From: Pedobacter glucosidilyticus DSM 23534
Lineage (GTDB): Bacteria; Bacteroidota; Bacteroidia; Sphingobacteriales; Sphingobacteriaceae
DNA length: 64,000 nt
Reading direction: 5' to 3'
Assembly (NCBI RefSeq): GCF_000425145.1
Contig: NZ_KE384311.1
Location: 1 to 64,000 of the forward strand
Part shown: piece after piece, positions 1 to 64,000 of the stretch
Layout: each line of letters starts with the position of its first letter
Position numbering within the stretch: the stretch's first letter is position 1
Position numbers and translations under genes: made by a program
The notes under the pieces: generated by a model
Databases searched by the model: none
Told to the model about the DNA's origin: nothing
Seen by the model: only the letters and a program-made list of their open reading frames with translations

Positions 1-94
1 CGAAACTCTACTTTAGACTGATCAGTTTATAGGGAGGAGGTCAATACGCCCGAAACTCTACTTTAGACTGATCAGTTTATAGGGAGGAGGTCAA
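1..94. repeat. 44-bp direct repeat, two copies, possible IS end
   Basis: Positions 1-44 and 51-94 are identical, with 6 unrelated bases between them (period 50). Read on the minus strand each copy starts with TGACCTCCTCC, a TG-type terminus like those of IS3-family elements. The duplication may be a tandem pair of insertion-sequence ends or an artefact at a contig edge. No transposase is present, so the IS reading is inference; the direct repeat itself is seen. Confidence 0.6.
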
Positions 95-330
95 AAGATG
101 TTCTTTCAAATGATGCCTATGGCTCTGAAATTGGAGAAAGACAAACTTTCTACATGAATAACTCAACTAAGCTGTTTAAAACTAAAACAGCGACATTTAT
201 AGGAAAACTTGATTTTAATTATGACACTCCTAAAACTACTGCAAAAATTATCGGATACAATTTAGAGTATGAATGTATAGACTTATCAAAAACTTCATTA
301 GACTCTAAAACGGGATTTAGCTTCTATTAA
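94..330 (+). pseudogene. C-terminal gene remnant
   Basis: An open frame runs from the second repeat copy to a TAA at 328-330. It has no start codon next to the repeat; the first in-frame ATG is at 154. The encoded 3' part (ending DSKTGFSFY) resembles no family I recognise. The frame is closed at 64-66, inside the repeat. The simplest reading is a gene whose 5' part was lost or displaced by the repeated sequence. An intact small gene starting at 154 (58 codons) cannot be excluded. Confidence 0.35.
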
Positions 331-331
331 A

Positions 332-474
332 ATAACGGCACATAACAGCAAATTTGCACAAAAATGGCTGACGGTGGTTCAACTCTGGTCTTTCGTTAAT
401 TATTTAGTTCAGTGCGGTACGACAATGGTTCTGCAAGCAATGCCATTTCTGCACAAATTAGCCCACCGTTATAC
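332..474. repeat. attC-like imperfect palindrome A
   Basis: The inner arms at 350-368 and 442-460 match at 15 of 19 positions when one is reverse-complemented, and most differences are transitions. Outer arms at 332-338 and 466-472 (ATAACGG/CCGTTAT) add 7 pairs. The right side ends in GTTATAC and the left side carries ACATAAC, which is close to the R'/R'' arrangement of integron attC sites. It lies just downstream of the gene remnant. A MITE-like or REP-like element is the alternative. The rest of the interval up to 599 shows nothing recognisable. Confidence 0.5.
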
Positions 475-599
475 AACATACACACTCATTAAGACGTGTT
501 TATTAGCGCTGATCATCCTGTTGTAAGTAAGATTACATAAAAGCTAAAGAGTAAATCATTTCTTATCTTAAGTTAACGATTATAAGGCTCCGACCCATC

Positions 600-607
600 T
601 AACTTTG
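600..607 (+). promoter_or_regulatory. putative -7 box (TAACTTTG)
   Basis: This matches the Bacteroidota -7 consensus TAnnTTTG and lies 30 nt before the ATG of the DUF6326 gene. No clear -33 TTG is seen. Confidence 0.35.
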
Positions 608-637
608 TAATATGGCTTAACATACATTAAAAATTTA

Positions 638-1063
638 ATGAACTCAGGAAAAATAATAAATAGCGAACTAGAAGACATCAAACCCGATTTAAAGCTAAAA
701 CTTGCATCACTTTGGGCAAGTTTAATGTTTATAATTATCTATCTCGATTATTTTCACTTATACATGCCTGGTTCTCTAAAAGATATGATAGCAGGGAGGG
801 TATTTATATTTGATATTACTCAAGGGTTTCTATTGGCAGCACTCGCTATGGTGATAACTCCAACACTGATGATTTTTCTTTCTGTTGCCCTACCAGCTAA
901 AGTAAATCGATGGGCTAATATTGTTACTGCCGGTATTAATATTCCATTAATATTGTTTAATCTGGCAGGAGAGGCCTGGATTCACATGGTACTTGGTGCT
1001 GTTATACAAGTTATTCTACTTTGTCTGATTATCCGTTATGCGTGGAAATGGCCTTGTATTTAA
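638..1063 (+). CDS. DUF6326 family membrane protein
   Basis: This 141-residue protein has a soluble N-terminus with the motif LEDIKPDLKLKLASLW, followed by four hydrophobic segments at about residues 27-45, 63-85, 92-110 and 113-135. The N-terminal motif and the YLDYF-LYMPG segment are typical of DUF6326 proteins, small inner-membrane proteins of unknown function. The gene stands alone: upstream is the attC-like palindrome, and downstream it converges on clpB across a shared hairpin. I can assign no function. The family call is from memory of conserved motifs. Confidence 0.75.
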   Translation: MNSGKIINSELEDIKPDLKLKLASLWASLMFIIIYLDYFHLYMPGSLKDMIAGRVFIFDITQGFLLAALAMVITPTLMIFLSVALPAKVNRWANIVTAGINIPLILFNLAGEAWIHMVLGAVIQVILLCLIIRYAWKWPCI

Positions 1064-1150
1064 GCTCTCAATTTCTAATACATATCTAAAACAGACTTTA
1101 TTTCAATTTATTTATTACCAATCCATTTGTTTAATTTATATCTTCTGAAA

Positions 1151-1180
1151 CAACGAAGCCGGAATTTTCCGGCTTTGTTG
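1151..1180. terminator. bidirectional terminator between DUF6326 gene and clpB
   Basis: A 13-bp near-perfect hairpin (CAACGAAGCCGGA / TCCGGCTTTGTTG) with a 4-nt loop lies 17 nt after the clpB stop and 87 nt after the DUF6326 stop. T-rich sequence flanks it modestly on both strands. Confidence 0.75.
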
Positions 1181-1197
1181 AATTTAATTTACTGGGA

Positions 1198-3798
1198 TTA
1201 TGATTTCTCGGAGTTGATAAAAACAAATTGTTTGTCAAATACATCAAGCTTTATTGCGCTGTCTTTGCTTACGGTGCCTGCGAGTATTTGTTTTGAAAGC
1301 TCGTTCAGGATTTTCTTTTGAATAACACGTTTCAAAGGTCTGGCTCCAAACTGTGGGTCGTAACCTAACTGAGAAAGCCAGTCTAAAGCATCTTCAGATG
1401 CAGAAATTTGTATCCCCATTTCTGATAGCATTTTTTGCAAGGCAACAAATTGTAATTTTACAATTTCTTTTATTTCATCTCTATGAAGCGGGGTAAACAT
1501 AATCACCTCATCAATTCTGTTTAAAAACTCTGGTCTGATAGATTTTTTAAGAATTTCAAATACCTCACTTTTTGTTTTAGCAATAATCTCATCTCTATTT
1601 AATTCATTCAGGAGTTCAAAATTTTCCTGTATCACGTGAGAACCTATGTTAGAGGTCATGATGATGATGGTATTTTTAAAATTCACCAGCCTACCTTTAT
1701 TATCGGTTAATCTTCCATCATCTAAAACCTGTAAAAGAATATTAAAAACATCAGGATGGGCTTTTTCTATTTCATCAAGCAAGATTACAGCGTATGGTTT
1801 TCTTCTTACGGCTTCGGTTAACTGTCCGCCTTCATCATAACCAACGTATCCCGGAGGGGCACCAATTAATCTAGAAACAGCATGTCTTTCTTGATACTCG
1901 CTCATATCAATTCTTACCATCGCTTGGTCATCATTAAATAAAAACTCGGCTAAAGCTTTGGCAAGCTCTGTTTTACCCACACCAGTTGTACCTAAGAATA
2001 TAAAGGAGCCTATAGGTTTTTTCTGGTCGCTTAAACCCGCTCTTGATCTTCTTATAGCATCAGAAATGGCTTCAATAGCTTCTTGTTGTCCGGCAACACG
2101 TTTGTGTAATTCTTCTTCTAGGCGTAAAAGTTTTTCTCTTTCACTTGAAACAAGTTTGGTTACAGGTATACCTGTCCAACGGGCTACAACGCCAGCAACA
2201 TCATCAGCAGTTACTTCTTCCTTCAACATTCTACTATCAGCAGTTTTGCCAGCTAATTCCTGCTTAAGCTTTTCAACCTGATCCTGTGCTTCTTTAATTC
2301 TACCGTATCTTATTTCTGCTACTTTACCATAATCGCCTGCTCTTTCTGCCTGTTCTGCTTCCAGTTTAAAATTTTCTATATTTTGCAGATTATTGTTAAT
2401 AGCATCAACTAAATCCTTTTCTCCCTGCCATTTAGCTTTAAGTTCGTCTCTCTCGGCACTTAGATTACTGATTTCTTGTGTCAGGTCTTTTACTTTAACA
2501 TCATCATTTTCTCTTTTAATAGCTTCTCTTTCTATTTCTAACTGCATAATTTTACGGTCTAGCTCATCTACCGCTTCTGGCACAGAATCCATCTCTAACC
2601 TCAATTTTGATGCAGCTTCATCCATCAAATCAATAGCTTTATCAGGTAAAAACCTATCAGAAATATAACGTTGAGAAAGTTCTACAGCAGCAATAATAGC
2701 TTCATCTTTTATCCTTACTTTATGATGCGTTTCATAGCGTTCTTTTAATCCTCTTAAAATGGAAATGGCATCTTGGGTATCAGGCTCGTCTACCATAACT
2801 TTTTGAAATCTGCGCTCCAGAGCTTTATCTTTTTCCAGATATTTTTGATATTCATTTAAAGTTGTAGCGCCAATTGCCCTCAGTTCGCCTCTGGCTAAAG
2901 CAGGTTTTAAAATATTAGCGGCATCCATAGCACCTTCGCCACCACCGGCACCAACAAGAGTATGTATTTCATCAATAAATAAAATAATTTCACCGTCGCT
3001 GTCTGTCACTTCCTTTACAACAGCTTTAAGGCGTTCCTCAAACTCTCCTTTATACTTTGCACCTGCTACCAAAGCTCCCATATCTAAAGAAAATACAGTC
3101 TTTGATTTTAGGTTTTCTGGAGCATCGCCTTTAATGATTCTAAAGGCAATACCTTCTGCAATAGCAGTTTTACCAACACCAGGTTCGCCAATTAAGATAG
3201 GATTGTTTTTTGTACGTCTGGATAAAATTTGAATTACTCTTCTGATTTCTTCATCCCTACCAATAACAGGATCTAATTTTCCTGATGCTGCATAGTCATT
3301 TAAGTTGCGGGCATACTTATTTAAAGCATTGTAAGTGGCTTCGGCATTTTGGTCAGTTACTTTTGCGTCTCCTCTTAAATCTTTAATAGCTTTTTTTAAG
3401 TCTTTTTCATTAACGCCTTGCTCTTTAAGTAAGCTTGCTGTTTTGTCTGCCGAAGCTAATAAACCAAGTAAAATATGCTCTACAGATACAAATTCGTCTT
3501 TAAACTCTTTCAGATAAGATTGTGCTTTTTGTAATGATGAATTTGCTGCTGTGGATAGGTACAGGTTAGAGCCGCTAACTTTAGGAAAAGCTGCAATTTG
3601 TTCGTCTAAAGATTCGTTTAATCTATTGATATTAACGTTAAGCTTTTTAAGCAGGTAACCTACAACATTTTCATCTACAGCTAATAAACCTTTTAATATA
3701 TGAGCGTTTTCTATAGCTTGTTGTTGAAAACCTTGTGTGATTTCAGAAGCTTTTTGTATAGCCTCCTGTGCTTTTATGGTGTAATTATTGAAATTCAT
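1198..3798 (-). CDS. clpB: ATP-dependent chaperone ClpB (Hsp100 disaggregase)
   Basis: The 866 residues are the full length of the family. ClpB is a hexameric cytoplasmic AAA+ disaggregase working with DnaK. Visible in order: Clp N-domain (about 1-150), first ATPase module with Walker [14 protein letters not shown], a long charged coiled-coil middle domain (about 400-530), second ATPase module with Walker [14 protein letters not shown], and the C-terminal D2-small domain. Walker B motifs (FIDEIHTL and [10 protein letters not shown]) are intact. The start carries a rare clear Shine-Dalgarno (GGAGG, 10 nt spacing). It is monocistronic, with a terminator just after the stop. Confidence 0.97.
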
Positions 3799-3943
3799 GA
3801 TTTAATTTCCTCCGCTTATGCTCATATCAAAAAGGTATCCAGAATGAGATAGCATGCAGAATCATGAAAAAATGTCTTTATTTTTAGCGTTTAAAAGACA
3901 TAATGGCTGTTTTAGCGAAGTTTGGATGAATTTTTAGCATAAA

Positions 3944-3966
3944 AAAAGCGCCTTTATTGCGCTTTT
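3944..3966 (-). terminator. terminator of the pyrE operon
   Basis: The stem AAAAGCGC/GCGCTTTT has a 7-nt loop. On the minus strand it is followed by a run of seven T. It lies 17 nt after the stop of the SRPBCC gene. Confidence 0.85.
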
Positions 3967-3982
3967 AAAATCAATTTTGGTA

Positions 3983-4378
3983 TTATCCCAGTTTATTTTG
4001 AAGTGCTTGTGTCTGGAAATCAGCTAGTTTTTGTAGTGGACCGCTGGCAAGCATTTTCATCATCATATTTAACTCGGCAGATATAGTAAGTGTTGCCTGT
4101 GTTTGATGATCAATTTCTGATAAAGACCATACTAAGTTTAGCACAATAGGCGCTTCTTCTGCGGGCGTAATGGTTATTCTTTCGTTAACTATCCTTTCTT
4201 CAACTTTTAAGGCCAGCTTGGCCATATTTTGTATCGTAAAACGAGCTTCGTCTCGGGTTGAAGACCAATTATAAATGTTTTCGGGCATCAAGAGTTGATG
4301 ATTATTTAAATCCTCAAGAAATTGATAAACTTCTGCAACACTTTTACTAAGTGTGGTTTTGCTTTCAAATATGGTCAT
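3983..4378 (-). CDS. SRPBCC (START/Bet v1-like) family protein
   Basis: This 131-residue protein begins MTIFESKTTLSKSVAEVYQF, the usual opening strand and helix of the SRPBCC fold, in which a deep cavity binds hydrophobic ligands. It has no signal peptide or membrane segment. Its start lies 14 nt inside the 3' end of pyrE, so the two are translationally coupled and share the terminator at 3944-3966. No ligand or reaction can be deduced. A role in pyrimidine metabolism is only suggested by linkage. Confidence 0.75.
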   Translation of the reverse strand: MTIFESKTTLSKSVAEVYQFLEDLNNHQLLMPENIYNWSSTRDEARFTIQNMAKLALKVEERIVNERITITPAEEAPIVLNLVWSLSEIDHQTQATLTISAELNMMMKMLASGPLQKLADFQTQALQNKLG

Positions 4379-5036
4379 GAGTAGTATTGGTTAATTGTTT
4401 GCCCCAAGTAGAAGGATTTTTCCTCCATTCTTCTAGTAATTGTAAATCAGTTGCCGGGAAAAAATGATGCTCTGCGGCATAAGCCAATAAAGCAGAGTAG
4501 TTAGATAATGTTGCAAAACGGCATTTTGCTTGCTGGAAATTTTCAACCGATACATCTAGACCATAAGAAAATATAGCAACTAAACCTGCTACCTCATAAC
4601 CTGCATCTCTTAAAGCTTGTACAGCTTGTAAACTACTTTTACCGGTAGAAATTAAATCCTCAATCACAACCACTCTTTGGCCTTCATTAATTTCTCCTTC
4701 TATCAAGCTTTGTGTACCGTGTTCTTTGGGTTTGGAGCGCACATAAATAAACGGTAACCCCAGTTCTTGTGCAACTAAAGCTCCTTGTGGTATACCAGCA
4801 GTGGCAACACCTGCAATTGCTCCAACAGAACCAAATTCTTCTTGTATCAGCTCAGAAAGTTTTTGTCTGATATAGGTTCTGATAGCCGGATAAGATAAAG
4901 TTATACGGTTATCACAGTAGATTGGTGATTTCCAACCAGAGGCCCATGTAAAAGGATTAGTAGGTTGTAATTTAATTGCTTTAATTTGCAACAAAAATTC
5001 AGCAATTTTCTGTTCGATTTCACTTTTGTTGTACAT
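4365..5036 (-). CDS. pyrE: orotate phosphoribosyltransferase
   Basis: PyrE joins orotate and PRPP to form OMP in UMP synthesis. The 223-residue sequence has the N-terminal FTWASGWKSPIYCDNR block, the flexible loop around KPKEHGTQ and the PRPP-binding motif VVVIEDLISTGKSS. Length and start fit family members. The start codon overlaps the ATG of the divergent Nudix gene (CATG at 5034-5037). A TATTTTTG box lies only 4 nt upstream, inside the Nudix coding region, so the mRNA is probably leaderless. It is the first gene of a two-gene operon with the SRPBCC gene. Confidence 0.96.
   Translation of the reverse strand: MYNKSEIEQKIAEFLLQIKAIKLQPTNPFTWASGWKSPIYCDNRITLSYPAIRTYIRQKLSELIQEEFGSVGAIAGVATAGIPQGALVAQELGLPFIYVRSKPKEHGTQSLIEGEINEGQRVVVIEDLISTGKSSLQAVQALRDAGYEVAGLVAIFSYGLDVSVENFQQAKCRFATLSNYSALLAYAAEHHFFPATDLQLLEEWRKNPSTWGKQLTNTTHDHI
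5021..5028 (+). promoter_or_regulatory. putative -7 box of the Nudix gene (CACTTTTG)
   Basis: This matches TAnnTTTG at all but the first base and ends 6 nt before the Nudix ATG. It lies inside the first codons of pyrE. Confidence 0.4.
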
Positions 5037-5637
5037 GGCTCAAAAATACAATATTTATATAAACCAAAAGGCGTTAATTATAACTTCTATTAAACCGGAT
5101 GATTCTTTGGATTATCAAATGCTTGATGTTCAGTCTTTTGAGTTTGAAAAATTTTATAAGTCTTTATCAAAAAATCCACAGTCTGTATTTTACCTCTTAA
5201 CAGAGCATCCTAAAGCAGTTTTTAAAGAGGTAAAAAGTTCTTTACGTATTATTGAAGCAGCAGGTGGCTTGGTAGAAAGTAACGAGGGTAAATACCTCTT
5301 TATCAAAAGAAATGGTAGATGGGATTTACCCAAAGGCAAGCTGGAAGAAGATGAAAGTAAAAGAGATGCTGCCGTAAGAGAAGTGGAGGAGGAGTGTGGT
5401 ATTGTGGTTAAAAAACTGGGAAAAAAACTGATTAAAACTTACCATGTTTACGAGATAAAAGGCAAGCCTGTTTTAAAGGTTTCTCACTGGTATACCATGT
5501 TAACTAAATCAAACCAAAAGCTTATTCCGCAATTAGAAGAGGGGATTACCGAAGTGAAATGGATAGCTAAAAAAGATTGGAATTTGGTAAGAGCCAATAC
5601 TTATCCTTCTATCTTGGATGTGTTAGATATTGTTTAA
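5035..5637 (+). CDS. Nudix hydrolase
   Basis: About 200 residues counted from the ATG at 5035; a frame can be read from a TTG at 5026 but that is not a likely start. The C-terminal half is a Nudix domain with the box GKLEEDESKRDAAVREVEEECGI broken into its key residues: G, then E, then REVEEE around positions 104-126. Such proteins hydrolyse nucleoside diphosphates linked to another moiety. The N-terminal 75 residues form a separate, uncharacterised domain common in Bacteroidota relatives. It is divergent from pyrE with overlapping start codons, and its last 15 nt overlap the 3' end of coaD. The substrate is unknown. Confidence 0.88.
   Translation: MAQKYNIYINQKALIITSIKPDDSLDYQMLDVQSFEFEKFYKSLSKNPQSVFYLLTEHPKAVFKEVKSSLRIIEAAGGLVESNEGKYLFIKRNGRWDLPKGKLEEDESKRDAAVREVEEECGIVVKKLGKKLIKTYHVYEIKGKPVLKVSHWYTMLTKSNQKLIPQLEEGITEVKWIAKKDWNLVRANTYPSILDVLDIV
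5041..5048 (-). promoter_or_regulatory. putative -7 box of pyrE (TATTTTTG)
   Basis: This is a full TAnnTTTG match ending 4 nt before the pyrE ATG. A TTG lies 16 nt further upstream. It sits inside the Nudix coding sequence. Confidence 0.55.
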
Positions 5638-6102
5638 AGCCGGAAGAAAAGGAAGAGCTTCTGCTGGTACAAATTGGCTTACATCACCGCCATATCTTAA
5701 AATATCTCTTACAATGGTAGAGCTTATAGAAGAGTAACCAGGTTTGCTTAAAATAAATATAGATTCTATATTGGGTATTAAAGCATGATTCATTTGTGCT
5801 ATAGCCTTTTCATATTCAAAATCAGACACAGTTCTAATACCTCTAATCATATAAGAGGCACCAATCTTTTGGCAAAAATTAACGGTTAAGCCCTCATAAG
5901 AAATTACTTCTATTTTAGGTTCGCTATTAAAAACAGCTTTTAACATTTCTAATCTTTGCTTTGCTTCCATTAAAGGCTGTTTATTACTGTTTAATCCTAT
6001 GCCAACATAAACTTTATCAAACAGCGAGATAGATCTTCTTAAAATATCTACATGGGCTTTTGTAATAGGATCAAAAGAACCAGGGAATAAGGCAATTTTC
6101 AT
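5623..6102 (-). CDS. coaD: phosphopantetheine adenylyltransferase
   Basis: CoaD transfers AMP to 4'-phosphopantetheine in coenzyme A synthesis. The 159-residue protein is full length. It has the nucleotidyltransferase motif GSFDPITKAH, a TxxH variant in which the usual NGH is KAH, plus MIRGIRTVSDFEYE and the C-terminal YSSISSTIVRDI. It is the third gene of the DUF3822-rsmD-coaD operon, with an 11-nt gap after rsmD, and converges on the Nudix gene with a 15-nt overlap. Confidence 0.96.
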   Translation of the reverse strand: MKIALFPGSFDPITKAHVDILRRSISLFDKVYVGIGLNSNKQPLMEAKQRLEMLKAVFNSEPKIEVISYEGLTVNFCQKIGASYMIRGIRTVSDFEYEKAIAQMNHALIPNIESIFILSKPGYSSISSTIVRDILRYGGDVSQFVPAEALPFLPALNNI

Positions 6103-6113
6103 AGTTTTAAATA

Positions 6114-6647
6114 TTAATTTGTAAAAAAGCTAAATGCAGCATAACCATATTTTCTTACATCCGTAAAGTTAGGATGATGAGCTAAATTTTGCATACTTTG
6201 ATGTTCGATAATTAAAATTCCGCCTGGTTTTAAAAGCTGCTTGCTAAAAATAATCTTTGCTATTTCTGGGATGTTGGTTAAATCATAAGGAGGGTCTGCA
6301 AAAATTAAATCAAATGTTTGGTTTTCAGTATTTAAAAACTTAAAAACATCACTTTTGATAGCTTTGATTTGGGTAAGATTTAAATCTTTACTTATCGCTT
6401 TTAGATAGCCGTAACAACCAAAGGCTCTATCTACAGCAATAATTTCCTGAGCTCCTCTGGATGCAAATTCTAAAGAAATATTACCAGTTCCACTAAATAA
6501 GTCTAATATTTTTAGATTACTAATTTCTAGCTGGTTAGTTAAAATGTTAAAAAGAGCTTCTTTAGCAATATCAGTAGTTGGTCTTACAGGTAATTTTTTC
6601 GGTGGATTTAACCTGATGCCTTTTAATGTACCTCCAATTATTCGCAT
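6114..6647 (-). CDS. rsmD: 16S rRNA (guanine-966-N2)-methyltransferase
   Basis: RsmD methylates G966 of 16S rRNA during 30S assembly. The 177-residue sequence starts MRIIGGTLKGIRLNPP, the family's usual opening. It contains the SAM-binding motif DLFSGTGNISLEFASRGA and the catalytic DPPY. It overlaps the upstream DUF3822 gene by 10 nt and precedes coaD, an arrangement common in Bacteroidota. Confidence 0.95.
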   Translation of the reverse strand: MRIIGGTLKGIRLNPPKKLPVRPTTDIAKEALFNILTNQLEISNLKILDLFSGTGNISLEFASRGAQEIIAVDRAFGCYGYLKAISKDLNLTQIKAIKSDVFKFLNTENQTFDLIFADPPYDLTNIPEIAKIIFSKQLLKPGGILIIEHQSMQNLAHHPNFTDVRKYGYAAFSFFTN

Positions 6648-7444
6648 AAAGCCATGCTTAATAAAGAAAAAAATTGATGTAATGGTGCTTCCGCAAAATT
6701 TTCATCAGCAGTTATAAAGGGTATATTTTTTATCAAAGTAACATCCGTAAATAAATGTGTTATTTCATTAAAATAAACATGCCCGCTATCGATATTTCCA
6801 CTCAATTTAAGAGGGGTTTCTTTGGTATTGATATGCTTCTCCTGAATCATCAACATCAAAAAATATTTGAGTTCTTCCTGGTTTTTAATTTCAAAAATAT
6901 TGTAAAAAAATAATTCGCCTTGTTTTAGTATAAGCACTTCAACATGTTCCTTTTTAAAATTTAAAAATATTTCTGGATAAGAAGTTTCCGCATGAAGTTG
7001 TTTTGCACCCACATAAAGCGGAATAAATTGAGGGTAAAGTTTAGCATCCTGCAAATAATGATTTGTCTCTTCTATTTGTGTATGCTTAAAGGTATAAACA
7101 GTATGGATATCAGTTTGAGGAATCAATCGTTTAAAAACACTTTCCTGATAAGGATCAAAACCAATAATAGCTTTCAATTTGGTCTCAATAGCCTCGTTAA
7201 AATGCAATTCTGGAATAAAAGTAAAAGATTTGGTCATTATAGATACTTTTACCTGTGCAAAATCTGATTTAAATAAATCATGATGGTGTGAAAAGCTATG
7301 TGACGGGTGATAGCCTACAAGCTTTAGTGATTGATTTTGAACAATAGCGTATTGATAGCCAGTTTCATCAAGCTCTAAAACTAATTGTTGAAGATTTGAA
7401 TTTTCTGGATTAAAATCGGCTGACTGAATGATGATATCTTCCAT
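6638..7444 (-). CDS. DUF3822 family protein
   Basis: I place the start at the ATG at 7442-7444, giving 268 residues from MEDIIIQSADF. A longer open frame to 7528 adds a 28-residue extension with no family precedent that would run into the divergent helicase gene. DUF3822 proteins are cytoplasmic, of unknown function, and usually sit next to rsmD and coaD in Bacteroidota. An actin/acetate-kinase-like fold has been suggested for the family, but I see no catalytic motif. A perfect TACTTTTG box ends 6 nt before the chosen ATG, which supports it and implies a leaderless operon transcript. Confidence 0.82.
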   Translation of the reverse strand: MEDIIIQSADFNPENSNLQQLVLELDETGYQYAIVQNQSLKLVGYHPSHSFSHHHDLFKSDFAQVKVSIMTKSFTFIPELHFNEAIETKLKAIIGFDPYQESVFKRLIPQTDIHTVYTFKHTQIEETNHYLQDAKLYPQFIPLYVGAKQLHAETSYPEIFLNFKKEHVEVLILKQGELFFYNIFEIKNQEELKYFLMLMIQEKHINTKETPLKLSGNIDSGHVYFNEITHLFTDVTLIKNIPFITADENFAEAPLHQFFSLLSMALCE

Positions 7445-7450
7445 GAGTAA

Positions 7451-7458
7451 CAAAAGTA
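7451..7458 (-). promoter_or_regulatory. putative -7 box of DUF3822-rsmD-coaD (TACTTTTG)
   Basis: Full TAnnTTTG match ending 6 nt before the ATG. A TTTTG lies about 24 nt further upstream. Confidence 0.5.
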
Positions 7459-7494
7459 AAATTTTTAATCCATCTATGAGTTCAAAATTTTTAT

Positions 7495-7502
7495 GAAATT
7501 TG
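7495..7502 (+). promoter_or_regulatory. putative -7 box of the RecD-like gene (GAAATTTG)
   Basis: This matches TAnnTTTG except for the first base and ends 6 nt before the ATG at 7509, the same geometry as the divergent operon opposite. Confidence 0.35.
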
Positions 7503-7508
7503 AAGAAC

Positions 7509-8924
7509 ATGTCTATAGCCCAATCCATACGTCAGAAATTTCCTCACGAACCTAATGAGCAGCAATTAGCTTTATTTAAATTGTTAGAAGATTTTGTGAC
7601 CAGCCAACAGCCAGATATTGCTTTACTGATAAAAGGTTACGCTGGTACAGGTAAAACTACCATCATAAGTGCATTTGTTAATGTTTTAAAAATGCAAAAA
7701 AGACAAGTAGTATTACTAGCACCAACCGGAAGAGCAGCAAAGGTGATTGCTAATTACTCAGGACTTCAGGCATCTACCATACATCGTAAAATTTATCGTA
7801 AACGTGTTGCCGGAACTCCGGATTTAATGTTTATCCTAGCTCCAAATCTCCATAAAGACACATTTTTTGTGGTGGATGAAGCTTCTATGATTAGCGATGA
7901 TAAAACCGATTTTAGCGGTAGTAGCTTGTTGGAAGATTTGATAAGCTATGTTTACAACGATAAAGGCAATAAATTAATCTTTATTGGTGATACTGCCCAG
8001 TTACCTCCGGTAAATGCTGTAGAAAGCCCAGCCTTATCAGTAGCTCATTTAAAAGCTTATTCTTTAGAATTGATGTATACAGAACTTACAGATGTTGTAA
8101 GGCAAGCACAAAAATCAGGAATCTTATTTAATGCTACACGTATCAGAAATCAAATAAGAAAGCAAGAAAGTAATTTCCCATCGCTGATAACAACAGGGTA
8201 TAAAGATGTTTATAAAATGACGGGAGACAAAATTATTGAAGGTTTAAACTATGCTTATGATAAATACGGATTAGAGCATTGCTTAGTGGTTTGCAGATCT
8301 AATAAAAATGCCAATATGTATAATCAACATATTAGAAACCAAATACTTTGGCGGGAAGATGAATTAACAGGCGGAGATTTAGTGATGGTTGTAAAAAATA
8401 ACTATTTCTGGATGCCAGAAGATAAGGGAGGTTTTATTGCCAATGGAGATATCGCAAAAATTACAAGGGTTAAGAATATTCATGATATGTATGGTCTTAG
8501 GTTTGCTGATGTTCAATTAGAAATTTTAGATAGTACGGATGAAGGTTATCAAATTGAGGCTAAAGTTTTGTTAGATACCTTGTATAGCGAAAGCCCTAAT
8601 CTCCCTTACGAGCAGCAAAAACTGTTTTTTAATGAAGTGATGAAAGATTATGAGCATATAACCAATAAGCGAGTTAGGATGGAAGAGTTGAAAACCAACC
8701 CTTATTATAATGCCTTACAAATTAAGTTTGCTTATGCTGTTACTTGCCATAAAGCGCAGGGTGGGCAGTGGCCTGCTGTATTTGTAGACCAAGGCTATTT
8801 AACAGCAGAGTTGTTAAACACAGAACTTTTAAGATGGCTTTATACAGCCTGTACCAGAGCATCTAAAGAATTGTTTTTTGTTAATTTTATTGATGAATTT
8901 TTCAAGACTCAACCCAATTCTTAG
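7509..8924 (+). CDS. RecD/Dda-like superfamily 1 DNA helicase
   Basis: About 471 residues from the ATG at 7509; the TTG at 7500 is not needed. The protein carries Walker A GYAGTGKTT, motif Ia VVLLAPTGRAAKV, Walker B VVDEASMI, motif III FIGDTAQLPPV, the UvrD_C_2 motif YAVTCHKAQGGQW and motif VI YTACTRASKELF. These identify a 5'-to-3' SF1B helicase of the RecD2/Dda type. It lacks the N-terminal extension of RecD2 and any nuclease domain. It probably acts in replication-fork or recombination repair. Its 3' end overlaps the convergent CHASE3 gene by 23 nt. Confidence 0.9.
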   Translation: MSIAQSIRQKFPHEPNEQQLALFKLLEDFVTSQQPDIALLIKGYAGTGKTTIISAFVNVLKMQKRQVVLLAPTGRAAKVIANYSGLQASTIHRKIYRKRVAGTPDLMFILAPNLHKDTFFVVDEASMISDDKTDFSGSSLLEDLISYVYNDKGNKLIFIGDTAQLPPVNAVESPALSVAHLKAYSLELMYTELTDVVRQAQKSGILFNATRIRNQIRKQESNFPSLITTGYKDVYKMTGDKIIEGLNYAYDKYGLEHCLVVCRSNKNANMYNQHIRNQILWREDELTGGDLVMVVKNNYFWMPEDKGGFIANGDIAKITRVKNIHDMYGLRFADVQLEILDSTDEGYQIEAKVLLDTLYSESPNLPYEQQKLFFNEVMKDYEHITNKRVRMEELKTNPYYNALQIKFAYAVTCHKAQGGQWPAVFVDQGYLTAELLNTELLRWLYTACTRASKELFFVNFIDEFFKTQPNS

Positions 8925-9552
8925 CTTTATCTTCTGGCAAAATCATAGTAATAGCAATTAAAATGATAAGAACTAAAACAAGGCTACATGTTAATATTAA
9001 TTTGGTTTGTTCTCTAGTATCAGTAATCATTTTCTTTTCTTTAATTTCTTGATACTTTTTGTGGCTATTGATTTTCTTAATATTGTTTTCTAAACTATCA
9101 AACAAGTTAATATTGTTATAGGATTTTAGTAAAGTAATAGCCTCCTCACTCTTATTGTGTGTTTTTAGTGTAATTACATGTTTTAATTGTGCACTTTTTA
9201 GATCAACCAGATATAGTAATTGATTAATTTGTTCTTTCTCATTTTGAGATAGCTCTTTGTAGGCTAATATTTTCTTAAATCTTTCTTTCTCAAAATTTAT
9301 CCTAAAACTAGCTTTATAGTAGTTTTCTAAATAAGCCTTATTTTCTGTTAGCAAATAACCTCTTTTGGCAGACTCTGCATCTTTAATATTCTCTAATAAG
9401 GAATAAGAGCTCACTGTAAAATCGTATTTACTTTGTACAGATTCATAAGTTCTGCTGATTTCATCATACGACCTAAAAAGTAAGAAAATATCAAATAAGA
9501 TAATACAAGCACAAATAGCAACTAACAGGTAAATGGTTTTATTCTTTTTCAT
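8902..9552 (-). CDS. CHASE3-domain membrane protein without output domain
   Basis: The 216 residues comprise an N-terminal membrane segment (about 7-27), an extracytoplasmic helical domain resembling CHASE3 (key stretch KDAESAKRGYLLTENKAYL), a second membrane segment (about 183-205) and a short cytoplasmic tail. CHASE3 normally precedes HAMP, histidine-kinase or cyclase domains; here nothing follows. It may signal through a partner or be a decayed sensor kinase. It stands alone, and its 3' end overlaps the helicase gene. Confidence 0.75.
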   Translation of the reverse strand: MKKNKTIYLLVAICACIILFDIFLLFRSYDEISRTYESVQSKYDFTVSSYSLLENIKDAESAKRGYLLTENKAYLENYYKASFRINFEKERFKKILAYKELSQNEKEQINQLLYLVDLKSAQLKHVITLKTHNKSEEAITLLKSYNNINLFDSLENNIKKINSHKKYQEIKEKKMITDTREQTKLILTCSLVLVLIILIAITMILPEDKAKNWVES

Positions 9553-9747
9553 TTTATGCTATTAAACGATAGTGATGATATTTTGTTTAACTTTTTAAAA
9601 CATTTAATGATGTAAACTTAAACAAAACATTTTCTTCATGAAAATTTATCATAAATACAACCTTTCATATTTTATTGCGTAAAAAATAAATGCACATATA
9701 TTATATTGATTAAATTATTTTGAATATTGGTTTGGTTTGGTTTTTAG

Positions 9748-9784
9748 AACGGAATGCTGTAAAAAGATTCCGTTTTATTTTTTT
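9748..9784 (+). terminator. terminator-like hairpin without an upstream plus-strand gene
   Basis: The stem AACGGAAT/ATTCCGTT with an 11-nt loop is followed by a T-rich run on the plus strand. The nearest upstream plus gene ends at 8924, beyond an opposing gene. The interval 9553-9864 otherwise holds AT-rich sequence with no supported ORF. Confidence 0.5.
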
Positions 9785-9864
9785 TAAAATACTGATGTTT
9801 CTTTTCATTAATTATCCAATAGCCTAAACAAATCTTAACATTTCTGAGTTTAGTAAGCTTAGAA

Positions 9865-10320
9865 ATGGATTATTTAGTAAAAGATGAAGAATTAACGATA
9901 GAATACGCAGCGGGTATGGGTGCTTGGACATATCATTTGCTTATCCCTCATACGGCACATTTGAAAGGTCGTTGGGGTTCTTTAAAAGTTTCGGGTAGTA
10001 TAGATGGATTTCAGATTAGCGGTAAAAACTTATCTCCCCGAAAAAAATCAGATAAACTTTTGGCTATTAACGAAGAAATTAGAAAAGCTATTGGTAAAAA
10101 CGCCGGAGATAAAGTAAAGGTGTCTTTGTATCTGGAAACCATAAAAAAAATAGAAGATTACAAACAAATATTATTAAGTTTTGAAGACGCTCAGCTTATA
10201 GAAAAATTTAAACTACTGGACTCTAAAAAACAAGAAATGATTTTTCATGATATTTTATCGCAACCTGATGAAGATAAACAGGTGGAAAAAATTATTTTTT
10301 ACATCCAAAAACTTAGTTAA
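9865..10320 (+). CDS. YdeI/OmpD-associated family protein with DUF1905 domain
   Basis: This 151-residue cytoplasmic protein contains a DUF1905-like beta domain (about 10-95, with LKGRWGSLKVSGSIDG and a GDKVKVSLYLE strand). A helical C-terminus follows (about 100-150, FKLLDSKKQEMIFHDILSQP) resembling the YdeI/OmpD-associated helical region. The function of the family is unknown. The gene is preceded by the orphan terminator and stands alone, converging on the antiporter gene with a 29-nt gap. Confidence 0.7.
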   Translation: MDYLVKDEELTIEYAAGMGAWTYHLLIPHTAHLKGRWGSLKVSGSIDGFQISGKNLSPRKKSDKLLAINEEIRKAIGKNAGDKVKVSLYLETIKKIEDYKQILLSFEDAQLIEKFKLLDSKKQEMIFHDILSQPDEDKQVEKIIFYIQKLS

Positions 10321-10349
10321 ACATTATACCAACTAATTATGCCCATAAA

Positions 10350-11420
10350 CTAAGGGTAAATGATAAAAAATATAAAGGCAAAAAGATTCACTAAAAGCAC
10401 TACTCCATAAACAATATTGGTTCTGCCACTACTTAATGAAAGCATGGTAATAAATACAGAGAGCCCTAGAAGGATGATAGATTTAATATCTAAGCCCAGT
10501 ATAATTTTCATATCATAAATTAAGCAAACAACTGCAACACTGGGTATGGTTAAACCAATACTAGCCAATGCAGAGCCTAATGATAAATTTAAACTGGTTT
10601 GTAATTTATTTTTTCTAGCTGCAATGATGGCGGCAATGCCTTCTGGTAATAAAATAATTCCTGCAATAATAACTCCAACCAAGCTTTGCGGTAAGTTATG
10701 ATGGATAACGATGCGTTCTATTGTAGGAGATAAGGTTTTTGCCAACAGTACCACAATGCCCAAGCTTACAATCAGAAATATCAAACTTAATATAAAAATG
10801 CGCTTATTGATATTAACCGGAGTATGCGTGTGATTTTCATTTTCTTGTATTAAAAAGTAGTTTCTGTGCCTGCTGGTTTGTGCCATTAAAAATACCACGT
10901 AGATAACGATACAAACTATAGAAGCAAACAAAAGTTGTGGGGTAGAATAATAAGAGCCTTGTACACTAACAGTAAATGTTGGAATAATCAGCGTAAAAAC
11001 TATAATAGAAATTATGGATACTAAGGCTATAGTAACAGAATGTTTTGAAAATGTTTGCTCATGATGTTTTAACCCACCAATAAACAAACAGAGGCCAACA
11101 ATACCATTTAAAATAAGCATAGTAGCCGAGTAAACGGTGTCTCTAGCTAAAGAAACGGCCTCCTGCCCGCCAGAAACCATTAAAGATATGATGATAGAAA
11201 CCTCTATAACAGTGATAGAAATGGCTAGTATGATGGTACCATAAGGTTCGCCAACCTTGTGTGCAATAATTTCAGAATGATGAACCGCGGATATTACACT
11301 TAGAATGAGCAATAAACTAGCAATCATCTGAGTAATGGCACTGTTATCTATAGCACCAGAAAAAAACAGCAACCATGCTATTGTTGGGATTAAAATAGTC
11401 CATTGTAAGAATAGTCTCAT
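10350..11420 (-). CDS. chaA: calcium:proton antiporter (ChaA/CaCA family)
   Basis: The 356-residue inner-membrane protein has about eleven hydrophobic segments in two inverted halves. Each half carries the ion-binding motif of the cation/Ca2+ exchanger superfamily: GEPYGTIILAISITVIEVSI in the first and LPEGIAAIIAARKN with LNLSLGSALASIGLTIP in the second. ChaA-type exchangers expel Ca2+, Na+ or K+ in exchange for protons. It appears monocistronic. The gene symbol follows family similarity and is not proven. Confidence 0.85.
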   Translation of the reverse strand: MRLFLQWTILIPTIAWLLFFSGAIDNSAITQMIASLLLILSVISAVHHSEIIAHKVGEPYGTIILAISITVIEVSIIISLMVSGGQEAVSLARDTVYSATMLILNGIVGLCLFIGGLKHHEQTFSKHSVTIALVSIISIIVFTLIIPTFTVSVQGSYYSTPQLLFASIVCIVIYVVFLMAQTSRHRNYFLIQENENHTHTPVNINKRIFILSLIFLIVSLGIVVLLAKTLSPTIERIVIHHNLPQSLVGVIIAGIILLPEGIAAIIAARKNKLQTSLNLSLGSALASIGLTIPSVAVVCLIYDMKIILGLDIKSIILLGLSVFITMLSLSSGRTNIVYGVVLLVNLFAFIFFIIYP

Positions 11421-11581
11421 GCTTTAAAGATATAATTATTTATTTTTATAGAAAATAGATAGTAATTCGTGATTATTACTCCTTAGCTAACTTATAAACA
11501 TAGATAGCAAAAAAATAAACTTATAATGTTAACATCAGATATATTCTTTAGTTTTATAGCTAAATGCTTAGTTATATGAAG

Positions 11582-12868
11582 CTATGATTTTTCTTCTGCT
11601 TCTTTTAATGCCTTTGATTGCCAGTAATTAGCAAGTATAGAGCCTGAAATATTCATCCAAGGACTAAAAACTGCTGCTGCAAGTCCAACAGTACCCAATT
11701 TACCCATCGTACCAGCTAAGCCAGAAGCCATACCTCCGTTTTGTAAGCCTACTTCAAAAGCTATGGTACGGGCAGAAGGTTTATCCATACCCAATAACCG
11801 ACTAAATACATAGCCAAAGAAATAACCTGCTGCGTTATGAATCACAGCTACTAGAAATAGAATCAAGCCAACTTGCATCAAATTATCTCTGCCGGCGGCT
11901 GTGGTTACAGTTGTAAAATAAATAATACCAGCCATAGAGATATAAGGCATCATCCCATCTAAATTTTTAAACCTATTAGCTAATTGATGATAAGCAAAAC
12001 CTACAAGGATAGCTCCAGCAAAGAAGTTTAAAATTTCTATAGTTTCTAACAATGGTAAAGAGAAATAAGTGCTAAAAATAGTCCATAAACCAGCTGACTG
12101 AGCTGTTAACCATAAGACAGCCAAAATACTAAGGAATTTTATTTTTTGGGCTTCTTTTACAGATGCTGTTTTTAAATAATCATGAATTAGGGCTGCCATG
12201 ATAGGGATAATCACAATTTTGATAATCTCCATCATCATGTTGATGAATTTAACTTCTATAAGCGTACCTGCTAATAATTTCATCAAAAAGGGTGTCATTA
12301 ATGGAGCGAATAGGGTAGTGATAGCTGTTACCGTAACAGAAAGTACCAAATTACCTTTAGCGATGTAGGTCATCACGTTAGAAGCCAAACCACTAGAGCA
12401 AGACCCTATCAGGATGATACCTGCAGCAATTTCAGTTTCAAAATGAAATATTTTAGTGAGGATAAAACCCATAATCGGCATCACGGTAAAATGGCATAAT
12501 AAGCCAATGGTAATGCCTTTCCCGGTTTTGCTGATGCCTGTAAAATCCGAAATTCTCATGTGCATGCCCATCCCAAACATCACCAATTGTATCACGATGA
12601 GGATGAGCCATTTGTTACGCAAATCAAAATCGCCCCATTTCTGGAAAGAGGCCGGAAAAATCATCCCGGCAACAACAGCCGTAATAATCCAAGCGGTATA
12701 TTGATAGCCTTTTAAAGCAGGTAAAGCACCTATGCCAATAGCTGTGGATATAGCTAGGCCTAAGGCTGCAAATTTCCAAAGATGCGGAGCTTGTAAGCTT
12801 AAACCAATAACTAAAAAGAGTAAGGCAATAAGAGCCAGGAACAAGCAAATTTTGCGTAACATCAGCAT
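11582..12868 (-). CDS. BASS (bile acid:sodium symporter) family transporter
   Basis: The 428 residues form about ten to twelve membrane helices. The BASS core includes MFGMGMHMRISDF, a GSCSSGLASNVMTYIAKG crossover motif and EVGLQNGGMASGLAG in the second half; these motifs shape the sodium and substrate sites. It is about 100 residues longer than typical ASBT homologues because of extra N-terminal hydrophobic segments. Family members carry organic anions such as bile acids, pantoate, pyruvate or 2-oxo acids. It is the last gene of the RLP operon, 11 nt after the racemase-family gene, which suggests import of a carboxylated substrate. Confidence 0.88.
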   Translation of the reverse strand: MLMLRKICLFLALIALLFLVIGLSLQAPHLWKFAALGLAISTAIGIGALPALKGYQYTAWIITAVVAGMIFPASFQKWGDFDLRNKWLILIVIQLVMFGMGMHMRISDFTGISKTGKGITIGLLCHFTVMPIMGFILTKIFHFETEIAAGIILIGSCSSGLASNVMTYIAKGNLVLSVTVTAITTLFAPLMTPFLMKLLAGTLIEVKFINMMMEIIKIVIIPIMAALIHDYLKTASVKEAQKIKFLSILAVLWLTAQSAGLWTIFSTYFSLPLLETIEILNFFAGAILVGFAYHQLANRFKNLDGMMPYISMAGIIYFTTVTTAAGRDNLMQVGLILFLVAVIHNAAGYFFGYVFSRLLGMDKPSARTIAFEVGLQNGGMASGLAGTMGKLGTVGLAAAVFSPWMNISGSILANYWQSKALKEAEEKS

Positions 12869-12879
12869 GGTAAAGTTAT

Positions 12880-13545
12880 TTAGGAGTTGATGATTTTAGC
12901 CAATTCTTGTATCGCAATAGCAGGGCTTGCCAATATGGGTACAATTTTATCTTCGGCACTTAAGCCATCAACCACACGGGCCATAGAAGCTTGCGCCAGC
13001 AAGATTACATCTACTTCTTTACTTAATGCTTTTAATGCCGAACCTACCATTTCATCGTGTTTAGTGGCATCTCCGCTCATTAAAGCTTCAAAAGCACCAT
13101 CACAAAGCTTAGCAACCAAAGTAATTTCTTTGCCCGCAACTACGGCTCTTCTTCTTACTAAATCACTGGTGGGCTCTAAAGTGGTAGGTAGAGTAGCTAT
13201 AACGCCAATGCTTTTACCAGTTTGTACAGCTTGGTCTGCCATGGCTTGGTCTACCCTAATTACCGGAACTTGCGAAAGACTAGCGGCTGTTTCTACCGCA
13301 GCACCAATAGAAGAACAGGTTACCAAAATATAATCGGCTCCGGCAGCTTCTGCCGATGCTACCTGATTAACTACTCTTTTTGCCGTTGCAGGCGTAAGTG
13401 TTCCCTTGCTGATGACATCTTTAATCAAGCTATCATCAACCATGTTAAAAACTTTGGTGTGGGGTAAATGGGCTTCGCAAAGTCCTTGAAATAAAGGCAC
13501 CAAGGTAGCAGAGGTATGTATTAATCCTAATGTTTTAGTTTGCAT
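12880..13545 (-). CDS. Asp/Glu racemase superfamily protein
   Basis: This 221-residue cytoplasmic protein has the superfamily fold signature: IHTSATLVPLF at the N-terminus, LVTCSSIGAAVETAA with a conserved active-site cysteine (Cys77), and the phosphate-binding-like IGVIATLPTT. In classical racemases a second cysteine acts from the other side; the matching segment here reads LLAQASMAR, with Gln185 in its place. It may therefore be an isomerase or decarboxylase rather than a two-base racemase. It lies between the DUF1537 kinase (11-nt gap) and the BASS transporter (11-nt gap). Confidence 0.8.
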   Translation of the reverse strand: MQTKTLGLIHTSATLVPLFQGLCEAHLPHTKVFNMVDDSLIKDVISKGTLTPATAKRVVNQVASAEAAGADYILVTCSSIGAAVETAASLSQVPVIRVDQAMADQAVQTGKSIGVIATLPTTLEPTSDLVRRRAVVAGKEITLVAKLCDGAFEALMSGDATKHDEMVGSALKALSKEVDVILLAQASMARVVDGLSAEDKIVPILASPAIAIQELAKIINS

Positions 13546-13556
13546 ATATGTATGTC

Positions 13557-14930
13557 TTATGAAATTTTTCCTGATTGTATTTGTTCAAAATAGTTGGGTG
13601 CACCTACTTGTCCGCCTTTAAAATTTATTTCAATGCCATTGGCTGGCGAGTTGGGCGCATAAGCTTTGCATAAAGGAGCTCCGGGACTCATTGGAGCTAT
13701 CATTTCTACGGCTTCTATGCCTAAAGCTCTGGCAGCATAGCTAGAAGTGTCTCCGCCTGCTAATAGCAGTCTCTGGAGCTTTACTTGTTGTAATATGGCT
13801 CTAGTGATATTGCCTAATGTAGTGCCCAAAAGTGAAGCAGAGGTAAGCTGCTCATCTTGTTTTAAGATTTGCCCAGTAGTGGCTAAACGGTCATCATCCG
13901 GACCTTTACTGGTATGGATAACCACATTTTTTTCTGCTTTTAACAAAGCAATAGCTTTAGCAATAACATCTTTCACTTCTTCATCTTGATGTTTGGCTAT
14001 GGCAACGGTATCTAAAGCAATTTCTTCAAAACTATGGGCTACAGCTGTGTTAATTTGCTGTGCAGTAACGGGCGAACAACTGCCAGAAACAACCAATAAA
14101 GGCTTTACAGCGCTAAGCTGAGGCCAATTTTCTTTGTTTTTGATGCGCCCGATATTGTTCCAATGTAAGCCTAAGGCCATTTCTATACCAGATGAACCTA
14201 CAGAAAAAAGCGGACAATCTTGAGGGGCGATATCTACTAACAGTTCGCCAATACTTTCCATATGTGTGGCGTCAATAGCATCAAAAAGTACCACTTCGTT
14301 TTCTTCTGCTATAAGTGCTTGAAGCTTTTCTTTTCTTTGCTTGCTTTCTTTGGCGATATCCAAAATATCAAATAAGCCAGTTTTTACCTGACTCTGTTTA
14401 GCCAGATGCAAGCGTAAATCACTCTCGGTTGCTGGCGTAGTAGGATGCTTGCTCATAGAGGGGTGGCGGTCTAAACGGTAAATTTGTCCTTGGCTACCTA
14501 TCCCCATACGGGCATATAAATTACCAAAAGTACAATACCTGCCTAGGGCCGGGGCAGCAACCACTAAAGGTACTAACGTTTTAAAAACAGCCTTGCCTAT
14601 TTCTATAGCCCTACCAATGTTTCCTCTTTCTGGCGAAGAGTCAAAAGTAGAGCAAACTTTATAATGTACATGCTCTGGATTGATAGCTTTTAAGGCCTCA
14701 AAAGCTGGTTGTAGCGTTTCTTGCATAGCTTGTGGATGCATGGTCCTGCTCATACCCGCAATACCAATTGCTTGTAAATCTGGGTATTGTTGCAATTGCG
14801 TTTTGCTTGGCGCCGATATAAAAAGCATAGTTTTGATACCTGCCTTACTCAAAAACTCAAGCGCATCTGTAGAGCCAGTAAAGTCATCCCCATAAAAAGC
14901 TAACAATAATCTGTTTGATGTTATGCTCAT
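13557..14930 (-). CDS. four-carbon acid sugar kinase (DUF1537)
   Basis: The 457-residue protein has the N-terminal substrate-binding domain (motif FYGDDFTGSTDALEFL) and the C-terminal nucleotide-binding domain (LLVVSGSCSPVTAQQ and LLAGGDTSSYAARALG). Members phosphorylate D-threonate, D-erythronate or 3-oxo-isoapionate (DtnK, DenK, OtnK, OiaK). It overlaps the RLP gene by 4 nt (ATGA), so the two are coupled. In apionate pathways this kinase family makes the phosphorylated substrate for an RLP, which fits the pairing here. The exact sugar acid is unknown. Confidence 0.93.
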   Translation of the reverse strand: MSITSNRLLLAFYGDDFTGSTDALEFLSKAGIKTMLFISAPSKTQLQQYPDLQAIGIAGMSRTMHPQAMQETLQPAFEALKAINPEHVHYKVCSTFDSSPERGNIGRAIEIGKAVFKTLVPLVVAAPALGRYCTFGNLYARMGIGSQGQIYRLDRHPSMSKHPTTPATESDLRLHLAKQSQVKTGLFDILDIAKESKQRKEKLQALIAEENEVVLFDAIDATHMESIGELLVDIAPQDCPLFSVGSSGIEMALGLHWNNIGRIKNKENWPQLSAVKPLLVVSGSCSPVTAQQINTAVAHSFEEIALDTVAIAKHQDEEVKDVIAKAIALLKAEKNVVIHTSKGPDDDRLATTGQILKQDEQLTSASLLGTTLGNITRAILQQVKLQRLLLAGGDTSSYAARALGIEAVEMIAPMSPGAPLCKAYAPNSPANGIEINFKGGQVGAPNYFEQIQSGKIS

Positions 14931-16186
14931 GCTTTTTTACCAAATTTTTCTACAGAAAGGGCAAACTCTGGATATTGTTGTACCGCTTCCGCGATGCTAA
15001 GACCATTTACAGCTGCTTCCCATGCTTGTTTTAATGCCGTAACACCAGCGCTAGCACCTTGTGGATGCGCTAAAATACCACCACCTGCCATGTAAAGAAG
15101 ATCGGTAGTTTGGGTACGCCTATAAGTTTCTGGTGCTTGGCCACCCCATTGCCCTGATGATACTACAGGCAAAATACCGTAGCCGCCTAACAAAGGTTTC
15201 TGACATGATTTGATTGATTTAACCACAGAATCGTCAGACTCCCAAAACTTATTTTGTATACCATTAACATGGATTTGATCAACCCCAACCAAGCGCCATA
15301 ACTTTTGGTAAGCCGGAAATTCTATCCCCAATAAAGGATGACGGTTAAGCATTCCCCAACCATTTCTATGTCCGTGGATACACAATTGTCTATTGTCGCA
15401 AAGTTTCTTAACACCTGCTAAACCAACGCTATTTAAGCTAATCATAGCGCAGGTACCACCATGAGCAAGAATGGTATCGTAATTTCTTTGCATCTCATCT
15501 AGCTCATTGCTGATATTGAAGGCATACATTACTTTTTTACCTGTTTTATCAGCATGTTCATTAATCACCCTCATTGCTGCTTCTACTCTTTTAGCAAAAG
15601 GGGAATTGGCAGATGACGACATCAATTCATCATCTTTAATAAAATCTATACCGGCAGTTACCAAAGTTTTTACCAAATCTGCGGTTTGCTCTGGCGACAT
15701 GCCAATGCTAGGTTTGATGATGGTACCTATCATAGGTCTATCGTAAACTCGGGTGAGCGCTCTAGAACCTGCAACACCAAAAGCAGGACCTTCAAAATGC
15801 TGTTTAAAAGAATCCGGAATTTCTATATCCATCAGCTTTAAGCCCGTAAATTGGGTAAGCTCATATAAATTTCCTTGCAGGGTAGAAATCATCACCGGTA
15901 GGTTATAGCCAAAATTTTCTATCGACCATGATATTTCTAAATTAGCCCTGTGGTATTTTTTGCCAGCAGTCATGATACCCGGAATAGCAGGTTCATCTAC
16001 GGTTTCTAAATATTGGATATTTTCTACTCGGGCAGCAAATCTGTTTTTTAGCTCTTCGGTTTCGCCGGGTACAGCCACAAAAGTCCCTGATGATTGTTCG
16101 CCAGCCAATATTTGCGCTGCTTTTTCAATCTCTAAAGGTGTTTCTATGTAATAATGTGCGGTTACTCTTTCCATATTATTGCTCAA
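14927..16186 (-). CDS. RuBisCO-like protein (form IV)
   Basis: The 419 residues cover the whole RuBisCO large-subunit fold. Visible equivalents of catalytic residues: Asn106 (N123), Lys158 in GTIIKPSIG (K175), carbamylated Lys184 with Asp186 and Glu187 in DFIKDDE (K201, D203, E204), His271 or His273 (H294), His306 (H327), Lys313 in NKFWES (K334), Ser343/344 and Gly368-370. The K177 equivalent is Ser160. Retention of the metal and carbamate site points to an enolisation or decarboxylation reaction on a keto-acid phosphate, not CO2 fixation. Start may be Met1 (11-nt overlap with the glycosidase gene) or Met5. It is third in the six-gene operon. Confidence 0.95.
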   Translation of the reverse strand: MSNNMERVTAHYYIETPLEIEKAAQILAGEQSSGTFVAVPGETEELKNRFAARVENIQYLETVDEPAIPGIMTAGKKYHRANLEISWSIENFGYNLPVMISTLQGNLYELTQFTGLKLMDIEIPDSFKQHFEGPAFGVAGSRALTRVYDRPMIGTIIKPSIGMSPEQTADLVKTLVTAGIDFIKDDELMSSSANSPFAKRVEAAMRVINEHADKTGKKVMYAFNISNELDEMQRNYDTILAHGGTCAMISLNSVGLAGVKKLCDNRQLCIHGHRNGWGMLNRHPLLGIEFPAYQKLWRLVGVDQIHVNGIQNKFWESDDSVVKSIKSCQKPLLGGYGILPVVSSGQWGGQAPETYRRTQTTDLLYMAGGGILAHPQGASAGVTALKQAWEAAVNGLSIAEAVQQYPEFALSVEKFGKKA

Positions 16187-18473
16187 TAAAATTGATGATA
16201 TCTTTTTTTCTGTATTCTGGTGTTACTTTCAAGTGTTTTAGTTTACCGTTTTCTAAGCTGGCCTCAATAGTGGTTTGCTTGGGTGCATGTAGTTTAAAGC
16301 TTACATCTTTGGTTTTAGGCCAAGCGGGGAAAATCATAATTTTATCTCCATCGCATTGCATCAGCATTTCCTGTAAACCTATCATGCCAGAGCCTCCCCA
16401 GTTATGGTCTGGTGTCCAATCAAAACCTGGCCCCCAAAAGGCCGGAAATCTTCTGCCAGAGTCTTTCAATTTTAAAGTGGTTAAGCGGTAAGCTTCATCT
16501 GTTAAACCTAAACGGGCGGCAAAAATATTATCCTGTTTCCAACCTACATGACTTCTAAATTTAAGCGCATCAGGGTCGTATTTGTAAGTATTGATAGCCG
16601 TATCTAATCCTGTTTTTCCAAGTCCAAATATCCCCCAAGGGTAAACCGGATACAGCTGAGGTGTTTCTGTATTGTTGATACGCTCCCAAAGTTTAGCTGG
16701 GGCAATGGTGGTTTTACCATCTAACACACGATAAGAAATAGGAGGGATACGCTTCAACATGGTTTCCCATTGGGCTTTTTGTGTAGCAGATAAATAAGTA
16801 TCAGGCAAGGCCAGTAAACGTTCTAAAACTGTTTTTAGAGCGGCTATGGTAGAGTTAGCATTATAAGCCATTTTATAGGTCTCGGCAGCAGAACCTGGGT
16901 ATAAAATCAAATGTCCATCAGCATCTAAAGCTTTGCTGCCTCTTTGCATAGCTAAATAAGTATAATGCTCGTTAAAAAAAGTTAGGCAACTCTGTATAAA
17001 AGGTATGTATTTTTGGATGTCTTTACCAGTATATTTTTCTTGCTCTAGCATCATCATGCAAAACTCTAAAACGGTATCCCACTCGTATTCTAGCCAAGCA
17101 TTATACTCCATTCCTTTATCATAATCGGCAGGCCTTTTCCAGCCATATTCTGCCGGATTTGGCAGTCCAAAATTTTCTAATTGCTCTGTAAAAGATGCGC
17201 CTTTATGCTTCCAGTAAAATTGGGTGCGTAGCTCGGCATTTTTTATAGCATTCAGGTAGAAATTAAATTGCGGCAACATCAAATCAAAATCTCCTGATTT
17301 TAACATGGGCCAATACACCAATCTTTGGTTTTGAGCAGTATGCGTACCACCACCCCAATTCCTAAAATCTGGAGTAAATTTTTGTGTGCTATCTGTTAAA
17401 GAAGGATCGTAAGTAAATAAACCACCGTTAAATTTAGTAGGCCATTGCCCCAACGCATTACAACCCAACATGTACCTAAAAAGCTGATAGTTTCTACCTA
17501 TTTGCCAATCCTCGGTATTTTCTTGAGCTTTGGTGTAGATATAAGAACGTTGCCAATAGTTGCGCCACCATTGTATGGTGTTTTCTTGTGCTTTCTGGTC
17601 TTTAATGGCCTTACGCTGAGCAGCTTTTAATTCATTTTTCCAGCTGTTGATGTCTGGCTTTTGCGCTTGGTATAAAGTAATATTGATTTGCTGATATTTA
17701 CTGGCTTTGATACTACTTAAGCTCCAACCTTTAAAATCAGTATCCAGATATTTGCCGGTATGCATTCCGCTGGCTTTCATATTGCTTGCGCTGATGATTC
17801 CGCCTGAGGTTAAATACGCTAAAGGATTGTATAAACTATCTTGAATAGCGGTTAAACCTTGCTGTTTAACGGTAGCATCAAAAACAGTTTGCTTACGGTT
17901 TTTATGGTAAAAAAGGATATTATTTTGCTCAAAATTGATGCTATCGGCATAAACAATAACGGGTTCTTGTGGTGCCCATTTCCAAGAGTTGGCATTGTTG
18001 CCTTTCCCTTTTAATGCCCTGTCTTGGTAGCGCCAGCTTTCATAAATCAATTGAGTGTGTATGGCTTCCTTGCTTCTTACCTCTACACGAATATTCGGAT
18101 GAAAAACATCTACACTTATTTTTACAGTTGTGCCTTTAGCTCCATCAATGGTAATAAAGCCCTCTTTTAAATGAAGTTCTTGCTTAAAAGTGCCATCAGC
18201 AAAAGGGTTTGGGCTTAGTTTTATTCTTACCCTGCCCAACTTTAAAAGCATGTTATGCTCGTCAAACGTACCGCTTTTAGATAAGTAAAAAAGGATGTCA
18301 TTTCCCTCTGTCCAAACGTTTAAACCTATATCTCCACCTCCGCAAGGCATAGACTCTCCTGAATTTTTACTTTGCGTAAACCACACTGGGTGGTAAGAAG
18401 AAATATCTTGCGCAACAGCAGTTAACTGCAACGCTAAAAGGAAAATGAGGCTATATAAAGTTTGTTTTTTCAT
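16176..18473 (-). CDS. secreted DUF5703/GH95-like glycoside hydrolase
   Basis: The 765-residue protein starts with a signal peptide (about 1-22, cleaved near AVAQ), so it acts in the periplasm or outside. The N-terminal beta domain (about 25-270) has the DUF5703 look, with the early motif SMPCGGGDIGLNVW. The remainder is an alpha/alpha barrel: GCNALGQWPTKFNGGLFTYD, EWDTVLEFCMMML and NWGGSGMIGLQEML, the last resembling the GH95 motif GNFGG-EMLLQS. The likely role is glycoside cleavage; the substrate is unknown. The start abuts the stop of the SASA esterase gene, and the 3' end overlaps or touches the RLP gene. Confidence 0.8.
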   Translation of the reverse strand: MKKQTLYSLIFLLALQLTAVAQDISSYHPVWFTQSKNSGESMPCGGGDIGLNVWTEGNDILFYLSKSGTFDEHNMLLKLGRVRIKLSPNPFADGTFKQELHLKEGFITIDGAKGTTVKISVDVFHPNIRVEVRSKEAIHTQLIYESWRYQDRALKGKGNNANSWKWAPQEPVIVYADSINFEQNNILFYHKNRKQTVFDATVKQQGLTAIQDSLYNPLAYLTSGGIISASNMKASGMHTGKYLDTDFKGWSLSSIKASKYQQINITLYQAQKPDINSWKNELKAAQRKAIKDQKAQENTIQWWRNYWQRSYIYTKAQENTEDWQIGRNYQLFRYMLGCNALGQWPTKFNGGLFTYDPSLTDSTQKFTPDFRNWGGGTHTAQNQRLVYWPMLKSGDFDLMLPQFNFYLNAIKNAELRTQFYWKHKGASFTEQLENFGLPNPAEYGWKRPADYDKGMEYNAWLEYEWDTVLEFCMMMLEQEKYTGKDIQKYIPFIQSCLTFFNEHYTYLAMQRGSKALDADGHLILYPGSAAETYKMAYNANSTIAALKTVLERLLALPDTYLSATQKAQWETMLKRIPPISYRVLDGKTTIAPAKLWERINNTETPQLYPVYPWGIFGLGKTGLDTAINTYKYDPDALKFRSHVGWKQDNIFAARLGLTDEAYRLTTLKLKDSGRRFPAFWGPGFDWTPDHNWGGSGMIGLQEMLMQCDGDKIMIFPAWPKTKDVSFKLHAPKQTTIEASLENGKLKHLKVTPEYRKKDIINFIEQ

Positions 18474-19910
18474 TTAAAAATCATCAGTTCTGAAAGATGA
18501 AAGCGGTAAGCCTTCGGTAGAAAAAAGTTCGCCCACAACAAAATCTTTAAAAGCATACCTTACTGCAACAGGCTCTTTTACCATAGGAGAAGATACAACA
18601 ACCGTACTGCCTTGTATACTGGCTTTCGCCGGATAATATTGTTTATTGGCCCCGGCAACTTCAAATTGTTGTAGCTCTTTACCATAGCTTGTTAGGCCAT
18701 TAGGGGCGTTTTTAAATTTTAAAGTCATAACGCTTCCGCTGATTTGGGTGCTTTCTACTGCCGGACTAGCATAACCGAAACCTTTTAAGTCATAAGTTTG
18801 GGCCAATGCTAATAAAGCCAAGCGGGTTCCAACTGGCTCTTTATGCATGGGGTGGATGTTGTTTTCTTCACCAATATCTAACAAAACAGCCATGGCCGAG
18901 TTGTTAATCTTAGCTTCTGCTTTACGCTGGGCATCTCTGATATAGGCCGAATTATACTTGCCACCAATACGATAAGGAGGCAATTGTGCATAATTATAAG
19001 GAGCTATTTGTGCATAATAAAAAGGGAAATCACCTTGTTTCCATTCTTCTCTCCAATGCTTTACCATAGCCGGGAATAAAGATTCGTATTGGTCTGGTCT
19101 TTCGTAGTTAGATTCGCCCTGATACCAAATACACCCTTTTATCGCATAAGGAATAATAGGCTTAAGCATGGCATTGTATAATAAAGTAGCCGTACGGTTA
19201 GGAGACTTTATACTATCTTGCCTTTGCGGGATGTTGATGTCCTTAAAATCCTGAAGGGCTTGTTTGCTCATCCAGGCTTCTGCAACAGAGCCACCATAAC
19301 TGCAATTAATTAAGCCGATTGGCACTTGCAGCATTTCTTGTAAAAGCCTGCCGAAATAATAGCCGGTGGCACTGAAATTTGCAATGCTTTCTGGTTGCGC
19401 TACCTTCCAAAAGGAAGTTTTGCTGGTGTCTTGTGGTAATAATTGAGAACCTCTGGGTACGGTATATACTCTAATATATGGATTGGAAGATTTAAGTACC
19501 GCTTCGTTAGCCCCCCAAACAGGCTGACTTTTAAAGCCTTTCAAGGGCATTTCCATATTTGATTGGCCGCCACATAACCAAACCTCACCAATCAAAATAT
19601 TTTGAAGTTTTACATCATCTGAAGTGCTTTTAATCTTGATTTCCTGCTGTTTAAAGCTAGCTTTTGGTGTTTGTAAATATACTAACCATTCGCCTTTGTT
19701 ATTAGCTTTGATAGCTTGCTGTTTTTTATCCCAACTGCTGTAAATTGATAGTTTTTCATTTGGCTTGGCCCATCCCCAAAGCTTTACATCTGCCTGCTGC
19801 TGTAAAACCATGTGATGTGTAAAAATCCGGGCCAACTTTACTTCTGCGGATAAAGAAATAGAAAGTAAAATCAAGCTAAGCAAAAAGCTTGAAAAGCGTA
19901 TAATCATCAT
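18474..19910 (-). CDS. secreted sialate O-acetylesterase-like (SASA) esterase
   Basis: The 478 residues begin with a signal peptide (cleavage near SAEVKL). The SGNH/SASA esterase core has the nucleophile motif GQSNM, a GCIWYQGESNY block and the catalytic DIGEENNIHP. A small beta domain at the N-terminus (MVLQQQADVKLWGWA) and one at the C-terminus flank it. Such enzymes remove acetyl groups from sugars in glycans. It is the first gene of the operon and directly adjoins the glycosidase gene, suggesting deacetylation before or with cleavage of the same polysaccharide. Translation may begin at Met1 or Met2. Confidence 0.9.
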   Translation of the reverse strand: MMIIRFSSFLLSLILLSISLSAEVKLARIFTHHMVLQQQADVKLWGWAKPNEKLSIYSSWDKKQQAIKANNKGEWLVYLQTPKASFKQQEIKIKSTSDDVKLQNILIGEVWLCGGQSNMEMPLKGFKSQPVWGANEAVLKSSNPYIRVYTVPRGSQLLPQDTSKTSFWKVAQPESIANFSATGYYFGRLLQEMLQVPIGLINCSYGGSVAEAWMSKQALQDFKDINIPQRQDSIKSPNRTATLLYNAMLKPIIPYAIKGCIWYQGESNYERPDQYESLFPAMVKHWREEWKQGDFPFYYAQIAPYNYAQLPPYRIGGKYNSAYIRDAQRKAEAKINNSAMAVLLDIGEENNIHPMHKEPVGTRLALLALAQTYDLKGFGYASPAVESTQISGSVMTLKFKNAPNGLTSYGKELQQFEVAGANKQYYPAKASIQGSTVVVSSPMVKEPVAVRYAFKDFVVGELFSTEGLPLSSFRTDDF

Positions 19911-19997
19911 TAAATAAAACGTTTTGGTTTATGTTTAATGAAATTAAGCAAGTTGTACCGTATAGAGAAGTTTTTGCAAAAATGATACAGAATCTGG

Positions 19998-20005
19998 CAA
20001 AAATA
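19998..20005 (-). promoter_or_regulatory. putative -7 box of the RLP operon (TATTTTTG)
   Basis: Full TAnnTTTG match 87 nt before the esterase start. A TTG lies about 25 nt further upstream, which is longer than ideal. Confidence 0.3.
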
Positions 20006-20053
20006 CTATAATAGTCAGGAGAAAAATCTACAACAATAAGTCAATAGCTCTCT

Positions 20054-20734
20054 TTATAAGTTTTTATGTGCTAACCTAATGCTATTTACTAATAAATGAG
20101 CTAATCGGGTTGGTTCTGGGATACGGTATTTGGTAATACAGTTTTTTATTATTTCTACGCTTTGGTCTAAAGAAACCTTATGACCAGGAGATACAAATAT
20201 AGGTTTACATTTAGCCTTACTTCTGAAAGCAAAACCAACAGTTTCTTGCCTGCTTAGCAAAGGTTTCTTTTCAAACGGCTTATCACCAGGTTCTTCATAA
20301 AGACCATGTAACCTGCTCTTTGCAGAGCCAATGCTAGGTACATCGGTTAATAAACCAAAGTGTGTGGCAATACCCAATCTTCTTTCATGTGCTATCCCTT
20401 GTCCGTCTAATACCATTACATCTGGCAATTGCTTCAGTTTTTTAAAAGCCTCTAACAAGGCTGGTATTTCTCTAAAAGCTAATAATCCGGATATGTAAGG
20501 AAAAGTGGTGCTAGAAATAGCGGTAGCTTCTTCAATAACGATCAAATCTGGGTAGGTTAAAACCACAATGCCAGCATAAACCGTTTCTTCATATTTATTA
20601 AAAGAAATATCAGCACCAGCAATATAGCGTATAGGTTTATCAAGCTCTTGAAGATTAATCAACGCTCTTAATTCCTTTTGGTAAGCTATGGCTTCTTTAG
20701 GACTTAAATCCTGATATTTTTCTGGTGCTATCAT
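20054..20734 (-). CDS. nfi: endonuclease V
   Basis: Endonuclease V cuts DNA (or RNA) one base 3' of deoxyinosine and starts repair of deaminated adenine. The 226 residues carry AGADISFNKYEETVYAGIVVL with the first catalytic Asp, FREIPALLEA with the catalytic Glu, LDGQGIAHERRLGIATHFGL with the second Asp, and the conserved GLYEEPGDK and SPGHKVSLDQ segments. It is monocistronic and divergent from the NlpC/P60 gene; 143 nt separate it from the RLP operon upstream region. Confidence 0.94.
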   Translation of the reverse strand: MIAPEKYQDLSPKEAIAYQKELRALINLQELDKPIRYIAGADISFNKYEETVYAGIVVLTYPDLIVIEEATAISSTTFPYISGLLAFREIPALLEAFKKLKQLPDVMVLDGQGIAHERRLGIATHFGLLTDVPSIGSAKSRLHGLYEEPGDKPFEKKPLLSRQETVGFAFRSKAKCKPIFVSPGHKVSLDQSVEIIKNCITKYRIPEPTRLAHLLVNSIRLAHKNL

Positions 20735-20820
20735 CTTTTTTTATTTAAAAACAATATGTCAATTGTAATACCATAATATATTTCTCGTTTATCCATCAAA
20801 CAAAATCATTAATTTTAAAT

Positions 20821-21333
20821 ATGCAAAAGCGGGTATTTCTCTTTTATTTTCTCTCTACCTTTCTATTTGTTGCCTGTTCTTCCAGAAAAAATCTTAGCTC
20901 ATCCAAAAATAACACAGCTGTATTACAAAAATATGCCCGTTTAATGGATGTTCCGAAAAAGAAAATCAAAAATCCAGAGCTGTATCAGTTTATTGATGAA
21001 TGGATAGGGACAAGATATCAATTTGGTGGATTAAGTAAGAACGGTATAGACTGCTCAGGATTTACCCATTTACTTTATAAAGAAGTTTACCATAAAAACA
21101 TCCCCAGAAATACCGCAGAACAAGTAAAAATTATCAAAAGAAAATATGAAGGGCAGCTTAAAGAGGGCGATTTGGTTTTTTTTGATTACGATAAAAAGAA
21201 ATTTAGCCATGTAGGATTATTCCTTCAAAACGGTTATTACGTACACGCCAGTACTAAAAGAGGGGTAATGGTACAAAAATTGAAAGACCCTTATACCTAT
21301 AAATATTTTTCCCGAGGCGGTTCAGTCAAATAA
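20821..21333 (+). CDS. NlpC/P60 (C40) family lipoprotein peptidase
   Basis: The 170 residues start with a lipoprotein signal (FVAC, lipidated Cys19). The NlpC/P60 domain follows at about 55-168 with catalytic Cys78 in DCSGF, His130 in SHVGLF and His142 in YYVHAST. Such enzymes cut peptide crosslinks of peptidoglycan, usually gamma-D-Glu-meso-Dap bonds. The protein is probably anchored in the outer membrane facing the periplasm. Confidence 0.92.
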   Translation: MQKRVFLFYFLSTFLFVACSSRKNLSSSKNNTAVLQKYARLMDVPKKKIKNPELYQFIDEWIGTRYQFGGLSKNGIDCSGFTHLLYKEVYHKNIPRNTAEQVKIIKRKYEGQLKEGDLVFFDYDKKKFSHVGLFLQNGYYVHASTKRGVMVQKLKDPYTYKYFSRGGSVK

Positions 21334-21459
21334 AACATTTTTAACAAAAGAAAATTTTGCTTTCTATAGCCGTATAAATTACTCACCTTTGAAAGAGTTT
21401 ATCAACATCAAGTGAAGCAATTTAGTATTTCATGCAACACTTATATAAGAACAAAATAA

Positions 21460-22422
21460 ATGAAATTAAAGCTAAAGCGCCCACTGGCATTTTTTGATTT
21501 GGAAGCAACAGGTATAAACGTTGCTTCAGATCGTATTGTAGAAATATCTATCTTAAAAGCTATGCCAGATGGTGCCGAAATGATTAAAACCCTCAAAATA
21601 AACCCTCAAATGCCTATTCCATTAGAGTCTAGCTTAATACATGGTATTTATGATGAGGATGTAAAAGATGCGCCTACTTTTAAAGATGTTGCACAGGAAA
21701 TAATAGATTTTATTGGGGATGCAGATTTAGCAGGCTATAACTCTAATAAATTTGATATACCTATGCTGATGGAAGAGTTTTTACGCGTAAAGGCTACTTT
21801 TGATATTGATAACAGACATTTTGTAGATGTGCAAAATATTTTCCATCAGATGGAGCAGCGTACCTTAAAAGCAGCTTATAAGTTTTATTGTGGAAAAGAT
21901 ATCATCAATGCCCACTCGGCCGAGGCTGATATCAAAGCTACTTATGAAGTTTTACTAGCGCAAATAGAAAAGTACGAAGGCCAAGATTGGGAAGATAAAA
22001 ACGGTAAAATATCAAAACCAGTGGTTAATGATGTAGCTGCTTTACACCAGTTTACCAACCTTAATAAGCCTGTAGATTTTGCTGGCAGAATGGTTTTTAA
22101 TAATGATAATATAGCTTGCTTTAATTTTGGTAAACATAAAGGGAAAACAGTTTTTCAGGTTTTTGATGAAGAACCTAGCTATTATGCATGGATGATGAAC
22201 GGAGATTTCCCTTTATACACCAAACATCGTTTAGAAAAACTTTGGGCCGACTATAAAAACCAAAAAAACGAAAACAGACAACACCAGCCAAAGCCACAAC
22301 AAGGGCAACAAACAAAAGCACAGTTTAACAAACCGGTAGCAAAAACACAAGATCCCGATTTAGCTAAACCCGCTGATGAAGATATGTTGAAAATGTTAGC
22401 CAGCAAATTCAAAAAACTTTAA
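21460..22422 (+). CDS. DnaQ-like 3'-5' exonuclease with DUF3820 C-terminus
   Basis: The 320-residue cytoplasmic protein has an N-terminal DEDDh exonuclease domain: Asp13 and Glu15 in FFDLEAT, the middle Asp in NSNKFDIP, and HSAEADIKAT with the final His and Asp. After about residue 210 a DUF3820 module appears (FNFGKHKGKTVFQVF, YYAWMMNGDFP). A Gln/Lys-rich tail (about 265-300) ends the protein. It resembles stand-alone proofreading-type exonucleases of Bacteroidota. The epimerase gene follows 11 nt later, so the two may be co-transcribed. Confidence 0.88.
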   Translation: MKLKLKRPLAFFDLEATGINVASDRIVEISILKAMPDGAEMIKTLKINPQMPIPLESSLIHGIYDEDVKDAPTFKDVAQEIIDFIGDADLAGYNSNKFDIPMLMEEFLRVKATFDIDNRHFVDVQNIFHQMEQRTLKAAYKFYCGKDIINAHSAEADIKATYEVLLAQIEKYEGQDWEDKNGKISKPVVNDVAALHQFTNLNKPVDFAGRMVFNNDNIACFNFGKHKGKTVFQVFDEEPSYYAWMMNGDFPLYTKHRLEKLWADYKNQKNENRQHQPKPQQGQQTKAQFNKPVAKTQDPDLAKPADEDMLKMLASKFKKL

Positions 22423-22433
22423 TCGACATACCT

Positions 22434-23297
22434 ATGATTATTTTAGAAAACAGCCAGCTTAAAGTTACCATTAACATGAAAGGGGCAGAGCTAAGCTCTC
22501 TTTTTGATAAAGAAAGCCAAACAGAATATATCTGGGATGCTCAGGCAGCTATTTGGGCTTATCATGCGCCAAATCTTTTTCCCATTGTAGGTAACTTAAA
22601 AGACAATACTCTTTTGGTTAATGGTAAAACCTACCACATGAATAGGCATGGCTTTGCCAGAACCAGTAATTTCAGAAGGATAGAATCTGCACCAGACCAC
22701 GCACATTTTGCTTTACGCTTTAACGATGAAACCTTACAGCAATATCCCTATAAATTCGAATTTCAAGTGGTATATCAGCTCAAAGGCCGTTCTCTAAAAG
22801 TGATGTATAAAGTCATTAATTTAGATGATAAACGTATTTATTTCTCTATTGGGGCACATCCGGCTTTTAAAGTTCCGCTTATAGCCACAGAAAATTATGA
22901 AGATTATACATTATTTTTCGAGCATCCAGAACATTTACAAAGTTCAAGCTTATCTGAATACGGATTATTTAACGGTAAAACAACACCAATTGCAGACCAT
23001 GGCGAATTAAAGCTTAGTAAAACTTTGTTTGATACTGATGCACTGGTATTTAAAAACATAAAATCCAGAAGTGTAACCTTAAAAAATCATAGAGGAAATA
23101 AATTTGTAAAACTTGATTTTCCACATTTTACTTCCTTAGGTGTTTGGGTAAAACCTGGAGCAAATTTTGTTTGTATAGAGCCTTGGTTAGGTTATGCAGA
23201 TAGCGATGAAGATTTGAAAGATATTAGCCAAAAAGAAGCTATACAGTTTGTAGAACATGGGCATGTGTTTGAGGTTGATTTAACCATCAGTATTTAA
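22434..23297 (+). CDS. aldose 1-epimerase family protein (LacX/YeaD-like)
   Basis: The 287 residues lack a signal peptide. The galactose mutarotase-like fold is shown by KGAELSSLFDKESQTEYIW, the MNRHGFAR segment carrying a conserved His, and the active-site SIGAHPAF with the second His. A late CIEPWLGYADS contains a catalytic-type Glu. It probably interconverts sugar anomers in the cytoplasm. The nearby GH1 beta-glucosidase would release such sugars, but no co-transcription is shown. Confidence 0.87.
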   Translation: MIILENSQLKVTINMKGAELSSLFDKESQTEYIWDAQAAIWAYHAPNLFPIVGNLKDNTLLVNGKTYHMNRHGFARTSNFRRIESAPDHAHFALRFNDETLQQYPYKFEFQVVYQLKGRSLKVMYKVINLDDKRIYFSIGAHPAFKVPLIATENYEDYTLFFEHPEHLQSSSLSEYGLFNGKTTPIADHGELKLSKTLFDTDALVFKNIKSRSVTLKNHRGNKFVKLDFPHFTSLGVWVKPGANFVCIEPWLGYADSDEDLKDISQKEAIQFVEHGHVFEVDLTISI

Positions 23298-23481
23298 CCA
23301 TTTCTTCATTTTAAAGAAACGATAAATTTATAAGCGATACCTATTTTTATACATCATTAAAAACACAACATGATGTACCATTGGTTTATAAAATATCTCG
23401 ATAAAATAAAAGAACTATTGTTTTTAAACAAGATGCGTTCTTTATTTACTCACTAATTGGGTTTCCAAACGAGGTTATTTT

Positions 23482-23558
23482 GGGCGTTTTAACACGCTGT
23501 CCGCTATATCTTTTTGGCTTTTTTGAGCCCAAAAGGATGTCGCTACCATCGTTAACGC
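23482..23558 (+). ncRNA. structured intergenic element, Sphingobacteriaceae-type repeat
   Basis: The 392-nt gap 23298-23690 contains a block opening with GGGCGTT, then GCTGTCCGCTATATC, a hairpin (TTTTTGGC/GAGCCCAAAA), then AAAAGGATGTCGCT and a closing AACGC that pairs with GCGTT at 23484-23488. I recognise these words as a recurrent intergenic element of Bacteroidota genomes, from memory only. It could be a REP-like DNA element or a structured RNA; the strand and type given are provisional. Nothing else is supported in the gap. Confidence 0.45.
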
Positions 23559-23690
23559 AATATTAAAGCGTAGGAATGTATAAATGGTACAGATAACCAA
23601 AATTAAATCATATTTAAATCCATTAAATACTACAGCTATTTTGATATTTGATTTTTGGATGTATTTTGCAGTCGTAATTTTTGTTAAGGC

Positions 23691-25052
23691 ATGCCAATAA
23701 ATCCAGAAGAATTTCCATCAGTTCAAGAATTTGGTCCCGATTTTAAATGGGGCGTTTCTGTTGCAGCCTATCAAATAGAAGGAGCCCATAACGCAGATGG
23801 CAAAGGGCCATCTATTTGGGATGTTTTTACCAACAAAAAGGGTAAAGTCTTAAACGGAGATCATGGGAATATAGCCTGTGATTTTTATCATCGCTACGCA
23901 GAAGATATTTCCTTAATCAAAAAGCTACATATTCCCAATTTTAGGTTTTCTATATCTTGGTCGCGTATTTTACCTAAAGGCACAGGTGAAGTAAACCAAG
24001 CCGGAATTGATTATTATCATCAACTTATTGATGAATGCTTGGCCAATGGTATCACCCCATGGATTACCCTTTATCATTGGGATTTACCTCAGGAACTAGA
24101 AAAACAAGGCGGCTGGACAAATAGGAAAGTCATTACTTGGTTTGAGGAGTTTACCAAACTTTGCATCACCACTTTTGGAGACAAAGTAAACCATTGGATC
24201 GTGATGAACGAACCTGTAGTATTTACCGGTGCAGGTTATTTTTTAGGTTTACATGCACCAGGTAGGCGAGGGATGAAAAATTTTCTGCCAGCCATACACC
24301 ACGCCACAATGGCTATTGCTGCCAGCGCCAGAATCATCAGGCAAATAAAGCCAAATGCTAATATTGGAACTACCTTTTCCTGTTCTTATTTAGAACCTTA
24401 TCGTAACTTAGAAAGAGACAGAAAAGCTGTTGCCCGTGTAAATGCACTGTTAAATCGCTTATATATTGAGCCATTGCTAGGCTTGGGCTATCCTGTAAAA
24501 GAGCTGCCTGTGCTTAAAGGCTTACAGAAATATATTTTAGCTGGAGATTTAGAACAGCTAACCTTTGATTTTGATTTCATCGGTATACAAAACTATACCC
24601 GAGAAATTATCAAAAACTCGTGGCTAACACCTTATATTGGTGCTTCTTTGGTAAAAGCTGAAAAGAGAAAAGTACCCATCACCAGCATGAAATGGGAAGT
24701 TTATCCAGAAGCTATTTACCAAATGATCAAGCAATTTAACGCATATCCTCAAATTAAAAAACTTCTAATTACAGAAAATGGTGCTGCTTTCCCAGATGTT
24801 AAAAAAGACGGGCATATTCATGATACAGAGCGACTGCAATATCTTCAGGACAATATCAAACAGGTTTTAAGAGCCAAAAAAGAAGGTTTTAACGTTGAGG
24901 GCTATTTCGTTTGGACATTAACTGATAATTTTGAGTGGGCAGAAGGTTACCATCCTCGTTTTGGTCTTATTCATATAGATTTTGACACTCAGGAAAGAAC
25001 CATTAAAGATTCTGGTTGGTGGTTAAGTAAGTTTTTAAAGGGATTGGGATAA
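23691..25052 (+). CDS. GH1 family beta-glucosidase
   Basis: The 453-residue TIM-barrel enzyme has the GH1 opening FKWGVSVAAYQIEGA, acid/base Glu174 in MNEP, and nucleophile Glu362 in ITENGAA, with WTLTDNFEWAEGY near the end. No signal peptide is present, so it hydrolyses imported beta-glycosides in the cytoplasm. A 5'-flanking gap of 392 nt holds the structured element. Substrate preference (glucoside, galactoside, phospho-sugar) is not readable, although the classical phospho-glycosidase motif is not evident. Confidence 0.95.
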   Translation: MPINPEEFPSVQEFGPDFKWGVSVAAYQIEGAHNADGKGPSIWDVFTNKKGKVLNGDHGNIACDFYHRYAEDISLIKKLHIPNFRFSISWSRILPKGTGEVNQAGIDYYHQLIDECLANGITPWITLYHWDLPQELEKQGGWTNRKVITWFEEFTKLCITTFGDKVNHWIVMNEPVVFTGAGYFLGLHAPGRRGMKNFLPAIHHATMAIAASARIIRQIKPNANIGTTFSCSYLEPYRNLERDRKAVARVNALLNRLYIEPLLGLGYPVKELPVLKGLQKYILAGDLEQLTFDFDFIGIQNYTREIIKNSWLTPYIGASLVKAEKRKVPITSMKWEVYPEAIYQMIKQFNAYPQIKKLLITENGAAFPDVKKDGHIHDTERLQYLQDNIKQVLRAKKEGFNVEGYFVWTLTDNFEWAEGYHPRFGLIHIDFDTQERTIKDSGWWLSKFLKGLG

Positions 25053-25260
25053 TTTAACAAGGTACAGGAGGGAGGTTTTTAGAGCTTATAAGTCTCGTAA
25101 ATATTTAACCAAGGATGTATCCATCTATTAAATGTCAATCATTTATAAACTCAAAGTCAATAGCAATTTTCATGTTTCAGATTATAACCTATAATCATTA
25201 CTTTAAACCTTTAAATTATTATCACAAGCATTTTAGCTAAAAATTATAAAAACAGTTCAA

Positions 25261-26097
25261 ATGTTTAATGGAAGAAAGTTAATCATTGCTACAAAGCATA
25301 AAAAGGAAATGGTTATAGCACCTGTTTTGGAAAAAGAATTAGGTGTAAAGTGCTTTATCGATGAAAATTTTGATACCGATACCTTGGGAACATTTACAGG
25401 AGAGGTAGAGCGATGTTTAGACCCTATTGAAACTGCTAGAGAAAAATGCCTGAGAGCCATGAAATTAAATAACTGCGATTTAGGTTTGGCAAGCGAAGGC
25501 TCTTTTGGTCCGCATCCATCTTTATTCTTTGTAAATGCTGATGATGAATTCTTAATTTTTATAGACCAGAAAATGGGCATAGAGATTATTGCGAGGGAGC
25601 TAAGTACTGTAACTAATTTTAACGGTAAACATATAAGTGATGAGAAAGAATTGTTGGCATTTGCCAGCGAAATAGGTTTTCCTCAGCATGCTTTAATCTT
25701 GAGACCATCTAAAGATACTTTTGAAGATATTCATAAAGGAATTGTAGATACAGAAACTTTAATAGCTACCTTTCATCATCTTTATAAGCATTACCAAAGT
25801 GTTTATGCAGAAACTGATATGAGAGCACTTTATAATCCTACTCGTATGGGAATCATAGAAAAAGCTACTTATAAACTACTTCGAAAAATACAATCTCTTT
25901 GTCCGAAATGCCAAATGCCCGGTTTTGATGTAACAGATGCCAAACCAGGCCTCAAATGTAGCTTGTGTGGTTTACCAACAAAGTCAACCTTGAGTTATGT
26001 GTATACCTGCAAACATTGCGAGTTTAGTAAAGAAGAATTATACCCACATCAAAAAACTACAGAAGACCCAACCTATTGTGATTATTGTAACCCTTAA
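25261..26097 (+). CDS. DUF6671 family protein
   Basis: The 278-residue cytoplasmic protein begins with a conserved block (KLIIATKHKKEMVIAPVLE, RCLDPIETAREKCLRAM, GLASEGSFGPHP). It ends with two zinc-ribbon-like cysteine sets, CPKCQMPG / CSLCG and CKHC / CDYC. These features match DUF6671, a family of unknown function. The zinc ribbons suggest nucleic-acid or protein binding, which is inference. It stands alone between GH1 and the acidic-protein gene. Confidence 0.78.
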   Translation: MFNGRKLIIATKHKKEMVIAPVLEKELGVKCFIDENFDTDTLGTFTGEVERCLDPIETAREKCLRAMKLNNCDLGLASEGSFGPHPSLFFVNADDEFLIFIDQKMGIEIIARELSTVTNFNGKHISDEKELLAFASEIGFPQHALILRPSKDTFEDIHKGIVDTETLIATFHHLYKHYQSVYAETDMRALYNPTRMGIIEKATYKLLRKIQSLCPKCQMPGFDVTDAKPGLKCSLCGLPTKSTLSYVYTCKHCEFSKEELYPHQKTTEDPTYCDYCNP

Positions 26098-26233
26098 ATC
26101 ATCAGGAAAAATTTCAAACCCTCATTCCATATCAGGTAGATAATACCAATGATGAGTAAGATTTTTAAGACATCTTATTTAACTTTATCGTACTAACTAC
26201 AGTACGTAACAAGTATCATCAGTGAAAGAAATA

Positions 26234-26261
26234 TTGAACCATTCATAAGTATTTATTTTTG
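26234..26261 (+). promoter_or_regulatory. putative promoter of the acidic-protein gene
   Basis: TTG (26234-26236), 17-nt spacer, TATTTTTG (26254-26261): both Bacteroidota promoter elements are present. Initiation here would give a 5' leader of about 175 nt containing the hairpin at 26276-26294. Confidence 0.4.
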
Positions 26262-26275
26262 TTTGAAATTTATTG

Positions 26276-26294
26276 AGATGCTTATCAAGCATCT
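26276..26294. other. 8-bp perfect hairpin in the 26098-26443 gap
   Basis: AGATGCTT-ATC-AAGCATCT with a T-rich stretch beginning about 5 nt later. It could terminate DUF6671 transcripts or structure the leader of the next gene. A smaller inverted repeat (CGTACT/AGTACG) lies near 26190-26207. The rest of the gap is AT-rich with nothing recognised. Confidence 0.4.
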
Positions 26295-26443
26295 AAAATT
26301 GTTGTTTTTATCTTAACCCATAAACAATTGATGCGATATACATGATGATTTTTGGTTTGTTTTAAATTTTGCATGGTAGTTGTATAACCAAAAGTGTCTA
26401 AAAAAAAGACTTTAATTAATCACTATCTATAAAAACAAACATC

Positions 26444-26725
26444 ATGGAAAATCAAAATCAAAACGAGTTTAACGAACAAACTCATGGTCAACCGGGAGAA
26501 GAAAACGGTAATCAGGAAAACGAAAACAATCCAAGAGTTTTTGAAGAAGCAGGGGAAGAAGATGAAGATATCGGCCCTGTAAACGAAAACGAGTCTATCT
26601 TGCCAGAGGAGTATGATGAAGAGGCGGAAGAGGAATTCATGGAAGAAGACGGTGAAGACTTAGAAGATGACGAGTTAGAGGATGATGAGCTTGAAGATGA
26701 CAGCGATAAGCAGCCAAGCATCTAA
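26444..26725 (+). CDS. highly acidic, intrinsically disordered small protein
   Basis: The 93-residue protein is dominated by Glu, Asp and Asn/Gln. It has no hydrophobic core, signal peptide or cysteine. The C-terminal third repeats LEDDE units (LEDDELEDDELEDD). It should be disordered and strongly negative. It has its own terminator and a plausible promoter, which support a real gene. I recognise no family; a role as nucleic-acid mimic or chaperone-type buffer would be speculation. Confidence 0.65.
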   Translation: MENQNQNEFNEQTHGQPGEENGNQENENNPRVFEEAGEEDEDIGPVNENESILPEEYDEEAEEEFMEEDGEDLEDDELEDDELEDDSDKQPSI

Positions 26726-26728
26726 ATT

Positions 26729-26766
26729 AAAAAAGGGCCTGTAGAAAAACTCTACAAGCCCTTTTT
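26729..26766. terminator. bidirectional terminator, acidic-protein gene and secDF
   Basis: A long hairpin, about 15 bp with one bulge, around AAAAGGGCCTGTAGA and TCTACAAGCCCTTTTT serves both convergent genes, with A/T runs on each side. Confidence 0.9.
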
Positions 26767-26787
26767 AATGATTTTTATAATAATTGA

Positions 26788-29745
26788 TTATTCTTTATGA
26801 TTTTTCTTATTTCTCATAAACTCTACAACTACCGGAGTTGCTACAAATAGTGAAGAATAAGTACCTACAATTACCCCGATTAACATAGCGAAAGAGAAAC
26901 CTCTTAAAATCTCGCCACCAAAAATAAATAAGATAATCAAAACAAATATGGTAGACATACCCGTAACAACAGTTCTACTTAATGTGCTATTAAGTGCGTT
27001 GTTAATGATAGTTCCCATGCTTTCATTCTTATTTCTGTTATCGTTTAAGTATTCTCTAACCCTATCAAAAATAACTACCGTATCGTTGATAGAATAACCA
27101 AGAACAGTTAAAATAGCAGCAATAAACGATTGATCTATATCTAAAGAGAATGGTACAAAGCCGTTTAATAAAGAGAAGAAAGCTAATACAACTAAAACGT
27201 CGTGAGCTAATGCTACGATAGAAGCTAAACCAAATTCTATTCTTCTAAATCTAATGAAGATATAAACAAAGATGGCAAGAATGGATAGTAAAACCGCGTA
27301 AATAGCAGAGGTTTTAATATCATTAGCTACTGTTGGACCTACTTTCTGTGCATCCTTAATTTCATAAGGAGCATTTAACTTTTTAAGACCTTCATTAAGT
27401 TTGCTTTCAACAATTTTCTCTGTATCAGCACCTTCATCAGTAATTAAGTAATCAGTAGTTACCCTTACACCATTACCATAACTTTTTACCTCAGGAGCAT
27501 CGTTTTCAAATGCTTCTGTTAAAACGTTTCTTACTTCTAAAGTGCTTATCTCTTTCTGGAATTCGATAACATAAGTTCTACCACCTTGGAAATCTACACC
27601 TAAACTAAAACCTCTGGTGAAGATTGAGATGATACCCGCAATGATGATGACAGAAGAGATGATATAAAATTTCTTACGTTCTTTTACGAAATCAAAAGTA
27701 GAACCTTTGAACAGTTTTTTAGTAAAAGAAGAAGAGAAAGGGATGTTTTGACCTTTTTCTACTTTTTGGTCTAATACCAATCTGCTTATAAATATAGCTG
27801 TAAACAAAGAACAGATGATACCTATAACCAAAGTAGTAGCGAAACCTAAAATTGGCCCAGAACCCATCACCATTAAAATAATACCTGTTATTAAGGTTGT
27901 GATGTTAGAGTCTAGTATAGCCGAGTAGGAGGCAGAGAAACCATCGGCAACAGCCAATCTTAAAGATTTACCAGCTTCTAACTCTTCTTTAATTCTTTCA
28001 TAAATCAATACGTTAGCATCAACTGCCATACCTATGGTTAAAACCAAACCTGCAATACCAGGTAAAGTCCATACAGCACCTAAAGATGCCATAACACCAA
28101 TTAAGAAGAATAAGTTAGCTAATAAAGCAAGGTTTGCAATCCATCCTGCTCTGTTGTAGTAAAACAACATGAATAATAATACCACTAATAAACCTGCTAC
28201 AGAAGAAGCTAAACCCTTATCTATAGACTCTTTACCTAGGGTAGGACCTACCACGTATTCTCCAACAATTTTAGCTGGGGCTGGTAATTTACCAGCTTTT
28301 AATACATTGGCTAAATCTTTTGTTTCTTCTGGAGTAAAGTTTCCAGAAATAGAAGATATACCATTAGGGATTTCTCCAGATACTCTTGGAGCAGTATAAA
28401 CCATACCATCTAAAACAATAGCAATTGATTTGTTATCCTCTTCGCTTTGTGCAGAACCGGCAGCCGCAGCCGTAATTCTTTTCCACTCATGAGCACCTTC
28501 AGAATTCATCACCATCACCACCTCAGGATTTCCTTTTTGATCAAAGTCATCACGAGCGTTAGAGATAACGTCACCTTCTAGAGCTGGTTCACCGTTTAAG
28601 CCAGTAGCTTTAATGGCATATAATTCAAAAACTTTATCTGTCTCTGAGATAGCTTTAACTCCCCACATTAATTTAACGTTAGGAGGGATAACAGCTTTAA
28701 TGTCTTGCTCGGCAAAAATAGCGTTGATTTTTGCGGTGTCTCTTTGGTTAGCGTAACCAACAACAGCACCCGGTCTTAAACCTTGTTGCCCGTTAGTACC
28801 TTGGAAAGTTGCTGGAGCCAATAAAGCAAATAATGGATTAGATTTGGCTAATGCAGCACTTGCCGCAGCAGAATCTTTGGCAACTGTATCTTTTTTAGCG
28901 CTTAATAAAGCAGGCTTGCTACCATCTTTTGCTAAGCTATCAGCACTTTTCACAACTGGTTTGGCTGTTTCTTTAGGCTGTTTAGCTGCTAAAATGTTGT
29001 TGATATTTTGAATAAGAGGGAAAATCTCTTGGTTTTCAAAAGTTTCGTAGAACTCTAATTTAGCAGAACCTTGTAACAGCTTACGAACACGTTCTTTATC
29101 AGTTACACCAGGTAGCTCAACCAAAATTCTGTTAGAGCCTTCTTGTAATTGGATGTTTGGTTGTGTTACACCAAATTTATCTATACGAGTTCTTAAGATG
29201 TTGAAAGATCTTTCAACCGCAGAGTTTGCTTGTTTATCTAAGAAAGTTTTTACTTGAGCATTGGTAGCATCTAACTTAAGCTCGGCAGCATTTTCTTTTG
29301 TTGAATAAAAAGTTGCTAGTTTACCGCTAGGGCTTAATTTTTCATACTCTTGTACAAAAAGTGTTACTAAACTTTCCTGACTGGTTTTTAATCTGTTCTG
29401 AGCATTTTTTAATGCCTGATTGAAATTGGCATCATCCGGATTGTTGGCTAAACTTTTAATCAATGCAGATAAATCTATCTCCATGGTTACGTTCATACCA
29501 CCTTTTAAGTCTAAACCTAACTGTATTTCTCTTTCTTTTACATACTGATAAGTATGACCAAGTAGAGGATAAACAGGTTGTGAAGACATAGAATCTAAAT
29601 AGATTCTTTCTTTTTCAGGATCGCCTTTTGCATACTCTTTAGCATCACTTTCTACCTTGTTGGTAAAAAATGTAAAAGAAAGGGCATACAAACTCAGTAA
29701 TGTTAAAATAACTGCTGCAAACTTAATTACTCCTTTGTTTTGCAT
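26788..29745 (-). CDS. secDF: SecDF fused protein translocase subunit
   Basis: The 985-residue fusion of SecD and SecF is the Bacteroidota norm. It uses the proton motive force to help SecYEG release exported proteins. Visible: an N-terminal helix, the P1 domain with LGLDLKGGMNVTMEIDL, then SecD helices with GMAVDANVLIYERIKEE. SecF follows with GVDFQGGRTYVIEF and YSINDTVVIFDRVREY. An Ala/Ser/Lys-rich insert (about residues 250-305) separates parts of the periplasmic region. A TAGCTTTG box at 29791-29798 is a plausible promoter. Confidence 0.96.
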   Translation of the reverse strand: MQNKGVIKFAAVILTLLSLYALSFTFFTNKVESDAKEYAKGDPEKERIYLDSMSSQPVYPLLGHTYQYVKEREIQLGLDLKGGMNVTMEIDLSALIKSLANNPDDANFNQALKNAQNRLKTSQESLVTLFVQEYEKLSPSGKLATFYSTKENAAELKLDATNAQVKTFLDKQANSAVERSFNILRTRIDKFGVTQPNIQLQEGSNRILVELPGVTDKERVRKLLQGSAKLEFYETFENQEIFPLIQNINNILAAKQPKETAKPVVKSADSLAKDGSKPALLSAKKDTVAKDSAAASAALAKSNPLFALLAPATFQGTNGQQGLRPGAVVGYANQRDTAKINAIFAEQDIKAVIPPNVKLMWGVKAISETDKVFELYAIKATGLNGEPALEGDVISNARDDFDQKGNPEVVMVMNSEGAHEWKRITAAAAGSAQSEEDNKSIAIVLDGMVYTAPRVSGEIPNGISSISGNFTPEETKDLANVLKAGKLPAPAKIVGEYVVGPTLGKESIDKGLASSVAGLLVVLLFMLFYYNRAGWIANLALLANLFFLIGVMASLGAVWTLPGIAGLVLTIGMAVDANVLIYERIKEELEAGKSLRLAVADGFSASYSAILDSNITTLITGIILMVMGSGPILGFATTLVIGIICSLFTAIFISRLVLDQKVEKGQNIPFSSSFTKKLFKGSTFDFVKERKKFYIISSVIIIAGIISIFTRGFSLGVDFQGGRTYVIEFQKEISTLEVRNVLTEAFENDAPEVKSYGNGVRVTTDYLITDEGADTEKIVESKLNEGLKKLNAPYEIKDAQKVGPTVANDIKTSAIYAVLLSILAIFVYIFIRFRRIEFGLASIVALAHDVLVVLAFFSLLNGFVPFSLDIDQSFIAAILTVLGYSINDTVVIFDRVREYLNDNRNKNESMGTIINNALNSTLSRTVVTGMSTIFVLIILFIFGGEILRGFSFAMLIGVIVGTYSSLFVATPVVVEFMRNKKNHKE

Positions 29746-29790
29746 TTTGTTTTTAATTGATTATTAGTACTTCTCTTCTATATAAGACGG

Positions 29791-29798
29791 CAAAGCTA
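29791..29798 (-). promoter_or_regulatory. putative -7 box of secDF (TAGCTTTG)
   Basis: Full TAnnTTTG match 45 nt before the secDF start; the -33 element is not evident. Confidence 0.4.
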
Positions 29799-29849
29799 AT
29801 TAAATTTTTAAATTATAAAATTTCTAAAATTAATTTATTCATATATGTA

Positions 29850-30362
29850 TCAAGGCTTTTGCAGTATCAGGAAAGAATAATCGTAAGCATGCTTATCATC
29901 TCTACTAAAATCTTCTCTGCTTACTACCTTCCAATCTTCTAATTTTAAGTCGTTTAGGTAAGTGTCTGCCTCAAAAATATGGTGTACCAAGGTTAAATAA
30001 ATCTTATGGGCTAAGGGTAAAGATTGTTTATAAATTTCTGCTCCGCCGATGATAAAAACTTCATTTTCGTCTTTGGTTTGTTTTAAAGCTTCGGTAAGGC
30101 TACTGAAAACCTCGGCACCCTCTATATGTAAATCTGTTTGACGGGTAATCACAATATTTCTTCTATTAGGCAATGGTTTACCTATAGAATCATAAGTTTT
30201 TCTCCCCATAATGATACTATGGCCAGATGTTGTTTTTTTAAAAAACTTCAAATCATTTGGTAAATGCCATAACAGTTGGTTGTTTTTACCAATGGCATGG
30301 TGTTGGTCTATCGCTACTATTAAAGATATATTTTGAGATTCCTGAGCCTCTTGGTTTTGCAT
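29850..30362 (-). CDS. folA: dihydrofolate reductase
   Basis: FolA reduces dihydrofolate to tetrahydrofolate with NADPH. The 170-residue protein has IVAIDQHHAIGKNNQLLWHLPNDL with the conserved Trp and catalytic Asp, IMGRKTYDSIGKPLPNR with the NADPH-binding Arg, and the IIGGAEIY motif. It follows thyA by 35 nt on the same strand, so the pair regenerates the folate consumed in dTMP synthesis. Confidence 0.96.
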   Translation of the reverse strand: MQNQEAQESQNISLIVAIDQHHAIGKNNQLLWHLPNDLKFFKKTTSGHSIIMGRKTYDSIGKPLPNRRNIVITRQTDLHIEGAEVFSSLTEALKQTKDENEVFIIGGAEIYKQSLPLAHKIYLTLVHHIFEADTYLNDLKLEDWKVVSREDFSRDDKHAYDYSFLILQKP

Positions 30363-30397
30363 ATTTTCTAATGAACGCTTTATCTATTATATGAACT

Positions 30398-31192
30398 TTA
30401 TACCGCAACTTCTGCTTTAATATGAGGGTGCGGGTCGTAATTTAATAAAGTAAAATCTTCGTATTTAAAACTGAAAATATCTTTCACCTCTGGATTAATT
30501 TGCATGGTAGGCAATGGCCTTGGTTCTCTTGTTAATTGCAGCTTAGTTTGCTCTAAATGATTGTTATATAAATGGGCATCGCCCAAAGTATGCACAAAAT
30601 CACCAGGTTCTAAATCGCAAACTTGGGCTACCATCATGGTTAATAAGGCATAAGATGCAATATTGAAAGGTACACCTAAGAAAATATCGGCACTACGTTG
30701 GTACAGCTGGCAGCTTAGTTTACCATCGGCTACATAAAACTGGAAAAAGCTGTGGCAAGGTGGCAAGGCCATGTTTTCTATCTCGGCAACATTCCAAGCA
30801 GAAACAATAATTCTTCTAGAATCGGGGTTGTTTTTTATTTGGTTGATGATTTGCGAAATCTGGTCGATGTGCCTGCCATCTGGCGTAGGCCAAGAACGCC
30901 ATTGCGAACCGTAAACCGGTCCTAAATTACCATTTTCATCGGCCCACTCGTCCCAAATTCTTACCCCATTATCTTTTAAATATTTGATATTGGTATCGCC
31001 ACTTAAAAACCAAATCAACTCGTGGATGATAGATTTAAGATGCAATTTTTTGGTGGTTACCATAGGGAAACCTTCTTCGAGGTTAAAGCGCATCTGATAA
31101 CCAAAAACACTGATGGTACCGGTACCCGTTCTATCATGTTTTTGTGTGCCATTTTCTAAAACATGGCGCATTAAATCTAAATATTGTTTCAT
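30398..31192 (-). CDS. thyA: thymidylate synthase
   Basis: ThyA methylates dUMP to dTMP using methylene-tetrahydrofolate. The 264 residues match the E. coli length. Catalytic Cys lies in [12 protein letters not shown], the phosphate-binding Arg in DRTGTGT and [13 protein letters not shown], and the C-terminal [10 protein letters not shown] is normal. It is first in the thyA-folA operon, divergent from ispE. Confidence 0.97.
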
Positions 31193-31226
31193 TGGGAATA
31201 TCCTGAATCTGCAAATTAAAATAATC

Positions 31227-31234
31227 TATATTTG
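31227..31234 (+). promoter_or_regulatory. putative -7 box of ispE (TATATTTG)
   Basis: Full TAnnTTTG match 40 nt before the ispE ATG. Confidence 0.4.
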
Positions 31235-31274
31235 CTATCCTATTAATGTGCAAAACTCTTAATTGTTAATATCC

Positions 31275-32078
31275 ATGATAGCCTTTCCAAATGCTAAAAT
31301 AAATATTGGTTTAAATATCATCAGTCGTAGAAATGATGGTTATCATAACTTAGAAACTATTTTTTATCCAGTACAAATAAAAGATGCTTTGGAAGTTATA
31401 GAGGCTAGTGAAATGAGGTTTGAATCATCAGGGATAGAAATTCCTGGTCATGCCAATGAAAACCTATGTTTAAAGGCTTATGATTTATTAAGGAAAGATT
31501 TTGATTTACCCAATATCAGTATTCATTTACATAAGCAAATTCCTATAGGTGCAGGCTTGGGCGGAGGCTCGGCGGATGCCGCTTTTTTCTTGAAACTGGT
31601 GAACGAAAAGTTTAGCTTAGGTTTAGGTACAGAGGAGCTACAAGCCTATTGCCGTAAACTGGGAGCAGATTGTGCTTTTTTTATAGAAAACAAACCTCTT
31701 TTTGCATACGGAAAAGGAGATTATTTCGAGCCTATAGCCTTAGATTTATCTGCTTATTACATAGTTTTAGTGATGCCTGCTGTACATGTTTCTACCGGAG
31801 AAGCTTACAGAGGGGTAAAACCACAAGAACCAGCTACTTCCTTAAAAGATTTAATTCAACTACCCGTTGAAGAATGGCAGGGGAAAATTAAGAATGATTT
31901 TGAAAGACATATTTTACAAGCTCATCCTACAATTAGAGGCGTAAAAGCTGCTTTATTAGAAGCAGGAGCTTTGTTTGCTTTGATGAGCGGGAGCGGAGCT
32001 TCTGTTTACGGTATTTTCAAATCAGAACCAGATTTAGGTACTTTAGCGCCGGGTTATCTTATTTTTAAAGGCATATAG
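31275..32078 (+). CDS. ispE: 4-diphosphocytidyl-2-C-methyl-D-erythritol kinase
   Basis: IspE is the GHMP kinase of the MEP isoprenoid pathway. I start at the ATG at 31275 (267 residues, MIAFPNAKINIGLNI); the in-frame TTG at 31263 is less likely. Motif 1 (PNAKINIGL), the ATP-binding GAGLGGGSADAAF and the C-terminal ALMSGSGASVYGIF are all present. Divergent from thyA. Simple TTGA repeats follow the stop. Confidence 0.95.
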   Translation: MIAFPNAKINIGLNIISRRNDGYHNLETIFYPVQIKDALEVIEASEMRFESSGIEIPGHANENLCLKAYDLLRKDFDLPNISIHLHKQIPIGAGLGGGSADAAFFLKLVNEKFSLGLGTEELQAYCRKLGADCAFFIENKPLFAYGKGDYFEPIALDLSAYYIVLVMPAVHVSTGEAYRGVKPQEPATSLKDLIQLPVEEWQGKIKNDFERHILQAHPTIRGVKAALLEAGALFALMSGSGASVYGIFKSEPDLGTLAPGYLIFKGI

Positions 32079-32082
32079 GTAG

Positions 32083-32134
32083 TTGAATCATTGATTGAAT
32101 CATTGATTGATTGATTGATTGATTTTTGATTGAT
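32083..32134. repeat. simple TTGA-type tandem repeat
   Basis: Runs of TTGA/ATTG units, including two GAATCATTGATT copies. Similar runs lie at 45092-45130 and 58656-58865. Confidence 0.75.
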
Positions 32135-32160
32135 ATAGAATCCATTGACAGTTTCGTAAA

Positions 32161-32192
32161 AGCTTTTCGCCTTTAGCATTAAGCCTTCAGCT
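32161..32192 (+). repeat. dispersed 32-nt repeat, copy 1
   Basis: It matches the sequence at 58695-58726 (and its tandem copy 77 nt later) at 29 of 32 positions. It starts AGCTTTTCGCCTTT and ends CTTCAGCT. It is next to TTGA simple repeats at both sites. Confidence 0.65.
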
Positions 32193-32322
32193 TTTTAAAG
32201 GCCAGTTTTATGCTCTTTAAGATATTTATGGAAATCGATTTTTCTTTATATTAGAGCTGTTTTTTTTTTAAAATAGTCCTTATATTTAAACACCAATTTT
32301 AAACATCGTAAAATTCATTTTG

Positions 32323-33498
32323 ATGAATATTTTAAATGACTGTAAAAGGAAATCTATCCTTGTTTGCTTTTGTCTTCTATTCTTTATTTCTTCATTTGCT
32401 CAAAAGCCAAAAGCACCTATAATGGGTTGGAGCAGTTGGAATAACTTTAGAATTCATATCAATGAAGAATTAATTAAGCAGCAAGCAGATGCAATGATTA
32501 CTTCGGGTTTATACCAAGCAGGGTATCGTTTTATTAATATTGATGATGGCTATTTTGGAGGTAGAGATTCGGCAGGTAAGTTGTTTTCTCATCCACAAAA
32601 ATTCCCTTCGGGTATGAAAGCGCTGGCAGATTATATCCATAGTAAAAAACTTAAAGCTGGTATTTATACCGATGCTGGCAAAAATACTTGTGGTTCTATG
32701 TACGATCAAGACGAAAGAGGACTAGGAGTAGGAATTTATGGTTTTGTGAAACAAGATTGTGATTTGTTTTTTAAAGAATGGGGTTATGATTTTTTAAAAG
32801 TTGACTGGTGTGGTGCAGAAAAAATGAAGCTTGATGAAGCTACAGAATATCTGAAAATTATTGATGCTGTTAAGGCTATTGATGATGACATCATTTTTAA
32901 TGTTTGCAGATGGAAATTTCCGGGAGAATGGGTAATTAGAAAAGCTAACTCATGGCGTGTTTCTGGTGATATTGTAGAAAAGTTTTCTTCAATTTTAAAG
33001 ATCATAGATTTAAATGCAGAGCTTTATAAATATGCTTCGGCTGGCCATTATAATGATATGGATATGCTACAAGTAGGCAGAGGAATGAGCTACGATGAAG
33101 ATAAAAGTCATTTTTCTATGTGGTGTATGTTAAATTCTCCTTTATTGGCAGGTAATGATTTAAGGAATATGTCTTCACAAACATTAGAAATTCTAACCAA
33201 TAAAGAGCTTATCGCTTTAAATCAGGATAAAGGATTTAAACAAGCACAAAGAATTTTAAAAGAAGGTGGTGTAGAAGTTTGGTTAAAACCACTAGGTACA
33301 CAAGATAAACATAAAGCAATAGCCATATTTAATAGAGGAGACAAAGAGGCCGTGTTTAATGCTACAGCAGAGAAGTTGAAAATTGATGATCATAGTAAAA
33401 TAAGAGACTTATGGCAGCACAAAAATCTTGGGAAGCTTAAGAACAATCAGCAGTTTACCATTCCGAAACATGGTATTGTGGTTATTAAAACTGTTTAG
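32323..33498 (+). CDS. GH27 alpha-galactosidase, secreted
   Basis: I use the ATG at 32323 (391 residues); the preceding TTG is not needed. A signal peptide of about 27 residues (ending SSFAQ) directs export. The GH27 barrel shows PIMGWSSWNNF, INIDDGYF, nucleophile Asp161 in LKVDWCG and acid/base Asp216 in RVSGDI. A small beta domain closes the C-terminus. It probably removes terminal alpha-galactosyl units in the periplasm. No SusC/SusD pair lies next to it, and it appears monocistronic. Confidence 0.93.
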   Translation: MNILNDCKRKSILVCFCLLFFISSFAQKPKAPIMGWSSWNNFRIHINEELIKQQADAMITSGLYQAGYRFINIDDGYFGGRDSAGKLFSHPQKFPSGMKALADYIHSKKLKAGIYTDAGKNTCGSMYDQDERGLGVGIYGFVKQDCDLFFKEWGYDFLKVDWCGAEKMKLDEATEYLKIIDAVKAIDDDIIFNVCRWKFPGEWVIRKANSWRVSGDIVEKFSSILKIIDLNAELYKYASAGHYNDMDMLQVGRGMSYDEDKSHFSMWCMLNSPLLAGNDLRNMSSQTLEILTNKELIALNQDKGFKQAQRILKEGGVEVWLKPLGTQDKHKAIAIFNRGDKEAVFNATAEKLKIDDHSKIRDLWQHKNLGKLKNNQQFTIPKHGIVVIKTV

Positions 33499-33589
33499 TA
33501 ATATAGCAAGTCAATTGTCGCTCAGTTTTGTACAAATCATTTAAGTTGCTTCACATATTTTAAGAAAACTTAAACAGTAACGTAATACA

Positions 33590-33997
33590 ATGAAACATCA
33601 ACATCATCAGTCAGAGGTTTTAATTCTAGCAAAAGAACAAGGTCGTGTTTATAACTGCGGAAAAATGACTGCAGTTTTTAAGGCGGATGAAAATGAAACT
33701 AACGAAAAATATAGTGTTTCGGAATGGTGGATTGAACCTGGTTTTGAGGGTGTTGGCGCTCATCAACATGATGATAATGACGAAGTTTTTTATATGTTGG
33801 AGGGTACAATTTCGTTTCTTGTTGGGGATAAATGGATAGACGCTGATCAAGGTACTTTTATAAGAATTCCTTCAAAAACTATTCATGATTTTACTAATAA
33901 GACAACCGAAAGAGCAGGGTTTATCAATTTTTATATTCCAGGGGGCTTTGAAAAAAATATGCCTGCTATTGTAAACTGGTTCGCCACAAATAAATAA
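33590..33997 (+). CDS. cupin domain protein
   Basis: The 135-residue protein is a single small beta barrel. The first cupin motif reads GVGAHQHDDNDEVFYMLEGT with the metal-binding HxH and Glu, and the second includes IPSKTIHDF with the third His. Substrate is unknown; small cupins include isomerases, dioxygenases and binding proteins. It has no signal peptide and stands alone. Confidence 0.85.
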   Translation: MKHQHHQSEVLILAKEQGRVYNCGKMTAVFKADENETNEKYSVSEWWIEPGFEGVGAHQHDDNDEVFYMLEGTISFLVGDKWIDADQGTFIRIPSKTIHDFTNKTTERAGFINFYIPGGFEKNMPAIVNWFATNK

Positions 33998-34224
33998 GAT
34001 TAGCAATAGATACAAATACTGAGCAGAAAGCTCATACTTTTTGCTTATTTCATCATGAAGATGGAACTTCTTCCTACAGCATCTTCAAAACAAAACCGCA
34101 AGTTTAGAGTTAATCAAATCATAAGTTAGTGAAGATTTAAAGACCTTCAATGGCTCAAGTGAGCTAAGGTTTTCATTTCTAAATTACTATGTATAAATGT
34201 TCCTCATTAAAAAGAATAAAAAAA

Positions 34225-34635
34225 ATGAAAAAACACACGTTTCTTATGCTTGCTTTGATACTTTTAGCGCAGGTCAGTTTTTCACAAGAGTCAATATTTC
34301 AGTTGTCTAGTCATATTCTAGATATTACCACAGGTAAGCCAGCTACAAACGTAAAGATTACATTATCGAAAAAAGATAAGGAAGATAACTGGATTAAGGT
34401 TGATGAGAAAAATACAGACAGTAACGGTAGAATAAAAGATTTTTTGAAACAAGATGGAAAAGATAATACTGGAGTTTATAAATTAACATTTCATACAAGC
34501 CCATACTTTAAATCTTTGGGTCAAAAATCATTTTATCCGTTTATAGAAGTCGTTTTTGAACTTGTGGATAAGGAACATTATCATGTGTCCATTACCTTAT
34601 CACCCTATGGTTACTCAACTTATAGAGGGAATTAA
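34225..34635 (+). CDS. periplasmic 5-hydroxyisourate hydrolase / transthyretin-like protein
   Basis: I start at the ATG at 34225 (136 residues), because an upstream ATG at 34189 would put 12 extra residues before a clean signal peptide (MKKHTFLMLALILLAQVSFS). The mature part carries the HIUase signature: SSHILDITTGKPA with the catalytic His, and the C-terminal HYHVSITLSPYGYSTYRGN, where the usual YRGS ends in Asn. HIUase hydrolyses 5-hydroxyisourate in uric-acid breakdown. No other purine-catabolism gene lies nearby. Confidence 0.88.
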   Translation: MKKHTFLMLALILLAQVSFSQESIFQLSSHILDITTGKPATNVKITLSKKDKEDNWIKVDEKNTDSNGRIKDFLKQDGKDNTGVYKLTFHTSPYFKSLGQKSFYPFIEVVFELVDKEHYHVSITLSPYGYSTYRGN

Positions 34636-34650
34636 GATTCCTGTATCTTG

Positions 34651-34701
34651 AGCATAGTCGGGGGTTTTCCTAGATATTGTAAAAACTGTCCCGACTATGC
34701 T
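34651..34701. repeat. 12-bp perfect inverted repeat with extended stem
   Basis: AGCATAGTCGGG (34651-34662) is matched exactly by CCCGACTATGCT (34690-34701). Inside, GGTTTT/AAAACT can extend the stem. It lies 16 nt after the HIUase stop, before the convergent trpA. It may be a terminator without a strong T-run, or a REP-like element. Confidence 0.6.
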
Positions 34702-34777
34702 TATATCATTAGATTTTTAATATCACAGAAAAGCCTCAGCATACAGCCTCATTAATCTTAAACCCCCATTTTCTAAA

Positions 34778-35551
34778 TTAGCCTTTAATTGCTTTTACAA
34801 AAGTGGGGATGTGAGATAAATAATCATCCTTATCGGTAAGTGTTTTAACAAATGCACTTCCTACAATAGCTCCGTTAGCATATTGGTTGGCTCTTTCAAA
34901 GCTTTTTTGATCTGATATACCAAAACCAATAATTAATGGATTTTTGAGATTCATATCTTTAACCCTTTGGTAATAGATACCAATTTCGTCTGATACATTT
35001 AAAGCTTTACCTGTAGTAGAGGATGAAGATAATAAATAGATAAAGCCACTAGATAAACCATCAATTTTTTTGATTCTTTCTTCAGAAGTTTGTGGCGTAA
35101 CCAAAAAAACGTTGCTTAAACCGTTATCAATGAAATCGTCTTTATATAATTCTTCATATTCGTACATCGGTAAATCTGGTACAATAACACCATCAACACC
35201 AACTTCAGCCGCTTTTTTACAGAACTCTTTTACCCCATATTGGATCATAGGGTTGGCATAACCCATCAGTAAAACAGGGATATGAATTTTTTCTCTTAAA
35301 GATTTCAATTGCTCAAACAGCACTTTTAAAGTCATACCATTTGCTATAGCCACTTCAGAACTTTTCTGAATAACAGGGCCGTCTGCTAAGGGGTCTGAGT
35401 AGGGGAAACCTATTTCTAGAAAATCTGCTCCAGCATTTTGAAGCTCCTCAGCAATTTTAAGTGTAGCATCTAAAGTAGGGTATCCTGCTGTAAAATATAC
35501 CGATAAAATATCTTTGTCTTTTTTATCGAATAGTTGTTTAAGTCGGTTCAT
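34778..35551 (-). CDS. trpA: tryptophan synthase alpha subunit
   Basis: TrpA cleaves indole-3-glycerol phosphate to indole, which tunnels to TrpB. The 257 residues have the catalytic Glu and Asp in EIGFPYSDPLADGPV, VPDLPMYEYEEL and the phosphate-binding GFGISDQ. Last gene of trpDFBA. Confidence 0.96.
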   Translation of the reverse strand: MNRLKQLFDKKDKDILSVYFTAGYPTLDATLKIAEELQNAGADFLEIGFPYSDPLADGPVIQKSSEVAIANGMTLKVLFEQLKSLREKIHIPVLLMGYANPMIQYGVKEFCKKAAEVGVDGVIVPDLPMYEYEELYKDDFIDNGLSNVFLVTPQTSEERIKKIDGLSSGFIYLLSSSSTTGKALNVSDEIGIYYQRVKDMNLKNPLIIGFGISDQKSFERANQYANGAIVGSAFVKTLTDKDDYLSHIPTFVKAIKG

Positions 35552-35602
35552 GTATAAAAAATAAAAGCTTTAAACAAGCTTTAAATGGTCATTATCTATT
35601 AT

Positions 35603-36793
35603 TTAAAGGTTGAAATATTTCATAAAGGTGTTTAAATCCTTATCGCCACGTCCTGATAAGCAAACAACTACAATTTCATCACCTTTAAAAGTCATTTTTT
35701 CTAATTGTGCCAAAGCGTGTGCCGATTCTATCGCTGGAATAATACCTTCCATTTTAGAAAGTAATAAACTTGCATCCATAGCTTCAGCATCGGTAATACT
35801 TACATATTCTACACGCTTGGTTTTATGTAAATGCGCATGTTGAGGGCCAATACCAGGGTAATCTAGGCCGGCAGATATAGAATAAGGCTCTATCACTTGA
35901 CCGTCTTCTGTTTGCATTAAAATAGTTCTTGAGCCATGTAAAACACCCTCTTTTCCTAATACAGATGTTGCGGCCGAATGACCAGAGTTTACACCTAAAC
36001 CAGCAGCTTCAGCCGCAATAAGTTTTACATGTTCATCATCCAAAAAATGGTAAAACATACCCATAGCATTACTACCACCGCCCACACAAGCTAAAACATA
36101 ATCTGGTGATGGCGAGCCTGTATGTTCTATCAATTGTTTTTTAGTTTCTTCAGAAATGATAGATTGAAAACGAGAAACCATTTCTGGATAAGGGTGTGGT
36201 CCAACTACAGAACCAATGATATAATGGGTATCAACCGGGTTATTAATCCAGTCTCTCATGGCTTCGTTGGTTGCATCTTTAAGTGTTTTACTTCCAGAAG
36301 TTGCAGGAACAACCGTTGCCCCCATCATTTTCATACGGGCAACATTAGGAGCTTGTCTTTCTATATCAACTTCGCCCATATAAATCACGCATTCTAAACC
36401 TTTTAAGGCACAAACGGTAGCCGTTGCTACGCCATGTTGTCCGGCACCAGTCTCGGCAATGATTCTTTTTTTACCTAATTTCTCGGCTAAAAGAATTTGC
36501 CCAATGGTATTATTGATTTTATGAGCACCTGTATGATTTAAATCTTCGCGTTTGAGGTAAATGGTAGCACCATATTTTTCTGATAACCTTTTAGCCAGAT
36601 ATAATGGTGAAGGCCTACCTACGTAATCTTTTAATAGTGATTGAAATTCGGCTTGGAAATCTGGCTGCGCTATAATATTTAAATAGTTATTTCTAAGCTC
36701 CTCAATATTAGGGTATAACATTTCTGGGATATAAGCCCCACCAAAATCTCCATAATATCCTTTATCTGTAACTCTATAGTTTGTATGTGCCAT
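35603..36793 (-). CDS. trpB: tryptophan synthase beta subunit
   Basis: The PLP enzyme condenses indole with serine. The 396 residues include the PLP Lys in HTGAHKINN, the Gly-rich phosphate loop CVGGGSNA, and [14 protein letters not shown]. It follows trpF by 2 nt and precedes trpA by 51 nt. Confidence 0.97.
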
Positions 36794-36795
36794 AA

Positions 36796-37425
36796 CTATG
36801 CTCTAATCATTTTAAATGCCTCTTCTAATAATGCTATATTTTTAACACCCGGTTCAACTTCAAATTTAGAATTTAAATCGACACCATATAGCTGTGGGTG
36901 TGTTAGTTTTTTAACTTTTTCGAGGTTTTCTAAGGATAAACCTCCACTTAACATAAACGGAATGTTTAATTGATATTGATTTAAGATATCCCAATCAAAA
37001 GTTTTACCAGAACCACCATAAGAATCAATTTTTGTGTCAAATAAAAAGAAATCAACACAGTCTATATAAGCTGTTAATTCATCAAAATTAAAATCAGGAT
37101 GAATACCAAATGCTTTGATTACTTTAAAACCTTCTTTTTTTAGATTTAAGCAAAGTTCTGGACTTTCCTCTCCATGAAGTTGCACTGTGCCAATGCCATA
37201 AATCCTGCTAAACTCTATAATCTCATGCTGCAATGCATTAACATAAACAGCAGTTTTGATAATATGTTTAGGAAGTTTCAACACATCCTGACGGTCAAAA
37301 TCAACTCCAATAAAGCGGGCAGATTTTGGGTAAAATATAAAACCCATAAAATCTGGTTCTAAAGAGCCTAAGGCATTGATGTTAGCCTCATACTTCATTC
37401 CGCAAACTTTAATTTTTAAGCTCAT
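36796..37425 (-). CDS. trpF: phosphoribosylanthranilate isomerase
   Basis: The 209-residue TIM barrel carries out the Amadori rearrangement of [14 protein letters not shown] holds the catalytic Cys, [10 protein letters not shown] is conserved, and the family's [15 protein letters not shown] segment carries the catalytic Asp. It lies directly after trpD with a 1-nt gap; the trpC that usually stands between the two is absent. Confidence 0.95.
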
Positions 37426-37426
37426 C

Positions 37427-38431
37427 TTAGTTTTTACTGATATCTATAAGTTTTTGGAAAGATTTTAATGCACTACCATTAAGCAAGGCCATTTCTGCTT
37501 TATAAAAGCAATCTGCAAAGCTTAATTTACTTTCTATGGTTTTGATGGCTAAAGCTGCATTTACCAAAACAACGCTGCTTTGTTCTGTAGTAGCTTGGTT
37601 ATTTAAAACATTTAGAAATATTTTGGCAGAATCTTCTACGGTTGAGCCACCTGTAATCGTTTCGGCATCAATTTTATCAAAACCTAAGTCTTTAATAGCA
37701 TATAATTGTTCGCCTTGGTTAGAGAAGGTTTTAAAATCACAGGTTAGAGAAACCTCGTCATAACCTTCTAAAGCATGTAAAATGGTGTAGTTAATAGTAG
37801 AATTTTGATAGATATAAGCATATAAACGGGCAAGCTCTAAACTAAAAACACCAACAATTTGATTTTGTGGTTGTGCCGGATTAACCATAGGGCCCAGCAT
37901 GTTGAAAAATGTTTTTACACCAAGTTCTTTACGTATAGGTGCAATATGTTTCATTGCCGGATGAAATAAAGGAGCATGTAAAAAGCAAATTCCGGCCTCG
38001 TCTAAAGTTTTTAATAATTTATCTTCTTGATTAGTGAATTGATAGCCTAGATATTCCATCACATTGGAAGAGCCACAACCAGATGAAACGCCATAGTTAC
38101 CATGTTTAGCTACATGATAGCCTGCACCAGCAACCACAAAAGAAGCTAATGTAGAAATATTAAAAGTGTCTTTTCCATCGCCTCCGGTACCGCATAAATC
38201 TATCAAATTGAAGCTTTGGTTTAGTTTAACAGGTAAGCAAAGCTCTAGCATAGCATCTTTAAAACCTTGTAACTCTTCTACAGTAATAGAGCGCATACAA
38301 TAGGCTGTTAAAAAAGCCGCCATTTGCGAATTATTATAATTGCCAGAAGTAATTTTCTTTAATATCTCTTTAGACTCTGCAGTGCTAAAAGTTTTATGTT
38401 CAAATAAGTGGTTTAGAATTTCTTTCATCAA
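37427..38431 (-). CDS. trpD: anthranilate phosphoribosyltransferase
   Basis: TrpD joins anthranilate with PRPP. The 334 residues contain the PRPP-binding GTGGDGKDTFNISTLAS, the KHGNYGVSSGCGSSNVME segment (usually KHGNRAVSSKSGSADVLE) and the NMLGPMVNPA motif. It is the first structural gene of the operon; the attenuator sits 27-53 nt upstream. Confidence 0.95.
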   Translation of the reverse strand: MMKEILNHLFEHKTFSTAESKEILKKITSGNYNNSQMAAFLTAYCMRSITVEELQGFKDAMLELCLPVKLNQSFNLIDLCGTGGDGKDTFNISTLASFVVAGAGYHVAKHGNYGVSSGCGSSNVMEYLGYQFTNQEDKLLKTLDEAGICFLHAPLFHPAMKHIAPIRKELGVKTFFNMLGPMVNPAQPQNQIVGVFSLELARLYAYIYQNSTINYTILHALEGYDEVSLTCDFKTFSNQGEQLYAIKDLGFDKIDAETITGGSTVEDSAKIFLNVLNNQATTEQSSVVLVNAALAIKTIESKLSFADCFYKAEMALLNGSALKSFQKLIDISKN

Positions 38432-38457
38432 AATATGCTCAAAAAAATCAAATAAAA

Positions 38458-38484
38458 AAGGGGCATCCTCAACGGCAGCCCCTT
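38458..38484 (-). terminator. trp attenuator terminator
   Basis: The stem AAGGGGC/GCCCCTT is followed by TTTTTT on the minus strand. It ends 27 nt before the trpD start and lies 39 nt after the leader-peptide stop. It may also stop transcripts from the SDR gene upstream, whose stop is 175 nt away. Confidence 0.85.
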
Positions 38485-38522
38485 AACAGTATCTTATCAG
38501 GTATATACAAATAGGTTTTGCC

Positions 38523-38576
38523 TTACGATATTTCGTAATGCCACCACCATATTGTATTTACACTTGTTTGTCTCAT
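38523..38576 (-). CDS. trpL: trp operon leader peptide (MRQTSVNTIWWWHYEIS)
   Basis: This 17-codon ORF holds three adjacent TGG codons and ends in TAA. A hairpin (TTACGA-type arms, about 38523-38539) overlaps its end and can form a pause structure. Ribosome stalling at the Trp codons when tryptophan is scarce would change RNA folding ahead of the terminator at 38458-38484. It is a ribosome-mediated attenuation arrangement. Its position between a -7 box and trpD supports function. Confidence 0.85.
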   Translation of the reverse strand: MRQTSVNTIWWWHYEIS

Positions 38577-38584
38577 TGCAGAAG

Positions 38585-38592
38585 CAAATATG
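38585..38592 (-). promoter_or_regulatory. putative -7 box of the trp leader (CATATTTG)
   Basis: Seven of eight bases match TAnnTTTG. It ends 8 nt before the leader ATG, so the leader transcript would start at or near the ATG. Confidence 0.4.
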
Positions 38593-38659
38593 ATATTTTT
38601 TTAAAAATTAAAAAATAAAAAAACCGAATATCTTAAAAAATAGACAAGCAGATTATAAA

Positions 38660-39475
38660 TTACCTAATTAAAGGATCTTTTTCTTTAGTGAAATGCTTGT
38701 AAACCAAGTGGTTTAAAAAGTTAGGGGCTATTTTTTGTAGAAATACGGTTAGCTTTCCTTGGGCTGTCATGATTAAAGTATTTTTTCTGCCAGCTATGCC
38801 ATTCATAATTTTACGAGCTACTTCTTCGGCAGTCATCATTTTACCTTCATCCATACTGGTTTCTCCTTGCGGACGGGCTTCGCTGTTTAAAGCTACATTT
38901 CTGATGTTAGATGCAGTAAAGCCGGGACAAGCTACCATTACATGTAAACCTGTTTTTAAATGCTCTACCCTAAGAGCCTCGAAAAAACCATTCATAGCAA
39001 ATTTTGAAGCCGAGTATCCGGTTCTGCCTGGTAAACCTTTGTAGCCTGCAATAGAGGATATTGCCACCACAGAACCACCATTATTAATTAATTCTGATAA
39101 AGCATATTTAGTACAATATACCGCTCCCCAAAAGTTAATATCCATCACTCTTTTTAATACTTCTAAATCTAAATCTTTAAATAAAGCCCGCATAGAAATA
39201 CCTGCATTATTGATTAAAATATCAATACGGCCCATGGTAAATAAAGTTTGGTTGATGATGTTTTTACAGTCTTCTTCCTGCGTTACATCAGCCTGTATGG
39301 CTAAAGCTTTTACTTTATATTTTTCTTGAATTTCATTGGTAATTTCGCAAAGTTTAACATACTGTCTTGCAGCAATGGCAATATGAGCTCCTTTTTTAGC
39401 AAATTCTTCTGCTAGTGCTTTGCCAATGCCGCTTGATGCGCCTGTAATCACTACCACTTTATTTTTAAAATCCAT
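38660..39475 (-). CDS. SDR family NAD(P)-dependent oxidoreductase
   Basis: The 271-residue Rossmann protein has TGASSGIGKALA (cofactor), NNAG, and the catalytic YSASK with the upstream Ser. It resembles short-chain dehydrogenases acting on lipids or ketones, but the substrate is not readable. It ends the recR-GT2-SDR operon with a 3-nt gap after the glycosyltransferase gene. Confidence 0.88.
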   Translation of the reverse strand: MDFKNKVVVITGASSGIGKALAEEFAKKGAHIAIAARQYVKLCEITNEIQEKYKVKALAIQADVTQEEDCKNIINQTLFTMGRIDILINNAGISMRALFKDLDLEVLKRVMDINFWGAVYCTKYALSELINNGGSVVAISSIAGYKGLPGRTGYSASKFAMNGFFEALRVEHLKTGLHVMVACPGFTASNIRNVALNSEARPQGETSMDEGKMMTAEEVARKIMNGIAGRKNTLIMTAQGKLTVFLQKIAPNFLNHLVYKHFTKEKDPLIR

Positions 39476-39478
39476 GAT

Positions 39479-40255
39479 TTAAAATTTAAAAAAATACTTC
39501 CTGGCAAATATCAGCATTGCTCCGTAAAAATTCTTGATATATCGCCAATTATACTTTTTGGTACTTTGCCCTTTAAAATGAATGATATATGTTTTACCAT
39601 AATAATAGTTTTTATAACCTCCAAGTTTTAGGCGGTAAGAGAGGTCAATATCCTCTCCATACATAAAGAAATTTTCATCAAATAAACCAACTTCTTCTAA
39701 AGCTTTTTTCCGCAGCAACATAAAAGCACCAGCTAAAATAGCCACTTCGGCAATTTCAAATTGGCCAACTTGGTGTGCATAATAGCTATTGATGAATGTA
39801 GAGGAGGGGAAGAGTTTAGTTAAGCCAGAAAAATGAAATAGAACAGTTAACAAGCCCGGTATTTGTCTTTTAGATTCTTGTAAAAATTCTCCTTGTCCGT
39901 TAATCATTCTTAGGCCTAAACCACCAGCTTCCGGATGTTTATCCATAAAAGCAAGGGTTTGCGTTAAGGTATCTTTACTGGTAATGGTATCAGGATTAAT
40001 TACTAGTATATACTCTCCTTTAGCTTGTTTTATAGCTTGATTATTGGCTTTTGAAAAACCTACATTGATATTATTATGGATAATTTTAATTTCTGGATAA
40101 TTGCTTTGAAGCATCTCCACACTTTTATCATCAGAGGCATTATCAACTACAAAAAACTCGTATTCTATAGTTTTGCAAGCGTCTAATAAAGAATCAATTG
40201 CTTGTTGCAGCAAATCTCTTACATTATAATTTACAATAATGATAGATAGTTTCAA
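39479..40255 (-). CDS. glycosyltransferase family 2
   Basis: The 258-residue GT-A enzyme has IIIVNYNVRDLLQQAI, the sugar-nucleotide DNASDDKS block, INPDT for the metal site, and EDIDLSYRLKLGG near the C-terminal half. No strong membrane helix. It resembles rhamnosyl-type transferases of polysaccharide synthesis, acting on the cytoplasmic face. It follows recR by 2 nt. Confidence 0.88.
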   Translation of the reverse strand: MKLSIIIVNYNVRDLLQQAIDSLLDACKTIEYEFFVVDNASDDKSVEMLQSNYPEIKIIHNNINVGFSKANNQAIKQAKGEYILVINPDTITSKDTLTQTLAFMDKHPEAGGLGLRMINGQGEFLQESKRQIPGLLTVLFHFSGLTKLFPSSTFINSYYAHQVGQFEIAEVAILAGAFMLLRKKALEEVGLFDENFFMYGEDIDLSYRLKLGGYKNYYYGKTYIIHFKGQSTKKYNWRYIKNFYGAMLIFARKYFFKF

Positions 40256-40257
40256 GC

Positions 40258-40875
40258 TTATTTATTTAAGGTGTTTTCATAAGGAACACGAGTAGTAATA
40301 GATCTTCCTAAAGTAATCTCATCGGCATATTCTATTTCTCCGCCAAAGGCAATGCCTCTTGCTATGGTACTTATTTTAAGATTAAAATCTTTAAGTTTTT
40401 TGTGCAGATAAAAGATGGTTGTATCTCCCTCCATGGTAGCACTTAAGGCAAATATAATTTCTTTAGTCTCATGATTTTTAATACGTTCAACTAAAGAATC
40501 TATGGTTAAATCTGCCGGACCAACACCATCCATAGGTGATATTAAACCATTTAAAACATGATATAAACCATGGTATTGGCTGGTGTTTTCAATAGCCATT
40601 ACATCTCTAGTATCCTCAACCACACAAATTAAAGAATGGTCTCTTTTAAAAGAATTGCATATCTCGCAAATATCAAAATCAGAAATGTTATGACAGGTTT
40701 TACAATATTTAATGTTGTTTTTTAAGGTAACAATGCTGCTAGCAAAGGTGTCAACGTCTTCTTTACTTTCTTTTAAAAGATGTAAAACTAACCTTAATGC
40801 AGTTTTTTTACCTATACCGGGTAAATTACCAAACTCGTTTACGGCATTCTCTAATAATTTAGAGGAGAAATTCAT
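40258..40875 (-). CDS. recR: recombination mediator RecR
   Basis: RecR works with RecO and RecF in gap repair. The 205 residues comprise the helix-hairpin-helix ([16 protein letters not shown]), a four-Cys zinc finger ([16 protein letters not shown]), the Toprim core ([14 protein letters not shown]) and the Walker-like C-terminal region. First gene of a three-gene operon. Confidence 0.96.
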
Positions 40876-40928
40876 TTTGCTAAATTAAAAATTAAATGTT
40901 AAATAGCGATTGATAAAACGAGCTTTAA

Positions 40929-42446
40929 ATGTCGCCCATTACTTTATTAATCTTTATTCTGTCTTATTTTTTTGTGTTGATAACGATAGCATTTATCACC
41001 TCAAAAAAGTCTTCAGATAATTCTACTTTTTTTATAGCCAATAGGAATTCTAAATGGTATTTGGTGGCTTTCGGGATGATAGGTACCGCTTTAAGTGGCG
41101 TAACTTTTATTTCGGTACCGGGGCAGGTGGGGGCACCAGCAGGTAACCAGTTTCAGTATTTTCAGTTTGTACTGGGTAATGCTTTAGGTTTTATTATTGT
41201 AGCTACAGTGTTGTTGCCTTTATATTATCGTTTAAACTTGACATCCATTTATGGTTATATAGAAAAAAGATTAGGAGTAGTAAGTTATAAAACAGCAGCA
41301 GCTATTTTTCTAATGAGCCGTACCATTGGTTCGGCTTTTAGGTTGTATCTGGTGGTTATTGTGATGCAGCGTTTTATTTTTGATGCCTTTGGTGTTCCAT
41401 TTTGGTTAACGGTTTTGCTTTCATTGGCGTTAATTTGGCTTTATACTTACAAAGGAGGCTTAAAAACCATCATTATTACAGATACTTTGCAGACTACTTT
41501 TTTAGTTTTATCGGTGCTTTTAACCATTTATTTTATCTGTAACAGCTTAAATTTAAACGTATTTGAAGCTTTTGAGACTATTAAACAGAGCGGCTACTCC
41601 CAAATATTCTTCTTTGACAATTTTATGAATAGCAAGTTTCATATAGCTAAGCAAATACTAGGGGGCATGTTTGTTACCATTGCCATGATAGGCTTAGACC
41701 AAGATTTGATGCAAAAGAACTTAAGCTGTAAAAACATCAAAGAGGCACAAAAGAACATGTTTACTTTTACAGGAATCTTTGTATTGATCAACTTATTTTT
41801 TTTAAGTGTTGGTGCTTTACTTTACGTTTATGCAAGCAAAAATGGAATTGCTATTCCGGTAGAAGATACAGGAAACATCAGAACAGATTTTCTTTTCCCG
41901 GAGATAGCCCTTAACCATTTAGCTGTAGTGCCTGCTATCGTTTTTATGTTAGGTTTAACAGCGGCTACTTTTGCCACAACAGACTCGGCCTTAACAGCCT
42001 TAACCACCTCTTTTTGTGTAGATTTTTTAAACTTTGATAAAAAAGAAAATATCAATGATGCTAAATACATTAAAATAAGACATACCGTACATATTGGTTT
42101 TTCTGTCTTGATGTTTTTAGTTGTGCTGTTATTTAACCAAGTAAACAATAAAGCTGTTGTAAGTGCTATTTTTACGGTAGCTTCCTACACTTATGGCCCT
42201 TTATTGGGTTTGTATGCTTTTGGATTATTTGCACAAAAAGGGGTAAAAGATAAATGGGTGCCTATCATTTGTTTGGCAGCACCAGCAATATGTTATGTTT
42301 TAAACATAAATTCTAAAACAATTTTAGGTGGTTATGTTTTTGATAATGAATTGATAGTAATTAACGGATTGATAACATTTTTAGGCCTGTATCTAATAGC
42401 TACCAAAACTACAGCAGAAAAGAAACTATATAATAGAAGTTTATGA
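40929..42446 (+). CDS. sodium:solute symporter (SSS family)
   Basis: The 505 residues form about thirteen membrane helices. The SSS motif is visible as GMIGTALSGVTFISVPGQVGAPAG and, in the second half, ATFATTDSALTALTTSF with the sodium-site Ser/Thr. It carries an unknown solute such as a sugar, amino acid or nucleoside. It overlaps the LOG gene by 4 nt (ATGA), so the two are coupled. Confidence 0.88.
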   Translation: MSPITLLIFILSYFFVLITIAFITSKKSSDNSTFFIANRNSKWYLVAFGMIGTALSGVTFISVPGQVGAPAGNQFQYFQFVLGNALGFIIVATVLLPLYYRLNLTSIYGYIEKRLGVVSYKTAAAIFLMSRTIGSAFRLYLVVIVMQRFIFDAFGVPFWLTVLLSLALIWLYTYKGGLKTIIITDTLQTTFLVLSVLLTIYFICNSLNLNVFEAFETIKQSGYSQIFFFDNFMNSKFHIAKQILGGMFVTIAMIGLDQDLMQKNLSCKNIKEAQKNMFTFTGIFVLINLFFLSVGALLYVYASKNGIAIPVEDTGNIRTDFLFPEIALNHLAVVPAIVFMLGLTAATFATTDSALTALTTSFCVDFLNFDKKENINDAKYIKIRHTVHIGFSVLMFLVVLLFNQVNNKAVVSAIFTVASYTYGPLLGLYAFGLFAQKGVKDKWVPIICLAAPAICYVLNINSKTILGGYVFDNELIVINGLITFLGLYLIATKTTAEKKLYNRSL

Positions 42447-43150
42447 CAAATGATGAGAAAATTAGAAGTGCGTTTGAGAACAAAACTTGGCAAGAAATAA
42501 AAGTAACAGACTCTTGGCAAATATTTAAAATCATGGCCGAGTTTGTAGATGGTTTTGAAAAACTTGCTAAAATAGGTCCTTGTGTATCTATTTTCGGTTC
42601 GGCTAGAACACCAACGGAAAATAAGTACTACCAAATAGCGGTAGAAACCGGTAAACTATTAACAGAACGTGGTTATGGTGTAATTACTGGTGGTGGCCCT
42701 GGTATTATGGAAGCCGGTAATAAAGGAGCTTTTGAAGCAGGAGGGAAATCTGTAGGTTTAAATATAGAATTACCTTTTGAGCAATTTCATAACCGATACA
42801 TCGATAGAGACAAAATCTTAGAGTTTGATTACTTCTTTATTAGAAAGGTAATGTTTATGAAGTACTCTCAAGGATATATTGTTTTGCCTGGTGGTTTTGG
42901 TACAATGGACGAACTTTTTGAAGCCATGACTTTAATCCAAACCGGAAAAATAGCCCGTTTCCCAATAGTTTTAGTCGGAAAGGATTATTGGACTGGTTTA
43001 ATAGATTGGATTAAAAACACTATGCTAGAACAAGAAAGAAATATAAGTCCAGAAGATTTAAACTTATTTAGGCTAGTAGATACCGCAGAAGAAGCAGCAG
43101 AGCATATTTTTAGGTTTTACGAAAAGTATGTTCTTAAGCCAAACTTCTAA
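42443..43150 (+). CDS. LOG family protein (TIGR00730)
   Basis: The 235-residue Rossmann protein has the LOG signature PGGFGTMDELFE and an upstream VITGGGPGIMEAGNKGA. Proteins of this type hydrolyse cytokinin or nucleoside 5'-monophosphates at the N-glycosidic bond. The physiological role in bacteria is open. It is coupled to the symporter gene. Confidence 0.92.
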   Translation: MTNDEKIRSAFENKTWQEIKVTDSWQIFKIMAEFVDGFEKLAKIGPCVSIFGSARTPTENKYYQIAVETGKLLTERGYGVITGGGPGIMEAGNKGAFEAGGKSVGLNIELPFEQFHNRYIDRDKILEFDYFFIRKVMFMKYSQGYIVLPGGFGTMDELFEAMTLIQTGKIARFPIVLVGKDYWTGLIDWIKNTMLEQERNISPEDLNLFRLVDTAEEAAEHIFRFYEKYVLKPNF

Positions 43151-43247
43151 AACAATTTAATTATGTATACAGTTACACTTCTTTAAACTTTTTTAATGGC
43201 ATTGTTATTGGTTGGCTTTTAGAAATTAAATACCTTAAAAAAATAAC

Positions 43248-43805
43248 ATGCCTACAACAAAAGCAAAAGCCTCTAAAGCACAAGGTGCTAAAAGAGAAAG
43301 AACAGAAAAAGAATCAGGAGCTTTAAAAGAATTATTTGTTGACTCTTTAAAAGATATCCTTTGGGCCGAGAAACATTTAACCAAAAGCCTAAAAAAAATG
43401 GCTAAAGCTGCTACTTCAGAGCAACTTCAAACGGCTTTTGAAGAGCACTTAACTCAAACCGAAAATCAAATTACCCGTTTAGAAAGCGTATTTGAATCTA
43501 TCGGAGAAAAAGCAACAGCCAAAAAATGTGATGCTATGGAAGGTTTAATTAAAGAAGCAGAAGAGCTTATTGAAGAAACCGAAGATGGTACCGAAGTTAG
43601 AGATGTAGCTTTAATTTCCGCAGCGCAAAAAGTAGAACATTACGAAATTGCCACTTATGGCACTTTAAGGGCTTTAGCCGGAACATTAGGTTTTACAGAA
43701 GCACAAGCTTTGCTAGAAGAAACTTTAAATGAGGAAAAAGAAGCAGATGTTTTACTGACTGAAATTGCAGAAAACTCTGTAAATGAAGAGGCAAGTGTAG
43801 AATAA
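43248..43805 (+). CDS. DUF892 (YciE/YciF-like) ferritin-like protein
   Basis: The 185-residue all-helical protein has a Lys/Ala-rich N-terminal tail (about 1-25). The DUF892 four-helix core follows: LKELFVDSLKDILWAEKHL with metal-type Glu and His, EEHLTQTENQI, AQKVEHYEIATYGTL and ETLNEEKEADVLL. These Glu and His positions suggest a di-iron site. Family members respond to osmotic or envelope stress. It has a strong terminator right after the stop. Confidence 0.92.
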   Translation: MPTTKAKASKAQGAKRERTEKESGALKELFVDSLKDILWAEKHLTKSLKKMAKAATSEQLQTAFEEHLTQTENQITRLESVFESIGEKATAKKCDAMEGLIKEAEELIEETEDGTEVRDVALISAAQKVEHYEIATYGTLRALAGTLGFTEAQALLEETLNEEKEADVLLTEIAENSVNEEASVE

Positions 43806-43826
43806 TTATTGCCCGCTTTATTTAAC

Positions 43827-43866
43827 AAAAAGGATTGTTTTACATCAAGTAAACAGTCCTTTTTTG
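43827..43866 (+). terminator. terminator of the DUF892 gene
   Basis: The stem AAAAAGGATTGTTT/AAACAGTCCTTTTT with a 10-nt loop runs into a T-rich run about 20 nt after the stop. Confidence 0.9.
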
Positions 43867-43922
43867 TTTTAAGATTTCTGTCGATTCTAACCTGTATATA
43901 GTTATTAGGATTTAAAAATTTG

Positions 43923-43930
43923 TAAATTTG
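43923..43930 (+). promoter_or_regulatory. putative -7 box of pyrD (TAAATTTG)
   Basis: Full TAnnTTTG match ending 5 nt before the pyrD ATG, so transcription should start at or within a few bases of the start codon. Confidence 0.5.
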
Positions 43931-43935
43931 TCCAC

Positions 43936-44958
43936 ATGTACAAACTTATTAAACCGCTATTTTTTCAATTCGACCCAGAAAAAATCCACTATTTTGTTAC
44001 CGGAAGTTTAAAAAACGCTCAAAAAATATGGGGCTTACCAGCTTTGTTAAAAAAAGTATACAGCTTTAATCATGTTTCATTAGAAAGAGAACTTTTTGGT
44101 TTGAAATTTAAAAATCCGGTTGGTTTAGCCGCAGGTTTCGATAAAAATGGCGAATATATAGAAGAGCTCGCAAATTTTGGTTTTGGTTTTATTGAAGTTG
44201 GTACCGTAACACCCTTACCACAGCCTGGTAATGATAAACCCAGGATGTTCAGGCTACAAGAAGATGCTGCATTAATAAACAGAATGGGTTTCAACAATAA
44301 GGGTGTTGATGTTTTAGCCAGAAAATTGGAAAGTATTAAACGCGATGGTTTAATTATAGGAGGTAATATTGGTAAAAATAAAAACACACCCAATGAAGAA
44401 GCCGTAAACGATTATATCAAATGTTTTGATAGGTTATTTGATGTGGTAGACTATTTTGTGGTTAACGTAAGCTCTCCCAATACTCCAAATTTAAGGGCTC
44501 TACAAGAAAAAGAACCTTTAAAACATATCTTAAACACCTTACAACAAAGAAATCATAAGGATGGTGTTTCTAAGCCAATATTATTAAAAATAGCTCCTGA
44601 TTTAACAAATTCTCAGTTAGATGACATTATAGAAATTGTGCAAGAAACTAAAATTGCCGGTATTATAGCTACAAACACCACCATCTCTAGAGATGGATTA
44701 CAGGCGCCAGCATCGCTAAAAAACGAAATGGGTGGTGTAAGTGGTAAGCCGGTAGGAAAAAGATCTACAGAGGTCATTAGCTATTTATCAGAAAAATCCA
44801 ATAAAGCTTTCCCTATTATAGGAGTAGGAGGTATACATAGTGCAAAAGATGCTCAAGAAAAGCTAGCAGCAGGGGCAAGTCTGATTCAGGTTTATACAGG
44901 CTTTGTTTATGAAGGCCCTGGCTTAGTTAAACGTATATTAAAAAGTTTGGTAAGGTAA
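43936..44958 (+). CDS. pyrD: quinone-dependent dihydroorotate dehydrogenase (class 2)
   Basis: PyrD oxidises dihydroorotate to orotate and passes electrons to quinone at the inner membrane. The 340 residues include the class 2 N-terminal helical segment (about 1-40), [23 protein letters not shown], the catalytic Ser in [12 protein letters not shown], and the FMN-binding IIGVGGI and LIQVYTGF. It stands alone before the repeat-rich stretch. Confidence 0.96.
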
Positions 44959-45055
44959 GTGTATCTTTTCCTTTTGAATTTTCAGGATAGGGGGGCAGTT
45001 GGCATTGGTTAGTTTCCGCTTCTGGATTTTCAGTTCTGGTAATTTTTTCTTGACC

Positions 45056-45083
45056 ATTGCGATGAGGAACGAAGAAGCAATCT
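45056..45083 (+). repeat. 28-nt dispersed repeat, copy 1
   Basis: Exactly reverse-complementary to 54144-54171. It starts ATTGCGATGAGGAACG. TTGA simple repeats follow at 45092-45130. Confidence 0.9.
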
Positions 45084-45258
45084 CATTTTTGTATTGATTG
45101 AAGGATTGATTGATTTTTGAATGATGGATTTAAGCTTTTTTAAATGAGAGAATGATTGAATCAGTTATCGGTTGCCGGTTTTTAGTTTCCAGTTCTAGGT
45201 GATGACTTTCCTGTTTTTTAATTTTTAATTTTCCCTTTTTAATTCAAAATTTTGAATC

Positions 45259-45337
45259 AACCACGGAGAGCGCAGAGGGCACAAAGCTGGGTGTAGACTT
45301 ATAAAAGCCCTCTGTGAACTTTGTGTCCTTTGTGGTT
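45259..45337. repeat. long imperfect inverted repeat (ACCAC...GTGGT)
   Basis: The left arm from AACCACGGAGAG and the right arm ending CCTTTGTGGTT are near-complements over about 28 nt, with a short centre. It resembles the widespread ACCACAGAG-type intergenic palindromes. No gene lies within it. Confidence 0.65.
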
Positions 45338-45470
45338 AAGATAATTCAATTTTCTAGTATCAAGGATGAGTGAAATAAAAAAATAAAAATCAATCTCTAT
45401 ATGATGATTAAAAACCTTAAGCTTTCTGCTTTAAGCCTTCCGCTTTAAGCCTTCCTCCGTACCATGTTCG

Positions 45471-45522
45471 AGACTTGTTCGGGAAATGGCCCCGTTTTTC
45501 TGAAGGTGTTACGAATAAGTCT
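45471..45522. repeat. inverted repeat in a possible dispersed element
   Basis: AGACTTGTTCG (45471-45481) pairs with CGAATAAGTCT (45512-45522) at 10 of 11 positions. Flanks CTTCCTCCGTA and CACCGAAGGAG extend the symmetry loosely. The surrounding 44959-46092 has no supported gene. Confidence 0.5.
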
Positions 45523-46092
45523 GGGAGAAGCACCGAAGGAGATATGGATAAAACGTGGATAAAAGGTGGACTATACATGGACTTAGATTAATAAATTTTC
45601 TTTATGATTTGTTTTGTTATAATTTAGGTTAAATAAACACAAGCAATAAAACGTAAATTTCAAATGAAATTTGTATTTATTAGAGAAATCTTTCTGCATG
45701 GTTTAAAAGTGACATTTTACGTTCTTAAAACAGAAATACTTAATACCTCTGTGAAGCATCAAAAAAGCATTTCTTTAAACTCGTTATTGAAATTAAATCC
45801 AGCAGTTATTGAGTATTTAATTAAAATTATCCGTTTAAACCCGGATAATAGTTGTCTTAATTCTTATAATGGTTAGATTTTGTATTTCAAGTATTGAAAA
45901 TCGCTTTACAAGATAGGTAGTAAGAATAAAAAAAACCAAAATATAGATGATTATAAAGCATATTAGCCAAATAAAAAGTCTTTTAGATCATTTGAATATT
46001 TAAAATCTAATACTAAATTGTAACTTAATCGAAAAATATGCGCTATAGGATAGCGGATATTTACTAGTTAGCAGAAATTTTAAACCGACAAT

Positions 46093-46227
46093 ATGGGAAT
46101 TGTTTATGCTGAATTAAAGCAATTTGACAAAGCAAAGACAGAATATTTGACCATTTTGAAAGAGAAGACTAACCCACATTTTTTAGAGACAGTAAAAGAA
46201 TACGGAGAGAAATATGGACTTACTTGA
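46093..46227 (+). pseudogene. TPR-like C-terminal gene remnant
   Basis: This frame of 44 codons reads MGIVYAELKQFDKAKTEYL and onward, then stops. The pattern (Y-A-L...F-KA---Y) looks like one tetratricopeptide helix pair, as at the end of a longer TPR protein. Sequence before 46093 does not continue it cleanly. It is probably a decayed fragment. Confidence 0.35.
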
Positions 46228-46233
46228 AAGAAA

Positions 46234-46310
46234 AACCACAGCTAACACTTGGGCGGAAATCAGTGCTATTAAACCGGCACAAATCAAACTAGCCAACCGT
46301 TGGCAGTAAT
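46234..46310. repeat. attC-like site C (partial)
   Basis: It runs from AGCTAACACTTGGGC to AGCCAACCGTTGGCAGTAAT. The right end contains the palindrome GCCAACCGTTGGC, and GCACAAAT matches the right arm of element A. The inner arms are poorly paired, so this may be a decayed copy. Confidence 0.4.
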
Positions 46311-46473
46311 ATTAAGAAAACATTACAAAAAACAAAGTTTCTTCGTTCACTTACTTTAATAATACCATTTAATTATTCTATTAACGATGAAAAAACTGAA
46401 TGATACAATTAATAATGTAATAAATAATATCTCAAGCATGATATATTCTTAGATTCGGAAACAAATACATTCT

Positions 46474-47331
46474 ATGAAAAAATTACTTAATATATCTTTC
46501 ATTTTCTTCATCATTATGACAGGGAGTGGCTGTGTTTCAAATAAACTTAAGTATGATTACAATGCACTTTATAAAAAAATGCAGCAGTTAAATGATAATC
46601 CTGTATATATTGATCCAGTATTGATGAAATCATTTCCTAAGTATATCCGGCAATACAATGGGCGAAGTGAAGAAAAAATGGTTATCGTCCCGGGTTGGCA
46701 TGGGCGTTATAGAGGTATAAAAATTGACAGTAATAGATTTTTCTACTACAATGGAGATTATAATTTAAATGAGTATTCAATTAAAGAGCAACTACAAAAG
46801 CAATTGAGATTTGAGTATTCTCAGAAACAAATAATCTCCGATATAACACTAATCGATCGCATCGACAATCTCTTTAACTATAAAGAAATTTATTATCCCA
46901 GCGGAAAAATAAAAAGTAAGGCAATATATTGCAACAAGGGATTTTATATTGCTAAAACCTACAGTTTTGATGAAGATGGAAGAGTAATTGACATTAAAGA
47001 TAATGATAAAGGATTTGGGTTCACTTTTGATGATGTTTTTAGGTTTTGTAACAAAGAACACCTACTTGACAAAAGTAAAAAAGAATTGCCTCCTCTGGGT
47101 CAAACACTATTTATTACAAATTTGTCAGATTATTGGACAATAGAAATTGCGAGAGGTGGTAGGAGTGGTCATACACGGTTAGATATTAAATTAGATCAAA
47201 ACACAGGAAATGTACTTTCTATAGTTTTATATAATGGTGCGGATCACAAAGAAATATCTATTAAACCAAATAGAAAGCGGATTAAATACATTAGGCCAAT
47301 AGTGGAACAGTACTATAAAAAAATCAGATAA
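46474..47331 (+). CDS. hypothetical lipoprotein
   Basis: The 285 residues start with a lipoprotein signal (lipobox TGSGC). The rest is polar with mixed beta content. One stretch (YYPSGKIKSKAIYCNKGF, FDEDGRVIDIKD) looks like two YD/MORN-type repeats found in toxin-related or surface proteins. I do not recognise the family. It is a single gene flanked by attC-like sites C and B, the layout of an integron cassette. Confidence 0.6.
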   Translation: MKKLLNISFIFFIIMTGSGCVSNKLKYDYNALYKKMQQLNDNPVYIDPVLMKSFPKYIRQYNGRSEEKMVIVPGWHGRYRGIKIDSNRFFYYNGDYNLNEYSIKEQLQKQLRFEYSQKQIISDITLIDRIDNLFNYKEIYYPSGKIKSKAIYCNKGFYIAKTYSFDEDGRVIDIKDNDKGFGFTFDDVFRFCNKEHLLDKSKKELPPLGQTLFITNLSDYWTIEIARGGRSGHTRLDIKLDQNTGNVLSIVLYNGADHKEISIKPNRKRIKYIRPIVEQYYKKIR

Positions 47332-47421
47332 TAAAAATATTATTAATGTAATGCTAAATTTTTAGATATGCCAGATAATTATAAATACTCACACCTAATT
47401 ATGGGTGCTAAAAAATACTGG

Positions 47422-47553
47422 TGCTAACCACAAATTTGTTTTAAAATGGCTGAACTGTTTTACGTTATTTCATCACAATTAATTAAATTTAGATATGCAG
47501 ACAAGTTTGTGCTTTGTATGCCATTACAACACAAATCCGCCCAAACGTTATTA
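47422..47553. repeat. attC-like imperfect palindrome B
   Basis: Arms 47431-47450 and 47520-47539 pair at 15 of 20 positions (shared AAATTTGT and AAAATGGC / GCCATT). The right end carries GTTATTA and the left end TGCTAAC. Spacing and arm words match element A at 332-474, showing the two are homologous. The rest of the gap 47332-47731 has only the palindrome at 47682-47699. Confidence 0.5.
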
Positions 47554-47681
47554 TTATTCTAAATAAATCTGAATTTTACATTGGTTTGTTAAGGACTTGA
47601 TTGAAATTGATTATTTGCCTCATACTTGTAAAATTTTAGGTTACAAAAAAATAGAGATGTAAAAATATAGTTGCGAACAGA

Positions 47682-47699
47682 AAATTTTTGCAAAAATTT
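47682..47699. promoter_or_regulatory. 18-bp perfect palindrome upstream of hydrolase gene
   Basis: AAATTTTTGCAAAAATTT is exactly self-complementary and lies 32 nt before the start at 47732. It could be an operator or a hairpin in the leader. It may be chance in AT-rich DNA. Confidence 0.35.
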
Positions 47700-47731
47700 C
47701 AAACCGTAACTGCAAATCAAAAAACTAAACA

Positions 47732-48673
47732 ATGTTAAAATTTAAGTTAATCCTTCTAAATTGGTTAATTGTAGGCAATGTTTATGGTCAAAAAATGGAA
47801 GTGGTTTTCTTGGATAAAACTGACTCAACACGAAATAACTACACCATTATTTATCCAGAAAATAAACCTTATTCTGGCTTAATTCTTATTCTACCTGGAT
47901 TTGGCCATTCTGCCGAATTAACCTTAGAACAAACAGACTTACCTTTAAAAACAGCTAAAAAGGGATTATTGACAGTAATTCCGACTCTGCATGATGGTGT
48001 CTTTTCATTTGGAGTAGATATTTTAAGTCAAAAGTCTTTGAATAATATTGTTGAAGATCTAAGAAATAAATACAAGCTATCAGAACTTCCATTTTATATT
48101 GGAGGCTTTTCCATCGGTGGAAGTTGTGCAATAAAATATGCACAAAGTGCAAAAATTAAACCAACTGCTGTGTTCGCTGTAGACCCGCCTTTAGATTTTG
48201 AACGGTTTTATAATTCCAGTAAAAGAGATATTAGGCTTTCTGTTAATAAAGAACCTAGTCCTGAAAATATGTACATGGTTGAAAGAATCGAAAAAGAGTT
48301 TAATGGGACACCTCAAACAGCTTTAAGAAATTTTCATGAAATTTCTCCATATTCTTTTTCAGACTATAATCAAACAGCGGTAAAAAAGTTTGGAAATATT
48401 CCTTTACGGATTTACACAGAGCCAGATGTAGATTGGTGGCTTAAAGAAAGAAGTTTTGACTTTTTTAATATGAATGCGCCAGATTGTTCGGCTATGATTA
48501 ACGAACTTAACAGACTTGGAAATCATAAAGCAGAGTTAATTGTAACAAAGAATATGGGATATAGAAAACCAAATCATGTAAGGCATCCTCATTCTTGGAG
48601 TATTGTTAATCATGAAGATTTATTAATTTGGTTAAATCAACAAAAGAAGCTTACTGCTGAAATTTATAAATAG
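47732..48673 (+). CDS. secreted alpha/beta hydrolase-like protein
   Basis: The 313 residues have an export signal (about 1-19, near VYGQ). The alpha/beta hydrolase core is seen: LILPGFGHSAEL for the oxyanion region, nucleophile elbow GGFSIGGS with a GxSxG Ser, AVDPPLDFERF, and a final RHPHSWSIVNHED with a plausible catalytic His. Substrate unknown. It lies after attC-like site B, all on the plus strand. Confidence 0.65.
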   Translation: MLKFKLILLNWLIVGNVYGQKMEVVFLDKTDSTRNNYTIIYPENKPYSGLILILPGFGHSAELTLEQTDLPLKTAKKGLLTVIPTLHDGVFSFGVDILSQKSLNNIVEDLRNKYKLSELPFYIGGFSIGGSCAIKYAQSAKIKPTAVFAVDPPLDFERFYNSSKRDIRLSVNKEPSPENMYMVERIEKEFNGTPQTALRNFHEISPYSFSDYNQTAVKKFGNIPLRIYTEPDVDWWLKERSFDFFNMNAPDCSAMINELNRLGNHKAELIVTKNMGYRKPNHVRHPHSWSIVNHEDLLIWLNQQKKLTAEIYK

Positions 48674-48896
48674 GGCTATATTATGGCTATACAATAGTAT
48701 CGCTAATGTTAAAATCTAACCTTATACTAATGTAATACCATAAATTTGTTATGCTTTAAAATTTACCTTTCTAAAAATATTTATTTCCTTAGTTTAAGTC
48801 ATATTTACAATAAATTTTTAACCATTGGATATGAAAATGTAATACCGAAAGTGTATTACTTGTGAGTTGAGCGTAAAAAATAAAATACTGATGAAT

Positions 48897-49481
48897 ATGA
48901 AAGCTGAATTTTTAACCACACTTTTCTTATTGATAGGATGGATGTCTTTTGCACAGGAAAAACACTTAACTTTTAAAGATGTTCCTATAAACGGAACAAT
49001 GGCTGAGTATATTTCTAAAATGGAGGAAAATGGCTTCAACCATTTAGCAACAAACCTTAGAATAGCTACGCTAAGAGGTGATTTTGCAGGTTATAAAAAT
49101 TGTATGCTAGAGGTTTCAACCTTATGGCAAAAAGATTTAGTTCATAAAATAGATGTTATTTTTCCTTTTAAAGAAACATGGTCGACACTTTATGGAGATT
49201 ATAGCAGTTTAAAAGTTATGCTGACAGAAAAATATGGAAAGCCAACTGAGTTTGTGGAAAAATTTGAAGGGCCTCATGCAATTGATGATGATAGAGTGAA
49301 GATGAGCCTTGTTAAAATTGGTAATTGTAAATATTATGCTATTTGGCGTTCAGATCAGGGAGATGTTAAATTATCTATAGAACATAGAAATCATCAAAAT
49401 TACCAATGTTTTGTACAATTAACTTACTCAGATAAAGTTAATAGTCAAATCGTAAAAGAAAAAAACTTAACAGATTTATAG
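48897..49481 (+). CDS. hypothetical secreted protein
   Basis: I start at the ATG at 48897 (about 194 residues); an ATG at 48891 and a TTG at 48867 are also in frame. The signal peptide MKAEFLTTLFLLIGWMSFAQ is clear. The mature part has a repeated pattern of short beta strands with TFKDVPINGTMAEYI and EKYGKPTEFVEKFE, which recalls small periplasmic proteins of unknown function in Bacteroidota. No family is recognised. Confidence 0.65.
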   Translation: MKAEFLTTLFLLIGWMSFAQEKHLTFKDVPINGTMAEYISKMEENGFNHLATNLRIATLRGDFAGYKNCMLEVSTLWQKDLVHKIDVIFPFKETWSTLYGDYSSLKVMLTEKYGKPTEFVEKFEGPHAIDDDRVKMSLVKIGNCKYYAIWRSDQGDVKLSIEHRNHQNYQCFVQLTYSDKVNSQIVKEKNLTDL

Positions 49482-49723
49482 TTTTCTTATTTTTATAATA
49501 GCCAAGCGATGAATACTTTGTTAGGATGTAAGCTCAGGAAAAAAATAATTAAATAGTAGATGAAAGTAATATCTAGTCATAAAATTATGTATGAGTAATT
49601 TAAATGAGATAGTGACTTAGGGACTACCATCAACAACATCCCCAATAGAATGCTTAACAAAAAAAGACCAAAAGCTATCAAATTTTATTTTGATAATGTT
49701 CCATTATTAGTTAACTTTGATGA

Positions 49724-50089
49724 GTGGAAATAATTAGAGAAATCGTTTTTTATAAAGATTACTTTGACGACTTTTTTGAAACCTTAACTGACAAAGTAAA
49801 GGAAAAAGTTGATGAAGTGCTTTTTATGATGACTATTCTTGAACGTGTTCCGACCAAATTTTTTAAAAGTATTGAAGGAAAAAAAGGGCTTTTTGAAATT
49901 CGGGTTGAATATGAAAGCAACATTTATAGAATATTTTGCTGTTTTGACAAAGGAAATTTAGTTATTCTTTTTAATGGATTTCAAAAGAAAACCCAGAAAA
50001 TACCAACTAAAGAATTAAACAAGGCGGAGAAAATAATGGAAGAATATTTTAACGAACAAAAAGGAAATAAAAATGGAAACAAAAAATAA
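49724..50089 (+). CDS. higB: HigB-type (RelE/ParE, Gp49-like) toxin
   Basis: The 121 residues fit the RelE/ParE fold, an mRNA-cleaving toxin family: LFEIRVEYESNIYRIFCCF with conserved Arg and Tyr, then LVILFNGFQKKTQKIP. Translation starts at GTG; the ATG four bases upstream is out of frame. Its 3' end overlaps the antitoxin gene by 17 nt, with the toxin first, which is the HigBA order. It forms a type II toxin-antitoxin pair. Confidence 0.85.
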   Translation: MEIIREIVFYKDYFDDFFETLTDKVKEKVDEVLFMMTILERVPTKFFKSIEGKKGLFEIRVEYESNIYRIFCCFDKGNLVILFNGFQKKTQKIPTKELNKAEKIMEEYFNEQKGNKNGNKK

Positions 50090-50375
50090 AAATATCAAAA
50101 CTTTCGCCCAACATCTTGATAAAAGATATGGAGCAACAGGAACAAAAGAAAGAACTGAGTTTGAAATAAAAGCGAAGTCTTTTGCTATTGGAGAACTAAT
50201 TAAGGAAGAAAGAAAATTAGCTCAAATGACTCAAGAACAGCTTGCTGAAAAGATTGGAGCAAAAAAAAGTTTCATTTCGAGAATTGAAAACGGACACAGC
50301 GATATACAACTTTCAACACTTTATAAACTTATAGAGTTTGGACTTGGACGAAAAATCAACTTCACTATCAAATAA
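50073..50375 (+). CDS. higA: HigA-type antitoxin, XRE family
   Basis: The 100 residues have a helix-turn-helix (LAQMTQEQLAEKIGAKKSF, ISRIENGHSDI) in the second half, which binds operator DNA and represses the pair, and an N-terminal part that neutralises the toxin. It overlaps the toxin gene by 17 nt. A sequence beginning TAACACCATTAAGGG follows the stop and may be a cassette boundary. Confidence 0.88.
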   Translation: METKNKNIKTFAQHLDKRYGATGTKERTEFEIKAKSFAIGELIKEERKLAQMTQEQLAEKIGAKKSFISRIENGHSDIQLSTLYKLIEFGLGRKINFTIK

Positions 50376-50419
50376 AAACTAACACCATTAAGGGTAATTG
50401 TTGCACAGCCTTTACACAG

Positions 50420-51007
50420 TTAAACCCGTTCCGTTCTATTCACAAAAGCTACTTTAGTGCTGTTAAACTCTGGTTGATGAACAATTTTAGTAATAGAGCT
50501 ATAGTTGATTTCGAGATTAAAAGCGTTCTCTAAAGGGAAATCTAATACATAAGCTAAAATACAGCGTATCACACCGGCATGGGTTACCACCATGATATCT
50601 TTGTTTGCTGTAGCTAAAATATTCTCAAAAAAAGCGGTGGAGCGTTCGTAAAGATCTAAGAAGTTCTCTCCATTGTTGATTTTATAGTTTACAAAATCGG
50701 CCATCCAAGGTTCTAGCTCTTTGGGGTTAATTTTATCCCAAGCTTGCATTTCCCAATCTCCAAAATGCAGTTCAGCAATACGTTCATCGGTAATAAAGTT
50801 ACCGTTAGAGAGGTAATCGGCAAGTTTGCTACATCTTCTAAACGGACTGCTGTAAAAAGCTGTAGGGCTTTCAAGAGAACTTTCTAAGCTATCTTGTAAC
50901 CAATCGAAATGTGCAGTAAAATTCTCTGCTAAAGGAATTTCTGATTGCCCGTAACAAAGTTTGTTGGGGTTGTAAACCTCTGTATGTCTAATGAAATAGA
51001 TATTCAT
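50420..51007 (-). CDS. cobC: histidine phosphatase, probable alpha-ribazole phosphatase
   Basis: The 195 residues have the RHTEV motif with the phospho-accepting His, the second His in VTHAGVIRC, and FGDWEMQAWDK. CobC dephosphorylates alpha-ribazole 5'-phosphate (or adenosylcobalamin phosphate) in the nucleotide-loop assembly. It follows cobS by 2 nt, which supports the B12 role over a generic phosphatase. Confidence 0.85.
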   Translation of the reverse strand: MNIYFIRHTEVYNPNKLCYGQSEIPLAENFTAHFDWLQDSLESSLESPTAFYSSPFRRCSKLADYLSNGNFITDERIAELHFGDWEMQAWDKINPKELEPWMADFVNYKINNGENFLDLYERSTAFFENILATANKDIMVVTHAGVIRCILAYVLDFPLENAFNLEINYSSITKIVHQPEFNSTKVAFVNRTERV

Positions 51008-51009
51008 GA

Positions 51010-51774
51010 TTAAGCAAAATATTTAAAAATGAGGATGGTACTAAGGTAAAATACCACTTCAGAAACTTGTTGTACAGTACCTAAGCAATCGCCAGTGTAG
51101 CCCCCAATCCATTTGTTAAAATACCTACTGAAATAAGCTTTCACCAAAAGTAAAGGGATGATGCTTAATAAAATCCATAGATTAGGAAAAAACAGGAGAG
51201 GTGCAATACCAAAAATTATAGCGATGATGAAATCATCTTTCCTCATTTTAGTGGCTAGGGGTTTAGCTTTACTCAATAAATCTTCCCGGGCATATTCATC
51301 AGTATAAATCAAGATAGCGCTATTTAAACGACTAATAGCATGTCCAGCAATTAAAACTGGAATGATAAAGCTTGGTCCGATTTCTTTTAAAGCGGTGAAT
51401 TTTAAAGCTAAAATCAATACCAAACCTGCAACACCATAAGTACCAACTCTAGAGTCTTTCATGATGGTGAGGATCTTCTCTTTGGTCCAGCCGCCACCAA
51501 AGCCATCGCAAACATCGGCAAAGCCATCTTCATGAAACGCACCTGTAATCAGTAAAGAAGCTACCATGCTTAGAAGCAAAGATAATTCTAAAGAAAAGGC
51601 AAAAGAAGCCAGCCAGAACACCAAAGCACATAAAGACCCTACAATGATACCAATAAGAGGAAAGTACTTGCTAGAGCGATTTAAATACTCCTCAGAATGG
51701 TCTGTAGAAGGCGGACAAGGTATTCTGGTAAAGAACATCATCGCCGTAAAAAATATCCTGATTTCTTTTTTCAT
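51010..51774 (-). CDS. cobS: adenosylcobinamide-GDP ribazoletransferase (cobalamin synthase)
   Basis: CobS joins adenosylcobinamide-GDP with alpha-ribazole at the inner membrane. The 254-residue membrane protein has the hallmark EDGFADVCDGFGGG and MKDSRVGTYG, plus several membrane helices. It is coupled to cobC. A 28-nt direct repeat lies in the upstream gap to the lipoprotein gene. Confidence 0.94.
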   Translation of the reverse strand: MKKEIRIFFTAMMFFTRIPCPPSTDHSEEYLNRSSKYFPLIGIIVGSLCALVFWLASFAFSLELSLLLSMVASLLITGAFHEDGFADVCDGFGGGWTKEKILTIMKDSRVGTYGVAGLVLILALKFTALKEIGPSFIIPVLIAGHAISRLNSAILIYTDEYAREDLLSKAKPLATKMRKDDFIIAIIFGIAPLLFFPNLWILLSIIPLLLVKAYFSRYFNKWIGGYTGDCLGTVQQVSEVVFYLSTILIFKYFA

Positions 51775-51779
51775 TGTTG

Positions 51780-51905
51780 TGTTAGGTGGTTAGGTGGTTA
51801 GTTGGTTAGTTTGTTAGGTGATTAGTTTGTTAGGTGGTTAGTCATTAGTTCATTAATCATTAGATAAAGAGTGCTTTAGTTTGTTAGGTGATTAGTTTGT
51901 TAGGG
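51780..51905. repeat. GTTAGGTG/GTTAGTTT tandem repeat
   Basis: Short units alternate between GTTAGGTG and TTAGTTTG. A 28-nt word occurs exactly at 51807-51834 and 51877-51904. It fills the gap between cobS and the lipoprotein gene. Confidence 0.85.
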
Positions 51906-51908
51906 GTA

Positions 51909-52469
51909 CTAATGTAAACATCCAGTATAAACCTCTGATTTTAGCTTAAATGCTTTCTTATTTACTTTTTTTAGGATAGATAGTAAACTGTCGGCACTTT
52001 TTTCTCTTTCATGAATACCTGCAACTAATGCAAATGTTGATGAGTCAGCTTCCTTTTTGTAAAAATTTAAATATTCTATACTTAAAAATACTGTTGGATA
52101 CCTTCTTGGATAATAACTACCTGCATACATTTCATCTTGATGATTTTCTGGTAGTACAATCTGCTTTTTGAAGTTGTTATAATACCTATCTAATGTATCA
52201 ATAGGAATGCGAGTGAATTTATTTACGCTGAACATTACTTCTTGAAGTTTATAATAGCTTGAAGATGTGTCAATAATTACTATATGATAAGTTTCAAAAT
52301 CGTTATAAGATTCATCTGTTTGTTCAGTTGAAATAGAATCTGTTGAGTCAATAGTGTCAATTTTAGCTACAGGATTAGTTTTCTGATTTGAACTACAAGC
52401 AAATATGATTGATGCGACTAGAAGAAAAAAAGTCGCCTTTTTATAATTACATTTCTTTAATAATTCCAT
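51909..52469 (-). CDS. hypothetical lipoprotein
   Basis: The 186 residues start with a lipoprotein signal (lipobox ASIIFACSS). A polar acidic region follows, then YYKLQEVMFSVNKFTRIP and AGSYYPRRYPTVFLSIEYL. The fold looks like a small periplasmic domain with no catalytic motif. It lies between cobT and cobS on the same strand but has no known B12 role. A domain of unknown function is likely. Confidence 0.65.
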   Translation of the reverse strand: MELLKKCNYKKATFFLLVASIIFACSSNQKTNPVAKIDTIDSTDSISTEQTDESYNDFETYHIVIIDTSSSYYKLQEVMFSVNKFTRIPIDTLDRYYNNFKKQIVLPENHQDEMYAGSYYPRRYPTVFLSIEYLNFYKKEADSSTFALVAGIHEREKSADSLLSILKKVNKKAFKLKSEVYTGCLH

Positions 52470-52505
52470 ATTCTAATTCTTATCTACTTTCTATCCACCA
52501 AGCTT

Positions 52506-52593
52506 CAGACAACGGTCCTCAGACTCTCCACCCAGTCTTTCTACTTTATACTCTGTACTTTTTACTTTTATCTCCAGACAACGGTCATCGGAC
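52506..52593. repeat. 19-nt imperfect direct repeat pair
   Basis: CAGACAACGGTCCTCAGAC at 52506-52524 recurs as CAGACAACGGTCATCGGAC at 52575-52593. It lies between the lipoprotein gene and the cobT stop. Confidence 0.55.
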
Positions 52594-52596
52594 TCG

Positions 52597-53631
52597 TTAC
52601 TTCTCACTCACTCCAGCACTTTCAAAGCTAGACATTTCATTGATAAAGTTTACTGATGCTTGGATGATTGGTAGGGCTAATGCGGCACCAGTACCTTCGC
52701 CTAAGCGCATATTTAAATTTAAAAGAGGTTTTGCTTTTAAGAATTGGAGCATTTGTTTATGGCCGGTTTCGTCTGATTGATGAGCAAAAACACAATAGTC
52801 TAAAATTTGAGGGTAAAGTGCATGTGCAATTAACAGCGCAGAACTCACAATAAAGCCATCTACCACAATCAGCATTTTTTGTTGTGCAGCGCTAAGCATA
52901 GCACCTACAATCATAGCGATTTCAAAGCCGCCAAAAGTTTGTAAAATCTCCTCAGGTGTATAAGCAGGGTTGTTGATGATGGCTTGTTTGAGAATAGCAA
53001 TTTTCTTTTCCAGTCCTTTATCATTTAAGCCCGTTCCTCTGCCAGCGCAGGCTTCCATAGCAATGCCTGTAATTTTATGCATGATGGCTGCTGCGGCAGA
53101 AGTGTTACCAATACCCATTTCACCAAAGGCTATACAGTTGCTGCCCTTAACATGAATTTGTTTAACTAAGTTAGCACCTTTCTCTAAAGCTTCATCTAGT
53201 TGTGCTTTCGTCATGGCGGGGCTATGTAAAAAGTTCTGTGTTCCCTTAGCAACTTTTAAATGTTGTAAAGGTAGGGCTGGGTCAAAGTCGTGGTTAACCC
53301 CAGCATCAACTACCAAAATATCCCAACCGTTTTGTTTGGTAAAGACGTTAATGGCTGCACCACCAGCTATAAAATTCATGACCATTTGCCAGCTTACTTC
53401 TTGTGGGTACGGACTAACACCTTCTTGGGTGATGCCATGATCGCCAGCAAAAACTACCACAGTAGGAGATGCAATTTTAGGTGATACCGTTTCATGAATA
53501 AGACAGATTCTTAGTGCTAAATCTTCTAAAATTCCGAGGGCGCCAAGAGGCTTTGTTTTATGATTAATGATGTATTGTACTTGCTCTTTGATTTGGGTGT
53601 TAAGGCTATTAATTTCGAACTTACTTATCAT
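52597..53631 (-). CDS. cobT: nicotinate-nucleotide:dimethylbenzimidazole phosphoribosyltransferase
   Basis: CobT makes alpha-ribazole 5'-phosphate from NaMN and the lower-ligand base. The 344 residues show the AGDHGITQEGVSPYPQEV, FGEMGIGNTSAAAA, AGRGTGL and the catalytic Glu in RLGEGTGAAL. First gene of the local cob group. No cobalamin riboswitch is recognised upstream, and cobU is not present here. Confidence 0.95.
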   Translation of the reverse strand: MISKFEINSLNTQIKEQVQYIINHKTKPLGALGILEDLALRICLIHETVSPKIASPTVVVFAGDHGITQEGVSPYPQEVSWQMVMNFIAGGAAINVFTKQNGWDILVVDAGVNHDFDPALPLQHLKVAKGTQNFLHSPAMTKAQLDEALEKGANLVKQIHVKGSNCIAFGEMGIGNTSAAAAIMHKITGIAMEACAGRGTGLNDKGLEKKIAILKQAIINNPAYTPEEILQTFGGFEIAMIVGAMLSAAQQKMLIVVDGFIVSSALLIAHALYPQILDYCVFAHQSDETGHKQMLQFLKAKPLLNLNMRLGEGTGAALALPIIQASVNFINEMSSFESAGVSEK

Positions 53632-53845
53632 TTATTTGGCGTTTTAGTAGTGCAGAATTATATTTTTTATTATTACTTAAAAATTTGTATTACAGTATTT
53701 TATAAATTTTATTTAATGTGTTTGTTTTGATTTATAGATGTTTTGAGTCTTTATTTGCTAAATATCACAAAATTATATTCTGTTTAATGGGTTTTAAGTT
53801 TGTAACTATCTATTTTATAGATGTTTATGTGTTTTGTGTGAAGTG

Positions 53846-54091
53846 CTAATTATACTTTTTCCAAGTAGCCATAAAATCGGCTCTCATGTCCTGAAATCTG
53901 GCACTTACTCGCTTGATAAAGTCTTCATCTAAGAGTTCAAAAACACTGTCAACTCCGTTGATTAAATCCATTTCAGAAAGCTTGTAGGTTTGCTCTAAAG
54001 TACCTTGCTCAAACTTGATGATGTACTTCATGTTCATAGAAAAGATGGTAATCTTACATTCCGGATGTGGTAATTCTGCTACTACTCGCAT
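53846..54091 (-). CDS. small hypothetical protein
   Basis: The 81 residues begin MRVVAELPHPECKITIFSMN and contain KYIIKFEQGTLEQTYKL, GVDSVFELLDEDF. It has no signal peptide or membrane segment. The sequence is well-formed with charge periodicity like a real short cytoplasmic protein. Conservation in relatives is my impression only. The gap to cobT (53632-53845) shows nothing distinct. Confidence 0.6.
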   Translation of the reverse strand: MRVVAELPHPECKITIFSMNMKYIIKFEQGTLEQTYKLSEMDLINGVDSVFELLDEDFIKRVSARFQDMRADFMATWKKYN

Positions 54092-54143
54092 AAGGGTGTT
54101 TGGTTAAAAAAAAATCTATAATTCAAAAGGAAAAATTCAAAAT

Positions 54144-54171
54144 AGATTGCTTCTTCGTTCCTCATCGCAAT
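54144..54171 (-). repeat. 28-nt dispersed repeat, copy 2
   Basis: Reverse-complement identical to 45056-45083. Simple ATCA/CAAT repeats follow at about 54179-54210, mirroring the TTGA run next to copy 1. Confidence 0.9.
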
Positions 54172-54210
54172 GACACAAATCAATCAATCATTCAATCAAA
54201 ACTCAATCCA

Positions 54211-54906
54211 TCAAAAATCACTAGCAACTGGGTTTTTGCCCATCAAAGTGCCTTCGCTGCTGATGATTCTGAATCGGGCAAAAAGCTCTTCGCTGTACCA
54301 GTCTTCACTGCGGGTAAGCTTTACCACATCAGCGTGTTCTTTATCGCGGTAAGCGAATTTTTTTACGTCTTCTAAGGAATTCCAAACAGAAAAAGTAGCC
54401 TGTCTAATAAAAGGAGCTTCGCCAATACCTACCGAGGTGATGAAACCTTGTGAGCTATTCATGATAGCGGAAACCTTTGGTACGTTAGCCCAAAAATTTT
54501 TAAGTTTTGATGGTCTTATGGTGGCTCTGGTTAGGACACCAACCATGCCTTCATGTCCTTTAATTTTAGGTTTCCCGAAAGGCTCTTTGCCATCCCATTT
54601 GCCATGGGCTTCTACAGGTTCGCACAAAACAGTCCATTGTTCGGTGGTGAATTTTTGCCACCATTTGGCTATGAAAGAGCTGTTTTGAAATTTTCTGAAA
54701 TCATCTTCATCTTCCCAAACAGCAAATAAACCCCATTGCTGGTAATCTGGGTTAATATCGAAGGTGCCGTTTTTGCCACAGCCCATCAATTTCCAGAATG
54801 TACATGCTTTGTTTATCCAAAGAGGAAAGCGATGTATCGCCATAGCGAAAAAAGCTAATGGAATATAGCGTTTAGGGTATCTTACAATAGTGATAGAAAC
54901 AATCAT
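54211..54906 (-). CDS. spheroidene monooxygenase (CrtA)-like protein
   Basis: The 231-residue protein resembles CrtA: FFAMAIHRFPLWINKACTFWKLMGCGKNG at the front, shown here in parts as key residues W, C and G; then GLFAVWEDEDDFRKF, GVLTRATIRPSKL and ATFSVWNSLEDVKKFAYRD. CrtA oxidises carotenoids to keto-carotenoids; the fold is a dimeric alpha/beta barrel. No other carotenoid gene is near, so its substrate is uncertain. Confidence 0.72.
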   Translation of the reverse strand: MIVSITIVRYPKRYIPLAFFAMAIHRFPLWINKACTFWKLMGCGKNGTFDINPDYQQWGLFAVWEDEDDFRKFQNSSFIAKWWQKFTTEQWTVLCEPVEAHGKWDGKEPFGKPKIKGHEGMVGVLTRATIRPSKLKNFWANVPKVSAIMNSSQGFITSVGIGEAPFIRQATFSVWNSLEDVKKFAYRDKEHADVVKLTRSEDWYSEELFARFRIISSEGTLMGKNPVASDF

Positions 54907-54974
54907 GGTTGGCTAATTTCGGGAATTTAAAGCCAACCATGATGTAAAGTTGATAAGTTTTTGAATGTTAAGAA

Positions 54975-57149
54975 TTAATATGCTTGTACACCTAATTCTT
55001 TTAAGACGCCGCTTGCCTTATCTATTTTAGATGCTACCCAAAGTACATAGCGGATATCTACACCTATAGAGCGACTGTAATTTTCGTTCCAAGCGTAATC
55101 ATTAATGGTTGCTTCGTAAGCTCTATCGAAGTTTACGCCAATAAGCTCGCCATAAGCATTTAAAACAGGAGAGCCAGAATTACCGCCCGTAGTATCCATA
55201 TCATATAAAAAGCATACAGGAACATCATTTAGCTCGGCCATTTTAAACGGACCGAAGTCTTTCTGCTCCCATAAGGTTTTAATTTGTTCTGGGTATTGAT
55301 AATCTACATTTCCGCTTCTTCCTTTTTCAATAATCCCTTTAACACTGGTGAAGGGAAGCATATAGCTGCCGTCAACAGGAGAGAAGCCTTTGATGTGGCC
55401 GTAAGTTAAACGTAAGGTGCTGTTAGCATCGGGGATAAAGTTCTTTTGTAGGTACTGCTCTTTAACCGTCACATAATCAGCCATGAGCTTACTTAATTTC
55501 GCCTCTCTTTTATCTTGCGTAAGCTTTTTTAAAGCTACTTCTTTAGAGAGCTCTTGCTCAAAACTGAGGAAAGGATCATTATAAACCACCAATTGCTTCA
55601 TGTCTTTGATTAAGGTTTTGGTGAAGTTTTCATTGCTTAATCGGCTATAAGCAAATAGGTTATTGATGAATTTTTGAGCTTGCTCTAAGCTGTTAAAACC
55701 ACGAGTATTTTTATCTATAACAGCTATTTTTTGGTTAAGTGGAAGTTTAGATGCTCTTTCTAACATGTTATTTAGTAGTTTTTTATCTACATCAATATCA
55801 TAAGAGTCATATAAACTAGAGATGGCTTTTTCTAAGCGAGGAAGATTAGTGGTGTAGAAGGTCTCTCGTTTATCCAAAGGTTGTTTTAACAAAGCATCTT
55901 TAAAACCATTAATTTGTGCTGCTACTCTTAACAAATTACTTGAACCATAAACTTGAGCATACCATAATTCCTGATAAGCACTGTTGTTGATTTGTTTGTA
56001 GATATCATCTATCTCATACATTAAATTACCATACAGCTGTTTTAAATTAGCATTTTGGTTGATGTAGCTTACCAGTTGATTGTCTTCTTCTTGTTTTTGT
56101 TTTAATAGCTCGATGTTATTTAAGCCTTTTAACTTGCCACGATAATTTTTTAAAACGTTGGCATTGCGTTTAATACGTGTTGCCAGTTTTAGTTCTGTTG
56201 TACGTCCTTTGCTTTTACCAACCTCTTCCATGGTTTTATTTTGGAACTCGTATAAATCTGCCGTATAAGGTAATTGGTAATTTTGTTGATAGGCAATAAA
56301 TTGAGCTGGGCGATGCCTAAACGTTCTGCCAGGATAGCCCAACATGAAGGTGAAATCGCCATCTTTCACTCCGCCAGCATTTATTTTAAGATGCTTTTTA
56401 GGTTTGTAAGGAACATTTTCTTTAGCATAGCTTGCTGCACTACCGTCTGGTGCCACATAAGCTCTCATGAAAGAGAAATCGCCGGTATGTCTTGGCCAAA
56501 CCCAATTATCGGTTTCACCACCAAATTCGCCCACATTTTGTTTAGGTACGTAAACCAATCTAACATCCCTAATGATTTTATATTTGAACAAAATATAGCT
56601 TTTGCCAATAAACATTTCAGACACTTCGGCATCAATACTTTTATCTGCTGCTTCTGTTCTGGCTTCTATAATTCTTATTTTTTCCTGAATTATTTTCTGG
56701 CGTTGCGATACATCATCAACTCCGCTAACTGCTGTTAATATTTCTTCAGACACATTCTCATAAGAATCTGTAATACGGCAGGTTAAGCCTTTTGCTTCAA
56801 TTTCTTGTTCAGGTTTGTTGGCCACAAAACCATGGGTTAAATAATCATTTTCGGCAGTACTGGCCAACTGTACGGCAGAGAAAGCGCAATGGTGGTTGGT
56901 AATAATTAATCCGCTTTCAGAAACGAAAGAACCTGTACAACCACCAACGTTAACCAAGGCGTCTATCAAGCTGGTACTATCGGGGTTATAAATTTCTTTC
57001 TGTGGGATTTTTAACCCAGCTTTTTGAAGGTCTAGTTTAGAAACCTCGCTTAGCGGAAACATACCTTCATCAAAAGGTTTGGTACTGATGTTTCCTAAGG
57101 CTAAAGCACTTAATGAAAATGTAAAAAGGACTTTTTTAGTTATCATCAT
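54975..57149 (-). CDS. S46 dipeptidyl-peptidase (DPP11-like)
   Basis: The 724 residues include a signal peptide (about 1-20) and a chymotrypsin-like S46 domain with the helical insertion. Catalytic His is in ITNHHCAF and Ser in TTGGNSGSPV. In the S1 pocket region the sequence reads FDRAYEA, where DPP7 has Gly and DPP11 has Arg. That Arg implies cleavage after Asp or Glu. It acts in the periplasm, releasing dipeptides from proteins. It stands alone. Confidence 0.93.
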   Translation of the reverse strand: MMITKKVLFTFSLSALALGNISTKPFDEGMFPLSEVSKLDLQKAGLKIPQKEIYNPDSTSLIDALVNVGGCTGSFVSESGLIITNHHCAFSAVQLASTAENDYLTHGFVANKPEQEIEAKGLTCRITDSYENVSEEILTAVSGVDDVSQRQKIIQEKIRIIEARTEAADKSIDAEVSEMFIGKSYILFKYKIIRDVRLVYVPKQNVGEFGGETDNWVWPRHTGDFSFMRAYVAPDGSAASYAKENVPYKPKKHLKINAGGVKDGDFTFMLGYPGRTFRHRPAQFIAYQQNYQLPYTADLYEFQNKTMEEVGKSKGRTTELKLATRIKRNANVLKNYRGKLKGLNNIELLKQKQEEDNQLVSYINQNANLKQLYGNLMYEIDDIYKQINNSAYQELWYAQVYGSSNLLRVAAQINGFKDALLKQPLDKRETFYTTNLPRLEKAISSLYDSYDIDVDKKLLNNMLERASKLPLNQKIAVIDKNTRGFNSLEQAQKFINNLFAYSRLSNENFTKTLIKDMKQLVVYNDPFLSFEQELSKEVALKKLTQDKREAKLSKLMADYVTVKEQYLQKNFIPDANSTLRLTYGHIKGFSPVDGSYMLPFTSVKGIIEKGRSGNVDYQYPEQIKTLWEQKDFGPFKMAELNDVPVCFLYDMDTTGGNSGSPVLNAYGELIGVNFDRAYEATINDYAWNENYSRSIGVDIRYVLWVASKIDKASGVLKELGVQAY

Positions 57150-57277
57150 GATAAAAATTATAAACGTGAGATGGAGAAAATTAAGTAAAATAGCCTACAT
57201 AGCATTTATTAATTCTGTTACAATTGTAAAAAGGAGCTATTTTTCTAGATTTTCAAACGCTTTACAATTAGCGATGT

Positions 57278-57285
57278 TATTTTTG
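57278..57285 (+). promoter_or_regulatory. putative -7 box of the msrC gene (TATTTTTG)
   Basis: Full TAnnTTTG match ending 4 nt before the ATG at 57290. Confidence 0.45.
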
Positions 57286-57289
57286 TGCT

Positions 57290-57757
57290 ATGGCAGAGGA
57301 TTTAAAAATAATTAAAGGGCATAAGGAGGCACAGTACCAATCTATTTACCAACAAATAGAGGCATTGTTAGGTGGCGAGACAGATGTGATTGCTAATCTG
57401 GCTAATATCGCGGCAGCTTTAAAAGAACAGTTTAATTGGTTTTGGGTAGGTTTTTATTTAGTTAAGGATGAAGAGTTGGTTTTAGGTCCGTTTCAAGGTC
57501 CGGTTGCTTGTACCCGAATACAAAAGGGCAGAGGCGTTTGCGGAACATCTTGGGCACAAGCTAAAACGCTTATTGTAGAAGATGTAGATGCTTTCCCTGG
57601 GCATATTGCTTGTAGCAGCTTATCAAAATCAGAAATTGTTGTTCCCTTGATTAAAAATGATGTAGTTTGGGGTGTTTTAGATGTAGATAGCGATACTTTA
57701 GCCGCATTTGATGAGCTAGATAAATTGTGGCTAGAGAAAATCATCAACTTATTATAA
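57290..57757 (+). CDS. msrC: free methionine-(R)-sulfoxide reductase
   Basis: The 155-residue GAF-domain enzyme reduces free Met-R-sulfoxide. The three family cysteines are present in order: VACTRIQKG, GVCGTSW and HIACSS. The GAF core includes FNWFWVGFYLVKDEELVLGPFQG and VPLIKNDVVWGVLDVDS. It is followed 22 nt later by the bestrophin gene. Confidence 0.93.
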   Translation: MAEDLKIIKGHKEAQYQSIYQQIEALLGGETDVIANLANIAAALKEQFNWFWVGFYLVKDEELVLGPFQGPVACTRIQKGRGVCGTSWAQAKTLIVEDVDAFPGHIACSSLSKSEIVVPLIKNDVVWGVLDVDSDTLAAFDELDKLWLEKIINLL

Positions 57758-57779
57758 CAACATCATATAAACCTATTAC

Positions 57780-58637
57780 ATGATTAATTATAACCCTAAA
57801 GAGTGGTTCACTTTTATTTTTCAGATACATAAAGCAGATACTTTTAGAAAGCTTTTACCGCTTATGTTGGCTGTTAGCGTATATGCTGGTTTGGTAGCTT
57901 ACTTAGAATTAGAATATTGGCAACTATCAGAAAGTAGTCATGTGAAAAATTTAAGCCTGATGCACAGTATGTTGGGTTTTGTAATTTCGCTTTTATTGGT
58001 TTTTAGAACGAATACGGCTTATGATAGGTGGTGGGAAGGCAGAAAACAGTGGGGAGCTTTAACCAATAATTCTAGAAATTTTGCCATCAAATTAAAAGCT
58101 TTTTTAGCTGCTGATGATAGGAAGTTTTTTAATAACATGATTCCTAATTATGCTTTTGCTCTTAAAAGCCATTTAAGAGAGAATGAAGATTACCACGAGA
58201 TAGACCCCGTGTTAGACTTACATAAAGAGAAGCATTTACCCAATCAAATTGCTCATGCCATGTATGATAAGCTCTTTAAATTGCATCAAGAGCAGAAACT
58301 TTCAGCAGAGCAATTATTGATTTTGAACAGCGAGGCGATGTCTTTTACCGATATTTGCGGTGCTTGTGAAAGAATTAAAAATACACCAATACCTTTTTCT
58401 TACAGTGTTTTTATCAAGAAGTTTATTTTCTTTTTTGTGATGACTTTGCCCTTCGGTTGGGTTTTTAGTTTGGGCTATTATATCATCCCGGTAGTGGTTT
58501 TTATTTTATATGCTTTTGCTAGTTTAGAGCTTATTGCAGAAGAAATAGAAAATCCTTTTGGTACAGATGCCAATGATTTACCTCTTGATGCCATTTGTAT
58601 CAATATTAAAAAGCATGTTAGTGAGATTTTAGAGTAA
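57780..58637 (+). CDS. bestrophin family channel protein
   Basis: The 285-residue membrane protein resembles bacterial bestrophins (YneE, UPF0187), pentameric anion or cation channels. Four hydrophobic segments lie at about 22-42, 64-82, 215-235 and 237-255. Conserved RTNTAYDRWWEGRKQWG and FSYSVFIKKFIFFFVMTLP are present. It may be co-transcribed with msrC. Ion selectivity is not readable. Confidence 0.88.
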   Translation: MINYNPKEWFTFIFQIHKADTFRKLLPLMLAVSVYAGLVAYLELEYWQLSESSHVKNLSLMHSMLGFVISLLLVFRTNTAYDRWWEGRKQWGALTNNSRNFAIKLKAFLAADDRKFFNNMIPNYAFALKSHLRENEDYHEIDPVLDLHKEKHLPNQIAHAMYDKLFKLHQEQKLSAEQLLILNSEAMSFTDICGACERIKNTPIPFSYSVFIKKFIFFFVMTLPFGWVFSLGYYIIPVVVFILYAFASLELIAEEIENPFGTDANDLPLDAICINIKKHVSEILE

Positions 58638-58655
58638 GAGTTGTTTTTTTATAAT

Positions 58656-58854
58656 ATTGATTGATTTTTGATTGATTGAATGATTGATTAATTAAGCTTT
58701 TCGCCTTTTGCGTTAAGCTTTCAGCTCAGAAGATTGATTGATTTTTGATTGATTGAATGATTGATTAATTAAGCTTTTCGCCTTTTGCGTTAAGCTTTCA
58801 GCTCAGAAGATTGATTGAATGATTGATTAATTAATTAAGCTTTCAGCTCAGAAG
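58656..58854. repeat. 77-bp tandem repeat, two exact copies plus a partial
   Basis: 58656-58732 and 58733-58809 are identical; 58810-58854 repeats parts of the unit. Each unit joins TTGA simple repeats with the 32-nt dispersed word (58695-58726). The rest of 58638-59011 holds nothing recognised. Confidence 0.95.
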
Positions 58855-59011
58855 ATTGATTGGGTTTTGAATTTTTAATTTTTCCTTTTGAATTTATAAG
58901 TTTTGAACTTTTTACTTTAAAAACCCTCATGCTAACATCATACAATAGCTTGAAAAAATAGTGCAGAAAAGCATTTGCTTTAGTTGATAGCTTTACTAAT
59001 AAACCTAAAGT

Positions 59012-59033
59012 GTGTTAAATGTTTGGTTAACAC
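59012..59033 (+). promoter_or_regulatory. 7-bp inverted repeat before GH78
   Basis: GTGTTAA-8 nt-TTAACAC lies 19 nt before the GH78 ATG and is followed by CCTTTTTATATT. It could be a regulator operator, an attenuator-type hairpin, or a terminator for upstream transcripts. Confidence 0.45.
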
Positions 59034-59051
59034 CTTTTTATATTAAAAGCT

Positions 59052-61253
59052 ATGCAAATTTTCTACAAAAGACTTTTATTAAGCTGTTTCGCATGTATGT
59101 GCTTATTAAATGGCTTTCTATTCAGTTCTAAAGTACAAGCACAAAATAAAACTACACAAGCCACTTGGATATGGTATCCCGGAGATTTTGAAGTTTGGTT
59201 AAGCAACCAAATGCAAAACAGAAGAACAGAGCGTGGTACTTTCTTTCCACCGTTCTGGCGTATGGATAGTCATTATGTTTTGGTAGAATTTCATAAAGAG
59301 TTTAACCTTACGCAGCCAGAAGAAATAGAGTTATTTACTGAAGGACAGTACAATGTTAAAATCAATGGAAAAATGCTTTCTGGTTATCCTAAAAAGCTAC
59401 AATTAGCTGCCGGAAAGCAGAAAATCAATATCAAAGTTTATGCACAGGATAAAGTTCCGGCTATTTACATCAATGGAAAAACTGTAAAAACTGACGCTTC
59501 TTGGTTAGCAACTTTTGAGGATAAAGAATGGATAGATGAAACAGGAAAAGCTTCTGATGCTTCTGGTACAACCTATGTAAATGCAGGGACATGGAATTTC
59601 AATTCGCCCAATCAAAAACCTTCAACTTTTAAGCTAAGTACTAAACCTAAATATGCTATTAAAACAGATGTTAAAGGTGCTTCAAGATTGATAGATTTTG
59701 GAGAGGAAACTTTCGGATTTATCAAACTACATGGTTTAAAAGGAAATGGGCAGTTAAGAATTTATTATGGCGAGTCTAAAGAAGAAGCTTTAAGTTCGCT
59801 AAAATGCGAAACCTTTGATTTTGTAGATGTTAATTTGTCCAAAGCTCAGGATTCTACCTTGCAACTCTCCAAAGCTTTCAGATATGTACAGGTAGAAACG
59901 GATGCAGGCGTGAAACTCGACTCTGTTTCTATGCTTTATGAATATTTACCGGTGAAAGATAGAGGAACTTTTACTTCGTCTGATGCCGAGTTGAACAAAA
60001 TATGGCAAGTTTCTAAATACACCATGGAGCTTACCACACGTGAATTTTTTATTGATGGCATCAAACGTGACCGATGGATATGGAGTGGCGATGCTTACCA
60101 AAGTTATTTAATGAATTACTATCTGGCTTTTGATGAAGCCAGCGTAAGAAGAACCATATTAGCTTTAAGAGGTAAAGACCCTGTTACCAGCCATATCAAT
60201 ACCATTATGGATTATACTTTCTATTGGTTCTTAAGCATTCAAGATTATTATCAATACACGGGCGATAAGCAATTTATCAACTTAGTTTATCCTAAAATGA
60301 AAAGCTTAATGGATTTTTGCTTACAGCGTAGAAACCAAAACGGCTTTATGCAGGGTCTTTCCGGCGATTGGATTTTTATAGACTGGGCCGATGGTTTAAG
60401 CAAACAAGGTGAAGTAAGTTTTGAGCAATTGCTTTTATGCAGAAGTTTAGAAACCATCGCTTTATGTGCAGATTTAGCAGCCGATGATAAGGCATCAGCA
60501 TATTATAAAAATGAAGCAGCGCAGCTTAAAACCAAGTTTTTCAATAGCTATTGGAACGCGGATAAACAAGCTATTGTACACAGCAGGATAGATGGCAAGC
60601 AAACTGAAAATGTAACTCGCTATGCAAATATGTTTGCTATTTTCTTTGATTATTTAAACGCTCAACAAAAAGAAGGGGTAAAGAAGAATGTTTTGCTAAA
60701 TGATAAAATCCAGAAAATCATGACGCCTTATATGCGTTTTTACGAGCTTGAAGCTTTATGTGCTATGGGCGAGCATGATTATGTGATGAAAGAGATGAAA
60801 AACTATTGGGGCGGCATGCTAAAATTAGGCGCTACCTCATTTTGGGAAGAGTATAATCCTAGTAAAAAAGATACAGAGCATTATGCCATGTACGGCCGAG
60901 AGTTTGGTAAAAGCCTTTGCCACTCTTGGGGTGCTAGTCCGGTTTACCTTTTAGGTAAATATTATTTAGGTGTAAAGCCCTTAACAGCTGGTTATCAGCA
61001 ATATTTGGTAGAACCGCATCTGGGCGGCTTACAATGGATGCAAGGTACAGTACCTACACCAAATGGCGATATCAGTTTATACTGTTCAACATCAGAAATT
61101 AAAATTAAGGCAGATAGCGGTACCGGAACTTTACGTCTGAAAAGTGAAACCAAACCTCAAGCGAAAGGCATCAGCGTTAAGCAAATTGGGCAAAACTATT
61201 ACGAGTTAAGCATTCCATCCAACAAAGAATATATCATTAAATACAAATTATAA
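59052..61253 (+). CDS. GH78-type alpha-L-rhamnosidase-like glycoside hydrolase
   Basis: The 733 residues begin with a signal peptide (about 1-31, near KVQAQ). Beta domains follow (about 35-310). The alpha/alpha six-hairpin barrel has the GH78 motif IKRDRWIWSGDAYQS, with Asp and Glu-type acids, then LSGDWIFIDWADG and GATSFWEEYNPS with a Glu that fits the catalytic pair, and CHSWGASPVYLLGKY near the end. A late beta domain ends it. It probably cleaves terminal rhamnose (or a similar sugar) outside the cytoplasm. It starts a GH78-enolase-GH2 group. Confidence 0.88.
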   Translation: MQIFYKRLLLSCFACMCLLNGFLFSSKVQAQNKTTQATWIWYPGDFEVWLSNQMQNRRTERGTFFPPFWRMDSHYVLVEFHKEFNLTQPEEIELFTEGQYNVKINGKMLSGYPKKLQLAAGKQKINIKVYAQDKVPAIYINGKTVKTDASWLATFEDKEWIDETGKASDASGTTYVNAGTWNFNSPNQKPSTFKLSTKPKYAIKTDVKGASRLIDFGEETFGFIKLHGLKGNGQLRIYYGESKEEALSSLKCETFDFVDVNLSKAQDSTLQLSKAFRYVQVETDAGVKLDSVSMLYEYLPVKDRGTFTSSDAELNKIWQVSKYTMELTTREFFIDGIKRDRWIWSGDAYQSYLMNYYLAFDEASVRRTILALRGKDPVTSHINTIMDYTFYWFLSIQDYYQYTGDKQFINLVYPKMKSLMDFCLQRRNQNGFMQGLSGDWIFIDWADGLSKQGEVSFEQLLLCRSLETIALCADLAADDKASAYYKNEAAQLKTKFFNSYWNADKQAIVHSRIDGKQTENVTRYANMFAIFFDYLNAQQKEGVKKNVLLNDKIQKIMTPYMRFYELEALCAMGEHDYVMKEMKNYWGGMLKLGATSFWEEYNPSKKDTEHYAMYGREFGKSLCHSWGASPVYLLGKYYLGVKPLTAGYQQYLVEPHLGGLQWMQGTVPTPNGDISLYCSTSEIKIKADSGTGTLRLKSETKPQAKGISVKQIGQNYYELSIPSNKEYIIKYKL

Positions 61254-61259
61254 TCTAGC

Positions 61260-62333
61260 ATGCATTCCATTAAAAGCTATGCTGTTTTTACAGCTAAAGC
61301 TAAACTAGAAAAGCCCATAGCAGATGCTACACACACTTTAACAGAGATTTCTTTTATCGTTTTACGTATCCGTCTTAAAGATGGTACCATTGGCGAGTCG
61401 TATTTGTTGAGCTTTCAATACAACCCTCAAGCCATTATTGGAGCTTTAAAAGATGCCGGAGAGCTGCTTATTGGCGAGGAGGTTTATGATACTGTAAAGG
61501 TTTTTGATAAGCTAAACCATGCCAATGAATATTTTGGTATGGAGGGCTTAAACCGATGGGCACAAGGCGCTTTTAATATTGCCATGTGGGATGCTTGGGC
61601 TAAAATATTAGGTCAGCCAGTTTGGAAAGTTTTAGGAGCATCAAAAAGAGAAATCCCTATTTATGGTAGTGGCGGTTGGATTTCTTACAGCCCCGATGAA
61701 TTGATTGATGAAGTTACCCAATACAAAAATAGAGGTTTTAAAGCCGTTAAAATAAAAGTAGGTAAACCCGATTGGAAAGAAGATTTAGAACGCTTAAGAT
61801 TAGTAAGAGAAGCCGTTGGTAACGAAATCAATATCATGATGGATGCCAACCAAGGGATGAATGTAGCCAATGCTTTACAACTAGCACAAGCTGCTAAAAA
61901 CCTGCATATCAATTGGTTTGAAGAGCCAATTTTACATGATGATTATCAAGGTTTTGAGTTGTTGAGAAATCAAGCAGGTATTTCTATTGCTATGGGAGAG
62001 CGTGAGTACTCTTTAACACCTTTAAGAGAACTTTTACAAAGAAATGCCATTGATATTTGGCAGCCTGATATTTTAAGATTAGGTGGGGTAGAAGCTTGGA
62101 GAAATAGTGCTGCACTTGCGGCAAGTTTTAATGTAAGCGTTTTGCCACATTATTATAAAGATTACGATATCCCTTTACTATGTACCATTTCTAATGGGGC
62201 TGGCGCCGAGTCTTTCGATTGGATAGACACGCTTATTGATCATCCTTTAGAGATAAAAGACGGCATGGCTACACCGCATAACACACCGGGATGGGGCTTC
62301 AAATTTAAAGACGAGTACTTAAGACAGGTATAA
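61260..62333 (+). CDS. enolase-superfamily sugar-acid dehydratase or racemase (MR subgroup)
   Basis: The 357 residues show the mandelate-racemase subgroup layout: KIK at Lys164/Lys166 (general base), metal ligands Asp195 (MMDANQG), Glu221 (WFEEP) and Glu247 (GERE), Asp270 and His297 (PHYYKD) as the second acid/base dyad, and Glu317. Such enzymes dehydrate or epimerise sugar acids. No signal peptide, so cytoplasmic. It follows the GH78 gene by 6 nt, so it likely handles an acid derived from the glycan. Specificity is unknown. Confidence 0.9.
   Translation: MHSIKSYAVFTAKAKLEKPIADATHTLTEISFIVLRIRLKDGTIGESYLLSFQYNPQAIIGALKDAGELLIGEEVYDTVKVFDKLNHANEYFGMEGLNRWAQGAFNIAMWDAWAKILGQPVWKVLGASKREIPIYGSGGWISYSPDELIDEVTQYKNRGFKAVKIKVGKPDWKEDLERLRLVREAVGNEINIMMDANQGMNVANALQLAQAAKNLHINWFEEPILHDDYQGFELLRNQAGISIAMGEREYSLTPLRELLQRNAIDIWQPDILRLGGVEAWRNSAALAASFNVSVLPHYYKDYDIPLLCTISNGAGAESFDWIDTLIDHPLEIKDGMATPHNTPGWGFKFKDEYLRQV

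Positions 62334-64000
<1,667 letters not shown>

Follow-up and report, generated by a model that had tools for sequence, protein, structure and literature searches.

In the trp attenuator of Escherichia coli, a leader peptide with adjacent Trp codons is combined with the RNA pairings 1:2, 2:3 and 3:4 and with an intrinsic terminator. T-boxes, TRAP and repressors are other known modes of trp gene control, and TnaC is an example of a nascent-chain sensor. The Bacteroid-trp RNA (RF01692) is listed in Table 1 of Weinberg et al. 2010 (PMC2864571) and has been reported upstream of the trp operon in Flavobacterium psychrophilum (PMC6414381), a species whose amino-acid operons are also said to give 'strong clues' of attenuation by leader peptides (PMC9723704); hints of leader-peptide regulation come from B. 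thetaiotaomicron (PMC7366714). A trpL transcript that begins at the ATG of the leader ORF is reported for Sinorhizobium meliloti (PMC7298713). The available parts of the F. psychrophilum accounts (PMC9723704, PMC6414381) do not mention a split operon or a second trp leader, and we found no description of trp leaders of Sphingobacteriaceae in the accessible portions of the open-access literature searched.

The window analyzed here, a stretch of 64,000 nucleotides from Pedobacter glucosidilyticus DSM 23534, encodes a trpD-F-B-A operon on its minus strand, and the leader of this operon is very probably a ribosome-mediated transcription attenuator, predicted to respond to tryptophan. The first structural gene, trpD (38428-37427; TIGR01245 above cut-off, NCBIfam), starts with the ATG at 38428, directly preceded by a TTG at 38431. 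It is followed by trpF (37425-36796; phosphoribosylanthranilate isomerase models matched, below their cut-offs), trpB (36793-35603; TIGR00263 above cut-off, NCBIfam) and trpA (35551-34778; TIGR00262 above cut-off, NCBIfam), all on the minus strand.

Sequence inspection placed all elements of the leader, on the minus strand, where the preliminary description had put them. Its −7 promoter box 8 nt before the leader ATG was confirmed as a −7-like box, CATATTTG (38592-38585), found at the same position in relatives; it agrees with TAnnTTTG at five of the six specified positions, C replacing the first T. The 17-codon ORF with three adjacent Trp codons likewise held at base level: MRQTSVNTIWWWHYEIS, stop included, occupies 38576-38523, with the ATG at 38576, 17 sense codons and TAA, and is conserved in relatives. 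The Trp codons, TGGTGGTGG (38549-38541), are the proposed stalling site. The core of hairpin 1:2 (TTACGA/TCGTAA, 38538-38523), seen in the fold, overlaps the end of the leader ORF. Strand 2 (AGGCAAAACCT, 38523-38513; GGCAAAACCT for 38522-38513) was recognized by complementarity to the 5′ arm of the terminator; its first base is the last base of the stop codon, and, as GGCAAAACC, it starts 20 nt downstream of the first base of the third Trp codon. Strand 3, AAGGGGCTGCC (38484-38474), can pair either with strand 2 as antiterminator or with strand 4 as terminator, and strand 4 (GCCCCTT) with a run of six T (38464-38454) forms the end of the intrinsic terminator. Also borne out is the terminator described just upstream of trpD: AAGGGGC...GCCCCTT with its six-T run, 38484-38454, lies between the leader ORF and trpD.

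The leader folds with a z of −2.41 relative to shuffles, 2 of 200 being equal or better. In the 64 kb there is only one short ORF (<=40 codons) with WWW, namely this leader, and it is accompanied by a terminator-like hairpin. Dinucleotide shuffling of the window (200 shuffles) gave a mean of 0.025 such ORFs and none with a terminator-like hairpin, and a chance ORF was rejected on these grounds.

Loci of relatives were collected by a TrpD protein scan of genome contigs, and the best 80 of 588 candidates were taken, so that the sample consists of close relatives. A chance WW ORF inside a gene at L067, and L079, where the start of trpE is cut off, were excluded before counting. Split operons are present at 57 loci (L003-L059), from Pelobium, Mucilaginibacter, Pedobacter, Pararcticibacter, other Sphingobacteriaceae, and Sphingobacteriales or Bacteroidetes bins. 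All 57 have trpD-trpF first; within the stretch the order is trpD-F-B-A in 50, trpD-F-B in six and trpD-F in one, and none of the 57 has trpE, trpG or trpC within it. The operon is intact, in the order trpE-G-D-C-F-B-A, at the other 23 loci (L060-L082; one from Flammeovirgaceae, the rest mostly from Cyclobacteriaceae and Flavobacteriaceae); two of these loci are cut.

A trpD leader with adjacent Trp codons was found at each of the 57 split loci by the ORF scan and a covariance model. The scan detected it in 55 (53 WWW; WW in L027 and L056), and the covariance model in L018 and L020, where the leader, with MIIKNLNNNWWWHNEIR, lies ~390-400 nt further upstream. In a same-genus sample, trpD is present in 17 of 18 genomes and preceded by the leader in all 17 (12 WWW, 5 WW), two of these loci being from the same genomes as L003 and L004. 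Removal of near-identical sequences left 69 distinct leaders of 72, L018 and L020 not among them, and a terminator hairpin is present in 69 of 69. Close relatives thus show no loss of the Trp codons or the terminator, for which the preliminary description had proposed to look.

The positions of the pairing strands are similarly constant. Counted from the first base of the final Trp codon, the best complement of the terminator 5′ arm begins 19-22 nt downstream in all 69 leaders, a spacing that shuffled leaders show in 632 of 6900 cases. Relative to the end of the stop codon, strand 2 starts at −2 to 0 nt in 57 leaders, at +5 to +7 in nine, and earlier, at −5, −14 or −24, in three (L035, L045 and L056). 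Because these positions are fixed, a ribosome stalled at the Trp codons would leave strand 2 open, whereas a ribosome that had reached the stop codon would mask it. Of the 69 leaders, 55 pair strands 2 and 3 more strongly than at least 95 of 100 shuffles do, and 42 more strongly than at least 98. In folding, the window RNA that a stalled ribosome would leave free, minus strand 4, adopts the 2:3 pairing.

Covariation was assessed in an alignment (A1) of 48 representatives of the 69 distinct leaders, with 500 shuffles; all 48 have the second and third TGG, and 41 have the first. In the terminator (3:4), 97.5% of cells are paired, and five pairs are double-changed, with 13 double-change cells, a level reached in 0 of 500 shuffles. 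Hairpin 1:2 has 85.9% of cells paired and 26 double-change cells; no shuffle reached these cells or the score, and the number of double-changed pairs was equalled in 152 of 500. In the antiterminator (2:3), 80.8% of cells are paired and sliding gives 54.8% at best, but among the 48 representatives its covariation does not exceed that of shuffles, as 112 of 500 reached it and its score was below the shuffle mean. When strands were swapped, a leader's own strand 3 surpassed those of other types in only 55 of 69 cases; for the window's type (three leaders), the common GGTTGCC type gave −11.1 kcal/mol versus −9.1 kcal/mol for its own strand 3. The window antiterminator has an internal loop and, at −9.1 kcal/mol, is weak beside the 1:2 hairpin. 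Thus, the case for the predicted antiterminator rests on complementarity and position. Of the alternative hairpins that the preliminary description wished to see aligned across relatives, the terminator and hairpin 1:2 covary, and the 2:3 pairing is complementary without covariation. Its ribosome-stalling arrangement is supported by the mutually exclusive pairings and by the conservation of the leader in relatives.

Taken together, these elements suggest the following scenario, for which coupling of ribosome and RNA polymerase in this phylum is an assumed premise. Transcription would start a few nucleotides before the leader ATG, and a ribosome would load immediately. Short of charged tRNA-Trp, this ribosome would stall on the three Trp codons and cover strand 1 of hairpin 1:2. 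Strand 2, left free, would pair with strand 3, so that the terminator could not form, and polymerase would continue into trpD. When Trp is plentiful, the ribosome would reach the UAA at the start of strand 2 and cover this strand, and the 3:4 terminator would form before trpD.

Upstream of the leader lies an SDR-type gene (39475-38660) of the same orientation, and hairpins followed by a T run stop transcription regardless of the preceding sequence. The hairpin might thus be the terminator of that gene, ending at 38660, or a constitutive one, with the Trp ORF incidental. We consider this extremely improbable, given that WWW together with a terminator did not arise by chance in 200 shuffled windows, that the Trp codons, their spacing and hairpin 1:2 are retained across loci, and that intact operons carry an equivalent leader before trpE. 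A simple terminator of the upstream gene was rejected in view of the conserved Trp codons, spacing and hairpin. Control by a T-box, a TRAP-type system or a repressor would also be responsive to Trp, as are known modes of trp gene regulation, but its probability is close to negligible. None of the three would require that Trp codons be conserved 20 nt upstream of strand 2. The T-box was rejected, with no covariance-model match in the window at gathering level nor at E<=10 in 341 nt, and Trp repressor control was rejected in the absence of a match to the repressor family PF01371 in the host genome.

Attenuation by codon stalling presupposes that the leader ORF is translated. Upstream of the Trp codons, frame 0 has the highest proportion of synonymous codon differences (0.15; shifted frames, 0.06 and 0.093), and downstream of them it does not (0.092; shifted frames, 0.049 and 0.174), both comparisons being uncorrected for kinship. 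Asn before WWW is encoded by AAC and AAT about equally, whereas right after WWW it is AAC in 32 of 32 cases, and the base sits in the hairpin. This pattern fits a leader ORF that would be translated and have its tail shaped by RNA structure. Upstream of WWW the peptide is Asn-rich, often with LNNN, and its residues are maintained while AAC and AAT vary, so this part of the peptide seems constrained in sequence. Accordingly, the peptide could be imagined to act in trans or as a nascent-chain sensor, besides or instead of codon stalling, and the trans-acting peTrpL reported in Sinorhizobium (PMC7298713) is a precedent. This nevertheless appears highly unlikely: the residues after WWW change as the RNA structure does, an A-rich, unstructured beginning of the ORF would likewise yield Asn, and leader peptides differ strongly between lineages (e.g. 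MRQTSVNTI, MIQTNGLNL).

The leader ORF is predicted to lie very near the 5′ end of its transcript. With the position of the promoter box, −12 to −5, taken from a report on F. psychrophilum (PMC9723704), the window leader is predicted to start 5 nt past the last base of the box and to have a 5′ UTR of ~4 nt. The box and the first in-frame ATG are 5-13 nt apart in 65 of 72 trpD leaders and 15-16 nt apart in five, the box not being assignable in L016 and L045. This distance is 5-9 nt in 41 of 43 trpE leaders of the host family (see below) and 8-19 nt in 21 of 22 leaders of intact operons. From these spacings and the box position, the predicted 5′ UTRs are 1-9 nt (trpD), 1-5 nt (trpE) and 4-15 nt (intact operons). 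Genome-wide, a median 5′ UTR of 24 nt with 5.5% leaderless is reported for F. psychrophilum (PMC9723704), and ~3.7% of 5′ UTRs are reported to be shorter than 10 nt in B. thetaiotaomicron (PMC7366714).

The missing genes trpE-trpG-trpC are located on another contig of the host genome (G000:C4; locus L111). TrpG and TrpC score above curated cut-offs, and the identity of TrpE is derived from context, as TrpE models matched it below their cut-offs. This second operon has its own WWW leader, MIIKTNTLKWWWYSNM, followed by a terminator, AACCTGAC...GTCGGGTT with T7. For this reason a trpD-first operon is the rule in the clade: the preliminary description was right that the operon is headed by trpD rather than trpE, but this is no oddity. 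We collected 43 trpE loci from genomes of the genus and the family (trpE is present in 50 genomes of the family sample, of which 30 were used). Their leaders contain WW in 38 cases (26 WWW), W-x-W in two and a single Trp in three, and all 43 have a terminator hairpin of −10 kcal/mol or below. The polarity is the reverse of that in the trpD leader, strand 3 being C-rich (CCCGACG) and strand 4 G-rich. For covariation, 33 of 40 leaders were used after near-identical ones had been dropped, with L130, L138 and L140 left out for having no adjacent Trp codons. The terminator covaries, and in the antiterminator one pair is UA in 14 and CG in eight of the 33, a count that 21 of 500 shuffles reach. The three leaders left out, all from genus g3, have one Trp codon at the stalling place and retain the hairpin and the terminator; possibly they represent a weakened switch.

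Intact operons carry a WWW leader before trpE at all 22 readable loci (L079 being cut). At one of them, L078, a covariance model built on the trpD leaders (R1) has tandem matches before trpE, at 2060-2184 with MRNNTINNAWWWHFPN and 2282-2403 with MKNRMNKNWWWHFTKLRD, which may be two attenuators in series. We compared R1 with a second model, R2, built on trpE leaders of the host family. R1 scores 34.3-64.0 bits on the 22 intact-operon leaders and at most 38.2 bits on the 43 family trpE loci, five of which give no match. R2 scores below R1 on all 22 intact-operon leaders, reaching at most 46.1 bits, with no match at L066. The trpD leader is thus closer to the intact-operon trpE leaders than the family's own trpE leaders are, an argument from similarity and not from a tree, since the two models are unequal in helices and depth and the score ranges overlap. 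Because of this greater likeness, the trpD leader may be the ancestral one, retained at its original site: trpE-G and trpC were probably lost from an ancestral L-trpEGDCFBA operon, the old leader staying before trpD. With the pathway split and each half having its own Trp leader, both halves should answer the same signal. A more elaborate scenario is tentative and, in our judgement, somewhat doubtful: that the ancestral operon was cut in two, with the old attenuator kept at trpD and an attenuator of inverted polarity gained or rebuilt at trpE-G-C, and that the near-leaderless starts (~1-9 nt) are a device that synchronizes ribosome and polymerase in a phylum reported to have no Shine-Dalgarno signals.

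R1 was also applied to wider samples. It matches 113 of 121 family genomes at E<=0.1, a tally that includes matches below ~46 bits, and 91 of 121 at 47.8 bits or more. Of the eight family genomes without a match, six also have no trpE match; among the other two, G048 has trpE and G082 was outside the trpE search. Across the phylum, 61 of 198 sampled genomes are matched at E<=0.01. The best matches from both samples, at 37 loci, adjoin a trp gene in 36, the remaining one (L190) being without trpD or trpE; the neighboring gene is trpD in 13, all in the host family, and trpE in 23, all outside it. Twenty further matches were examined, mostly weaker ones (33-45 bits), with one at 91 bits and some at known trpE sites. 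Trp genes were found at only four of them (L199, L202, L210 and L211); the rest comprise a threonine leader (L195) at 45.1 bits and matches of at most 41.4 bits without trp genes. Since weaker matches are mostly not trp, R1 matches below ~46 bits are no evidence on their own. At L198 (G100:C22), R1 matches at 1031-1157 with 40.3 bits; a leader with a single Trp, MKLTANNNWQPRSINLL, and a terminator precede a gene there.

Cross-matching of R1 also led to a leader of another kind. L195 (G016:C52), from the same genus, was found in this way and has MKRNLTTTTTTSTTTLMR and a terminator directly before thrA. In the host, thrA (bifunctional aspartate kinase/homoserine dehydrogenase; NF006959 above cut-off) is preceded by a Thr-rich leader with a GTG start, VNNNYTTTITYTMTLCA (L225, G000:C5, 2130-2077, minus strand), and a terminator near 2041-2011, and therefore a threonine attenuator is likely. 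A pattern search for Thr or His runs found no leader. Separately, the window contains a Flavo-1 RNA (RF01705) at 23486-23563 on the minus strand, with 48.6 bits, above its gathering score.

Among Rfam families, RF00513 (Trp_leader, E. coli type) did not match the trpD leader at E<=10. RF01692 aligns with it end to end (model positions 1-131 of 131) at 41.0 bits and E 0.0013 in 341 nt; the model itself stops within the terminator 5′ arm. As the gathering score is 49 bits, formal membership was rejected, and the leader is classed as a divergent relative of RF01692. RF01692 gave no match to the host trpE leader at E<=10, and a few trpE leaders of other genomes match it weakly, e.g. 31.2 bits beside trpE of G055. 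Two sub-threshold matches in the host genome (G000:C4:89192 and C9:7104) have neither a trp gene nor, by ORF scan, an adjacent-Trp leader. Above cut-off, RF01692 is found in 15 of 198 phylum-sample genomes, all in one family (f4), and in 2 of 61 genomes of the host family, so that the model misses most of its relatives there.

If the attenuator reading is true, the system would be a widely conserved test bed for ribosome-polymerase coupling in a phylum without Shine-Dalgarno signals, because such attenuation requires ribosome and polymerase to be in step. In addition, two independent-looking Trp attenuators of different build in one genome would allow an internal comparison.

Compared with the described systems, the window leader resembles Bacteroid-trp RNA in that the start codon, Trp codons and hairpin 1:2 are in register and that both occur before trp genes in Bacteroidetes; it differs in preceding trpD and not the head of an intact operon. 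It is predicted to work like the E. coli trp attenuator, with adjacent Trp codons, the 1:2, 2:3 and 3:4 pairings and an intrinsic terminator, but, unlike there, the predicted 5′ UTR is ~4 nt, the operon begins with trpD and the genome has no Trp repressor match. As reported, S. meliloti trpL provides a precedent for a leaderless leader peptide, albeit in another phylum and with another gene order. The trpD leader is very probably an attenuator of a known kind, with a differently built twin before trpE.
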